Assembly (NCBI GenBank): GCA_007693835.1
Contig: RECW01000068.1
Span: 1 to 43,575 of the forward strand
Direction of reading: 5' to 3'
Source: Paracoccaceae bacterium
GTDB lineage: Bacteria > Pseudomonadota > Alphaproteobacteria > Rhodobacterales > Rhodobacteraceae
DNA length: 43,575 nucleotides
Shown here one piece after another: positions 1 through 43,575 of this stretch (its first letter is position 1; each line of letters starts with the position of its first letter). A program made the translations under genes and the position numbers. The notes beneath the pieces were generated by a model. It did not search any database. It was given only the letters and a program-made list of their open reading frames with translations, and had not been told where the DNA came from.

Positions 1-907
1 GCTCGTGCCAGAGCGCGACGTTCTCCAGCGCCGGGATGCACATCGACCGCACCAGCCGCGCAAGGCCGGTGAGGTTTTCCGTCAGCACCGGGTTGCGCTT
101 GTGGGGCATCGCCGAGCTGCCCTTCTGGCCGGGCGAGAAATACTCCTCCGCCTCCAGCACCTCCGTCCGCTGGAGGTGGCGGATCTCGGTGGCGATGCGC
201 TCGATGGAGGAGGCGATCACGGCGAGCGCGCAGAAGAACGCCGCATGCCGGTCGCGCGGGATCACCTGCGTCGAGACCGGCTCCACCGCGAGGCCCATCT
301 TCTGCGCGACATGCGCCTCCACGCTCGGGTCGATATTGGCGAAGGTGCCGACGGCGCCTGAGATGGCGCAGGTCGCGATCTCGGCCCGCGCCGCGACCAG
401 ACGGGCGCGGTTGCGCGCCATCTCGGCGTAGGCCGCCGCCATCTTGAGCCCGAAGGTCACCGGCTCGGCGTGGACGCCGTGGGAGCGGCCGATGCAGACC
501 GTGTCCTTGTGCTCGAAGGCGCGCCGTTTCAGCGCCGCGAGCAGCGCGTCCATGTCGGCGAGCAGGATGTCGGCGGCGCGGGCGAGCTGCACGTTGAAGC
601 AGGTGTCGAGCACGTCCGACGAGGTCATGCCCTGATGCACGAACCGCGCCTCCTCGCCGACATGCTCGGCGAGATGGGTGAGGAAAGCGATGACGTCGTG
701 CTTCACCTCGCGCTCGATGGCGTCGATGCGGGCGACGTCGAACGCCACGTCCTTCGCGCGCCACACCGCCTCCGCCGCCGACGCCGGGATCACGCCGAGG
801 GCGGCCTGCGCGTCGCAGGCGTGGGCCTCGATCTCGTACCAGATGCGGAACTTGGTCTCGGGCGCCCAGATCGCGGTCATCTCGGGGCGGGCGTAGCGCG
901 GGATCAT
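1..907 (-). CDS. purB: Adenylosuccinate lyase, C-terminus cut by window edge
   Basis: Adenylosuccinate lyase acts twice in purine synthesis: it cleaves SAICAR to AICAR and adenylosuccinate to AMP, releasing fumarate each time. The first 302 codons are visible, from an ATG at 907 whose product begins MIPRYARPEM. The fumarase/aspartase superfamily signature SSAMPHKRNP is encoded near 75-110. The HGVHAEPVTFG stretch and the TSSDVLDT motif are family hallmarks. The reading frame is open to the edge, so the last part of the roughly 435-residue protein lies outside. It is divergent from the DUF6314 gene, 51 bases away. The assignment is secure. Confidence 0.96.
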   Translation of the reverse strand, partial: MIPRYARPEMTAIWAPETKFRIWYEIEAHACDAQAALGVIPASAAEAVWRAKDVAFDVARIDAIEREVKHDVIAFLTHLAEHVGEEARFVHQGMTSSDVLDTCFNVQLARAADILLADMDALLAALKRRAFEHKDTVCIGRSHGVHAEPVTFGLKMAAAYAEMARNRARLVAARAEIATCAISGAVGTFANIDPSVEAHVAQKMGLAVEPVSTQVIPRDRHAAFFCALAVIASSIERIATEIRHLQRTEVLEAEEYFSPGQKGSSAMPHKRNPVLTENLTGLARLVRSMCIPALENVALWHE

Positions 908-958
908 CGGCGCGTCTCCGGCGTTGCGGCGGAACCGCGGCGGCGGTAGCACCGCTCC

Positions 959-1411
959 ATGACCCTGACAACCGAAGCCCGCTTCGCGGGGCTCTGGCGC
1001 GTGGCGCGCGACATCGAGGACCACGGCGGCGGGCCGAACGGCCGGTTCCGCGGACTCGCGCGCATCACCGTGGAGGGCGACGGGCTGCGCTACGTCGAAT
1101 ACGGCAAGCTGAGCCTCGGCGCGGCGGCGATGCAGGCGACGCGGACCTACCTCTGGCGTCCCCTCGTCGGGCGGGCGGTGGACGTGCGGTTCGAGGACGG
1201 CCGCCCCTTCCACCGCTTCGACTGGAGCCGGGCGGAGTGTTCCGACGAGCATCTCTGCGGCGAGGACTTCTACCGCGTGCGCTACAGCTTCGCCGCCGAC
1301 AGCTGGCACGCCCATTGGCGCGTCGAGGGACCGCACAAGGACTACACGAGCCGCACCCTCTACATCCGTGCGGCCGACGCGCCGCTTGCCGAGTCCGCGG
1401 CGGACGCATAG
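959..1411 (+). CDS. DUF6314 family protein
   Basis: A 150-residue soluble protein, rich in Arg, Trp and Phe, with no signal peptide or membrane segment. It contains LWRVARDIEDH near the start, then an alternating strand-like pattern (GRFRGLARITVEG, RTYLWRP) and a WRVEGPHKDYTSRTLY stretch near the end. This matches my memory of the DUF6314 family, small proteins common in Rhodobacterales whose function is not established. The alternating hydrophobic pattern suggests a small beta-barrel, which is an inference. It lies 35 bases upstream of bioY on the same strand and may be co-transcribed with it, but no functional link to biotin is visible. Confidence 0.75.
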   Translation: MTLTTEARFAGLWRVARDIEDHGGGPNGRFRGLARITVEGDGLRYVEYGKLSLGAAAMQATRTYLWRPLVGRAVDVRFEDGRPFHRFDWSRAECSDEHLCGEDFYRVRYSFAADSWHAHWRVEGPHKDYTSRTLYIRAADAPLAESAADA

Positions 1412-1446
1412 CGTGCCGCGACCGGGTTTCGCGAAGGGAAGCGACG

Positions 1447-2031
1447 ATGAACAGGGTTCTGTCCGAAGCGGTGGCGCCGAGCGAGGGCGCGGCGCTCTGG
1501 GTGAAGCGCGCGGCGCTGGTGGCGCTCGGCGTCGCGGCGATGGCGGTGGCGGCGAAGATCCGCGTGCCGTTCTGGCCGGTGCCGATCACCATGCAGACCT
1601 TCGTGGTGCTGTCGATCGGCGCGGCCTACGGCGCGCGCCTCGGCGTCGCGACCATCCTCGCCTATCTCGCCGTCGGGGCGCTCGGCTTCGACGTCTTCAC
1701 CGGCTCGTCGGCCGAGGCGAACGGTCTCGCCTACATGGCGGGAAGCACCGGCGGTTATCTCGTGGGCTTCGCGCTGGCCGCGGGCTTCCTCGGCTGGGCC
1801 GCGCGCCGCGGGTGGGACCGCTCGCATGGGCGCATGGCGCTCGCCATGCTCATCGGCAGCGCGCTGATCTACGCGCCGGGCGTCGCCTGGCTCGGCGTGC
1901 TGTTCGGTTGGGACCAGCCGATCCTCGCCTGGGGGCTCTATCCCTTCCTGCTCGGCGACGCGCTGAAGCTCGCGCTGGCGGCGCTCCTTTTCCCGCTCGC
2001 CTGGAAGGCGGTCGGCTCGGCGCGCGCCTGA
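1447..2031 (+). CDS. bioY: Biotin transporter BioY
   Basis: BioY is the substrate-binding membrane S component of ECF-type biotin importers. The 194-residue product has about six hydrophobic segments. It contains the typical BioY features: IRVPFWPVPITMQTF near residues 37-51, GAAYGARLG, and the GSTGGYLVGF motif near residue 100. The ATG at 1447 is preceded by GAAGGGAAG, a reasonable ribosome binding site. No bioM or bioN (ECF ATPase and T component) is adjacent, which is common for solitary BioY proteins of this group. No BioR-type palindrome was seen in the short upstream gap. Confidence 0.93.
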   Translation: MNRVLSEAVAPSEGAALWVKRAALVALGVAAMAVAAKIRVPFWPVPITMQTFVVLSIGAAYGARLGVATILAYLAVGALGFDVFTGSSAEANGLAYMAGSTGGYLVGFALAAGFLGWAARRGWDRSHGRMALAMLIGSALIYAPGVAWLGVLFGWDQPILAWGLYPFLLGDALKLALAALLFPLAWKAVGSARA

Positions 2032-2059
2032 CGCTGGCGCGACAAGCCGGGATGCAGTA

Positions 2060-2091
2060 GGGGCGGGGCGTCCTAAGGGAGGCCCCGCCCC
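2060..2091 (+). promoter_or_regulatory. Hairpin with the rpe Shine-Dalgarno in its loop
   Basis: Bases 2060-2069 (GGGGCGGGGC) are perfectly complementary to 2082-2091 (GCCCCGCCCC). The 12-base loop, 2070-2081, contains AAGGGAG, the only plausible ribosome binding site for rpe, whose ATG starts at 2092 directly after the stem. The stem is seen in the sequence. A role in translational control is inferred. The hairpin could also partly terminate bioY transcripts, but no U tract follows. Confidence 0.55.
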
Positions 2092-2772
2092 ATGTCGTTT
2101 TCGCCGAAGATCGCCCCGTCGATCCTCGCCGCCGACTTCGCCCGCCTCGGCGAGGAGATCGCCGCCGTCGAGGCCGCGGGGGCGGACTGGATCCACATCG
2201 ACGTGATGGACGGGCGTTTCGTGCCCAACATCACCATGGGGCCGCCGGTGGTGGCGGCGATCCGGCCGCACATCCGCACGGTGGCCGACGTCCACCTGAT
2301 GATCACGCCGCCCGAGCCGCATCTGGCGGCCTTCGCCAAGGCCGGGGCCGACGTCATCACCGTCCACGCCGAGGCGTGCCCCCATCTCGACCGCACGCTC
2401 GGCGCGATCCGCGATCTCGGCTGCAAGGCGGGGGTGGCGCTCAACCCGTCGACGCCGGAGAGCGTGCTGGCCTACGTGCTCGACCGCATCGATCTGGTCT
2501 GCGTGATGACCGTGAACCCGGGTTTCGGCGGCCAGTCCTTCCTCGCCTCGCAGGTCGCCAAGGTCGCGGCGATCCGCGCGATGCTGGGGGATCGGCCGGC
2601 GCTGATCGAGATCGACGGCGGCGTGACGGTCGAGACGGCGCCCGCCGTGGCGGCCGCCGGCGCCGACGTGCTGGTGGCAGGGTCGGCGGTGTTCGCCCGG
2701 CGCGAGCCCGGCGGCTACGAGGCCGCCATCGGCGCCATCCGGGCGGCGGCGCTCAGCGCACGATCCGGCTGA
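2092..2772 (+). CDS. rpe: Ribulose-phosphate 3-epimerase
   Basis: Interconverts D-ribulose 5-phosphate and D-xylulose 5-phosphate in the pentose phosphate pathway and, in autotrophs, the Calvin cycle. The 226-residue TIM-barrel protein has the family motifs in order: [11 protein letters not shown] at the start, [13 protein letters not shown] (metal ligand and catalytic Asp), [15 protein letters not shown] in the phosphate-binding region, and EIDGGV with the second catalytic Asp. Full length for the family. The 3' end overlaps the convergent SYLF gene by 20 bases. A GC hairpin surrounds its ribosome binding site. Confidence 0.97.
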
Positions 2773-3292
2773 ACTTCGCGCCCTGGAAGCTGGCGCCGGC
2801 CATCAGGCCATCCTGCCCGAAGACCACCCCGATCACAGGCCGGCGCTGGGTCTGCGAACTGAGCTGAAGGTTCACGCCGTCGCCGGGGAAGGTCACCTCG
2901 GCGTCCGCCCCCACGGTCCACCCGTCCGCCCGGCGGAAATCCGCCAGCGCGCCGTCGGTCATGAAGAACAGCGCGTAACGGATGCGCTGCACGCCGAGCT
3001 GGAAGCCGAAGGTCGCCGCGGCGAAGGAGTAGTAGCCCTCCGTCACGCCGCCGACGCGCAGGGCCCCTTCGCCGTAGGCGCCGCCGAAGATCAGCCCCCC
3101 CTTGATGATGTTCGGCATCATCAGAAGGCCCTTGGCCTGTCCCTCAAGCTCCGCCGCGCCGGCGACACGCGCGCGCATCTCGCGCAGCGCCCGGTCGACG
3201 CGGGCTTCGATCTCGGCCGACGCCAGCGCGGGCCCGGCCAGCGGCGCGAGCGTCGCGCCGGCGAGGAAACCCCTGCGGGTCGGCATGGGCAT
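2753..3292 (-). CDS. SYLF (Ysc84-like) lipid-binding domain protein, Tat-exported
   Basis: A 179-residue protein with a twin-arginine signal (TRRGFLAG near residues 5-12, then an Ala-rich stretch ending ALASA), so probably exported folded to the periplasm. The mature part matches the SYLF/YSC84 family: [23 protein letters not shown], a Phe/Gly-rich middle, then GADAEVTF and [21 protein letters not shown] at the end. Family members bind phosphoinositides or other lipids; the bacterial role is unknown. Two starts are possible, 3292 and 3286. The first lies 4 bases from GGGGAAG and the second 10. The tail overlaps rpe by 20 bases on the opposite strand. Confidence 0.85.
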
Positions 3293-3305
3293 CGGTCTTC
3301 CCCTG

Positions 3306-3333
3306 TTGGCGTGGAACGCGGCACGAGTATCAT
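3306..3333 (+). promoter_or_regulatory. Probable sigma-70 type promoter of the DUF2237 gene
   Basis: TTGGCG at 3306-3311 and TATCAT at 3328-3333 are separated by 16 bases. The -10 matches the consensus at five of six positions. Transcription would start near 3340, giving a leader of about 30 bases with a GAGGGA ribosome binding site before the ATG at 3369. Found by reading, not by a scoring matrix. Confidence 0.45.
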
Positions 3334-3368
3334 GGAAACACGCGGCGAGAACAGGGCGAGGGACGGCG

Positions 3369-3755
3369 ATGCGCGGAATCGAGATCGATCCGTCGGAGAA
3401 CGTGCTCGGGGGGCGGCTCGAACACTGTTCGACCGATCCGATGACCGGCTTTTTCCGCAACGGCTGTTGCGACACCAACGACGAGGATCGCGGCTCGCAC
3501 ACCGTCTGCGCCGTGATGACCGCGGAGTTCCTCGCCTTCTCGAAGGCGCGGGGCAACGACCTCTCCACGCCGCGTCCCGAGTTCGGCTTTCCTGGGCTGA
3601 AGCCCGGCGATCGCTGGTGCCTGTGCGCGGCGCGCTGGATGGAGGCCTACGCGGCGGGGCGCGCGCCGAAGGTCCGCCTCGTGTCGACCCACCGCCGCGC
3701 GCTCGACGTCTGCCCCATGGAGGCCCTGCGCGAGCACGCTCTCGACCTGACCTGA
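3369..3755 (+). CDS. DUF2237 family protein
   Basis: A 128-residue soluble protein matching the DUF2237 family: GGRLEHCSTDPMTGFFRNGCC near the start, SHTVCAVMTAEFL, FPGLKPGDRWCLCAARW and a C-terminal THRRALDVCPMEAL. Seven cysteines are spread along the chain, including CC and CLC, which could bind a metal or form a redox site; that is inference, since the family has no established activity. Length and motifs are complete. The ATG at 3369 follows GAGGGACGGCG. It is convergent with the lipoprotein gene, with only 12 bases between the stop codons. Confidence 0.85.
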   Translation: MRGIEIDPSENVLGGRLEHCSTDPMTGFFRNGCCDTNDEDRGSHTVCAVMTAEFLAFSKARGNDLSTPRPEFGFPGLKPGDRWCLCAARWMEAYAAGRAPKVRLVSTHRRALDVCPMEALREHALDLT

Positions 3756-3767
3756 GCCGCGCCTGCT

Positions 3768-4583
3768 TCAAGCGCCGAGCGCCGCGGCCCGGTCGAGCCA
3801 TCCGCGGGCGGCCGGGTCGCCTTCGCGGAGCGCGCTGCGGCCGGCGCGCCAGAACAGATCCGCGGCGGCGTTCCGGGCGCCCGCAGCCTCCGCGAGCGCG
3901 CCGGCGTCCGCGAGCAGCCGCGCCATCGCCCGCAGGTCGTTGGTGTCGCGCCGGCGGTCGGCCGCGGTCTCGAACAGGGTCGCGGCGTCCGCCGTCCGGT
4001 CCATGCGCGCCAGACGCGCCGCAAGCTCCGCGCGGTCCGCGACAAGCTCGGGGTCGGCGGTCTCGGGCAGGCCCGCGAGCGTCGCCGCCAACCGCGCCCG
4101 GTCGCCGCGCCGCTCCGCCGCGAGCCCGAGCAGGAAGCGCGCCCGCGCGGCGAGACGGGGATCCTCGGCTGCGGCCGCCGGCTCGGCGCGGCTCTCGGCC
4201 TCGCCCCACCGGCCGAGGCCTGCGAGCGCGAAGGCGGCCGTCAGCGACAGCGACGGCGGGGCGGCGACGTCGCGCACGCGGGCGTTCCGCTCGGCCGCCT
4301 CGGCGAAGGCGAGCGCCGCCGCGGGGTCGCCCGCGCGCAGGGCCGTCAGGGCGCGCTCCTGACCCAGCACGATCAGGGCGCGGGCGTCGTCGCGGGCCTC
4401 CGCGCGCGCCAGCGCCTCGTCGTAGAGCCGCGCCGCCGTCTCCCACCGCCCCTCCCGGAACGCGAACCGCGCGAGGTCGGCGGGCGCGGCGATGCGCGGG
4501 TCGAGGGGCGGCGGTCCGGGCGGCGCCGGGGCGCCGCAGGCCGAAAGCGCGGCGCAGGCGAGCAATACGCGCAGAGCCCTCAC
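3768..4583 (-). CDS. TPR-like lipoprotein, last gene of the MCE operon
   Basis: A 271-residue lipoprotein: a signal peptide ends in the lipobox LSAC, with Cys about residue 16, followed by a Pro-rich linker. The rest is all helix and Ala-rich, with repeated helix pairs such as FREGRWETAARLYDEALARAEA and AGDPAAALAFAEAAERNA. These resemble degenerate tetratricopeptide repeats used for protein binding. The GTG start overlaps the stop of the upstream mlaD-like gene (GTGA), so the two are translationally coupled. In Mla and Pqi systems this position is often held by a PqiC-type auxiliary lipoprotein. This product does not look like PqiC and may be a functional replacement (inference). Confidence 0.75.
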   Translation of the reverse strand: MRALRVLLACAALSACGAPAPPGPPPLDPRIAAPADLARFAFREGRWETAARLYDEALARAEARDDARALIVLGQERALTALRAGDPAAALAFAEAAERNARVRDVAAPPSLSLTAAFALAGLGRWGEAESRAEPAAAAEDPRLAARARFLLGLAAERRGDRARLAATLAGLPETADPELVADRAELAARLARMDRTADAATLFETAADRRRDTNDLRAMARLLADAGALAEAAGARNAAADLFWRAGRSALREGDPAARGWLDRAAALGA

Positions 4584-6481
4584 GGCCGGATCTCCGTCGG
4601 CCCCAGCGCGTCGTCGCGCGCCGCGCCGCCGCCGCCGAGCAGCCAGCTGCCCTGAAGCTGGCGCAGCAGCGCCTCCAGCTCGCGGAGCGTCCGCTGGGTC
4701 TGCGCCAGCAGCAGCGGCAGGTCCTGCGCCGAGGTCGCCGCGCCCGCCAGCGCGTCGCGCGCGGCCGGGAGCGTGCGCTCGGCTTCCGCCGCGAGCGCCC
4801 CCACCCGGTCGAGCGCGCGCTGCGCCGAAGCGGCGAGCGCCGGCGTCTCGGCCAGCGTCGCCTGCAGCGCCGGCAGCGCGGCTTCGGCCTGCGTCGCGAG
4901 CGACCCGACCTGCGCGAGCGCCGCCTCGGCCGCCGCGACGAGGCCAGGCGAGCCGTCGCCGACCTGTCGGAGCGCCTCCAGCGCCGGGGCGATGGCGCGC
5001 TCCGCCTCCGCCGCGAGTCGCGCGAGGCTGTCGAGCGTCCCCTGAGCCGTCGCCACCAGCGCCGGCGCGCCGGCCGTCGCCGTCTCCACCGCCTCCAGCG
5101 TCGCGGGGAGCCGCGCGGCGAGATCGGCGGTGAGCGCCGCCGCGGCGCGCAGCGTCTCGCCGGCTGTGTCGGCCAGCGGCGGCAGGGCGGCGGTGGTCGT
5201 CGCGGCGGCGCCGGTCACCGCGGCGAAGGCCGCCGGGGCGGTTTCGGTCAACCCCGCCGAGAGCGCGGTCAGCGCCGCCAGCGTCGTCTCGGCCTGGGCG
5301 GCGAGGGCGGGGGCGAGGGCGGCCGCCTCGGTCGCGGCGCCGAGCAGCGGCGCGCTGTCCGCGCGCAAGCCTTCGGCGAGGTCGGCGAGGGCCGCAAGCG
5401 TCGCTTCGGCCTGGGCCGTCAGGCCGGGCGCGGCGGCGGCGGCCGCCGCCACGGCGTCGAGCAGCGCGGGGGCGCGCGCAGCGCTCTCCTCGGCGAGGCG
5501 GGCCGCAGCCGACAGCGCCGCCTCCGCCTCCGCCGCGAGCGCCGGCGCCCGCGCCGCCGCCTCGTTCAGCGTCGCCATGAGCGCGGCGGCGCCGGCGGTC
5601 GCCTCAGACGCGCCCGCGAGCACGGCTTCGAGCTGGTCGAGCCGCGCCGCAAGGCCCGCGACGGCCGCCTCCGCCGCGATCGCCAGATCATCGCGCCCGA
5701 GCAGCCGGCCGACCGTGCCTTCGCCGCGCTCGATCCGCCCCGTAAGCGCCGTCAGGTTGTCGACCAGCCCTTCCAGCGCGTCCAGCCGCTCCGCGGCGGC
5801 GCCCACCGCGCGCTCGATCTGCAGCGCCAGCGTCTCGTCCGCGAACAGCCGGCCGACGGCCCCCTCGCCCGCGGCGATGCCGCTCGAGAGCGTGGCGAGA
5901 TCGGCGAGGAAGGATTGCAGCTCGCCGTCCGGCGCCGCGACCCGCTCCAGAGTCTCCGCGAGCGCCGCCATGCCGCGCTGGGCGTCGTCGAGCACCGGAA
6001 ATATGCGCGAGCGCAGGTCGTCGACCAGCTGGCCGAGATCGTCGGTGGGGGCGCGTTCGGTCTCGGCCTCGATGACGGCGAACTCCCAGTCCATCGCCGC
6101 GCCTTCGCCGGGGCGGATGTCGACGAAGGCGGCGCCGGCGATGCCGAACTGGCGGCGGATTAAGGCGCGGCTGTCGCGGCGCACGAAGTCGGCGACCGCG
6201 CGGTCGACGGCGACCATGGCGTGGAAGGCCTGACCGGGTTGCACCACCACCTCCGTCACGCGGCCGGCGCGGGCGCCGAGGATCTGGACCTCCGAGCCCA
6301 CCTGCAGCCCGCCGCCGCCCGTCGGCGGCAGCAGGAGCCTGAGCGGCAGTTCGGCGCGGAAGGCGTCGCGGATCACGCCGGCCTGCAGCGCGGCCACCAC
6401 GAGCAGCGCCAGCGCGAACAGCAGGAAGGCCGCGGGGCGGCGCCCGACATGCTGTTCGACGCGGCGGCGGCCCGGCGTCAT
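4580..6481 (-). CDS. MlaD/MCE family protein with long helical repeat region
   Basis: A 633-residue protein with a membrane anchor (about residues 17-36), one MCE domain (about 44-125, with GGGGLQVGSEVQILGARAGRV and RRQFGIAGAAFVDIRPG) and a very long Ala/Leu-rich helical extension. MCE domains form hexameric rings that carry lipids between membranes. Two GEGxVGRL motifs (about 205 and 253) are typical of MlaD-type extensions. From about 312 to 610 a unit of roughly 39 residues recurs eight times (starts near 312, 351, 390, 433, 472, 511, 546, 588), each beginning xPxLxxxAxxxL. E. coli MlaD is under 200 residues. The start at 6481 was chosen because ATGA overlaps the upstream stop and GGGAGG precedes it. 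Confidence 0.88.
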   Translation of the reverse strand: MTPGRRRVEQHVGRRPAAFLLFALALLVVAALQAGVIRDAFRAELPLRLLLPPTGGGGLQVGSEVQILGARAGRVTEVVVQPGQAFHAMVAVDRAVADFVRRDSRALIRRQFGIAGAAFVDIRPGEGAAMDWEFAVIEAETERAPTDDLGQLVDDLRSRIFPVLDDAQRGMAALAETLERVAAPDGELQSFLADLATLSSGIAAGEGAVGRLFADETLALQIERAVGAAAERLDALEGLVDNLTALTGRIERGEGTVGRLLGRDDLAIAAEAAVAGLAARLDQLEAVLAGASEATAGAAALMATLNEAAARAPALAAEAEAALSAAARLAEESAARAPALLDAVAAAAAAAPGLTAQAEATLAALADLAEGLRADSAPLLGAATEAAALAPALAAQAETTLAALTALSAGLTETAPAAFAAVTGAAATTTAALPPLADTAGETLRAAAALTADLAARLPATLEAVETATAGAPALVATAQGTLDSLARLAAEAERAIAPALEALRQVGDGSPGLVAAAEAALAQVGSLATQAEAALPALQATLAETPALAASAQRALDRVGALAAEAERTLPAARDALAGAATSAQDLPLLLAQTQRTLRELEALLRQLQGSWLLGGGGAARDDALGPTEIRP

Positions 6482-7152
6482 GCGTCCTCCCGCAGCTTGC
6501 CCGCTTCGGCGCCGAGGCGGAGCGTCCCCGCCGGGGCCGCAACGCGCGCGGCGTCCCGCGGCTCGGCGATCCAGAGCGCCGCGGCGCCCCGCGCCAGCGC
6601 GCGCAGGAGCGCGTTCATCAGCGCCGCCGCGACATCGGGCGGCGTCGCCTCGGCCGCGCGTTCGATCACCACCAGATCGGGCGCGCCGAGGAAGGCCTGC
6701 GCCAGCGCCAGACGTCGGCGGTCGGCCCGGGAGAGCGCGGAGATGGGCGCCAGCGCATCCGGCGCGCCGGGCAGACCGAAGGCGCGCGCCGCCCGGGCGC
6801 ATTGGGCGAGACGCGCCTCCGGCGTCGCCTCGCCGCGCCAGTCGAGCGCGAGCGCGAAGGCGTCGAGGGCGGCGAGATGGGGCGGCGGCCCGTCCTCGGC
6901 GAGCCCCACGCCGATCCGCGCGCGCAGCGCCGCCGCCTCGCCGGGCGTGGTCTCCGCCCAGTCCCGCCCGAAGACGCGCACGGCGCCCGCCTCCGGCGCG
7001 GCGAGGCCGAGGGCCGCGTCGGCGAGGGCGCGCGCCGCGGCGGGGTCGCCGATCTCCGCGAAGGCGAGCCGGCCTTCAGGAAGCTCGAAGTCGGCCGTCA
7101 GCCCGCCGATAAGGCGCGCGGCGTCGAAGACGAGAGGCGGCGGCGCGATCAT
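6478..7152 (-). CDS. Degenerate ABC ATPase homologue (MlaF position)
   Basis: A 224-residue protein that aligns by pattern with MlaF-type ATPases along its length but lacks every nucleotide motif. Where Walker A should be, residues 35-43 read GDPAAARAL, with Arg41 for the essential Lys. The signature LSGGM reads LSRAD (140-144). Walker B reads LVVIERA (160-166), with Glu for Asp and Arg for the catalytic Glu. The H-loop His is Glu197. The flanking framework is retained (APEAGAVRVFGRDW, DRRRLALAQAFLGAPDL), and the frame is open with ATGA overlaps at both ends, so it is a maintained gene and not an obvious pseudogene. Predicted not to bind or hydrolyse ATP normally; a structural or regulatory role is inferred. 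Confidence 0.8.
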   Translation of the reverse strand: MIAPPPLVFDAARLIGGLTADFELPEGRLAFAEIGDPAAARALADAALGLAAPEAGAVRVFGRDWAETTPGEAAALRARIGVGLAEDGPPPHLAALDAFALALDWRGEATPEARLAQCARAARAFGLPGAPDALAPISALSRADRRRLALAQAFLGAPDLVVIERAAEATPPDVAAALMNALLRALARGAAALWIAEPRDAARVAAPAGTLRLGAEAGKLREDA

Positions 7153-7907
7153 CGCGCGGCGGCGAACAGGAAGGCGATCAGCAGAAATCCGATCAGCGCG
7201 TTGCGGAACGCCGCGCCCGGCGCGTCCTCGCCCTCCGCCTCGATGGCCGCGCGGCTGAAGGCGACCGCGCTCGCGAGCGCGTAGAGCGCGCCCTTGAGAG
7301 GGCAGAGGACGAGCGGGGCGGGGCCGAGCGCCGTCAGCGCGTCGCGCAGGGTCGCGAGAAGGGCCCCGGGCGCGAAGAAGCCCTGCGTCTCCGCGGCCGC
7401 ATAGCCCGACACCATCGCCGCGGCGGCGAGGATCACCGAGAGCGCCGCGCCCGAGACGGCCGCGCCGAGGCAGCGCGGCGTCACCAGCATCGCCAGCGGG
7501 TCGATCCCCATCGCGTCGAGCGCCCGGAAGCCGCCGGCGCGGCGGGTCGCGGCGAGTTCGGCGTGGATCGCGAGCCCGCCGCGGCCGAGCAGGGCGAGGC
7601 CGGCCACCAGCGGCGCCACGTCCTCCAGCAGCAACCCGAGCAGCAGGCCGCGCACGAGCCCCTCCTCGCCCACGCCGCGCAGCACGCGGATCGCCTGCGC
7701 CATGAGGCCGGCGCCGAGGCCGGCGCCGATCAGGGCGAGGAGCGGCGCCGAGCCGACGCCGATGCGGTCGACGGCGCGGGCGAACTCCATGCGCGCGGGC
7801 CGCCGCCAGGCGTCGGGCGATAGACCGAGCTTGAAGACCGTCGCGGTCAGCGCGGCGTGGTCGAGGGCGCCGCCCGCCGCGCGGCCCAGCGCGCCCATGG
7901 CCGTCAT
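7149..7907 (-). CDS. MlaE-type ABC permease
   Basis: A 252-residue integral membrane protein of the MlaE/YrbE permease family, the inner-membrane component to which MCE rings attach. It has about five hydrophobic stretches. The family hallmark is at residues 117-146: ELAATRRAGGFRALDAMGIDP then LVTPRCLG, the counterpart of the coupling region that contacts the MlaF ATPase. The ATG at 7907 overlaps the TGA of the sensor gene upstream, and its own stop overlaps the degenerate ATPase start (ATGA both times). Because this coupling region is kept while the partner ATPase is degenerate, the pair is worth structural comparison. Confidence 0.88.
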   Translation of the reverse strand: MTAMGALGRAAGGALDHAALTATVFKLGLSPDAWRRPARMEFARAVDRIGVGSAPLLALIGAGLGAGLMAQAIRVLRGVGEEGLVRGLLLGLLLEDVAPLVAGLALLGRGGLAIHAELAATRRAGGFRALDAMGIDPLAMLVTPRCLGAAVSGAALSVILAAAAMVSGYAAAETQGFFAPGALLATLRDALTALGPAPLVLCPLKGALYALASAVAFSRAAIEAEGEDAPGAAFRNALIGFLLIAFLFAAAR

Positions 7908-10261
7908 CGCCGACCCCGCAGGTAATAGGCGGTGAGTTCACCCACGCCGTCGGCGTAGAACGCCCCGCGCGGCTGGAACGCGAAGCGCCCGACGAGCGCG
8001 GCATGGGCGACGTCGCCGGTCTGCACGGCGCCGAGCGGCGCGGTCTCCGCCAGAAGCCCGGAGACCGTGGGGGTCTCGCCCCAGAGCGCGAGGCCGCCCT
8101 CGCCGAGCGCCGCGCCCATCGCCGGCCCCGCCTCCAGCCCGAACCGCGCGATGCGCGCCCCGCGCCGTCCGGCGGCGAGGCGCGCGAAGTCCTCCTGAAG
8201 GCCGAGCGCCATGGCGGCCATCGCGGCCGCCGGCTCGGCCGGGTCGTCCGCGTCGAAGCCCGTCGCCGCGACGGCGCGGTCGCCGAGCAGCTTGAGGTAT
8301 GGCGCGCCCGCCGCTGCGGCCCGCGCGCGGAGCGCGTCGGCGAGGGCTGCGAACAGGGGGGCTGCCGACCGGCCGGCCTCGTGATCGGCGGCCGGCGTCG
8401 CGAGGGCGAAGGCGTCGGGGAAGACCACCGTCAGCACGGCGACATGCGGGAACAGGGCGGCGTCGAGCCCCGCCGGCGACAGACCCGACCGCGCGGCTGC
8501 GGCCGACAACGCCTCGGTCCGCTCCGCGACCAGCGCGGCGGCGGTCTGCGAAAGCGGCGGCAGCGACAGGCGTCGCCCGCCCGGCGCAGGCCGCTCCGCA
8601 GGCGCCGCCCCGCCTTCGGCGGCTGCGGTCGACGCGGCCTCGGCCGGCTCCGCGAGCCACGCGGCGGCGATGGCCCCGGCGACGCGGGCGAGGGCGAGCG
8701 CGTCGCCGGCCGCTTCGCCGAACGCGCCCGGGTCCTCCAGCAGCACGGCCCCGAGCAGCACGCCGTCGCGCGCGATCGGCGCGGCGATCAGCGTTTCGCA
8801 GGCCTCGGCGCAGGCGCCGGCGGCGACATGCGCAGGCTCCGGCGCGCCGCGCCACGCCTCGCCGTCGCGCAGCGCCGCGCGGAGCGCGCCGGCGGTCGCG
8901 GCGGGAAGGCGCGCGGGGTCGAGGGCGACATGGGCCTCGGCGTCCCAGCCCGCGACGCGCGCGACGGACGCGCCGTCGGCCTCCGCCCGCCAGAACGCCG
9001 CCCGCCGGTCGCCGGCGCCGGCGGCGAGCAGGCGCGCGCTCTCCTCGGCGCGTTCGGCCGGCCGTCGGCCGGGGGCTGCGGCGACTTCCGCGATCCGCGC
9101 GGCGACCGCCGCCTGCGCGTCGACCAGCGCGGCCTTCTCGGCGAGCTTTCGCGCGCGCCGGTCCGCCACCGCCGACTGGCGCGCCAGAAGGCCGGCGAGC
9201 AGCAGCGCGAGGCCGGTCACGGCCACCGAGACGATCAGGCTGTCGCGGTTGCTCTGCTGCACGAAGCGCGCGAACTCGGTCTCGGGTATCGCGACGAGCA
9301 GCCACCACGGCGCGCCGCCGAGCAGGCCGACGCGCGAGAAGGCGGCCAGATACCAGCTGTCGGCCACGCGCACGATGCCGCTGAAGTCGCGCGATATGCG
9401 GAAGCGGTCGCGCATCTGCGCGAGCAGCGGGTCGTCGATCTCTGTGGCGCCTGGCGCCACGCCGAGCTCCGCCGGCGCGACCAGCACGGCGCCGGCGTCG
9501 TCGACGATCACGGCCCGCCCGGTGTCGCCGAAGCCTATCCCGCCGAGCTGGCGGCTGAGGTCGTCGAGACGGATGTCGACGCCGGTCACGATGTCGGGCG
9601 CGTGCTCGCGCGCCACGGCGTAAGCCGCGGTGACGCCGGGGCGGCCGTCGGTGAAGAAGGTGTAGACGTCCGTCCATGTCGGGCCGTCGGCGGCTTCGGC
9701 CTCGGCGAACCACGCCCGCGTGCGGGGGTCGAAGCCGTTTTCCTCTCCGTTTTCCGCTGCGTCGCGGCTCTCCAGCGTGCGGCCGTCGGCGTCGAGGGTC
9801 TCCTCGATGATGCGCCGCCCGTCGACGCCGAGGGCGATCGCGCGCCGGCCGAAGGCGCCCTCGGGCGTCCGGAAGGTCATCAGGAAGCGCCCGTCCGCGT
9901 CGGCGCCGAAAATGGCCGCGAACTGCGGGTTGGCGCTCAGCATCTCGAAGGCGAGGCGGCGCGAGGCGGCGGCGCGGAGATAGGCCGCCTCGTCGGGTTC
10001 GGAGGCGACGGCGTTCTGGCCGATGGCGACCGCGTAGAGCCGCACCGCCGTCTCGGCGGGCGTCAGGAAGTCGCGCACCTCGCGCGCGACCACCGCGTCC
10101 ACGGCCTCGACATAGCGCTCGGCGAGGGCGAGGGCGCCGGCGCGGTTGGTGCGGTGGTTGAGCACGCCCATGGCCACCAGCCCGCCGGCGATGGCGAGGG
10201 CGAGCACCAGCGGCCCGCCGAGGCGGGCGAAGCGGCCGCGGTCGGGCGCCGGCGCCGCCAC
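7904..10261 (-). CDS. dCache-GAF-like membrane sensor with degenerate class III cyclase domain
   Basis: A 785-residue protein. A first membrane segment (about 15-34) is followed by a periplasmic double-Cache domain (about 40-335, with RAWFAEAEAADGPTWTDVYTF) and a second membrane segment (about 341-360). Then come a short coiled coil, a GAF-like region (about 400-535), a Pro/Ala linker and a class III nucleotidyl cyclase homology domain (about 605-783). In that last domain the metal Asp residues (D616 in VVFPD, D661 in KLLGD) and K657 are kept. The adenine-selecting Asp is Ala725, and the catalytic Asn and Arg are Thr732 and Leu736 (WGETPTVSGLL). Synthesis of cAMP is therefore unlikely by family rules. 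The GTG start lies 7 bases after the RAM gene stop, with GAGGGG upstream. Confidence 0.82.
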   Translation of the reverse strand: MAAPAPDRGRFARLGGPLVLALAIAGGLVAMGVLNHRTNRAGALALAERYVEAVDAVVAREVRDFLTPAETAVRLYAVAIGQNAVASEPDEAAYLRAAASRRLAFEMLSANPQFAAIFGADADGRFLMTFRTPEGAFGRRAIALGVDGRRIIEETLDADGRTLESRDAAENGEENGFDPRTRAWFAEAEAADGPTWTDVYTFFTDGRPGVTAAYAVAREHAPDIVTGVDIRLDDLSRQLGGIGFGDTGRAVIVDDAGAVLVAPAELGVAPGATEIDDPLLAQMRDRFRISRDFSGIVRVADSWYLAAFSRVGLLGGAPWWLLVAIPETEFARFVQQSNRDSLIVSVAVTGLALLLAGLLARQSAVADRRARKLAEKAALVDAQAAVAARIAEVAAAPGRRPAERAEESARLLAAGAGDRRAAFWRAEADGASVARVAGWDAEAHVALDPARLPAATAGALRAALRDGEAWRGAPEPAHVAAGACAEACETLIAAPIARDGVLLGAVLLEDPGAFGEAAGDALALARVAGAIAAAWLAEPAEAASTAAAEGGAAPAERPAPGGRRLSLPPLSQTAAALVAERTEALSAAAARSGLSPAGLDAALFPHVAVLTVVFPDAFALATPAADHEAGRSAAPLFAALADALRARAAAAGAPYLKLLGDRAVAATGFDADDPAEPAAAMAAMALGLQEDFARLAAGRRGARIARFGLEAGPAMGAALGEGGLALWGETPTVSGLLAETAPLGAVQTGDVAHAALVGRFAFQPRGAFYADGVGELTAYYLRGRR

Positions 10262-10268
10262 GCGCCCC

Positions 10269-10505
10269 TCAGAAGGCCTTGAAGGTCAGAGTCGTCACCG
10301 TGCGCCGGACGCCGGGGATGTCGTGCAGGTTCTGCGCGACGAAGTGGCCGATGTCCTGCTCGCGGTCGAGGTAGAACTTGGCCAGCAGGTCGTACTCGCC
10401 GGAGATCGAGTAGATCTCGGACGCGATCTCCCGGTCGGCGATGGCGGCGGCGACCGGGTAGGTCTGGCCCAGTTCGCACATGATGTGGACGAAGAAGCAC
10501 TGCAT
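10269..10505 (-). CDS. Stand-alone Lrp/AsnC ligand-binding (RAM) domain protein
   Basis: A 78-residue protein consisting only of the RAM domain of Lrp/AsnC regulators, without a helix-turn-helix. It begins MQCFFVHIMCELG, then has SISGEYDLLAKFYL and ends HDIPGVRRTVTTLTFKAF, the normal pattern for the ligand-binding half of the family. RAM domains assemble into octamers or similar rings and bind amino acids at subunit interfaces. Stand-alone versions are known, but their targets are mostly unclear. The ATG at 10505 shares a base with the hydrolase stop (TGATG), and the sensor gene follows after 7 bases, so it belongs to the operon. A role as an amino-acid-responsive partner is inference. Confidence 0.88.
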   Translation of the reverse strand: MQCFFVHIMCELGQTYPVAAAIADREIASEIYSISGEYDLLAKFYLDREQDIGHFVAQNLHDIPGVRRTVTTLTFKAF

Positions 10506-11377
10506 CAGCGGTCTCCCGGAAAGCGCCCGACAAGGCGCGACACGAGCGCCGAACCCGGATCGGCCAGCGCGTCGACGACGTCGAAGTGATGTCGGCCCAC
10601 GGCCTCGACGGCGGCGACCGGCAGGCCGAGGCCCGTCCATGCGGCGGCGAGCAGCGCGGTCTGGCGCCGGAACGCGGGCAGCTCCGCCGCGCCGACCCAC
10701 GCGGCGACGCGCGGCGCGGCGACGGGCGCCAGCAGCGCCGGGCTCTCGGCGGCGGCCTCGGTCGCGTCGAGGCGCAGCGTGTCGTTCATCGACGTGCGCC
10801 GCAGCGGCCGCAGGTCGTGCACGCCGCTGATCGAGACCACCGAGACGACGCGCGCGAGGGCGTCGGGGGCGAGCGGCGAGCCCTCGGCGATCAGCCGCGT
10901 CACGAGTTGACCGCCCGCCGAATGTCCAACGAGCGCGATCGGCCCTGCGATCCGCGCCGCGGCGGTCTCCACCGCGCGGGCGACGCTGCGGGCGATGGCG
11001 GCGATGCGCGCCTCGGGGCAGAGCGGATAGCTCGGGACGGCGACGGCCCAGCCGCGGCCGAGCGGGCCTGCGGCGAGCCAGCTCGACGCGCTCTTGTCGA
11101 ACGCCTTCCAGTAGCCGCCGTGGACGAAGACCGCGAGGCCCTGCGGCGCGCCCTCGGGCAGGAACAGGTCGAGCCGTTCGCGGGGATGGGCGCCGCAGGG
11201 GACGTCGATGTCGCCGCGCGCCGTCTCGCGGAACGCGGCCGAGCGCGCCGCCCACGCCGCGAAGATCGCCGGCGCGTCGGGGACGGCGGCGCTGTTGGCG
11301 TAGGCGCGGTCCCAGGCGGCGACCGGCGCGTCGGCCGCGGGGACGTCGGGCGGGCGCGTGTCGGGCGGCGCGATCAT
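10505..11377 (-). CDS. Alpha/beta hydrolase, kynurenine formamidase-like
   Basis: A 290-residue alpha/beta hydrolase of the esterase/arylformamidase type. It has HGGYW (oxyanion hole, about residue 113), the nucleophile elbow GHSAGG, an acidic position in VGAAELPAFRRQ, and a probable catalytic His in GRHHFDVVDAL. HGGYW and the HFDVV ending are typical of bacterial N-formylkynurenine hydrolase-like (KynB-analogue, BD-FAE) proteins. No other tryptophan catabolism gene is next to it, so the substrate is uncertain. No signal peptide. It is the promoter-proximal gene of the seven-gene operon. Its start at 11377 has no strong ribosome binding site, so this start is less certain than the others. Confidence 0.82.
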   Translation of the reverse strand: MIAPPDTRPPDVPAADAPVAAWDRAYANSAAVPDAPAIFAAWAARSAAFRETARGDIDVPCGAHPRERLDLFLPEGAPQGLAVFVHGGYWKAFDKSASSWLAAGPLGRGWAVAVPSYPLCPEARIAAIARSVARAVETAAARIAGPIALVGHSAGGQLVTRLIAEGSPLAPDALARVVSVVSISGVHDLRPLRRTSMNDTLRLDATEAAAESPALLAPVAAPRVAAWVGAAELPAFRRQTALLAAAWTGLGLPVAAVEAVGRHHFDVVDALADPGSALVSRLVGRFPGDR

Positions 11378-11494
11378 GGACCCATGATGCGTCGGGCGGC
11401 GGCGCGGGGAAAGCGTCTTGCGGCGGGCGCCGCGCCAAAATAGCGTCGCGCCGCCGTAACAGCGCGTCGGGCCGCGCCGAGGGGAGGGACAGGG
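11378..11494 (+). promoter_or_regulatory. Divergent intergenic region, hydrolase/MCE operon and liv operon
   Basis: The 117-base gap must hold promoters for the minus-strand MCE operon and the plus-strand ABC importer. I see only weak -35/-10-like hexamers (TTGCGG at 11418 and TAGCGT at 11441, spaced 17) and no convincing operator. The liv side ends in a strong ribosome binding site, GAGGGGAGGGACAGGG, before the ATG at 11495. Confidence 0.3.
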
Positions 11495-12643
11495 ATGAAA
11501 CACGCCAAGGCGCTGGCGCTCGCCGCAGCGATGGGCTTCACGGGCATGGCCGCGCAGGCCGAGACGCTCACCGTCGGGATGATGCTGACGCTCTCCGGCC
11601 CGCCCGCCGCGCTCGGCCAGCACATCCGCGACGGTTTCCTGCTGGCGCTGGAGGAGAAGGGCGGCGCGCTCGGCGGCATGGACGTCGAGCTGATCGTGGT
11701 CGACGACGAGCTTCAGCCCGACCTCGCCGTGACCCGCGCCCGCGCCCTGCTGGAGCGCGACGGGGCCGACATCGTGATCGGCACCGTGTTCTCCAACGTG
11801 ATGATGGCGGTGTTCCGGCCGGTGATCGAGGCCGGCGTGGTGCTGGTGAGCCCCAACGCGGGCCCGGCGCCGCTCGCGGGGCGCGGCTGCCACGCCAACT
11901 ACTTCAACACCGCCTGGCAGAACGACAACAACCACGAGGTTCTGGGCCAGCACGCGACGGACGAAGGCTACGAGCGCCTCGTCCTGATCGCGCCGAACTA
12001 TCAGGCCGGCCGCGACGCGATGGAGGGGGTGAAGCGCTTCTATCGGGGCGAGGTGGTGGACGAGATCTTCACCCAGCTCGGCCAGCTCGACTTCTCCGCC
12101 GAACTCGCGCGCGTCGCCTCCCTGCGGCCCGACGCGGTCTACGCCTTCATGCCGGGCGGCATGGGGGTGAACCTCGTGCGCCAGTTCGCGCAGGCGGGCC
12201 TGACGATGCCGTTCCTCTCCGCCTTCACCGTCGACGAGACCACGCTGCCCGCCACGCAGGCCGACGCCGTGGGGATGTTCGCGGGCGCCCAGTGGGCGCG
12301 CAACCTCGACAACGAGACCAACGCCGCCTTCGTGCCCGCCTTCGAGGCGAAGTTCGGCTACGCGCCGTCGCTCTACGCGAGCCAGGGCTACGACACCGCG
12401 CTGATCCTCGACGCAGCCCTCGCCGTCGCGGGGACGGCCGAGGCCGAGGCGCTGTCGGCGGCGCTGAAGGCGGTCGAGATGGAGACGACGCGCGGCGCCT
12501 TCCGCTTCGGGCCGAACAACTTTCCGGTGCAGGACTATTTCCTCGTGCAGGCGGTCGAGCGCGACGGCCGCTTCGTGACCGAAGCCGTCGCGACCGTGTT
12601 CGAAAACCACTCGGACGCCTACGCGGCCGACTGCAGGATGTGA
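11495..12643 (+). CDS. Branched-chain amino acid-type ABC substrate-binding protein
   Basis: A 382-residue periplasmic binding protein of the LivK/HAAT type. A Sec signal peptide (about residues 1-22, ending MAAQA) is followed by TLTVGMMLTLSGPPAALGQHIRDGF, the usual N-terminus, then a type I periplasmic fold with HANYFNTAWQND and ASQGYDTALILDAAL. It is the first gene of a five-gene importer operon. The family binds leucine-type amino acids, amides, aromatic acids or other small organics, and the sequence does not say which. The following glutaryl-CoA dehydrogenase gene hints at a substrate degraded through glutaryl-CoA, which is only a contextual suggestion. Confidence 0.88.
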   Translation: MKHAKALALAAAMGFTGMAAQAETLTVGMMLTLSGPPAALGQHIRDGFLLALEEKGGALGGMDVELIVVDDELQPDLAVTRARALLERDGADIVIGTVFSNVMMAVFRPVIEAGVVLVSPNAGPAPLAGRGCHANYFNTAWQNDNNHEVLGQHATDEGYERLVLIAPNYQAGRDAMEGVKRFYRGEVVDEIFTQLGQLDFSAELARVASLRPDAVYAFMPGGMGVNLVRQFAQAGLTMPFLSAFTVDETTLPATQADAVGMFAGAQWARNLDNETNAAFVPAFEAKFGYAPSLYASQGYDTALILDAALAVAGTAEAEALSAALKAVEMETTRGAFRFGPNNFPVQDYFLVQAVERDGRFVTEAVATVFENHSDAYAADCRM

Positions 12644-12649
12644 GGCGCG

Positions 12650-12672
12650 CGGCGCTCCGCAGCGGAGCGCCG
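12650..12672 (+). promoter_or_regulatory. Perfect 9-bp hairpin between binding protein and permease genes
   Basis: CGGCGCTCC at 12650-12658 pairs perfectly with GGAGCGCCG at 12664-12672 around a 5-base loop. It starts seven bases after the binding protein stop, and there is no U tract. Such stems after binding-protein genes commonly protect the upstream mRNA from 3' exonucleases and so raise binding protein levels over permease. That role is inferred here. Confidence 0.5.
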
Positions 12673-12690
12673 CCGCGGCGGGGTTGGGCG

Positions 12691-13614
12691 ATGTCGGCGA
12701 CGCTTCTTGCGGTGCAGGCGCTGAACGGGCTGCAGCTCGGGCTGGTGCTGTTCCTGATCGCCGCCGGGCTGACGCTGGTGTTCGGGGTGATGGACTTCAT
12801 CAACCTCGCCCACGGCGTGCAGTACATGGTCGGCGCCTACCTCGCGGTGGTGTTCTACGGGCTGACGGCGCACTTCGGGCTGGCGCTGCTGCTGGCGCTC
12901 GTCGCCGCCCTGGTCTTCGGGCTGGCGATGGAGGCGCTGGTCTACCGCCACCTCTACGGGCGCAGCCACCTCGACCAGGTGCTGGCCACCTTCGGGATCA
13001 TCCTGATCCTGACCGAAGGCGCCAAGGCCGTGTTCGGCCCGGCGCCCCTGTCCCTGCCGCGACCCGAGGCGCTGTCGGGCGCGATCCCGCTGATGGACGG
13101 GTTCGGTTATCCGGTCTGGCGGCTGGTCATCATCGGGGCGGGGCTCGGGGTCGCGGCGCTGCTCTACGGTCTCGTCCAGCACACGCGGATGGGCATGCAG
13201 GTGCGCGCCGGCGCGACGGACGCGGAGATGATCGGCGCGCTCGGCGTCGACATCCGGCGGCTGTTCATGGGCGTCTTCGGCTTCGGGGCGATGCTCGCGG
13301 GCTTCGCGGGCGTGATGGCGGCGCCGGTCTTCGCCGTCGAGCCGACCATGGGCGACGGGCTGCTGATCATGGCCTTCGTGGTCATCGTGATCGGGGGGAT
13401 CGGCTCGATCCGCGGCGCGTTCCTCGCGGCGGTGATCGTCGGGCTGGTCGACACGCTCGGGCGCAGCTTCTCGACCGACGTGGCGCGCATGTTCCTCGCG
13501 CCCGCGGCGGCGAACGACGTCGGGCCGGCGGTCGCCTCCATGCTGGTCTACGTGCTGATGGCGGGCGTGCTGTTCTGGCGCCCGCAGGGCCTGTTTCCGG
13601 CGCGGGCGGGATGA
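12691..13614 (+). CDS. Branched-chain amino acid-type ABC permease, LivH family
   Basis: A 307-residue inner-membrane permease with about eight hydrophobic segments. It has the LivH landmarks: NGLQLGLVLFLIAAGLTLVFGVMDFINLAHG near the start and the cytoplasmic loop TRMGMQVRAGATDAEMIGALGVDI before the last segments, which contacts the ATPases. The motif ending GGIGSIRGAFLAA is also typical. The stop overlaps the LivM-like start (ATGA), so the two permeases are coupled. Together with LivM it forms the translocation pathway. Confidence 0.9.
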   Translation: MSATLLAVQALNGLQLGLVLFLIAAGLTLVFGVMDFINLAHGVQYMVGAYLAVVFYGLTAHFGLALLLALVAALVFGLAMEALVYRHLYGRSHLDQVLATFGIILILTEGAKAVFGPAPLSLPRPEALSGAIPLMDGFGYPVWRLVIIGAGLGVAALLYGLVQHTRMGMQVRAGATDAEMIGALGVDIRRLFMGVFGFGAMLAGFAGVMAAPVFAVEPTMGDGLLIMAFVVIVIGGIGSIRGAFLAAVIVGLVDTLGRSFSTDVARMFLAPAAANDVGPAVASMLVYVLMAGVLFWRPQGLFPARAG

Positions 13615-14579
13615 CGCTCGCCGCCGAGACGCCCGCGCCGGCGCGCGCCGCGCCGCCGCTCGGGGCCGTCGCCGTGGTTGCGGCGCTGGCGCTGGCGCCG
13701 TTGGCCTTCGACGCGGCCGGCGCAGGGTTCTGGATCGTCGTGCTGTCGCGCGGGCTGGTCTACGCGGTGGCCGCGATGGCGCTGCAGCTCGTGCTCGGCC
13801 GCGGCGGGCTGGTCTGCTTCGGCTTCGCGGCGTTCCTCGTCATCGGGGCCTACGCGGTCGGCATCCCTTATCACCACCGGGTCGAGGAGGGGCTCGTGGT
13901 TTTGCCCCTCGCGATGGCGGCGGCCGCGCTGTTCGCGCTGGCGACGGGGGCCATCGCGCTGCGCACGCGCGGCGTCTACTTCATCATGATCACGCTGGCC
14001 TTCGGCCAGATGGTCTACTACGCGCTCACCGCCCTCTCGACCTACGGCGGCGACGACGGGATGACGCTGTGGGGCCGCTCGCAGGTGGCGGGGTTCGACC
14101 TGTTCCGCGACCGGCGCGCCTTCTACTGGCTCTGCCTCGGCGCCGCGGCGGGGACCTGGGCGCTGGTGCGCGCCGTGTCGCGCTCGCACTTCGGCCGGGT
14201 GCTGGAGGGGGCGCGGCAGAACGAGGCCCGCATGGCGGCGCTCGGCTTCGACGTGTTCCGCGTGCGGCTGATCGCCTACGCGCTGTCGGGGGCGCTCGGC
14301 GGGCTGGCGGGGGCGCTGCTCGCGAACCATGCGGAGTTCGTCAGCCCCGCCTACGGGTCGTGGCACGTTTCGGGCGAGCTGATCGTCATGGTGGTGCTGG
14401 GGGGCTTCGCCAGCGTAACCGGCGCAGGCTTCGGCGCCATCCTGCTCGCGGTGCTGGAGGAGGTGCTGTCGAGGCTGACGTCGCACTGGAAGATCCTGCT
14501 CGGCCTCGGCGTCGTCGGCGTGGCGCTGCTGGCGCGGGACGGGCTGGCGGGGGCGCTCGCGCGCTGGCGCGGGCGATGA
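13611..14579 (+). CDS. Branched-chain amino acid-type ABC permease, LivM family
   Basis: A 322-residue membrane protein, second permease of the importer. It carries SRGLVYAVAAMALQLVLGRGGLVCFGFAAF near the N-terminus, GVYFIMITLAFGQMVYY in the middle, and the ATPase-contact loop GRVLEGARQNEARMAALGFDVFRVRL, all LivM features. The start at 13611 overlaps the LivH-like stop, and its own stop overlaps the LivG-like start. Slightly short compared with E. coli LivM, which has an N-terminal extension; normal for the wider family. Confidence 0.9.
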   Translation: MTLAAETPAPARAAPPLGAVAVVAALALAPLAFDAAGAGFWIVVLSRGLVYAVAAMALQLVLGRGGLVCFGFAAFLVIGAYAVGIPYHHRVEEGLVVLPLAMAAAALFALATGAIALRTRGVYFIMITLAFGQMVYYALTALSTYGGDDGMTLWGRSQVAGFDLFRDRRAFYWLCLGAAAGTWALVRAVSRSHFGRVLEGARQNEARMAALGFDVFRVRLIAYALSGALGGLAGALLANHAEFVSPAYGSWHVSGELIVMVVLGGFASVTGAGFGAILLAVLEEVLSRLTSHWKILLGLGVVGVALLARDGLAGALARWRGR

Positions 14580-15322
14580 GCGTGCTGGCCATCGAGGGGC
14601 TGACGAAGCGCTTCGGCGCGCTGGTCGTGACCGACGGCGTCAGCCTGACGGTCGAGCCCGGCGAGGTTCATGCGCTGATCGGGCCGAACGGCGCCGGCAA
14701 GACCACGCTGATCAAGCAGATCGCCGGGGCGGTGGCCCCCGACGCGGGCAGGGTGCGCCTTGACGGAGAGGACGTCACGGCGCTGCCCGAGCACGCCCGC
14801 GCCGCCCGCGGCCTCGCGCGGACGTTCCAGATCACCGCCGTCTTCCCCCAGTTCACCGCGCGGGAGAACGTGGCGCTGGCGGCGCAGGCCAAGGCCCCGC
14901 GGCGGCTGTGGCCGTTCTCGGTCGCGGCGCGCGACGCGGGGCTGAACGCGGCCGCCGACGCCGCGCTGGAGACGGTGGGTCTCGCCGGCCGCGCAGGAGA
15001 GCTGGCGGGCCGTCTCGCCCACGGCGAGCAGCGGGGCCTTGAGGTCGCCATGGCGCTCGTCCAGCGCCCGCGCCTGCTGCTGCTCGACGAACCGATGGCG
15101 GGGGCGGGGCGCGACGAGACCGACCGGCTGATCGCCACCCTCGCGCGGCTGAAGGGCCGCGTGCCGATGCTGCTGATCGAGCACGACATGGGCGCGGTGT
15201 TCGCGCTCGCCGACCGGGTGTCGGTGCTGGTGGCGGGCCGCATCGTCGCGACCGGCGCGCCCGAGGCGATCCGCGCCGACCCGGCCGTGCGCGCCGCCTA
15301 TCTCGGGACCGAGGCCGCCTGA
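14576..15322 (+). CDS. ABC ATPase, LivG family
   Basis: A 248-residue ATPase of the importer, here with all motifs intact, unlike the degenerate ATPase homologue of the MCE operon. Walker A is GPNGAGKTT (about 38-46). The signature is LAHGEQ, the LivG variant of LSGGQ. Walker B is LLLLDEPMAG and the H-loop is IEHDM. The ARTFQ Q-loop is present. The ATG at 14576 overlaps the LivM-like stop. It pairs with the LivF-like protein as a heterodimer that couples ATP hydrolysis to import. Confidence 0.93.
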   Translation: MSVLAIEGLTKRFGALVVTDGVSLTVEPGEVHALIGPNGAGKTTLIKQIAGAVAPDAGRVRLDGEDVTALPEHARAARGLARTFQITAVFPQFTARENVALAAQAKAPRRLWPFSVAARDAGLNAAADAALETVGLAGRAGELAGRLAHGEQRGLEVAMALVQRPRLLLLDEPMAGAGRDETDRLIATLARLKGRVPMLLIEHDMGAVFALADRVSVLVAGRIVATGAPEAIRADPAVRAAYLGTEAA

Positions 15323-16011
15323 TGCTGCTGGCGGTGGAGGGGCTCTGCGCCGGCTACGGCGAGGCGCGCGTGGTCGACGGGCTCGACCTCGCCATCGCGG
15401 AGGGCGCCGCGCTCTCGCTGATGGGGCGCAACGGCATGGGCAAGACCACGACCATCGGCGCCATCATGGGGATGGTGCGGCGGATGGGCGGGCGCGTTCG
15501 GCTGGCCGGGCGCGACGTCTCGGCGATGCCCGCCCACCGCATCGCGCGGCTCGGCGTCGGGCTGGTGCCGGAGGGCCGGCGGGTCTTCACCGGGCTGACG
15601 GTGGAGGAGAACCTCCTCGCCTCGGCGCGCAAGGGGCCGTGGACGCCGGGGCGCGTCTTCGCCCTGTTTCCGCGGCTCGCCGAGCGGCGGCGCAACATGG
15701 GCGGGCAGCTTTCGGGCGGCGAGCAGCAGATGCTCGCCATCGGCCGGGCGCTGGCGACCAACCCGCGCCTCCTGATCCTCGACGAGGCGACCGAAGGGCT
15801 GGCGCCGGTGATCTGCGACGAGATCTGGGCGTGCCTGCGCGCCATCAAGGCCGACGGCCAGTCGATCCTGATCGTCGACAAGCACCTCGGCAACCTCGCG
15901 ACGCTGGCCGAAACCCATGTCGTGATCGAGAAGGGCCGCGTCGTCTGGTCGGGCGACGCCGCGGCGCTGGGGCGCGAGCGCGCGACGGTGACGCGCCTGC
16001 TGACGGTGTGA
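15322..16011 (+). CDS. ABC ATPase, LivF family
   Basis: A 229-residue ATPase, partner of the LivG-like protein. Walker A is GRNGMGKTT, the signature LSGGEQQ and Walker B LLILDEATEGLAP. The VPEGRRVFTGLTVEENL stretch is diagnostic for LivF. The H-loop position reads IVDKHL, where LivF proteins usually have VEQN, so the switch His is shifted or replaced as is normal for the family. The start shares one base with the previous stop (TGATG). Last gene of the transporter proper. Confidence 0.92.
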   Translation: MLLAVEGLCAGYGEARVVDGLDLAIAEGAALSLMGRNGMGKTTTIGAIMGMVRRMGGRVRLAGRDVSAMPAHRIARLGVGLVPEGRRVFTGLTVEENLLASARKGPWTPGRVFALFPRLAERRRNMGGQLSGGEQQMLAIGRALATNPRLLILDEATEGLAPVICDEIWACLRAIKADGQSILIVDKHLGNLATLAETHVVIEKGRVVWSGDAAALGRERATVTRLLTV

Positions 16012-16019
16012 GCCGCCCG

Positions 16020-16049
16020 TTGGACCTGCGCCCCGCGCCGCGCTAGAAG
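16020..16049 (+). promoter_or_regulatory. Possible promoter of glutaryl-CoA dehydrogenase gene
   Basis: TTGGAC at 16020-16025 and TAGAAG at 16044-16049 are spaced by 18 bases. This could give the gene a promoter of its own within the 68-base gap after the livF-like gene. The match is moderate, and read-through from the transporter is equally possible. Confidence 0.27.
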
Positions 16050-16079
16050 CAGTCGCGCACATCGCCGGAGGAGACGCCC

Positions 16080-17291
16080 ATGAACGCCCCCAGCACGCCG
16101 AAAGCCGCCGCGAAGGCCGTCTTCGACTGGGCCGACCCGTTCCGGCTCGAGGACCAGCTCTCCGACGAGGAGCGCATGATCCGCGACGCTGCGCGCGAGT
16201 ACGCGCAGGCGCGCCTCCAGCCGCGGGTGATCGAGGCCTATCGCGAGGAGAAGACCGACCCGGCGATCTTCCGCGAGATGGGCGAGATGGGGCTGCTCGG
16301 CGTCACCATCCCCGAGGAATACGGCGGCGCGGGCGCCAACTACGTCGCCTACGGGCTGGTGGCGCGGGAGGTGGAGCGGGTCGACTCGGGCTACCGCTCG
16401 ATGATGAGCGTGCAGTCCTCCCTCGTGATGCACCCGATCTTCGCCTACGGGACCGACGAGCAGCGCCGGCGCTGGCTGCCCGGCCTCGCCTCGGGCGCGC
16501 TGATCGGCTGCTTCGGGCTGACCGAGCCCGACGCGGGCTCGGACCCTTCGGGCATGAAGACCCGCGCCGTGAAGACGGCGGGCGGCTATCGCCTGACCGG
16601 CGCCAAGACGTGGATCTCCAACGCCCCCATCGCCGACGTCTTCGTCGTCTGGGCGAAGTCCGACGCCCACGGCGGCGCCATCCGCGGCTTCGTGCTGGAG
16701 AAGGGGGCGAAGGGCCTCTCGGCGCCGAAGATCGGCGGCAAGCTCAGCCTGCGCGCCTCGATCACCGGCGAGATCGTGATGGAGGGCGTCGAGGTCGGCG
16801 AGGACGCGCTGCTGCCGGGCGTCGAGGGACTGAAGGGCCCCTTCGGCTGCCTCAACCGCGCGCGCTACGGCATCGCCTGGGGCGTGATGGGCGCGGCGGA
16901 GTTCTGCTGGACGGCGGCGCGGCAATACGGGCTCGACCGCAAGCAGTTCGGCCGCCCGCTCGCCCAGACGCAGCTTTTCCAGAAGAAGCTCGCCGACATG
17001 CAGACCGAGATCGCGCTCGGCCTTCAGGCCTGCCTGCGCGCCGGGCGAATGTTCGACGAAGGGACGCTGGCGCCCGAGGCCATCTCGATCATCAAGCGCA
17101 ACAACTGCGGCAAGGCGCTCGACATCGCGCGGATGGCCCGCGACATGCACGGCGGCAACGGCATCCAGGAGGATTACCAGGTGTTCCGCCACATGGCGAA
17201 CCTCGAGACGGTGAACACCTACGAAGGCGCCCACGACGTCCACGCGCTGATCCTCGGCCGCGCGCAGACCGGCCTGCAGGCGTTCTTCTGA
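16080..17291 (+). CDS. gcdH: Glutaryl-CoA dehydrogenase
   Basis: A 403-residue acyl-CoA dehydrogenase family flavoenzyme that oxidises and decarboxylates glutaryl-CoA to crotonyl-CoA in lysine, tryptophan and benzoate-type degradation. Landmarks: [22 protein letters not shown] at the N-terminus, [16 protein letters not shown] (FAD/substrate loop), [23 protein letters not shown], and the C-terminal [20 protein letters not shown], in which the Glu (about residue 382) is the catalytic base. This C-terminal motif separates GcdH from general acyl-CoA dehydrogenases. The ATG follows GGAGGAGAC. It sits 68 bases after the ABC importer, which may supply a precursor. Confidence 0.94.
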
Positions 17292-17315
17292 GCCCTCACG
17301 CGGCCTGAGCCGGCG

Positions 17316-19400
17316 ATGGCGGGCCGCCCGGAGATCCTCTGGCCGCTGTTCCAGGCGCTGACGGCCCTGCCCGGCGTCGGGCCGCGGCTGGCGGCGCTGT
17401 TCGGGCGCATCGGCGTCGCGCGGCCCGTCGACCTGCTGTTCACGCCGCCCCACGGCGTCGTCGACCGCCGCCTGCGGCCGAGCGCGAAAGGCGCGGGCGA
17501 CGGTGAGACGGTGACGGTCGAAGTCGAGATCGGCGTCCACCATCCGCCCCGCGACAAGGGCAAGCCCTACCGCGTCGCCGTGCGCGATGCGGAGACCGAG
17601 TTCCTGCTGGTCTGGTTCCACGGCCAGCCCGAGCGCCTGCGGGCGCTCGCGCCCACCGGCGCGCGCCGCGTCGTTTCGGGGCGCGTCGAGATCTTCGACG
17701 GCGTGCTGCAGATGGTCCACCCCGACCATCTGCTGAGCCGCGCCGAAGCCGCCGCCCTGCCGGCCTTCGAACCGGTCTGGCCCGCCACCAAGGGCCTCGG
17801 TCAGAAGGCCATCGCCAAGGCGGTGAACGGCGCGCTGGCGCTGGCCCCCGACGTGCCGGAGTGGCTCGACCGCGCCGTCGCGAGCCCGCGCGGCTGGCCG
17901 TCGTGGCGCGCGGCCGTGCGCGTGCTCCACGCGCCGCAGGGCGCGGCGGACCTTGCGCCTGAAGCCCCCGCCCGCGCGCGGCTCGCCTACGACGAACTGC
18001 TGTCGCACCAGTTGACCCTCGCCCTCGCGCGCGCCGAGCGCCGCCGCGGCAAGGGGCGCGCTTCGGTCGGCGACGGGCGTCTGAGGGAGGCCGTTCTGGC
18101 GGCGCTCCCTTTCGCGCCGACAGGCGCGCAGCGCCGGGCCGTGGCGGAGATCGCGGCCGACATGGCCGCGCCCGAGCGCATGAACCGCCTGCTGCAGGGC
18201 GACGTGGGGTCGGGCAAGACGCTGGTCGCGCTGCTCGCGATGCTGGTCGCGGTCGAGGCGGGCGGGCAGGCGGCGCTGATGGCGCCGACGGAGATCCTCG
18301 CGCGCCAGCACGCGCAGGCGCTCGCGCCGCTGGCGGCCGCCGCCGGCGTCCGGCTCGACGTGCTGACCGGGCGCGACAAGGGGCCGGCGCGGGCGGCGAA
18401 GCTGGCGGCGCTGGCGGCCGGCGAGACCGCCATCCTCGTCGGCACCCATGCGCTGTTCCAGAAGGACGTGGCGTTCCGCGACCTGCGCCTCGCCGTGGTC
18501 GACGAGCAGCACCGCTTCGGCGTGCGCCAGCGCATGGAGCTCGGCGCCAAGGGCCGCGCGGCGGACGTCCTCGTGATGACCGCGACGCCGATCCCCCGCA
18601 CGCTCGCTCTGGCCAGCTACGGCGACATGGACGTCTCGGTGCTCGACGAGAAGCCGCCCGGCCGCAAGCCGGTCGACACGCGGCTCGTGTCGATGGCGCG
18701 GGCGGCGCAGGTGGTCGAGCGGCTGCGCGCCGCCGTGGCCGCAGGGGGCCGCGCCTATTGGGTGTGCCCGCTGGTGGAGGAGTCCGACGTCTCCGAACTC
18801 ACCGCCGCCGAGGCGCGGTTCGCCGCGCTCCGCCCGGTGTTCGGCGACGGCTTGCGGCTCGTCCACGGGCAGATGCCGCCCGCCGAAAAGGACGCCGCCA
18901 TGGCGGATTTCGCTTCGGGCCGCGCGCAGGTGCTGGTGGCGACGACGGTGATCGAAGTCGGCGTCGACGTGCCCGAGGCGACGATCATGGTGATCGAGCG
19001 CGCGGAAAGCTTCGGGCTCGCCCAGCTCCATCAGCTCCGCGGCCGGGTGGGGCGGGGCGGCGAGCGGTCGTTCTGCCTGCTGCTCCACGGACCGCTCGGC
19101 GAGGCGGCGGCGGCGCGGCTCTCGGCGCTGCGCGAGACCGAGGACGGCTTCCGCATCGCCGAGGAGGACCTGCGCCTGCGCGGCCCCGGAGACCTGCTCG
19201 GGGCGCAGCAGTCGGGGCTGCCGGCGTTCCGCATCGCCGACATCGCAGCGCAGGCCGACCTGATGGCGCTGGCGCGCGACGACGCCCGGCTGGCCCTGAC
19301 GCGCGACCCGGGGCTTGAGAGCCCGCGCGGCGCGGCGCTCCGACTGCTGCTGTGGCTCCACGGCCGCGACGACGCGATCCGGATGATGAAGCAAGGGTGA
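17316..19400 (+). CDS. recG: ATP-dependent DNA helicase RecG
   Basis: A 694-residue helicase that remodels stalled forks and Holliday junctions. In order: a helix-hairpin-like LPGVGPRLAALFGRIG (about 16-32), the wedge/OB domain (about 55-150), Walker A GDVGSGKTLVA (about 295), the DEQHRFGVRQR box (about 395), TATPIPRT, and the helicase C-terminal half with TTVIEVGVDVPEATIM and QLRGRVGRGGERSFC. Full length for the family. The start at 17316 has only a weak ribosome binding site and follows gcdH by 24 bases. It may be read through from gcdH. Confidence 0.96.
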   Translation: MAGRPEILWPLFQALTALPGVGPRLAALFGRIGVARPVDLLFTPPHGVVDRRLRPSAKGAGDGETVTVEVEIGVHHPPRDKGKPYRVAVRDAETEFLLVWFHGQPERLRALAPTGARRVVSGRVEIFDGVLQMVHPDHLLSRAEAAALPAFEPVWPATKGLGQKAIAKAVNGALALAPDVPEWLDRAVASPRGWPSWRAAVRVLHAPQGAADLAPEAPARARLAYDELLSHQLTLALARAERRRGKGRASVGDGRLREAVLAALPFAPTGAQRRAVAEIAADMAAPERMNRLLQGDVGSGKTLVALLAMLVAVEAGGQAALMAPTEILARQHAQALAPLAAAAGVRLDVLTGRDKGPARAAKLAALAAGETAILVGTHALFQKDVAFRDLRLAVVDEQHRFGVRQRMELGAKGRAADVLVMTATPIPRTLALASYGDMDVSVLDEKPPGRKPVDTRLVSMARAAQVVERLRAAVAAGGRAYWVCPLVEESDVSELTAAEARFAALRPVFGDGLRLVHGQMPPAEKDAAMADFASGRAQVLVATTVIEVGVDVPEATIMVIERAESFGLAQLHQLRGRVGRGGERSFCLLLHGPLGEAAAARLSALRETEDGFRIAEEDLRLRGPGDLLGAQQSGLPAFRIADIAAQADLMALARDDARLALTRDPGLESPRGAALRLLLWLHGRDDAIRMMKQG

Positions 19401-19468
19401 GTTCGTTCTTCGTTCTTTACAGGGCGCGCCGAATCGGAACATCCTGCGAACAACAGCAGGAGGCGTCG

Positions 19469-19588
19469 ATGATGAAACGGTTGGAGATGGCGCAGGTCGC
19501 GCCGAGGGCGGCGGTCGCCGACGCGCTGGGCGTCGCCGCGCTCGTGGTGCTGGTGGTCTTCGCGTTCGGCGGGCCCGTCTCGGGCTGA
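19469..19588 (+). CDS. Small membrane protein of 39 residues
   Basis: Begins MMKRLEMAQVAPRAAVADALG and continues into a hydrophobic stretch, VAALVVLVVFAF (about residues 22-33), ending GGPVSG. A perfect AGGAGG at 19458-19463 lies five bases before the ATG, which is unusually strong for this window and the main reason to call the gene. A single membrane-spanning helix with a positively charged N-terminus is predicted. I do not recognise a family. It stands alone, 68 bases after recG and facing the convergent IscU-like gene. Function unknown. Confidence 0.6.
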   Translation: MMKRLEMAQVAPRAAVADALGVAALVVLVVFAFGGPVSG

Positions 19589-19641
19589 CGCGGAAAGAGT
19601 CGGGGGTGTGTTGCGTGCGTCCGGCGCAGGGTGTGGGCGGG

Positions 19642-19679
19642 GAGCGGCGTGGCGCCGGCGGTTCGGCGGCGCGCCGCTC
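19642..19679. terminator. Terminator-like hairpin between small ORF and IscU-like gene
   Basis: GAGCGGCG at 19642-19649 pairs with CGCCGCTC at 19672-19679, and the 22-base interior can itself partly pair (GGCGCCG with CGGCGGCG). It lies between convergent genes. Only TCTTGTC follows on the plus strand, so it lacks a proper U tract. It may act as a weak bidirectional terminator or a 3'-end protector. Confidence 0.4.
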
Positions 19680-19684
19680 TCTTG

Positions 19685-20140
19685 TCAGCCTGCCGAGGCT
19701 TTCGCGTCCGCCGCGTCGATGGCGTCGATGGCCGCGTCGTAGGCGAGCAGGATCGAGGCGTGGCGGTTCTTGTAGTCCTTCGCCGGTTCGAGCACCGCGA
19801 GACCGTCGAAGGGCGCCGGCGGCGGCGGCGCGTTCTCCTTCAGCATCGCCTTGAGCGCGTCGCGCCCGGCGACGATCTCGTCCCTCGTGCGCCCGACAGC
19901 AACGGCGCCCAGCACGGCCGCCGACGCCTGGCCGAGCGCGCAGGCCTTCACATCCTGCGCGAAGTCCGCGACGCGGCCCTGGTCCATGCGCACGTCCACG
20001 GTGACCGTCGAGCCGCAGAGCGGCGAGCGCTTCATCGCCGTCCCGTCCGGCGCGTCGAGGCGCCCGCTGTGGGGAATGTCGGCCGCGAGCGCGAGGATGC
20101 GCTTCGAATACAGCTGGATCAGGTCCTGCGCGTCGCTCAT
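19685..20140 (-). CDS. IscU/SufU-like Fe-S scaffold protein lacking the third cysteine
   Basis: A 151-residue protein of the NifU N-terminal/IscU family. The first scaffold Cys is in SPLCGSTVTV (C42) and the second in VKACALGQAS (C67). At the place of the IscU HCSIL motif it reads HASIL (H127, A128), so the third Cys is Ala while the His is kept. The Asp after the first Cys (CGD in IscU) is Ser44. I recall similar RHASIL proteins in other alphaproteobacteria, so this is probably a family trait and not damage. Cluster binding with two Cys and one His would be atypical. GGGAGC precedes the ATG. Divergent from hisI. Confidence 0.8.
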   Translation of the reverse strand: MSDAQDLIQLYSKRILALAADIPHSGRLDAPDGTAMKRSPLCGSTVTVDVRMDQGRVADFAQDVKACALGQASAAVLGAVAVGRTRDEIVAGRDALKAMLKENAPPPPAPFDGLAVLEPAKDYKNRHASILLAYDAAIDAIDAADAKASAG

Positions 20141-20186
20141 CGGCCGCTCCCGCTTGACGATGGCGGTGACATAGCGCAGGCGAACC

Positions 20187-20203
20187 CGCGCGCAAAGCGC
20201 GCG
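20187..20203 (+). repeat. Small GC hairpin upstream of hisI
   Basis: CGCGCGC at 20187-20193 and GCGCGCG at 20197-20203 are complementary around an AAA loop. It sits in the 79-base divergent gap between the IscU-like gene and hisI, just before the CGGAGA ribosome binding site of hisI. It may be part of the hisI leader; function is unknown. Confidence 0.3.
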
Positions 20204-20219
20204 CGCCCGGAGACCGCCG

Positions 20220-20567
20220 ATGCCTTTCGACCCCGAAACGCTGCGCTACGACGATCGCGGCCTGATCCCCGTCGTCGCCCAGCAGCACGACACCGGCGAG
20301 GTGCTGATGATGGCGTGGATGAACGCCGAGGCGGTCGCGCGCACGCTCGCCGAGGGGCGCGTCACCTACTGGTCGCGCTCGCGCCGCGCGTTCTGGCGCA
20401 AGGGCGACACGTCGGGCCACGTGCAGAAACTGGTGGAGTTGCGGATCGATTGCGACGCCGACTGCCTGCTCGCCCTCGTGGACCAGACAGGCCCGGCCTG
20501 CCACACCGGTCGCCGCTCCTGCTTCTTCACCGCCGTGCGCGACGGCGAGGCGCGGGAGATCGACTGA
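20220..20567 (+). CDS. hisI: Phosphoribosyl-AMP cyclohydrolase
   Basis: Opens the adenine ring of phosphoribosyl-AMP, the third step of histidine synthesis. The 115-residue product shows the whole family signature: GLIPVVAQQHDTGEVLMMAWMN, VTYWSRSRRAFWRKGDTSGHVQ, then DCDADCLLALV with the Mg-binding Asp residues, and GPACHTGRRSCFF with the zinc Cys residues. It is the stand-alone HisI form without a fused HisE. No other his gene is adjacent. Followed 142 bases later by ureE. Confidence 0.97.
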   Translation: MPFDPETLRYDDRGLIPVVAQQHDTGEVLMMAWMNAEAVARTLAEGRVTYWSRSRRAFWRKGDTSGHVQKLVELRIDCDADCLLALVDQTGPACHTGRRSCFFTAVRDGEAREID

Positions 20568-20709
20568 CCGCGCCGGCGCATTGACAGCGCGCGCGAGACC
20601 GGGGAGCGTCGCTGCGGTGCGGCGACCGCCTGCGACCCGCGTCGCGATTTCGCCGTGATCAACCGTCACGCAGGCGTGGCCAGGGCGCGGAGTCGTGGGG
20701 AGAGTCGAG

Positions 20710-21264
20710 ATGAGCGTGATGCTCGTGGCGCGCGCGGTGGCCGGGTCGGAAGCGTCGAACCCCTTCGACGTCGCGACGTTGGACTACGATGCGCGATACC
20801 TGCGCCGCGCCGTGATCCGCACGACCGGCGGGCGCGAAGTGCTGGTCGACCTTGCCGAGGCGCAGACCTTGCGGCACGGCGCGCGACTGGTGCTCGAGGA
20901 CGGGCGCGCCATCGCCGTCGAAGCGGCGCCTGAAGCGCTGGCGGAGGTGCGGGCGGAGACGCCCCTCGCCCTCGCCCGGCTCGCCTGGCATCTCGGGAAC
21001 CGCCACTTGCCGACCCAGATCGAGGCGGACCGGCTGCTGATCCGCCGCGACCATGTCATCGAACACATGCTCGCGCACCGGGGCGCCCGGGTCACGCCCG
21101 TCGAAGCGCCCTTCGACCCGGAAGGCGGCGCATACGGCGACGGCCGGACGCACGGCCACGCGCACGGCCATGCCCATGAGCACGACCACCACCACGCCGA
21201 CGCCGCCCAGGCGCACGGCGCCGACGGCCACGTCGCCGCCCCCGCCTCGCGAGACCCGCGCTGA
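20710..21264 (+). CDS. ureE: Urease accessory protein UreE, His-rich tail
   Basis: UreE is the nickel metallochaperone that delivers nickel for urease assembly. The 184-residue protein has a peptide-binding N-domain, then the nickel domain with WHLGNRHLPTQIEADRLLIRRDHVIEHML, containing the conserved metal His near HVIEHML. The C-terminal tail (about residues 148-174) holds eleven His, mostly as alternating HGHAH-type steps, and should bind several nickel ions. The ATG at 20710 follows GGGGAG at 20697-20702. It starts a ureE-ureF-ureG run. Structural urease genes and ureD are not upstream, where hisI lies instead. Confidence 0.94.
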   Translation: MSVMLVARAVAGSEASNPFDVATLDYDARYLRRAVIRTTGGREVLVDLAEAQTLRHGARLVLEDGRAIAVEAAPEALAEVRAETPLALARLAWHLGNRHLPTQIEADRLLIRRDHVIEHMLAHRGARVTPVEAPFDPEGGAYGDGRTHGHAHGHAHEHDHHHADAAQAHGADGHVAAPASRDPR

Positions 21265-21265
21265 C

Positions 21266-21913
21266 GTGCGCGAGACCGTAGTTCTCGCCAAGCTCGCCGC
21301 ATGGCTGTCGCCAGGGTTTCCGGTCGGCGCCTACAGCTACAGCCAAGGCCTCGAATGGGCTGTGGAGGCGGGCGACGTGCGCGATCCGGCGACGCTCGGC
21401 GCGTGGGTCGCCGCCTCGCTCACGCAGGGCGCGGCGCGGACCGACGCGATCCTCCTCGCGCTGGCGTGGGCGGACCCGGAGGACGCGACGGCGGCCGACC
21501 TCGCCGCGGCGCTGCAGCCCTCGCGCGAGCGTCGGCTGGAGACGACGGCGATGGGCGCCGCCTTCGCCGCAACGGTGGCCGCCGCGTGGCCGACTGCGGG
21601 CCTCGTCTCCGAGCCCGCCCCCTACCCCGTCGCCGTCGGCCGCGCCGCGAAGGCGCACGGCGCGCCGCTTCGGGCCACGCTGGTCCTGTTTCTCCATGCG
21701 CTCGCGGCCAACATGGTCTCGGCCGGCGTGCGCCTCATCCCGATCGGCCAGACCGACGGCCAGCGGCTGCTCGCCGACCTGCTCGAGACCTGCGAGGCCG
21801 TCGCCGGCGAGGCCGCCGCCGCAGGGCTCGACGACCTCGGGGCCATGACGCCGCGCGCCGACATCGCCACCATGCGCCACGAAACCCAGCACACGAGGTT
21901 GTTCCGCACATGA
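21266..21913 (+). CDS. ureF: Urease accessory protein UreF
   Basis: A 215-residue all-helical protein that, with UreD and UreG, activates apo-urease. The start of the domain, [21 protein letters not shown], is the UreF signature. [20 protein letters not shown] in the second half is also typical. The likely start is a GTG at 21266, one base after the ureE stop, because no in-frame ATG is close and the family begins just before this motif. The stop overlaps the ureG ATG (ATGA). Confidence 0.93.
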
Positions 21914-22551
21914 CCGAGACCCCGGCCGCAGCCCGCCCGGCTCCTTCGCCCCACGGCCCGCTCCGCGTCGGCATCGGCGGGCCGGTCGGCGCCGGCAAGA
22001 CCGCCCTGATGGACGCGCTCTGCAAGCGCATGCGCGACCGCTACTCCATCGCCGCGATCACCAACGACATCTACACGCGCGAGGACGCCGAGTTCCTGAT
22101 GCGCAGCCAGGCCCTGCCGCTCGAGCGCATCGCGGGCGTCGAGACCGGCGGCTGCCCGCACACCGCCATCCGCGAGGACGCCAGCATAAATCTCGCCGCC
22201 GTGGCGGCCATGCGCGCGAAATTCCCCGACCTCGACGTGATCCTGATCGAATCGGGGGGCGACAACCTTTCGGCGACTTTCTCGCCCGAACTCGCCGATC
22301 TGACGCTGTACGTCATCGACGTGAGCGCCGGGGACAAGATCCCGCGCAAGGGCGGGCCGGGAATCACCCGCTCCGACCTGCTGATCGTCAACAAGACCGA
22401 CCTCGCGCCGCATGTCGGCGCCTCGCTCGACGTGATGGCGCGCGATGCGGCGCGCATGCGGGGCGAACGGCCGGTGATTTTCGCGCGGGTGCGCGACGGC
22501 GTGGGCGTCGACGATATCGTCGACTTCATCGTGGCGCGCGGCGGTCTGTGA
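21910..22551 (+). CDS. ureG: Urease accessory GTPase UreG
   Basis: A 213-residue SIMIBI-class GTPase that couples GTP hydrolysis to nickel insertion into urease. Walker A is [15 protein letters not shown] (about 20-34). [12 protein letters not shown] and the nickel/zinc-binding CPHTAIRED motif follow, then [17 protein letters not shown] and the base-recognition [11 protein letters not shown]. Complete and canonical. Last gene of the ureEFG run. Candidate terminator stems follow in the 287-base gap before prkA. Confidence 0.96.
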
Positions 22552-22578
22552 GCGGCGCCAAGGCGTTGCCGCCGCCGC

Positions 22579-22601
22579 GCGCCCCGGACGAGGGCGCCTT
22601 T
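22579..22601 (+). terminator. Possible weak terminator after ureG
   Basis: GCGCCC at 22579-22584 pairs with GGGCGC at 22592-22597 around a 7-base loop, followed by CTTTC. The stem is short and the T run is only three bases, so termination is uncertain. A further imperfect GCC/GGC repeat pairing exists around it. Confidence 0.3.
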
Positions 22602-22690
22602 CAAGACGGCGGCGGCGCGCCGCGCCGGCCTCCGTCTTGGGCGCCCGGATCGCTGCACGCCATTTTCTCGGCGCCGCCCCGCGGAATCGT

Positions 22691-22717
22691 TAACCATGTC
22701 TCCAAGACTTGGGGTTA
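22691..22717 (+). promoter_or_regulatory. Dyad in the prkA upstream region, possible operator
   Basis: A perfect odd palindrome, CCAAG-A-CTTGG, lies at 22702-22712, flanked by TAACC (22691-22695) and GGTTA (22713-22717). It sits in an AT-richer island about 120 bases before prkA. No family of regulator is recognised for it. A moderate -35-like TTGTCA occurs at 22772, but no good -10 was found. The operator reading is inference. Confidence 0.35.
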
Positions 22718-22838
22718 GCTTCAGGTCGGCGGATCGCCCGAGCCGCCGGCGGATTCGAGCAAGGGCGCGCCTTGTCAATTCTGGATTAGCGCCAACTTGA
22801 AGAGCAGAGTGTCCCATCGCAGCGTTTCGGAAAGAGCC

Positions 22839-24785
22839 ATGAGCGACCCAATCGACCTCCTCACGACCGAAAGCTCCCGTTTCGCCCAGCGGCGCACGGA
22901 ACGCATGACGCTGCGAGACTTCATGGAAGGGTGCCGTGAGGACCCGATGCGCTACGCCACCGCGGCGCAGCGGATGCTCGCCGCGATCGGCGAGCCGGAG
23001 GTGATCGACACCCAGACCGACCGTCGCCTCGGCCGCATCTTCCTCAACCGCACCATCAAGCGGTATCCGGCGTTCCACGAGTTCTACGGCATGGAGGAGA
23101 CGATCGAGCGCATCGTCAGCTTCTTCCGCCACGCAGCCCAGGGGTTGGAGGAGCGCAAGCAGATCCTCTACCTGCTCGGGCCGGTCGGCGGCGGCAAGTC
23201 GTCCCTCGCCGAGAAGCTCAAGGCGCTGATGGAGACGCACCCGATCTACGTGCTGGCCGCCGGCGACGAGCTGTCGCCGGTGTTCGAAAGCCCGCTCGGC
23301 CTGTTCGACCCGATGACGGCGGGCGACGCCGTCGAGGCGCAGTACGGCGTGCCGAAGCGCTACCTGACCGGCCACCTCAGCCCCTGGGCGATCAAGCGCC
23401 TCGACGCGTTCGGCGGCGACCTGACCAAGTTCTCCGTCGTGAAGCTGCATCCCTCGCGGCTGCGCCAGATCGGCATCGCCAAGACCGAGCCGGGCGACGA
23501 GAACAACCAGGACGTCTCGGCGCTCGTGGGCAAGATCGACATCCGCCAGCTCGAGCACCACAGCCAGAACGACCCCGACGCCTACAGCTACTCCGGCGGC
23601 CTGAACCGCACGACGCAGGGGCTGATGGAGTTCGTCGAGATGTTCAAGGCGCCCATCAAGATGCTCCACCCCCTGCTCACCGCGACGCAGGACGGCACCT
23701 ATGTCGGCACCGAAAACATCGGCGCGCTGCCCTACCAGGGCGTGATCCTCGCCCACTCGAACGAAAGCGAGTGGAAGACCTTCAAGAACAACCGGAACAA
23801 CGAGGCGTTCCTCGACCGCATCTGCGTCATCAAGGTCCCGTATTGCCTCCGGTACTCTGAAGAGGTGAAGATCTACGAGAAACTGCTGTCTAAGTCCGAT
23901 CTGGCCACGGCGCCCTGCGCGCCGGGAACGCTGGACATGCTGGCGCGGTTCTCTGTGCTGACGCGGCTGAAGGAGCACGAGAACAGCAATCTCTACTCCA
24001 AGATGCGGGTCTACGACGGCGAGAGCCTGAAGCAGACCGACCCCACCGCGCGCTCGCTGCAGGAGTATCGCGACGCGGCCGGCGTGGACGAAGGGATGGA
24101 CGGCGTCTCGACGCGCTTCGCCTACAAGATCCTGAGCGAGACCTTCAACTTCGACACGGCGGAGGTCGCCGCCGACCCGGTGCACCTGATGTATGTGGTC
24201 GAGCAGGCGGTGCGCCGCGAGCAGATGCCCGAGGAGACCGAAGGGCGCTATCTCGAGTTCCTGAAGGAGGAGATCGCGCCGCGCTACGCCGAGTTCATCG
24301 GCAACGAAATCCAGAAGGCGTATCTCGAAAGCTATCACGACTACGGGCAGAACCTGTTCGACCGCTACGTCGCCTACGCCGACGCCTGGGTCGAGGATCA
24401 GGACTACAAGGACCCCGACACCGGCCAGCTCATGGATCGCGGCGTGCTCAACGAGGAGCTGACCAAGATCGAGAAGCCCGCCGGCATCGCCAACCCGAAG
24501 GACTTCCGCTTCGAGGTGGTGAAGTTCTGCCTGCGCGCCCGCGCCCGCAACGCCGGGCGCAACCCCGACTGGACGTCCTACGAGAAGATCCGCGACGTCA
24601 TCGAGAAGCGCATGTTCTCCCAGGTCGAGGATCTTCTGCCGGTCATCTCCTTCGAGGCGAAGAAGGACGGCGAGATGGAGAAGAAGCACGAGGAGTTCCT
24701 GTCGCGCATGATGTCGCGGGGCTACACCCAGCGGCAGGTGCGCCGGCTCGTCGACTGGTACATGCGCGTGAAGAAGGCGGGCTGA
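22839..24785 (+). CDS. prkA: PrkA-family serine protein kinase
   Basis: A 648-residue PrkA/YeaG protein: an AAA+ domain with Walker A GPVGGGKSSLAEKLK (about 117-131) followed by a C-terminal kinase-like domain. The N-terminal TLRDFMEGCREDPMRYATAAQRML, KQILYLLGPVGGGKSS, and LNRTTQGLMEFVEMFKAPIKMLHPLLTATQ are well-conserved family blocks. PrkA with YeaH and SpoVR forms a widespread operon linked to nutrient and stress responses in enterobacteria and to sporulation in Bacillus. The ATG at 22839 follows GGAAAGAG. A TTG 42 bases upstream is in frame but unlikely. First gene of the three-gene operon. Confidence 0.95.
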   Translation: MSDPIDLLTTESSRFAQRRTERMTLRDFMEGCREDPMRYATAAQRMLAAIGEPEVIDTQTDRRLGRIFLNRTIKRYPAFHEFYGMEETIERIVSFFRHAAQGLEERKQILYLLGPVGGGKSSLAEKLKALMETHPIYVLAAGDELSPVFESPLGLFDPMTAGDAVEAQYGVPKRYLTGHLSPWAIKRLDAFGGDLTKFSVVKLHPSRLRQIGIAKTEPGDENNQDVSALVGKIDIRQLEHHSQNDPDAYSYSGGLNRTTQGLMEFVEMFKAPIKMLHPLLTATQDGTYVGTENIGALPYQGVILAHSNESEWKTFKNNRNNEAFLDRICVIKVPYCLRYSEEVKIYEKLLSKSDLATAPCAPGTLDMLARFSVLTRLKEHENSNLYSKMRVYDGESLKQTDPTARSLQEYRDAAGVDEGMDGVSTRFAYKILSETFNFDTAEVAADPVHLMYVVEQAVRREQMPEETEGRYLEFLKEEIAPRYAEFIGNEIQKAYLESYHDYGQNLFDRYVAYADAWVEDQDYKDPDTGQLMDRGVLNEELTKIEKPAGIANPKDFRFEVVKFCLRARARNAGRNPDWTSYEKIRDVIEKRMFSQVEDLLPVISFEAKKDGEMEKKHEEFLSRMMSRGYTQRQVRRLVDWYMRVKKAG

Positions 24786-24795
24786 CGCCGACGTC

Positions 24796-26076
24796 ATGAA
24801 CATCATCGACCGCCGCCTGAACCCCAAGAGCCGGAGCCTCGGCAACCGCCAGCGATTCATCCGGCGCGCCAAGTCGGAGATCCGCGAGGCGGTCAACGAC
24901 GCGATCAAGAACCGCGCCGTGACGTCGATCGACGGCAAGGAGCCGATCCGCGCCCGCATCAAGGGAGTGAAGGAGCCGGTGTTCGGGCTTGCGCCCGACA
25001 CCGGCGAGCGCGAGTTCGTCGTGCCCGGAAACAAGAACTTCCGCGCCGGCGACCGCATCCCGAAACCGCCGAAAGGCGGGGCCGGCGGCCAGGGGCAGGA
25101 GGGCTCGCCGGACGGCGAGGGCCAGGACGATTTCGTTTTCACGCTCACGCGCGACGAGTTCCTCGACATCTTCTTCGAGGATCTGGCGCTGCCCGACATG
25201 CTCAAGCGCAAGCTGAAGCAGGAGAAATCCGACAAGCCGATGCGCGCGGGCTACGCCACCGAAGGGCCGCCCGCCAAACTCAGCTACGCGCGGACCATGC
25301 GCAACAGCCTCGCGCGCCGCGTGGCGCTGCGCCGGCCCACCGAAGCCGAGATCGCGGCGCTCGAGGAAGAGCGCGTCGAAGCGGAGGCGGCGGGCGACGC
25401 CGAGCGCGTTCGGGCGGCCGAGGCGGAGATCGCGCGCCTGAAGCGGCGGCGGGTGCTGACGCCCTACCTCGATCCCATCGACCTGCGGTATCGCCGGTTC
25501 GAGACGCTGCCCCAGCCGAGCACCCAGGCGGTGATGTTCTGCCTGATGGACGCCTCGGCCTCGATGACCGAGCCGCTGAAGGACCTCGCGAAGCGGTTCT
25601 TCATGCTGCTCTACCTGTTCCTGACGCGGGAATACGAGGCGGTCGAGGTCGTCTTCATCCGCCACACCACCACGGCGCGGGAGGTCGACGAGGAGACGTT
25701 CTTCCGCGGCGTCGACACCGGCGGCACCGTCGTCTCCACGGCGCTGGAGAAGATGCGCGAGATCGTGACGGCGCGGTATCCGGTGGACGAGTGGAACATC
25801 TACGCCGCACAGGCGTCCGACGGGCACGACTTCAGCGACGATCTCGGCGTGTCGTGCGACCTGTTGCGCGGACTGCTGCCGATCTGCCAGCATTACGCCT
25901 ATGTCGAGGTCTCCTCGCCGCACATGATGGGGGCGTCGATGGAGAGCGCGCTCTGGGGCGCCTACAAGACGGTGGCCGAGGAGGCGTCGAACTTCGCCAT
26001 GCGCCGGATTTCGGCGCCCGATGAAATCCTGCCGGTGTTTCGCCGGCTGTTCGCCCGCGCGCGGGAGGCCGCTTGA
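24796..26076 (+). CDS. yeaH: YeaH/YhbH family protein (DUF444)
   Basis: A 426-residue DUF444 protein. It begins MNIIDRRLNPKSRSLGNRQRF, the family N-terminus, has a Gly-rich linker (about residues 93-110), and a von Willebrand A-like domain with a MIDAS motif, CLMDASASM (about 250-258), followed by YLFLTREYEAVEVVFIRHTT and VDTGGTVVSTALEKM. Such domains bind a divalent metal and mediate protein contacts, here presumably with PrkA and SpoVR. It starts 10 bases after prkA, and its stop overlaps the spoVR start. Confidence 0.94.
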   Translation: MNIIDRRLNPKSRSLGNRQRFIRRAKSEIREAVNDAIKNRAVTSIDGKEPIRARIKGVKEPVFGLAPDTGEREFVVPGNKNFRAGDRIPKPPKGGAGGQGQEGSPDGEGQDDFVFTLTRDEFLDIFFEDLALPDMLKRKLKQEKSDKPMRAGYATEGPPAKLSYARTMRNSLARRVALRRPTEAEIAALEEERVEAEAAGDAERVRAAEAEIARLKRRRVLTPYLDPIDLRYRRFETLPQPSTQAVMFCLMDASASMTEPLKDLAKRFFMLLYLFLTREYEAVEVVFIRHTTTAREVDEETFFRGVDTGGTVVSTALEKMREIVTARYPVDEWNIYAAQASDGHDFSDDLGVSCDLLRGLLPICQHYAYVEVSSPHMMGASMESALWGAYKTVAEEASNFAMRRISAPDEILPVFRRLFARAREAA

Positions 26077-27668
26077 CCGAAGAACCCGCCCCGCCCCGCA
26101 AGCCTGCGTCCAAGCGGGCGCGCAAGACCGCCCCGCCGCCAGTCGCGCCGCCGCTCTTCGAAGGGGCGGAATGGACCTTCGACATGCTAGGCCGCGTCCA
26201 CGACGCCATCGGCGAGGTCGCCGTCGGCGAGATGGGGCTCGACGTCTACCCCTGCCAGATCGAGATCATCACGTCCGAGCAGATGCTCGACGCCTACGCC
26301 TCGATCGGCATGCCGCTGTTCTACCGCCACTGGAGTTTCGGCAAGCGCTTCGCCATCGAGCAGACCCGCTACAAGCGCGGCCAGCAGTCGCTCGCCTACG
26401 AACTCGTCATCAACTCCGACCCGTGCATCTGCTACTGCATGGAGGAGAACTCGGCGACGATGCAGACGCTGGTGCTGGCGCACGCGGCGTTCGGGCACAA
26501 CCACTTCTTCAAGAACAACTACCTGTTCAAGCAGTGGACGCGCGCCGACGCGATGCTCGACTATCTCGACTTCGCCCGCCGCTACGTCGCAGACTGCGAG
26601 GAGCGCCACGGGATCGATGCGGTCGAGGCGACGCTGGACGCGGCGCACGCGCTGATGAACCAGGGCGTGGACCGCACGCCGAAGGCGCGGCGCGCGACCT
26701 CGCCCAAGGAGCTCTCCGCCCGCGAGGCGGCGCGCCACGCCGAGGCCGAGGCGCAGTACGACGACCTCTGGCGCACGCTGCCGGTGAAGGCGCCGGCGCC
26801 GCCCGATGACCCCGAGGGCGCGAAGGAAGCCGTGGCGCTCGGGCTGCCCGAGGAGAACATTCTCTACTTTCTGGAAAAGAACGCGCCGAAACTGGCGGAC
26901 TGGCAGCGTGAACTCATCCGCATCGTCCGCCATCTGGCGCAGTATTTTCATCCCCAGCGCCAGACCAAGGTGATGAACGAGGGCTGCGCGACCTTCGTGC
27001 ATTACGAAGTGCTGCACCGGATGCACGACAAGGGTCAGCTCACCGACGGCGCGCTACTCGAGGCGCTGCACAGCCACAGCTCCGTGGTCGCGCAGCCGGG
27101 CTTCGACCATCCGTGGTATCGCGGGTTGAACCCCTACGCGCTCGGCTACGCCATGATGCGCGACATCAAGCGCATCTGCGAGACGCCGGACCCCGAGGAC
27201 CTCGACTGGTTCCCCGACATCGCAGGGCGCGGCGACGCCCTCGCCGTGCTGCGCGACGCCTGGGCGGACTATCGCGACGAGAGCTTCATCGGCCAGTTCC
27301 TCAGCCCGCGCCTGATGCGGGAGATGCGGCTGTTCTCCGTCGTCGACGCCGCGGAGGCCAAGGCGGTCGAGGTGACGGCGATCCACGACGAGGACGGCTA
27401 TCGCCGCGTGCGCCGCGCCCTCGCCCGGCAATACGACGCCTCGGCGCAGGACCCCGAGATCGAGGTGGTCGAGGCGCGCCTCTCCGGCAACCGTCACCTC
27501 GTGGTCGAGCATCGCGTTCGCGACGGGCGGCGGCTGGCGCCGGACACCGCGCAGGACGTGCTGGAGCGGCTCGCCTTCCTCTGGGGCTATCGCGTCAAGC
27601 TGCGCGAGGTGTCGGCGGAGGACGGCGCGGTGATCGCAGAGCACGAGGCCATCGCGCCCGCCGCCTGA
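26073..27668 (+). CDS. spoVR: SpoVR family protein, TTG start
   Basis: A 531-residue SpoVR/YcgB-family protein, third member of the prkA-yeaH-spoVR operon. Family blocks: GAEWTFDMLGRVHDAIGEVAVGEMGLDVYP, QIEIITSEQMLDAYASIGMPLFYRHWSFGK, FGHNHFFKNNYLFKQWT, HPQRQTKVMNEGCATFVHYEVLHRMHDKG and QPGFDHPWYRGLNPYALGYAMMRDIKR. The molecular activity is unknown. The start is a TTG at 26073 within TTGA over the yeaH stop, with GGGAGG 5 bases upstream. The next ATG (about 26171) would remove conserved residues. The last codons lie inside a perfect hairpin shared with serB. Confidence 0.93.
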   Translation: MTEEPAPPRKPASKRARKTAPPPVAPPLFEGAEWTFDMLGRVHDAIGEVAVGEMGLDVYPCQIEIITSEQMLDAYASIGMPLFYRHWSFGKRFAIEQTRYKRGQQSLAYELVINSDPCICYCMEENSATMQTLVLAHAAFGHNHFFKNNYLFKQWTRADAMLDYLDFARRYVADCEERHGIDAVEATLDAAHALMNQGVDRTPKARRATSPKELSAREAARHAEAEAQYDDLWRTLPVKAPAPPDDPEGAKEAVALGLPEENILYFLEKNAPKLADWQRELIRIVRHLAQYFHPQRQTKVMNEGCATFVHYEVLHRMHDKGQLTDGALLEALHSHSSVVAQPGFDHPWYRGLNPYALGYAMMRDIKRICETPDPEDLDWFPDIAGRGDALAVLRDAWADYRDESFIGQFLSPRLMREMRLFSVVDAAEAKAVEVTAIHDEDGYRRVRRALARQYDASAQDPEIEVVEARLSGNRHLVVEHRVRDGRRLAPDTAQDVLERLAFLWGYRVKLREVSAEDGAVIAEHEAIAPAA

Positions 27669-27684
27669 CGCGCCGTCAGGCGGC
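27660..27684. terminator. Perfect 11-bp hairpin containing both convergent stop codons
   Basis: Bases 27660-27670 pair perfectly with 27674-27684 around a CGC loop. The spoVR TGA (27666-27668) and the serB stop (27676-27678 on the minus strand) are symmetric within the stem. No U tract follows on either side. It may serve as a bidirectional 3'-end stabiliser or a weak terminator, which is inference. Confidence 0.5.
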
Positions 27685-28545
27685 GACCCAGTCCGTTTCC
27701 GCCACGCCGACGAGGTGCAGCGCCGCTGTCAGGTCGGCATGGTCGATTCGGGCGTCTGCGGCGTCGGCGAGGACCGGCTTGGCGCGGTAGGCCACGCCGA
27801 GACCGGCGGCGCGAATCATCGCCAGATCGTTCGCCCCGTCGCCGACCGCCACCACCGCCTCCGCGCCGAATCCGCCCGCCTCGGCCAGCGCGGCGAGCCG
27901 CTGCGCCTTGGCGTCCCGCCCGAGAATCGGCGGGACGACGCGCCCTGTGAGGCGGCCGTCGGCGATCTCAAGGGTGTTGGCGGCGTGGCTCGCGAACCCG
28001 GCCGCGGCCGCAACACGTTCGGTGAAGAAGGTGAAGCCGCCGGAGACCAGCGCCGTCTCGACCCCGAGACCAGCCAGCGTGCGGACCAGCGTCTCCGCGC
28101 CGGGGTTGAGCCGGACGCGCTCGGCCCAGACCCGCTCAAGCGCCGCCGCGTCGAGGCCCGCCAGCAGCGCCATCCGCTCGACCAGCGCGGCCTCGAAATC
28201 GAGCGCGCCCTGCATCGCGCGCTCGGTGACGGCGGCGACCTGAGCGCCGACGCCGGCGACGTCGGCGATCTCGTCGATGCACTCGCAGCCGATGACGGTC
28301 GAGTCCATGTCGCAGATCAGCAGCCGCGGCAGGCCGCGCCGCGGCACGAGGTTGGCGTCGACCGGCGCGCCCGAGAGGGCGGCGCGGGCGGCCGCAAGGC
28401 GCCTCGGGTCGAGATCGGGCGCCGCGGCTTCGGCGGCCGTCGCGCCGAGGGCGCGTGGCGCGTCGCACCCCGCGGCTTGTGCGGCGCGCGCGGCGCAGTC
28501 CGCGTCGAGCGGCCCGGCGCCCGTCAGGACGAGCGTGGGCCCCAT
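27676..28545 (-). CDS. serB: Phosphoserine phosphatase SerB
   Basis: Dephosphorylates O-phosphoserine in the last step of serine synthesis. The 289-residue product has an N-terminal ACT-like region (about 1-80) and a HAD domain: motif I ICDMDSTVI (nucleophile Asp), ECIDEIADVAGV, MQGALDFEAALVERMALL, motif II ALVSGGFTFF, then GRVVPPILGRDAKAQRL and motif IV VGDGANDLAM. Typical SerB organisation. The ATG at 28545 lies 5 bases after the DAHP synthase stop, so both are co-transcribed. The 3' end is convergent with spoVR, 7 bases apart. Confidence 0.95.
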   Translation of the reverse strand: MGPTLVLTGAGPLDADCAARAAQAAGCDAPRALGATAAEAAAPDLDPRRLAAARAALSGAPVDANLVPRRGLPRLLICDMDSTVIGCECIDEIADVAGVGAQVAAVTERAMQGALDFEAALVERMALLAGLDAAALERVWAERVRLNPGAETLVRTLAGLGVETALVSGGFTFFTERVAAAAGFASHAANTLEIADGRLTGRVVPPILGRDAKAQRLAALAEAGGFGAEAVVAVGDGANDLAMIRAAGLGVAYRAKPVLADAADARIDHADLTAALHLVGVAETDWVAA

Positions 28546-28550
28546 CGGCC

Positions 28551-29924
28551 TCAGACGGCCTCGGCCTTGGGCTCGGCGGCGGTCTTCTCCAGCTCCTCGG
28601 CGACGAGGAAGGCGAGCTCCAGCGCCTGGCTCGCGTTCAGCCGCGGGTCGCAGGCGGTGTGGTAGCGGCTGGAGAGGTCGGCTTCGGCGAGATTGTGCAT
28701 GCCGCCGAGGCACTCCGTGACGTTCTTGCCCGTCATCTCGAAGTGCACCCCGCCGGCGTGGGTGCCTTCCGCCTGATGGATCGCGAAGAACTCCCGCACC
28801 TCGGAGAGCACCCGGTCGAAGGGGCGCGTCTTGTAGCCGGTCTCGCTCTTGATCGTGTTGCCGTGCATCGGGTCGCAGCACCAGACGACGGAGCGCCCTT
28901 CGCGCTCGACGGCGCGGATCAGGGCGGGCAGATGCTGCGCCACCTTGCCGGCGCCGACGCGGACGATCAGCGTGAGCCGGCCGGCTTCGTTCTCCGGGTT
29001 CAGGCGGTCGATCAGCTTCAGCAGGTCGTCCGGCGCGAGCGACGGGCCGCACTTCAGACCGACGGGGTTCAGCACGCCGCGGCAGAACTCGACGTGGGCG
29101 CCGTCGAGCTGGCGCGTGCGGTCGCCGATCCAGATCATGTGGCCCGACCCGGCGATCCACTTGCCGGAGGTGGAGTCGAGCCGCGCGAGCGCCTCCTCGT
29201 ACGGCAGCAGCAGCGCCTCGTGGCTGGTGAAGAAGCTCACGCCCTTGAGCTGCGCGGAGTTGCCGGGGTTCACGCCGCAGGCGTCGATGAAGTCGAGCGC
29301 CGACGAGATGCGCTGCGCCAGCGCCTGATAGCGCTCGCCCTCGGGCGACCCCTGGGTGAAGCCGAGGTTCCAGCTCGCGACCCGGTGCAAATCCGCGTAG
29401 CCGCCCTGCGCGAAGGCGCGCAGCAGGTTCAGCGTCGCCGCGGACTGGAGATAGGCCTGCAGCATCCGCGAGGGATCGGGCACGCGCGCCTCGGGCGTCG
29501 GGCTGTCCTCGTTGATGATGTCGCCCTTGTAGGAGGGCAGGTCGAGGTCGCCGACGCGCTCGACCGGCGCCGAGCGCGGCTTGGCGAACTGCCCCGCCAT
29601 GCGGCCGACCTTCACCACCGGCTTCTTCGCCGCGAAGGTCAGCACCACCGCCATCTGCAGCAGCACGCGGAAGGTGTCGCGGATGGTGTCGGCGCCGAAC
29701 TCGGCGAAGCTCTCGGCGCAGTCGCCGCCCTGCAGCAGGAAGGCGCGGCCGGCGGCGGCGTCGGCGAGGCGGCGCTTCAGCTCCCGCGCCTCGCCGGCGA
29801 AGACGAGCGGCGGATAGGCGGCGAGCTTGGCCTCGACGGCGGCGAGCGCCTCGGCGTCCGGATAGGCCGGCAGCTGCTCGGCCGGGCGCGCGCGCCAACT
29901 GTTCCTGCTCCAGCCCTGCGCCAT
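28551..29924 (-). CDS. aroG: Class II (plant-type) DAHP synthase
   Basis: Catalyses the first step of the shikimate pathway, joining phosphoenolpyruvate and erythrose 4-phosphate. The 457-residue protein is of the class II form: [19 protein letters not shown] at the start, [14 protein letters not shown] (metal Cys), [69 protein letters not shown], and [15 protein letters not shown]. The ATG at 29924 follows GGGAGG by 7 bases and is preferred over an in-frame ATG 18 bases upstream. It leads a two-gene operon with serB. Gene symbol by function; naming of class II enzymes varies. Confidence 0.94.
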
Positions 29925-30016
29925 GGCGGACCCTCCCTGCAAGCGTCTCGCGGCTCCTTTACCCGCCCTGCGCCGGCGGCGCCAGTTGGTCGCGCGCCGG
30001 CGCCGTCGCAGGCGGC

Positions 30017-30045
30017 TTGACGCCGCAGCGGGGGATCAGTCTAGC
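30017..30045 (+). promoter_or_regulatory. Probable promoter of the GlxA-family regulator gene, near-leaderless
   Basis: TTGACG at 30017-30022 and TCTAGC at 30040-30045 are spaced by exactly 17 bases. A start point about 7 bases after the -10 would fall near 30052, two bases before the ATG at 30054. The gene has no recognisable Shine-Dalgarno, which fits a near-leaderless mRNA. Confidence 0.4.
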
Positions 30046-30053
30046 TTTCGGGA

Positions 30054-31058
30054 ATGACAGCCGCGCCGCGCCCTCGTCCGCCAGAACCCCCGCAGGGCGC
30101 AGGGTCGGCGCGCTTCGTCTTCTACCTGTGCCCGAGCTTCTCGATGATCGCCTTCGCAGCGACCATCGAGCCGCTGCGGCTCGCGAACCGGCTGTCGCGG
30201 CGCGACCTTTATGCGTGGCGGCTCGCCGCCGAGGGCGCCAGCCACGCCGCCTGCTCGAACGGCGCGCGGGTCGCGGTCGACATGGGCCTAGAGGACGTCG
30301 AGCGCGGGTCGACCGTGCTGGTCTGCGGCGGCGTCGACGCCCATCTCGCGGCGACCAGGGGCGCGCTGACGTGGCTGCGCAAGCAGGCCCGGCTCGGCGC
30401 GCGGCTCGGCGCGGTCTGCACCGGCTCCTACGTGCTCGCGAAGGCGGGGCTGCTCGACGGCCGGCGCTGCACGATCCACTGGGAGAACCGGGCGGCTTTC
30501 GCCGAGGAGTTCCCGGAGATCGAGGTCTCCAACCGCGTCTTCGAGATCGACGGCGACCGGATGACCTGCGCCGGCGGCGCGGCCGGGGCCGACATGATGC
30601 TCGACCTGATCGCGCGCGAGCACGGGCCCGACCTCGCCAGCCTCGTCGCCGACCAGATGATCATGGCCCCCGTGCGGTCGGCGGCGGACGAACAGCGTCT
30701 GTCGGTGCCGGCGCGGATCGGCGTGCGCCACCCGAAGCTGATCTCGATCATCCAGCGCATGGAGGACAACATCGAGGAGCCCGTCAGCCCCTCGGACCTC
30801 GCGCGCGACGTGGGCATGTCGACGCGGCAGCTCGAGCGGCTGTTCCGCCGGTATCTGAGCCGAAGCCCCAAGCGCTACTACATGGAGCTTCGGTTGCAGA
30901 AGGCGCGCAACCTGTTGCTGCAGACCGACATGAGCGTGATCAACGTCGCCCTCGCCTGCGGCTTCACCTCGCCCTCGCACTTCTCGAAGTGCTACCGCGC
31001 GCTGTTCGGGCGGACGCCCTACCGCGAACGCGGCGCGCCGCCTCTGGAGGCCGGTTGA
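30054..31058 (+). CDS. GlxA-family AraC-type transcriptional regulator, GbdR-like
   Basis: A 334-residue regulator. An N-terminal DJ-1/PfpI-like domain (about 18-200) contains FVFYLCPSFSMIAFAATIEPLRLANR and the VCTGSYVLAKAGLLDGRRCTIHWE nucleophile-elbow region. A C-terminal AraC helix-turn-helix pair follows (about 225-325), with SPSDLARDVGMSTRQLERLFRRYLSRSPKRYYMELRLQKARNLL and VALACGFTSPSHFSKCYR. This pattern is that of GbdR/CdhR, which activate glycine betaine or carnitine catabolism genes. A choline-to-betaine locus lies 5 kb away, which makes betaine a reasonable but unproven ligand. Confidence 0.87.
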   Translation: MTAAPRPRPPEPPQGAGSARFVFYLCPSFSMIAFAATIEPLRLANRLSRRDLYAWRLAAEGASHAACSNGARVAVDMGLEDVERGSTVLVCGGVDAHLAATRGALTWLRKQARLGARLGAVCTGSYVLAKAGLLDGRRCTIHWENRAAFAEEFPEIEVSNRVFEIDGDRMTCAGGAAGADMMLDLIAREHGPDLASLVADQMIMAPVRSAADEQRLSVPARIGVRHPKLISIIQRMEDNIEEPVSPSDLARDVGMSTRQLERLFRRYLSRSPKRYYMELRLQKARNLLLQTDMSVINVALACGFTSPSHFSKCYRALFGRTPYRERGAPPLEAG

Positions 31059-31078
31059 CCGCCTGACGCCGCTATCGC

Positions 31079-31111
31079 CGCGGCGCGGTCGAAAGGCGGT
31101 GGCGCGCCGCG
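31079..31111. terminator. Hairpin between convergent regulator and helicase genes
   Basis: CGCGGCGCG at 31079-31087 pairs perfectly with CGCGCCGCG at 31103-31111 across a 15-base loop, in the 57-base gap between two convergent genes. There is no U tract. It is probably a 3'-end structure for both transcripts. Confidence 0.38.
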
Positions 31112-31115
31112 CCCC

Positions 31116-32561
31116 TCAGGCCGCTTCGTCCGCCTCGTCGTCGGACGGTTTGACCGCCTTGCGGATCACCACTTCGCGCAACAGGAAGGCCGGGACATGG
31201 TCGCCCAGCCCCACGACGGGCGCGTCGCGGTCGCGCCGACGATGGTCGCGCGACGGCTGCTGGCGCGCGTCGTCGGCCTTGCGGGCCGCGCGGCCCTGCG
31301 GCTCGCCGCTCTTGGACGGCGCATCGCGGCGCGGCGGCGGCGCGTCGCGCCGCCCGGCCTTGGCCTTGGCCTCGGCGGGGGCGTGGGCCGCTTCCGCCGC
31401 CTCCACGGCGCGCTCCGCCAGCGGCGAGGCGACCGCCTCGATGGACTTCTCGATCAGCTTCTCGATCTTCTCCAGATACTTCTCCTCGTGCGGCAGGCAG
31501 ATGGTCAGCGCCTTGCCTTCCCGCCCGGCGCGCCCGGTGCGCCCGATTCGGTGCACGTAGTCCTCGGAGTGAATCGGCACGTCGAAGTTCACGACGTGGC
31601 TGACGGAGGGGATGTCGAGCCCGCGCGCGGCGACGTCGGAGGCGACCAGCACGCGGATCGAACCGTCGCGGAACCCGTCGAGCGTCGCGGTGCGCACGCT
31701 CTGGTCGAGGTCGCCGTGGAGCGCGCCCACGTTGAACCCCGCCTTGTCGAGGCTCTTGAACACCACCGAGATGTCGCGCTTGCGGTTGCAGAACACGATG
31801 GCGTTCTTCAGCGTCTCGCCTTCGGCGCGGAGCAGCGCGCGCAGCACGTCGCGCTTCTCGCGGTCGGCGTCCTCCTTGCGCGTCGGCTTCACGCGGCAGA
31901 CGCGCTGGGTGACGGTCGTCGCCGTAGAGGAGGCCGGCGCCACCTCCACGCGGGCCGGGTTGTGCAGGAACTGCTCGGTCAGCCGCGTGATCTCGGGCGG
32001 CATGGTCGCCGAGAAGAACAGCGTCTGCCGGGTGAACGGCGTCAGCTTGAAGATGCGCTCGATGTCGGGGATGAACCCCATGTCGAGCATCCGGTCGGCT
32101 TCGTCGACCACCATGATCTCGATGCCCGACAGCATCAGCTTGCCGCGCTCGAAATGGTCGAGCAGCCGGCCGGGCGTGGCGATCAGCACGTCGACGCCGC
32201 GGTCGATCAGCTTGTCCTGGTCGCCGAAGCTGACGCCGCCGATCAGCAGCGCCTTGGTCAGCTTGACGTATTTTCCGTAGGTGTCGAAGTTCTCCGCGAC
32301 CTGGGCCGCGAGTTCGCGCGTCGGGCAGAGGATCAGCGTCCGCGGCATCCGGGCGCGCGCGCGGCCTTTCGTGAGGCGCGTGATCATCGGCAGGGTGAAC
32401 GACGCCGTCTTGCCTGTGCCCGTCTGGGCGATGCCGAGCACGTCGCGGCCGGCGAGCGCGTGAGGAATGGCTTGCGCCTGAATCGGCGTGGGCGCCGGAT
32501 AACCGGCTTCCTGTACGGCCCTGAGGACGTTAGGGTCTAGGTTGAGGGCCTCGAAGGTCAT
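31116..32561 (-). CDS. rhlE: DEAD-box RNA helicase, RhlE type
   Basis: A 481-residue ATP-dependent RNA helicase. Motifs in order: Q motif (about 2-28), AQTGTGKT (Walker A, about 44-51), PTRELA, TPGRLLD, VDEADRMLD, SATMP, the RhlE-like TQRVCRVKPTRKEDA, ARGLDIPSVSHVVNFDVP and HRIGRTGRAG. A basic, Pro-rich tail (about 385-450) is followed by a short conserved end, VVGLGDHVPAFLL, which I associate with alphaproteobacterial RhlE proteins. Likely roles are RNA decay, ribosome assembly and cold adaptation. Transcribed alone; a probable promoter lies at 32620-32649. Confidence 0.93.
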   Translation of the reverse strand: MTFEALNLDPNVLRAVQEAGYPAPTPIQAQAIPHALAGRDVLGIAQTGTGKTASFTLPMITRLTKGRARARMPRTLILCPTRELAAQVAENFDTYGKYVKLTKALLIGGVSFGDQDKLIDRGVDVLIATPGRLLDHFERGKLMLSGIEIMVVDEADRMLDMGFIPDIERIFKLTPFTRQTLFFSATMPPEITRLTEQFLHNPARVEVAPASSTATTVTQRVCRVKPTRKEDADREKRDVLRALLRAEGETLKNAIVFCNRKRDISVVFKSLDKAGFNVGALHGDLDQSVRTATLDGFRDGSIRVLVASDVAARGLDIPSVSHVVNFDVPIHSEDYVHRIGRTGRAGREGKALTICLPHEEKYLEKIEKLIEKSIEAVASPLAERAVEAAEAAHAPAEAKAKAGRRDAPPPRRDAPSKSGEPQGRAARKADDARQQPSRDHRRRDRDAPVVGLGDHVPAFLLREVVIRKAVKPSDDEADEAA

Positions 32562-32619
32562 GCCGATGTGTCAATCTCCACTGCCGTGACGCGTCCTCGA
32601 CGCGCCCGTTGTTGGCGCG

Positions 32620-32649
32620 CTGTTACACGAAAAAGCCCCGATGCGTCAA
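32620..32649 (-). promoter_or_regulatory. Probable promoter of rhlE
   Basis: On the minus strand TTGACG (32649-32644) and TAACAG (32625-32620) are spaced by 18 bases. Transcription would start near 32612, giving a leader of about 50 bases. The -35 match is good and the -10 is moderate. The 233-base gap to the divergent GT2 gene holds nothing else recognised. Confidence 0.38.
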
Positions 32650-32794
32650 CGAAGCGCGACCGGCGGGCGCTTTCGGCCGGTGAACCTGTCGAAGTCGCGC
32701 GCGTTGCGGAGGCGCCGTCATCTGTGCGAGAGCTTCGCCGCCGTCGACGCGCAGCGGCCCTGGCGCGCACGGCGGTCGTGAAGGAGACCGAAGC

Positions 32795-33547
32795 ATGGGG
32801 CGTGACGCGCCTTTGTTCGCCGTCGTGGCGCCCATGAAGGACGAGGCGGAGGCCGTGGCTCCGCTGGCGCGCGAGATCGAGGCCGCCTGCGCGCCGCTCG
32901 GACCGTTCGAGGCGCTCTTCGTCGACGACGGCTCGACCGATGCGACGGCCGAGCGCCTCGCCGAAGCCCGCCGCGCGCACCCGTGGCTGCGCGTCCTGCG
33001 CCACGCCGAGAGCTGCGGCCAGTCGGCCGCGGTCGCGAGCGGCGTCCGCGCGGCCCGCGCGCCCCTGATCTGCACCATAGACGGCGACGGGCAGAACCCG
33101 CCCGCCGAGATCCCGAAGCTGCTGGCGCCGTTGCTCGCGCCCGACCGGCCGGAGACCCTGGGTCTGGTCTGCGGCGTGCGCGTCGCGCGCCGCGACGCGG
33201 CGGGGCGGCGGGTCGCCTCGCGCGCGGCGAACGCCTTGCGCCGCGCGCTGCTGCACGACGGCACGCCCGACACGGGCTGCGGGCTGAAGGCGTTTCCGAA
33301 GGCGGCTTTCCTCGACCTGCCCTACTTCGACCACATGCACCGCTACCTGCCCTCGCTGTTCCTTCGCGACGGCTGGGCGGTGGCCCATGTCGATGTCGAC
33401 CACCGGCCGCGCGCCGCCGGGCGCACCAAGTACAGCAACGTCGGCCGCGCCCTCGTCGGCGCGCTGGATCTGGTCGGCGTCTGGTGGCTGATGCGGCGGC
33501 GCCGGCTTGCGACCGTCGTCGAGGTCGCGGGCGGCGCCGATGCCTGA
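32795..33547 (+). CDS. Family 2 glycosyltransferase, polyprenyl-phosphate sugar synthase-like
   Basis: A 250-residue GT2 enzyme of the DPM1/ArnC type, which transfers a sugar from a nucleotide donor to a polyprenyl phosphate. Motifs: FAVVAPMKDEAEAVAPL at the start, FVDDGSTDAT, the DGDGQNPP metal site, TGCGLKAFPKAAF, and HRPRAAGRTKYSNVGRAL near the end, which resembles the substrate-binding loop of ArnC. There is no C-terminal membrane pair, so the enzyme is likely peripheral. AAGGAG lies 8-10 bases before the ATG. It opens a four-gene cluster of overlapping genes and overlaps the LAB_N gene by 8 bases. Confidence 0.9.
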   Translation: MGRDAPLFAVVAPMKDEAEAVAPLAREIEAACAPLGPFEALFVDDGSTDATAERLAEARRAHPWLRVLRHAESCGQSAAVASGVRAARAPLICTIDGDGQNPPAEIPKLLAPLLAPDRPETLGLVCGVRVARRDAAGRRVASRAANALRRALLHDGTPDTGCGLKAFPKAAFLDLPYFDHMHRYLPSLFLRDGWAVAHVDVDHRPRAAGRTKYSNVGRALVGALDLVGVWWLMRRRRLATVVEVAGGADA

Positions 33548-33851
33548 GGCCTTCCGCTGGCTCGGCGTCGCCGACTGGACCGAGTTCGCCTGGATCTGCG
33601 TCGGCCTCGGCGGGCAACTGCTGTTCTCGGCGCGCTTCCTCGCGCAATGGATCGCGTCGGAGCGCGCGCGGCGGTCGGTCATGCCGGTGGTGTTCTGGTG
33701 GTTCTCGATCTTCGGCGGCCTGACGCTGCTCGCCTACGCGATCTGGCGCCGCGACCCGGTGTTCATCCTCGGGCAGTCGCTCGGCGTCGTGATCTACTCC
33801 CGCAACCTCTGGCTGATCCATGCAGAAAAGCGCCGCGTTGACGCGCCCTGA
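33540..33851 (+). CDS. Stand-alone LAB_N domain membrane protein
   Basis: A 103-residue protein with three membrane segments that corresponds to the N-terminal domain found on some lipid-A-disaccharide synthases (LAB_N). Signature stretches: GLGGQLLFSARFLAQWIASERARRSVMPVVFWWFSIFGGLTLLAYAIWRRDPVFILGQ and IYSRNLWLI. Stand-alone copies commonly accompany GT2 and ArnT-like genes. A role in flipping or presenting polyprenyl-linked sugar is often suspected, but I know of no proof. It overlaps the GT2 gene by 8 bases and the GT39-like gene by 32 bases. Confidence 0.88.
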   Translation: MPEAFRWLGVADWTEFAWICVGLGGQLLFSARFLAQWIASERARRSVMPVVFWWFSIFGGLTLLAYAIWRRDPVFILGQSLGVVIYSRNLWLIHAEKRRVDAP

Positions 33852-35286
33852 GCCGGCCGCGCGGCTCGTCGCGCTGGCGCTGGCGGGCGTCGCGGGGCTG
33901 ACGCTCTGGCGGGTGGCGATGCTGGCGCTGAGCCGCGCCGACCTCTACGTCGACGAGGCGCAGTACTGGTTCTGGAGCGAGTCGCTCGCCTTCGGCTACT
34001 TCTCCAAGCCGCCGCTGATCGCGTGGCTGATCCGGCTCTCGACCGAACTCGGCGGGTCGGCCGAGGCGTTCTGGGTGCGGCTGCCGGCCCCGCTGCTGCA
34101 CGCGGCCGCGGCGCTCGCCGTCGGCGCGGTCGGCGCGGCGTTCTACGACCGGCGCGTCGGCGCGCTCTCCGCGCTCGCCTACGCCACCATGCCGGCGGTG
34201 GCGCTCGGCTCGGCGGTGATCTCGACCGACACGCCGCTGCTGCTGGCGACCGCCCTCGCGCTGCTCGCCTGGCGGCGGCTCGTGGCGCGCCCGTCGGACG
34301 GCGCCGCGGCCGCGTTCGGCCTCGCGGTCGGAGTCGGGTTTCTGGCGAAGTACGCGGCGCTCTACATCCCGCTCTGCGCCGCGCTGGCGGCGCTCGATCC
34401 GAGGTTCCGCATGCCGTGGCGCGCCGCGGCGGTCGCGGCGGGCGTGTGCGCTCTGCTCGTCGCGCCGAACCTGATCTGGAATGTCGTCAACGGTTTCGTG
34501 ACCCTCTCCCACACCGCGCACAACGCCGACGCGGCCGGCGGCTTCGCGCTGCGCCCCGGCAAGCTCGCCGAGTTCTTCGGCGCGCAGTTCGGCGTCTTCG
34601 GGCCGGTGCTGTTCGGCGGGCTGCTGTGGGCGGCGTGGGATGCGGCGCGGCGCCGGCCGGCGGCGGCGGCCGACGCCGCGCTGCTCTGGTTCTCGGTTCC
34701 GATCCTCGCGCTGGTCTCCCTGCAGGCGCTCCGCTCCGGGGCGAACGCCAACTGGGCGGCGGCGGCCTACGCCGCGGCGACGCCTGTCGTCGTGGCGAAG
34801 CTGTCCCGCGCGGCGCCGCGCGCGCTGACCGCCTCCTTCGCCGTCAACCTCGCCGCCTGCGTCGCCGTCCCGCTCGCCATGGCGGCGCCCGAGAGCCTGC
34901 CGTGGCCGGGCTCGCGCTCGCCGCTCGCCCGGGTGACGGGGCGGGCCGCCTTCGCCGAGGCGGCCGCGGCGACGGCCGCGGCGGAGGGCCTGTCGATGAT
35001 CGTGGCCGGCAACCGCGGCCTCCTCGCCGACTTCGCCCATGCGCTGCGCGACGCGCCCGTGGCGGTGCGCGCCGTCCCGCCCGAGGGCGCGCCGCGTCAT
35101 CATTTCGAGATGGCCATGCCTTACCGGGATGGCGAGGGGCCGGCGCTGTTCGTCGGCTTCGAAGCAGGATCGCCGCCGGCCTTGCCGGGCCTTCGCGCGA
35201 CCGGGCCGGTCGTCGTCTGGCGGCCGGATACGGGGGCGCACCAGCGGCGCGCGCTGGCGGCGTGGCGGATGGAGATCGAGCGATGA
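33820..35286 (+). CDS. ArnT/GT39-like membrane glycosyltransferase
   Basis: A 488-residue protein with about 11 to 12 hydrophobic segments. The first periplasmic loop has YVDEAQYWFWSESLAFGYFSKPPLIAW, the catalytic acidic pair and aromatic pattern of GT39/GT83 enzymes that take sugar from polyprenyl phosphate. Further on, STDTPLLLATALALLAW and NLIWNVVNGFVTLSHT are usual. Such enzymes add aminoarabinose, galactosamine, galacturonic acid or other sugars to lipid A or other targets. The acceptor cannot be read from the sequence. The ATG at 33820 overlaps LAB_N by 32 bases; a TTG at 33838 is an alternative. Its stop overlaps the PAP2 start. Confidence 0.86.
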   Translation: MQKSAALTRPEPAARLVALALAGVAGLTLWRVAMLALSRADLYVDEAQYWFWSESLAFGYFSKPPLIAWLIRLSTELGGSAEAFWVRLPAPLLHAAAALAVGAVGAAFYDRRVGALSALAYATMPAVALGSAVISTDTPLLLATALALLAWRRLVARPSDGAAAAFGLAVGVGFLAKYAALYIPLCAALAALDPRFRMPWRAAAVAAGVCALLVAPNLIWNVVNGFVTLSHTAHNADAAGGFALRPGKLAEFFGAQFGVFGPVLFGGLLWAAWDAARRRPAAAADAALLWFSVPILALVSLQALRSGANANWAAAAYAAATPVVVAKLSRAAPRALTASFAVNLAACVAVPLAMAAPESLPWPGSRSPLARVTGRAAFAEAAAATAAAEGLSMIVAGNRGLLADFAHALRDAPVAVRAVPPEGAPRHHFEMAMPYRDGEGPALFVGFEAGSPPALPGLRATGPVVVWRPDTGAHQRRALAAWRMEIER

Positions 35287-36083
35287 CGCGGGACCCCGTC
35301 TACTGGCCCCTGCTCGCGGGATTGTTCGGCGTCGCGTTCGCGGCGCAGGCGGCGTTCGTCGCCGCGCCATGGATCGACCTGCTCGCGGCGGCCGCGTTCC
35401 ACGACCCGGAAGAAGGCTTTCCGCTCGCCGCCGACCCCACGGTGATGGCCGGACGCGCGGCCTATCGATACGTCTTCCTCGGTCTCTGCGCCGTCGCGGT
35501 CGCCGGCCTGCTCGGCCGCCTGCTCGGCGTCGAAGGGTTGCGGACGCCGGCGCGCGTCTGGATTTTTCTCGTGTCGCTCACCGCGGTCGGACCCGGCCTC
35601 ATCGCGAACGCCGTGTTCAAGGACAGCTGGGGACGCCCGCGTCCGGCGCATCTCGAGGCGTTCGGGGGCTGGGCCGCGCCGGCCCTGCCCTTCGAGATCA
35701 GCGACGCGTGCGACCGCAACTGTTCGTTCGTCTCGGGCGAGGTGGCGATGGCGGCCTCGGTCGCGGTGGGCGCCCTCGCGGTGTTCGGCTGGCTGCTGCG
35801 CTCCGCCCCGGCGCGCGTCGCGGGCGGCGTCGCCGCGGCGGCTTTCGTGGCGGGCTCCGGCTTCCTGCGCATGGCGGCGGGCCGCCATTTCCTCAGCGAC
35901 GCGCTCTTCGGCGCGCTCTTCGTGGCGATGACCGGCATGGCGCTTTACGCCGCCCTCGGCGTCGGCCGCGTCCGCGCCGGGGTCCGTCCGATCGACTGCC
36001 TGCGCGATGCGGCGATCACGCTGCGGGCGCTGGGCCGGATCGGGCGCCGCCTCATCGGTCGGCGGTTCTCCAGCGCGGATTGA
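35283..36083 (+). CDS. PAP2-family phosphatase with altered motif 2
   Basis: A 266-residue membrane phosphatase. Motif 1 (K-x6-RP) is K113 to P121 in KDSWGRPRP. Motif 2, normally PSGH, reads VSGE (150-153), so the acid/base His is Glu153. Motif 3 (R-x5-H-x3-D) is intact at R196, H202 and D206. The preceding CDRNCSF and the SGE form remind me of a subfamily near LpxE-type lipid phosphatases, but I cannot confirm this. With the preceding GT2, LAB_N and GT39-like genes it may remove a phosphate from lipid A or a polyprenyl diphosphate. The 3' end overlaps betA by 32 bases on the opposite strand. Confidence 0.85.
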
Positions 36084-37710
36084 TCCACGGCTCGACGTTC
36101 AGCGCGGGCGGCGGCGGGCGGCCGAGGATGTGGTCGGCCGCCTTCTCGCCCACCATCATCGACGGCGCGTTGAGGTTGCCGTTGGTGATCCGCGGGAAGA
36201 TCGAGCTGTCGGCCACCCGCAGCCCTTCCACGCCGATCACGCGGCATTCGGGGTCGACCACCGCGCCAGGGTCGGCCGCCGCGCCCATCCGGCAGGTCCC
36301 GCATGGGTGGTAGGCGCTCTCGATGTGCTCGCGGAGCCACCCGTCGATCTCGTCGTCGGAGACCACCTCGGGCCCCGGCGCGATCTCGCGGCCGCGCCAG
36401 ATGTCGAAGGCGGGCTGCGCGAAGATCTCGCGCGTCAGCCGCACGCAGCGCCGGAAGTCGATCCAGTCCTGCTCCTCGCTCATGTAGTTGAACAGGATCG
36501 AGGGCGGGGCGGCCGGGTCGGCGGAAGACAGCCGCACGCGCCCGCGCGAGGCGGCGCGCATCGGGCCGACGTGGGCCTGGAAGCCGTGCACCGGCGCCGG
36601 CGCGCGGCCGTCGTAGCGGACGGCGACCGGCAGAAAGTGGAACTGGATGTCGGGATACTCGACGCCGGCCCGCGAGCGCACGAAGGCCGCGCTCTCGAAA
36701 TGGTTGGTGGCGCCGAGGCCCTTGCGGAACAGCAGCCATTCGGCGCCGATCCGCGCCTTCGACGCCCAGTTCAGGTGCTTGTAGAGCGTGATCGGCTCCC
36801 GGCACTCCTGCTGGATGTAGACTTCGGGATGGTCCTGCAGATTGGCGCCGACCCCCGGCCGGTCGGCGACCACGGGGACGCCGTGCGCCGCGAGGTCGGC
36901 GGCGGGGCCGACGCCCGAGAGCATCAGCAGCTTCGGCGAGTTGATCGCCGAGGCCGCGACGATCACCTCGCGCCGCGCGCGGATCGTCTCGACCGCGCCG
37001 CCGCGGTCAAGCTCGACGCCGGTCGCGCGGCCTTCCTCGATCACGACGCGGCGCGCCAGACCCCTGACCAGCGTGCAGTTCGGTCGGGCGAGCGCAGGTT
37101 TCAGGTAGGCGCTGGCGGCGGACCAGCGCCGGCCGTCGCGGATGGTCTGCTCCATCGCGCCGAAGCCTTCCTGCTTCTCCCCGTTGTAGTCGGCGGTGGT
37201 CTCGAACCCCGCTTGCCGCCCGGCTTCCACGAAGGCGTGGTGGAGCGGGTTGCGCCGCGGCCCGCGGGTGACGTGCACCGGCCCGCCGCGCCCGCGCCAC
37301 GCGGGGTCGCCGCCCTGACCCGCCGGGTTCCAGTCCTCCATGCGCTTGAAGTAGGGGAGCACGTCGGCGAAGGCCCAGCCGGCCGCGCCCTGCTCGGCCC
37401 AGCAGTCGAAGTCCCGCGCGTGACCGCGGACGTAGACCATGCCGTTGATCGAGGACGAGCCGCCGATCACCTTGCCCCGCGGGCAGGCGAGCCGGCGGCC
37501 GTTCAGGTGCGGCTCGGGCTCGGTGCGGAAACCCCAGTCGTAGAGGCGCATGTTCATCGGATAGCTGAGCGCCGCGGGCATGTTGATGAACGGCCCCGCG
37601 TCCGACCCGCCGTATTCGACCACGATCACCGAGGCGCCCGCCTCGCTCAGCCGATAGGCCAGCGCGCAGCCGGCCGAGCCGGCCCCGACGACGACGAAAT
37701 CCGCCTCCAT
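36052..37710 (-). CDS. betA: Choline dehydrogenase (GMC oxidoreductase)
   Basis: A 552-residue FAD enzyme that oxidises choline to betaine aldehyde. The FAD-binding [15 protein letters not shown] lies at residues 8-22, GMC signature 1 in [24 protein letters not shown] (about 80-103), and GMC signature 2 near [16 protein letters not shown]. The C-terminal catalytic region has [10 protein letters not shown] (His) and [21 protein letters not shown]. Length fits BetA. It follows betC by 4 bases in a betI-betC-betA operon. The betaine aldehyde dehydrogenase gene betB, usual in this operon, is absent here. Confidence 0.92.
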
Positions 37711-37714
37711 CGCG

Positions 37715-39223
37715 TCAGCCCTCCTGCGGCCAGCGTCGCCGCGCCTCGAGATCGTTCAGGTCGAGATGGTTGCGCATGAACCGCTCCGAGGCCGCCTGCA
37801 GCGGCTGGAAATCCCACGGATAGCGCCGCCCGGTGCGCAGCGCCGCGTCGATGGAGAGGCGCCGCGCCTGGCTGTCGCGCACCGCCGCGTCGATCGCGGC
37901 GAGATCCCAGCGCGCGGCGGCCGCAGCCCGCATGTCGGCGAGGACGTCGGCGCAGGCCGTGTCTTCCGCGCAGTTCGTGCGCTCGGCGGGATCGGCCGCG
38001 AGATCGAACAGCTGCTCGGGGTCCGCCGGGCACGCCGTGTATTTCCACCGCCCCGACCGGAGCGCGACCATCGGCGCGACCGAGCCTTCCGCCATGTACT
38101 CCATCGCGACCGGGCGCGAGCGCGCCGCCCCACCGGCGACCGGCGCGAGATCCTCGCCGTCGAGCCACGGCGTCAGCCCGTCGTCCTGCGCCTCGGCGAG
38201 CGCCGCGAGCGTCGGCGCCAAGTCGAGCGTCGAGACCGGCGTCTCGACCCGCCCCGGCGCCAGACCGGGCGCGGCGATCATCAGCGGCACGCGGGCCGAG
38301 CCCTCGTAGAAGCTCATCTTGTACCAGAGGCCGCGCTCGCCGAGCATCTCGCCGTGGTCCGACAGGAACACGACCGCCGCCTCCTGCCCGCTGGCCGCGA
38401 GCGCGCCGAGGATCGCGCCGATCCGGTCGTCGATGTAGGAGACGTTGGCGAAGTAGGCCCGCCGCGCCGCGGCGACCTGCGCCTCGCTCGCCGCGCCCTC
38501 GCGCCAGTCGGCGGCGTCGAGCAGGCGGCGGGCGTGGGGGTCGTGCGCGTCGTAAGGGAGCGCAGGCGTCTCGGGCGCGAGCCGGTCGCAGCCCTCGTAG
38601 AGGTCCCACCACCGACGGCGGGCGACGAAGGGGTCGTGGGGATGGGTGAAGCTGACGGTCAGCAGCCACGGCGCGCCGTCGCCCTCCCGCGCCAGATCCC
38701 AGACCTTGCGCTCGGCGAGGAAGGCCACCTCGTCGTCGTAGTCGTACTGGTTGGTGACTTCGGCGACCCCGGCCCCGGTGACCGAGCCCATGTTGTGATA
38801 CCACCAGTCGACGCGCGCGCCGGGCTTGCGCCAGTCGGGCGTCCAGCCGAAGTCGGCGGGGTAGATGTCGGTGGTCAGCCGCTCCTCGAAGCCGTGCAGC
38901 TGGTCGGGGCCGACGAAGTGCATCTTGCCGCAGAGCGTGGTGCGATAGCCCGCCCGGCGCAGCCAGTGGGCGAAGGTCGGCAGGTCGGCGGCGAACTCCG
39001 CCGCGTTGTCCCAGACGCGCGAGCCGCTCGGCAGGCGGCCGGTCATCACCCCCGCGCGCGCCGGCGCGCAGAGCGGCGAGGGGCAGTAGGCGTTGTCGAA
39101 CCGCGTCGAGCGTTCGGCGAGCCGCGCGAGGTTCGGCGCGTGGAGGAAGGCCGCGGGACCGTCGGGGAAGAACGTCCCCGAGAGCTGATCCACCATGAGA
39201 ATCAGGATGTTGGGTCGCCTCAT
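37715..39223 (-). CDS. betC: Choline-sulfatase
   Basis: Hydrolyses choline-O-sulfate to choline and sulfate. The 502-residue type I sulfatase starts [13 protein letters not shown] with the first metal Asp. The formylglycine signature CAPAR is at 52-56, so Cys52 must be converted by a formylglycine-generating enzyme. [27 protein letters not shown] and [22 protein letters not shown] are typical of BetC. The ATG at 39223 overlaps the betI stop (ATGA). The product supplies choline to BetA, encoded immediately downstream. Confidence 0.94.
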
Positions 39224-39804
39224 GCGCGCGCCCCCGCGAGGTGCAGGTCGAGATACTCCTCGACCAGCGCCGCCGCCGCCGCCGCGTCGGGCGGCGCCTC
39301 GCCCAGCGCCTGGCGGAGGTAGAGGCCGTCGATCATCGCCGCGACGCCTTCGGCGATGCGCGGCGCGCGCGGGCCGGCCAGCGGGCGCAGCGCATGGACC
39401 AGCGTCGCGTGCAGCCGGCGCGCGTAGACCCGGAGCAGGCGGCGCGCCGGCGCCGCGCTCTGGGCGCGGACGTAGAAGGCGAGCCAGGCGGAGACGGTCT
39501 CTGGGCGGAACTGCGCGGCGCCGAAGCTCGCCGCGATCACCGCCGAGAGGCGCGCGCGCGGCGTCGGCGCGGCGCGCAGGCGCCCTGCGGCGTCGCGGCC
39601 GAACTCGGCGAGCAGATGCCGCATCGCCGCGAGCAGCAGGTCGTCCTTCGCGCCGAAATAGTGGTGGGCGAGCGCCGAGGACACGCCGGCGCGGCGCGCG
39701 ATCTGGCTGACCGTCACGTCGAGCGACCCCGCCTCGTGGATCGCGGCGATGGTCGCGCCGATCAGCGCCCGGCGGCGCATCGGTTCCCGTCCTGTCCTCG
39801 GCAT
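39220..39804 (-). CDS. betI: TetR-family repressor BetI
   Basis: A 194-residue TetR regulator. The helix-turn-helix (about 24-55) reads [39 protein letters not shown], very like BetI. The ligand domain has [22 protein letters not shown] and [13 protein letters not shown], also BetI features. BetI represses the bet genes and is relieved by choline. GGGAGG lies 7 bases before the ATG. First gene of betI-betC-betA. A matching palindrome overlaps its probable promoter at 39834-39853, consistent with autorepression. Confidence 0.93.
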
Positions 39805-39825
39805 CGACGAACCTCCCGATGCGGG

Positions 39826-39831
39826 ACCCTA
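39826..39831 (-). promoter_or_regulatory. Probable -10 of the betI promoter
   Basis: TAGGGT on the minus strand (39831-39826) lies 16 bases from a -35-like TTGACT (39853-39848). That -35 is within the proposed BetI operator, so a bound repressor would cover it. Transcription would start near 39819, and GGGAGG (39819-39814) would then serve as the ribosome binding site almost at the transcript start. Confidence 0.38.
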
Positions 39832-39833
39832 TC

Positions 39834-39853
39834 TTGATTGACCGGTCAGTCAA
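39834..39853. promoter_or_regulatory. Probable BetI operator
   Basis: TTGATTGACC at 39834-39843 and GGTCAGTCAA at 39844-39853 form a 20-base palindrome with a single mismatched pair. Size and symmetry fit a TetR-family site. It lies in the 141-base gap between divergent betI and choX, so one site could control both betICA and choXWV. Confidence 0.62.
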
Positions 39854-39945
39854 TATCGACGGCTTGCGAGAGTCCGCGCATGATGGTTTGTTGATCGACG
39901 ACCCGCCGCGCCGCCCGCACGGCCCGCCCGACCGGAGAGACGACC

Positions 39946-40875
39946 ATGCCCCGCGCCGCCCGCTCAGCGACCTTCGCCTGCGCCCTGCTCGCCGCCGCCC
40001 CGGCCGCCGCCGAGTGCGTCTCGGTGCGGTTCTCCGACGTCGGCTGGACCGACATCACCGCGACCACCGCCGCGGCGACCACCGTGCTGGAGGCCCTCGG
40101 CTACCGCACGACGACCAGCGTGCTGTCGGTGCCCGTCACCTACGCCTCGCTCGGGCGCGGCGACATCGACGTCTTTCTCGGCAACTGGATGCCGACGATG
40201 GAGGCGGACATCCGCCCCTACCTCGAAGCCGGCACGGTGGAGGACCTCGGCCCGAACCTCACCGGCGCGAAATACACCCTCGCCGTGCCCGCCTTCACCC
40301 ACGAGGCGGGTCTGCGCGACTTCGCCGACATCGCGGGCTTCGCCGAGCAGCTGAACGGCCGCATCTACGGCATCGAGCCGGGCAACGACGGCAACCGGCT
40401 GATCCTCGACATGATCGAGGGCGACATGTTCGGTCTCGGCGGCTTCCGCCTGGTGGAAAGCTCCGAGCAGGGGATGCTCGCGCAGGTGCGCCGCGCCGTG
40501 CAGCGGGGCGAGCACATCGTGTTCCTCGGCTGGGAGCCGCATCCGATGAACGCCAACATCGACATGGAATACCTCTCGGGCGGCGACGAGGTGTTCGGCC
40601 CCGAGTTCGGCGGCGCCACCGTCCACACCAACACCCGCGCCGGCTTCTCCGACGAATGCCCCAACGTCGGCCGGCTGCTCGCCAACATGCGGTTCACCCT
40701 CGAGATGGAGAACGAGATCATGGGCGCCATCCTCGACGACGGCGAGGAGCCCGGCGCGGCGGCGAAGGCCTGGCTGACGGCGAACCCGGCGATCCTCGAC
40801 GACTGGCTCGACGGCGTCGAGACGGTGGACGGCGGCGACGGGCTCACTGCCGTGCGGGCGGCGCTCGGCCTCTGA
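39946..40875 (+). CDS. choX: Choline ABC transporter substrate-binding protein
   Basis: A 309-residue periplasmic binding protein with a signal peptide (about 1-22, ending AAPAAA). Family blocks are CVSVRFSDVGWTDITATTAAATTVLEALGY, GDIDVFLGNWMPTMEADI, GAKYTLAVP, GIEPGNDGNRLI and VFLGWEPHPMN. Four aromatic residues in these blocks (VGWTD, GNWMP, GAKYT, LGWEP) correspond to the box that holds the quaternary ammonium group in Sinorhizobium ChoX. A GGAGAG ribosome binding site precedes the ATG. First gene of choXWV, divergent from betI. Confidence 0.93.
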   Translation: MPRAARSATFACALLAAAPAAAECVSVRFSDVGWTDITATTAAATTVLEALGYRTTTSVLSVPVTYASLGRGDIDVFLGNWMPTMEADIRPYLEAGTVEDLGPNLTGAKYTLAVPAFTHEAGLRDFADIAGFAEQLNGRIYGIEPGNDGNRLILDMIEGDMFGLGGFRLVESSEQGMLAQVRRAVQRGEHIVFLGWEPHPMNANIDMEYLSGGDEVFGPEFGGATVHTNTRAGFSDECPNVGRLLANMRFTLEMENEIMGAILDDGEEPGAAAKAWLTANPAILDDWLDGVETVDGGDGLTAVRAALGL

Positions 40876-40899
40876 CGCAGGCCGCGGGGCGCGCGGGCG

Positions 40900-41754
40900 A
40901 TGGACTGGATCACGGGCTGGAAGATCCCCGTCGGCCGCACCGCGGCCGATGCCGTCGACTGGCTGATCGCCAACGCCTCGTGGTTTTTCGACGCGCTCGC
41001 CGACGGCATGGACGCGCTGATCGCCGCCGCCCTCTGGGCGCTCCAGACGCCGCCGCCGCTCGCGGTGATCGCCGCCTTCACCCTGCTCGCCTTCGTGCTC
41101 CGCCGGTCCTTCGTGGTGGCGGCGCTGGTGCTGCTCGGCCTGCTGTTCGTGCTGAACCAGGGCTACTGGCGCGAGACCACCGAGACGCTGACGCTGGTGC
41201 TGGCCGCGGTCACCGTCTGCATGGGGCTCGGCGTGCCCATCGGCATCGCCGCGGCGCACCGGCCGAAGCTCTACGCGGCGCTCAGGCCGGTGCTCGACCT
41301 GATGCAGACGCTGCCGACCTTCGTCTACCTGATCCCGGCCATCGTGTTCTTCGGCATCGGCATGACGCCGGGGCTGATGGCGACCGCGATCTTCGTGATC
41401 CCGGCGCCGATCCGCCTGACGCACCTCGGCATCTCCTCGGTGCCGCGGGATCTCATCGAGGCCGGTCAGGCCTTCGGGGCGACGCGGGCGCAGCTTCTGT
41501 GGAAAGTCGAGTTGCCCTCGGCCCTGCCGCAGATCCTCGCGGGGATGACGCAGACCATCATGCTGTCGCTCTCGATGGTGGTGATCGCGGCGCTGGTGGG
41601 GGCGGACGGGCTCGGCGTGCCGGTGGTGCGGGCGCTGAACACGGTCAACACCGCGCTCGGCTTCGAGGCGGGGTTCGTGATCGTGGTGCTCGCCGTGGTG
41701 CTCGACCGGGTGTTCCGCCCCGGCAAGGCGTCGGCCCGCAGGCCCGGCGCATGA
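40900..41754 (+). CDS. choW: Choline ABC transporter permease
   Basis: A 284-residue permease of the ProW/ChoW type with about six membrane segments. The conserved segment LDLMQTLPTFVYLIPAIVFFGIGMTPGLMATAIFVIPAPIRLT, and the EAA-like loop DLIEAGQAFGATRAQLLWKVELPSALPQILAGMTQ that docks the ATPase, are both present. It starts 24 bases after choX, and its stop overlaps the choV ATG. It carries choline, and possibly betaine, across the inner membrane. Confidence 0.93.
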   Translation: MDWITGWKIPVGRTAADAVDWLIANASWFFDALADGMDALIAAALWALQTPPPLAVIAAFTLLAFVLRRSFVVAALVLLGLLFVLNQGYWRETTETLTLVLAAVTVCMGLGVPIGIAAAHRPKLYAALRPVLDLMQTLPTFVYLIPAIVFFGIGMTPGLMATAIFVIPAPIRLTHLGISSVPRDLIEAGQAFGATRAQLLWKVELPSALPQILAGMTQTIMLSLSMVVIAALVGADGLGVPVVRALNTVNTALGFEAGFVIVVLAVVLDRVFRPGKASARRPGA

Positions 41755-42815
41755 GCGAGCCGGTCATCCGCTTCGACCGCGTCTCCATCGTGTTCGGCGC
41801 CGAGCCCGCGCGCGCCCTGCCGCTGATGGACCGCGGCATGAGCCGCGAGCAGATCGAGGCGGAGACGGGGCAGGTGCTCGGGGTGCACGACTGCACGCTG
41901 GAGGTGGCCGAAGGCGAAATCGTCGTCCTCATGGGGCTCTCGGGGTCGGGGAAGTCGACCTTGCTCCGCGCGGTCAACGGGCTGAACCCGGTCGCCCGCG
42001 GCGCCTGCCTCGTGCGTGACGGCGCGAAATGGGTGAACCCGCAGACGTGCCCGCCCGCGGCGCTCCGTCATCTCCGCGGCGGGCGCGTCGCGATGGTGTT
42101 CCAGCAGTTCGCGCTGCTGCCGTGGCGCACCGTCGCCGACAACGTCGGTTTCGGCCTCGAACTGCAAGGCGTCCCGGCCGCGGAGCGCCGCGAGCGCGTC
42201 GCCGCGCAGCTCGCCCTCGTCGGTCTCACGGAGTGGGCCGACCGGCAGGTCTCGGAGCTGTCGGGCGGCATGCGCCAGCGCGTCGGCCTCGCCCGCGCCT
42301 TCGCCACCGAAGCGCCCATCCTGCTGATGGACGAGCCGTTCTCGGCGCTCGACCCGCTGATCCGCTCGCGGTTGCAGGACGAGCTGCTGGAGTTCCAGCG
42401 CCGGCTGCGCAAGACCATCGTGTTCGTCAGCCACGACCTCGACGAGGCGGTGAAGATCGGCAACCAGATCGCGATCCTGAAGGGCGGGCGCATCGTGCAG
42501 GCGGGGCCGCCGCAGAGGATCGTGCTGCATCCCGCCGACGCCTACGTCGCCGACTTCGTCTCCAACATGAACCCGTTGGCGGTGCTGCGCGCCGCGGACG
42601 TGATGACCGAAGGCCCGCCCGCGTGCGCCGTGGCGCGGGTCGCCCCCGACGCGCCGCTCGCCGAAGTGCTGCGGCTGCGCGCCGAGATGGGCGGGCCGAT
42701 CGCGGTCGGCGCGTTGGGGGAGCCCGCGCGCTGGACGATCTCGGACGACGCGATCTTCGCCGCGCTCGCCCGCGCGCCTCACCCGACGCCGAGCCGGGCC
42801 GACAGCGCCGCGTAG
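41751..42815 (+). CDS. choV: Choline ABC transporter ATPase
   Basis: A 354-residue ProV/ChoV-type ATPase. The N-terminal DRGMSREQIEAETGQVLGVHDCTLEV is a mark of this subfamily. Walker A is GLSGSGKST (about 64-72), the Q-loop VFQQFALLPWRTV, the signature LSGGMRQRVGLARA, Walker B ILLMDEPFSALDPLIR and the H-loop FVSHDLDEA. A C-terminal CBS-like part follows (about 285-345), shorter than in some family members. The 3' end overlaps gph by 37 bases on the opposite strand. Confidence 0.93.
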   Translation: MSEPVIRFDRVSIVFGAEPARALPLMDRGMSREQIEAETGQVLGVHDCTLEVAEGEIVVLMGLSGSGKSTLLRAVNGLNPVARGACLVRDGAKWVNPQTCPPAALRHLRGGRVAMVFQQFALLPWRTVADNVGFGLELQGVPAAERRERVAAQLALVGLTEWADRQVSELSGGMRQRVGLARAFATEAPILLMDEPFSALDPLIRSRLQDELLEFQRRLRKTIVFVSHDLDEAVKIGNQIAILKGGRIVQAGPPQRIVLHPADAYVADFVSNMNPLAVLRAADVMTEGPPACAVARVAPDAPLAEVLRLRAEMGGPIAVGALGEPARWTISDDAIFAALARAPHPTPSRADSAA

Positions 42816-43423
42816 TCGGCGAAGGCGAAATCCGCCGCCATCGCCTCGACGGGGCCGCGCCGGTAGCCTTCGGTGAACAGGGCGAAGGGCGTCCCGGCGG
42901 CCTGCGCCGTCTCGGCGTCCACTTCGCTGTCGCCGACGTAGAGGGCCGCGCGGCCGCCGAGCGCGTCGAGGGCATGGCGCAGCGGCGCCGGGTCGGGCTT
43001 CATCGCCGGCAGCGTGTCGCCGGCGACGACGACCGCGAAGACGTCGGACCAGCCGAGCGCCGCCAGCACCTTCGCCGCGGGGCGCCCCGGCTTGTTGGTG
43101 CAGAGCCCGAGCGGCACGCCCTGCGCGCTCAGGCCCGCGAGCAGCGGTTCAACGCCCGGATACGGCCTGCAGAGCGGTTCCTGCGTCTCGTAGAGCGCCT
43201 GAAACCGCGCCAGCGCCTCGGCGTGGAGCGTCTCGGGCAGCCCGCGCGCGGCGAGGCAGCGCGCGACGAAGGTCGCCGCGCCATTGCCGACGTAGCTGCG
43301 CGCCTCGTCGAGCAGGAACGGCGCGGCGCCGAGGTCGGCCATCAGCACGTTGGCGATGGCGTGGATGTCGTGGGCGCTGTCGACCAGCGTGCCGTCGAGA
43401 TCGAAGATCACCGCGTCGTGCAT
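42779..43423 (-). CDS. gph: Phosphoglycolate phosphatase
   Basis: A 214-residue HAD hydrolase. Motif I is FDLDGTLVDSAHDI (7-20) with the nucleophile Asp. The cap region has SYVGNGAATFVARCL, usual for Gph. Motif II is LCTNKP, the lysine motif MKPDPAPLRHAL, and motif IV YVGDSEVDAETA. It removes phosphate from 2-phosphoglycolate, formed by Rubisco oxygenation or DNA repair. Other HAD substrates remain possible. The ATG at 43423 lies 15 bases after the tuf terminator tract, so transcription must start within that space or read through. Confidence 0.87.
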   Translation of the reverse strand: MHDAVIFDLDGTLVDSAHDIHAIANVLMADLGAAPFLLDEARSYVGNGAATFVARCLAARGLPETLHAEALARFQALYETQEPLCRPYPGVEPLLAGLSAQGVPLGLCTNKPGRPAAKVLAALGWSDVFAVVVAGDTLPAMKPDPAPLRHALDALGGRAALYVGDSEVDAETAQAAGTPFALFTEGYRRGPVEAMAADFAFADYAALSARLGVG

Positions 43424-43438
43424 GGCGCCTTCCCAAAG

Positions 43439-43469
43439 AAAAACCCCGCCGCCCGCAGGGGCGACGGGG
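43439..43469 (-). terminator. Rho-independent terminator of tuf
   Basis: Read on the minus strand, CCCCGTCGCCC pairs with GGGCGGCGGGG (11 bp, one G-U) around a CTGC loop and is followed by five U. It begins 23 bases after the tuf stop. This is the only classical intrinsic terminator I can see in the window. Confidence 0.9.
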
Positions 43470-43492
43470 CGATCAAGCTCCGGCTCGAGACC

Positions 43493-43575
43493 TTACTCGA
43501 TGATCTTGGACACGACGCCTGCGCCGACGGTGCGGCCGCCTTCGCGGATGGCGAAGCGGAGCTTCTCCTCCATGG
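43493..43575 (-). CDS. tuf: Elongation factor Tu, last 26 codons only
   Basis: The minus strand encodes EKLRFAIREGGRTVGAGV followed by VSKIIE and a TAA stop at 43495-43493. This is the near-invariant C-terminus of EF-Tu, the GTPase that delivers aminoacyl-tRNA to the ribosome. The rest of the gene lies beyond the window. The strong terminator directly after it fits a highly expressed gene. Confidence 0.95.
   Translation of the reverse strand, partial: MEEKLRFAIREGGRTVGAGVVSKIIE

Follow-up and report, generated by a model that had tools for sequence, protein, structure and literature searches.

Both the power source of MCE systems and the direction in which they move lipid are debated. Pqi and Let carry out MCE transport without an ABC ATPase from their own operon, using the PqiA/LetA membrane proteins and proteins with several MCE domains each. 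The module described here, part of a seven-gene run in the window (the whole stretch of DNA analysed, 43,575 nucleotides of a Paracoccaceae genome), has instead an MlaE permease and an MCE protein with a single MlaD match, and no Pfam match to the PqiA/LetA membrane protein was found among the seven proteins of the run, where the permease is MlaE. The module resembles the Mla system (MlaFEDB, of E. coli and relatives) in its MlaE permease, its MCE protein and an ABC fold that matches MlaF. It differs from Mla in the lack of Walker A in the ABC subunit, in the addition of a receptor and a TPR lipoprotein, and in the absence of any Pfam match to the STAS protein MlaB, to MlaC or to MlaA among the seven window proteins. 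Mpc, a Mla-Pqi chimera of Hyphomicrobiales encoded by the operon mpcEFDA, is proposed to bridge both membranes (PMC12436622), and its operon likewise combines MlaE-, MlaF- and MCE-type genes with one more; the available part of that paper names no receptor gene in the Mpc operon, and the fourth gene it gives differs from that of the module. A published description of the five-gene operon was not found in the literature searched, which covered few subscription papers.

All seven genes lie on the minus strand, with the following positions, domains and junctions.

10505..11377, minus strand: alpha/beta hydrolase, HaHSL family (NCBIfam 339.9 bits, cut-off 320; Pfam Abhydrolase_3)
10269..10505, minus strand: RAM (Lrp/AsnC ligand-binding) protein (Pfam AsnC_trans_reg)
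7904..10261, minus strand: sensor, 785 aa, a membrane receptor that carries a dCache, a GAF and a class III cyclase-like domain (Pfam and structure model)
9293..10093, minus strand: periplasmic dCache_1 domain of the sensor (Pfam; fold match to PctA, Z 20.8, and PctD, Z 21.2)
8672..9055, minus strand: GAF domain of the sensor (Pfam 23.8 bits, cut-off 22.4; found in 46/46 members)
7907..8467, minus strand: class III cyclase domain of the sensor without catalytic residues, a pseudo-cyclase (fold match to CyaB, Z 23.7)
7149..7907, minus strand: MlaE-type permease, 252 aa (PF02405 85.4 bits, cut-off 22.5)
6478..7152, minus strand: ABC-domain pseudo-ATPase, 224 aa (Pfam ABC_tran 26.6 bits, cut-off 25)
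7027..7056, minus strand: degenerate P-loop of the pseudo-ATPase, residues 33-42 (no Walker A Lys in aligned members)
4580..6481, minus strand: MCE protein, 633 aa, with one transmembrane stretch at the N-terminus (by eye), a single MCE domain and a long helical tail
6107..6313, minus strand: MCE (MlaD) domain (PF02470 33.7 bits, cut-off 25.1)
3768..4583, minus strand: TPR-like lipoprotein, 271 aa (TPR Pfam matches below cut-offs)
4536..4538, minus strand: lipobox Cys codon, residue 16 of the lipoprotein (Cys invariant in 32/32 members)
Hydrolase/RAM junction, minus strand: TGATG overlap
RAM/sensor junction, minus strand: 7-base gap
Sensor/mlaE, mlaE/abc and abc/mce junctions, minus strand: ATGA each
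mce/lipoprotein junction, minus strand: GTGA

These coordinates and junctions agree with the sequence-only reading of the locus, which had described a single operon of seven genes joined by such overlaps or by the 7-base gap. As a conserved unit, however, the run is narrowed to the five genes from sensor to lipoprotein: the RAM gene has no match in 84 other loci, and the hydrolase gene a single one, in L066 and on the opposite strand (flanks of up to ~7 kb were scanned). A seven-gene unit was rejected on these counts; hydrolase and RAM were added locally and lie outside the conserved unit.

The conserved unit is composed of five genes, encoding the sensor, the MlaE permease, the ABC-like protein, the MCE protein and the TPR lipoprotein. 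When 80 named loci were selected by the MCE gene alone and then scored for gene order, all five genes were present in the window order in 73 of them; since selection used only the MCE gene, the arrangement is more than chance. The prospect that the order might be conserved in no relative is contradicted by the same count. Five of the seven exceptions are loci cut by contig ends (L072, L089, L091, L092 and L093). In L131 the transporter genes are present and the sensor is absent despite room for it, which indicates that the sensor has been dispensable at least once, while L124, a short contig 4,554 bases long, shows only abc, mce and lipoprotein genes, with no sensor seen and no mlaE match in the 1,286 bases upstream, although room exists. 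With a length limit applied, the five genes are near full length in 61/80 loci, and the remaining gaps are due to contig ends or to genes whose match comes in pieces: the sensor in L118 and the lipoprotein in L081, L100, L103, L122 and L134. The MCE gene is split in L066, L080 and L116. In a mirror-tree comparison over 64 loci, the five distance matrices correlate with r 0.81-0.95, so that independent phylogenies of sensor and transporter are not indicated, though vertical descent alone would give the same correlation.

Residue conservation was scored in alignments of members chosen for spread rather than in every locus (50 for ABC, 46 for the sensor, 37 for MlaE and 32 for the lipoprotein). 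The ABC subunit is predicted to form a full ABC domain (pLDDT 90.8), and the model matches the fold of MlaF (6xgz, Z 23.4; 7ch7, Z 23.3). The Walker A motif GK[S/T] is found in 0/83 family members. Among the 50 aligned proteins the P-loop Lys and the Walker B Asp are each retained in none and the catalytic Glu in 4; an Arg/Gly pair at the Q-loop is conserved, as are parts of the signature helix. Median dN/dS for the gene, over 14 pairs hand-chosen among close relatives, is 0.071, indicating purifying selection. The ABC subunit is thus a conserved pseudo-ATPase that cannot be an ordinary ATPase. The description of the transporter as ATPase-less is corrected accordingly, the subunit being a pseudo-ATPase with its ABC fold kept.

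The MlaE family profile matches the solved MlaE structure (E 1e-27); the window permease falls below the cut-off of NCBIfam TIGR00056 (60.1 vs 212.2), as does the window MCE protein for OM_asym_MlaD (24.6 vs 135). The MCE profile scores highest against PDB entry 13hr, an 'Mce/MlaD domain-containing protein'. The TPR-like lipoprotein is probably located in the outer membrane.

The sensor model (pLDDT 83.6, pTM 0.48) combines elements of two described families. Like dCache_1AA receptors such as PctA, it has the dCache fold, with F177, R182, W184, F185, Y200 and D229 of the window protein spaced as Y121, R126, W128, Y129, Y144 and D173 of PctA, two motif Tyr residues thus being Phe in the window. 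Across the 46 sensor members the Arg is present in 45, the Trp in 46 and the Asp in 33, and all six PctA residues occur together in 7. The Asp is replaced by Asn or Ser in the other 13, so the ligand may vary. Unlike PctA, the module sensor is linked not to chemotaxis but to a pseudo-cyclase that is encoded with a lipid permease. This domain shares its fold with class III nucleotidyl cyclases, the model superposing on CyaB (3r5g) with an rmsd of 2.8 over 179 aligned residues and the family profile matching Rv1625c (7yz9, E 5.8e-35); Pfam Guanylate_cyc missed the window sensor but matches 45/46 of the family members scanned. The catalytic residues of those cyclases are lost: the transition-state Asn is retained in 0 of 46 members, the first metal Asp in 1, the second metal Asp in 13 and the Arg in 3. 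Judged by these residues, the output domain of the sensor is a pseudo-enzyme with no obvious enzymatic output left, and output through protein-protein contact is therefore likely. The substrate Lys is retained in 27/46 members, given which the domain may bind a nucleotide without catalysis. The cyclase part is also under purifying selection (median dN/dS 0.075, the same 14 pairs), and the two pseudo-enzymes seem to be kept together for coupling, not for catalysis.

The sequence-only reading had proposed signal-responsive movement of lipid or hydrophobic substrate between membranes. Its structural part, a sensor gene joined to an MlaE/MCE transporter without an ordinary ATPase subunit, is borne out, and the arrangement is conserved in the 73 loci above. 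For the mechanism, we infer with about even confidence that the products of the five genes form a single machine of the envelope, an MCE lipid conduit that is gated by the receptor and hydrolyses no ATP itself. The loss of the ATP-binding site from the motor protein suggests that the conduit opens in response to a signal and is not driven by ATP. The more specific proposal, to which we give slightly less than even weight, is that the dCache receptor gates the MlaE/MCE bridge through the pseudo-cyclase and pseudo-ATPase, ligand binding taking the place of ATP hydrolysis. MlaE, the pseudo-ATPase and an MCE ring would form an inner-membrane complex like MlaFED, and the helical tail of the MCE protein would extend in the direction of the outer-membrane TPR lipoprotein. 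A small molecule of the periplasm, probably an amino acid, would bind to the dCache domain, and the ligand-induced change would be relayed across the membrane to the GAF domain and the pseudo-cyclase. These are envisaged to dock on the pseudo-ATPase or MlaE so that the lipid path opens or closes. Movement of the receptor would stand in for the closure that ATP drives in the ABC dimer, with lipid flowing down its own gradient.

Power might also be supplied from elsewhere in the cell. A search for another Mla operon in the window genome returned two further MlaE operons with Walker A ATPases; an operon with the look of Mpc (MlaE, Walker A ATPase, MCE and lipoprotein), separate from the module, lies at C41 of that genome. 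In all 8 of the 8 module-bearing genomes examined another MlaE gene adjoins a Walker A ATPase, so that ATP could come from there. The pseudo-ATPase would in that case be a regulatory half-site, forming a mixed dimer or alternating with the MlaF of a canonical operon, whose intact subunit would power transport; mixed ABC dimers with a single dead site occur in other ABC systems. We consider this unlikely, as the module is kept as a unit with its dead ABC gene, an intact ABC protein being found in 0/83 members, and other ABC-profile matches occur in the flanks of only 5/80 loci. Nucleotide use of an unconventional kind despite the loss of Walker A would fit the retained ABC fold, Q-loop pair and signature-helix segments, yet few if any members keep the Walker A Lys, the Walker B Asp or the catalytic Glu, which makes it appear very improbable.

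A dead motor with a receptor nearly always present would also suit a complex that senses rather than transports, in which MlaE, MCE and the pseudo-ATPase act as a lipid-responsive co-receptor for the sensor or regulate canonical Mla, without net transport; BceAB with BceS is an example of a transporter-like co-sensor. The sole recognisable output domain of the sensor is also dead, however, leaving no downstream signal evident, and the MCE protein and outer-membrane-type lipoprotein are kept, as a conduit would predict, which makes this reading distinctly improbable. Decay of the operon was considered because one genome of the same family (G141) carries a broken copy and because the ABC family, at E 1e-25, occurs in only 2/292 genomes sampled from the order. 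In the window, though, none of the five reading frames is interrupted, and the catalytic losses are common to distant relatives under purifying selection; with dN/dS well under 1 decay is refuted for the family, and a non-functional operon is hardly credible here.

If this reading is correct, an MlaE-type ABC assembly would here be working as a conduit under receptor control, for which no precedent was found in the literature searched. A natural and widely conserved MlaE/MCE module that encodes no working ATPase can show cleanly whether ATP is required in the first place and whether lipid traffic can be coupled directly to an external signal. Its hosts include culturable acetic acid bacteria, Azospirillum and Reyranella.

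The five genes stay together in a large number of acetic acid bacteria and related organisms. In a single-sequence search with the ABC protein, 83/101 genomes gave a match, mostly to generic ABC proteins, the module members among the matches listed being the window, G096 and G085; a match in G087 was rejected as a member, no other module gene being found there, and a scan of genome contigs with the same query gave no match. The alignment search of 385 genomes of the class separated module ABC members, which scored 193-369 bits, from generic ABC proteins, which scored no more than 80 bits. Beyond the module, no flanking gene family was found to be conserved across groups in 83 loci. The largest flank cluster, a SulP-like permease (by eye), is present on the opposite strand in 18/83 loci, those shown being from acetic acid bacteria. 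The position of the window differs between single-gene trees, and no donor of a transfer is put forward. In the trees of MCE and the lipoprotein the window is placed beside Geminicoccaceae, the sensor tree places it in a wider group with Geminicoccaceae, and the MlaE and ABC trees place it elsewhere.

Seven minus-strand genes lie within 3768-11377 of the window with the junctions that the sequence-only reading had given (TGATG, a 7-base gap, ATGA and GTGA), and Pfam results on the window proteins match the gene names it had proposed; the hydrolase scores 339.9 bits against an NCBIfam HaHSL cut-off of 320. The source draft genome comprises 3.24 Mb in 280 contigs.

11495-12643, plus strand, Peripla_BP_6 binding protein, divergent neighbour of the gene run
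10505-11377, minus strand, alpha/beta hydrolase
10269-10505, minus strand, stand-alone RAM domain, 78 aa, without the DNA-binding part
7904-10261, minus strand, sensor
7149-7907, minus strand, MlaE
6478-7152, minus strand, ABC subunit
4580-6481, minus strand, MCE protein
3768-4583, minus strand, lipoprotein

Genome searches found the last five genes also in G096, G501 and G085. A search of genome contigs with the MCE alignment yielded 93 relatives, from which 80 loci, picked by the MCE gene alone, were retained; one of these (L063) is the same contig as the G096 locus. The order sensor-mlaE-abc-mce-lipoprotein, on one strand, is present in 73 of the 80, with all five genes near full length in 61, and five of the seven exceptions are truncated at contig ends. 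L131, from a Roseomonas MAG, carries a four-gene version with no sensor despite room for one; upstream, a long opposite-strand gene occupies the sensor's place. No mlaE match was found in the 1,286 bases upstream of abc in L124. The proposed coupling of a sensor to an Mla/MCE transporter is supported in a corrected form, for the sensor-to-lipoprotein unit. The RAM gene overlaps the hydrolase stop and ends 7 bases ahead of the sensor gene; it was not found near the module in the 84 other loci scanned. The literature searched held no description of the five-gene operon.

The 80 loci include members from Acetobacter, Komagataeibacter, Gluconacetobacter, Asaia, Commensalibacter, Elioraea, Azospirillum, Skermanella, Dongia, Reyranella, Vineibacter, Geminicoccaceae, Rhodospirillales MAGs and one Desulfobacterales MAG. 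The last (L060, CP070697.1) is a complete five-gene module in a MAG from outside Alphaproteobacteria that falls among alphaproteobacterial modules in the joined tree, and either transfer or a binning error would account for it. The module is rare in the window's own order: the ABC family was matched at E 1e-25 in 6 of 398 phylum genomes and in 2 of 292 order genomes, one being the broken copy in G141, and at 193 bits or more in 6 of 385 class genomes (next score 80), these three samples overlapping; the MlaE protein matched 2 of 149 family genomes at E 1e-10. The G141 copy, from the window's family (locus L036, about 6700-11000), has stops and missing stretches in the second half of the sensor, the MCE gene and the lipoprotein.

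The transporter had been called ATPase-less; its ABC subunit is a pseudo-ATPase with a retained fold. GK[S/T] is absent from all 83 full-length ABC members (one locus, L063 = L037, is counted twice). The family profile aligns to V. cholerae FtsE with no gap across the P-loop. Among 50 aligned members none has Lys at the P-loop Lys position and four have Glu at the catalytic Glu position; the Walker B Asp position is occupied by Glu (45 members), Gln (4) or Ser (1). His occupies the presumed switch His column, an assignment of our own reading, in 2 of the 50. Pfam ABC_tran matches 27 of the 50 at E 0.01. The AlphaFold2 model of the window subunit (pLDDT 90.8, pTM 0.88) superimposes on the ABC domain 1l2t (Z 24.7, rmsd 2.2, 214 aligned) and on E. 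coli MlaF (6xgz; Z 23.4, rmsd 2.6, 218 aligned).

The sensor contains dCache_1 and GAF in 46 of 46 aligned members and Guanylate_cyc in 45; in its model (pLDDT 83.6, pTM 0.48) domain placement is uncertain. Residues 600-785 resemble CyaB (Z 23.7). With the catalytic columns set by alignment to solved cyclases, the first metal Asp is retained in 1 of 46 sensors, the second in 13, the transition-state Asn in none, the Arg in 3 and the substrate Lys in 27. By the known mechanism, the domain should yield neither cAMP nor cGMP. The dCache part resembles PctD (Z 21.2) and PctA (Z 20.8). PMC10104139 gives the PctA motif as Y121, R126, W128, Y129, Y144 and D173; the window's F177, R182, W184, F185, Y200 and D229 have identical spacing. 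Arg is kept in 45, Trp in 46 and Asp in 33 of the 46 sensors, with Asn (11) or Ser (2) replacing Asp; among named loci these variants are all from acetic acid bacteria, and the one remaining, L055, groups with Commensalibacter. Branched-chain-type permease genes, recognized by eye, follow the window's Peripla_BP_6 gene, and together these are possibly an amino-acid uptake system adjoining an amino-acid-type receptor.

Across 14 pairs of close relatives, median dN/dS was 0.048 for MlaE, 0.051 for MCE, 0.071 for the pseudo-ATPase, 0.094 for the lipoprotein and 0.088 for the whole sensor, whose last quarter, the cyclase part, gave 0.075. Constraint on the dead ABC and cyclase domains is as strict as on the other parts of the module, so they are not remnants.

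We favour a receptor-gated, ATP-independent MCE conduit, giving it about an even chance. ATP may instead be supplied from outside the module: additional MlaE genes occur in each of the eight genomes with the module that were examined, and an ORF bearing Walker A and LSGGM was present at all 13 such loci inspected in seven relatives, with a Walker A ORF at both in the window genome (L169 on contig G000:C41; L168 on G000:C270). The G000:C41 locus resembles the Mpc operon of PMC12436622 (MlaE, ATPase, MCE, lipoprotein). An ATPase acting in trans is somewhat unlikely in our judgement, and a purely sensing role for the module seems quite improbable.

The module MlaE matches solved MlaE by profile comparison (E 1e-27). 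The MCE protein carries a single MCE domain; the window protein is 633 aa vs 333, 316 and 325 aa in three relatives (alignment A1), and a helical tail rich in Ala accounts for its roughly twofold length. In the part of the gene (4583-6481) that encodes this tail, GC climbs to 81%. TPR matches of the lipoprotein are weak. The lipobox Cys is present in 32 of 32 lipoproteins, with Gly next in at least 90%. Under the Lol rule of E. coli, this predicts an outer-membrane location.
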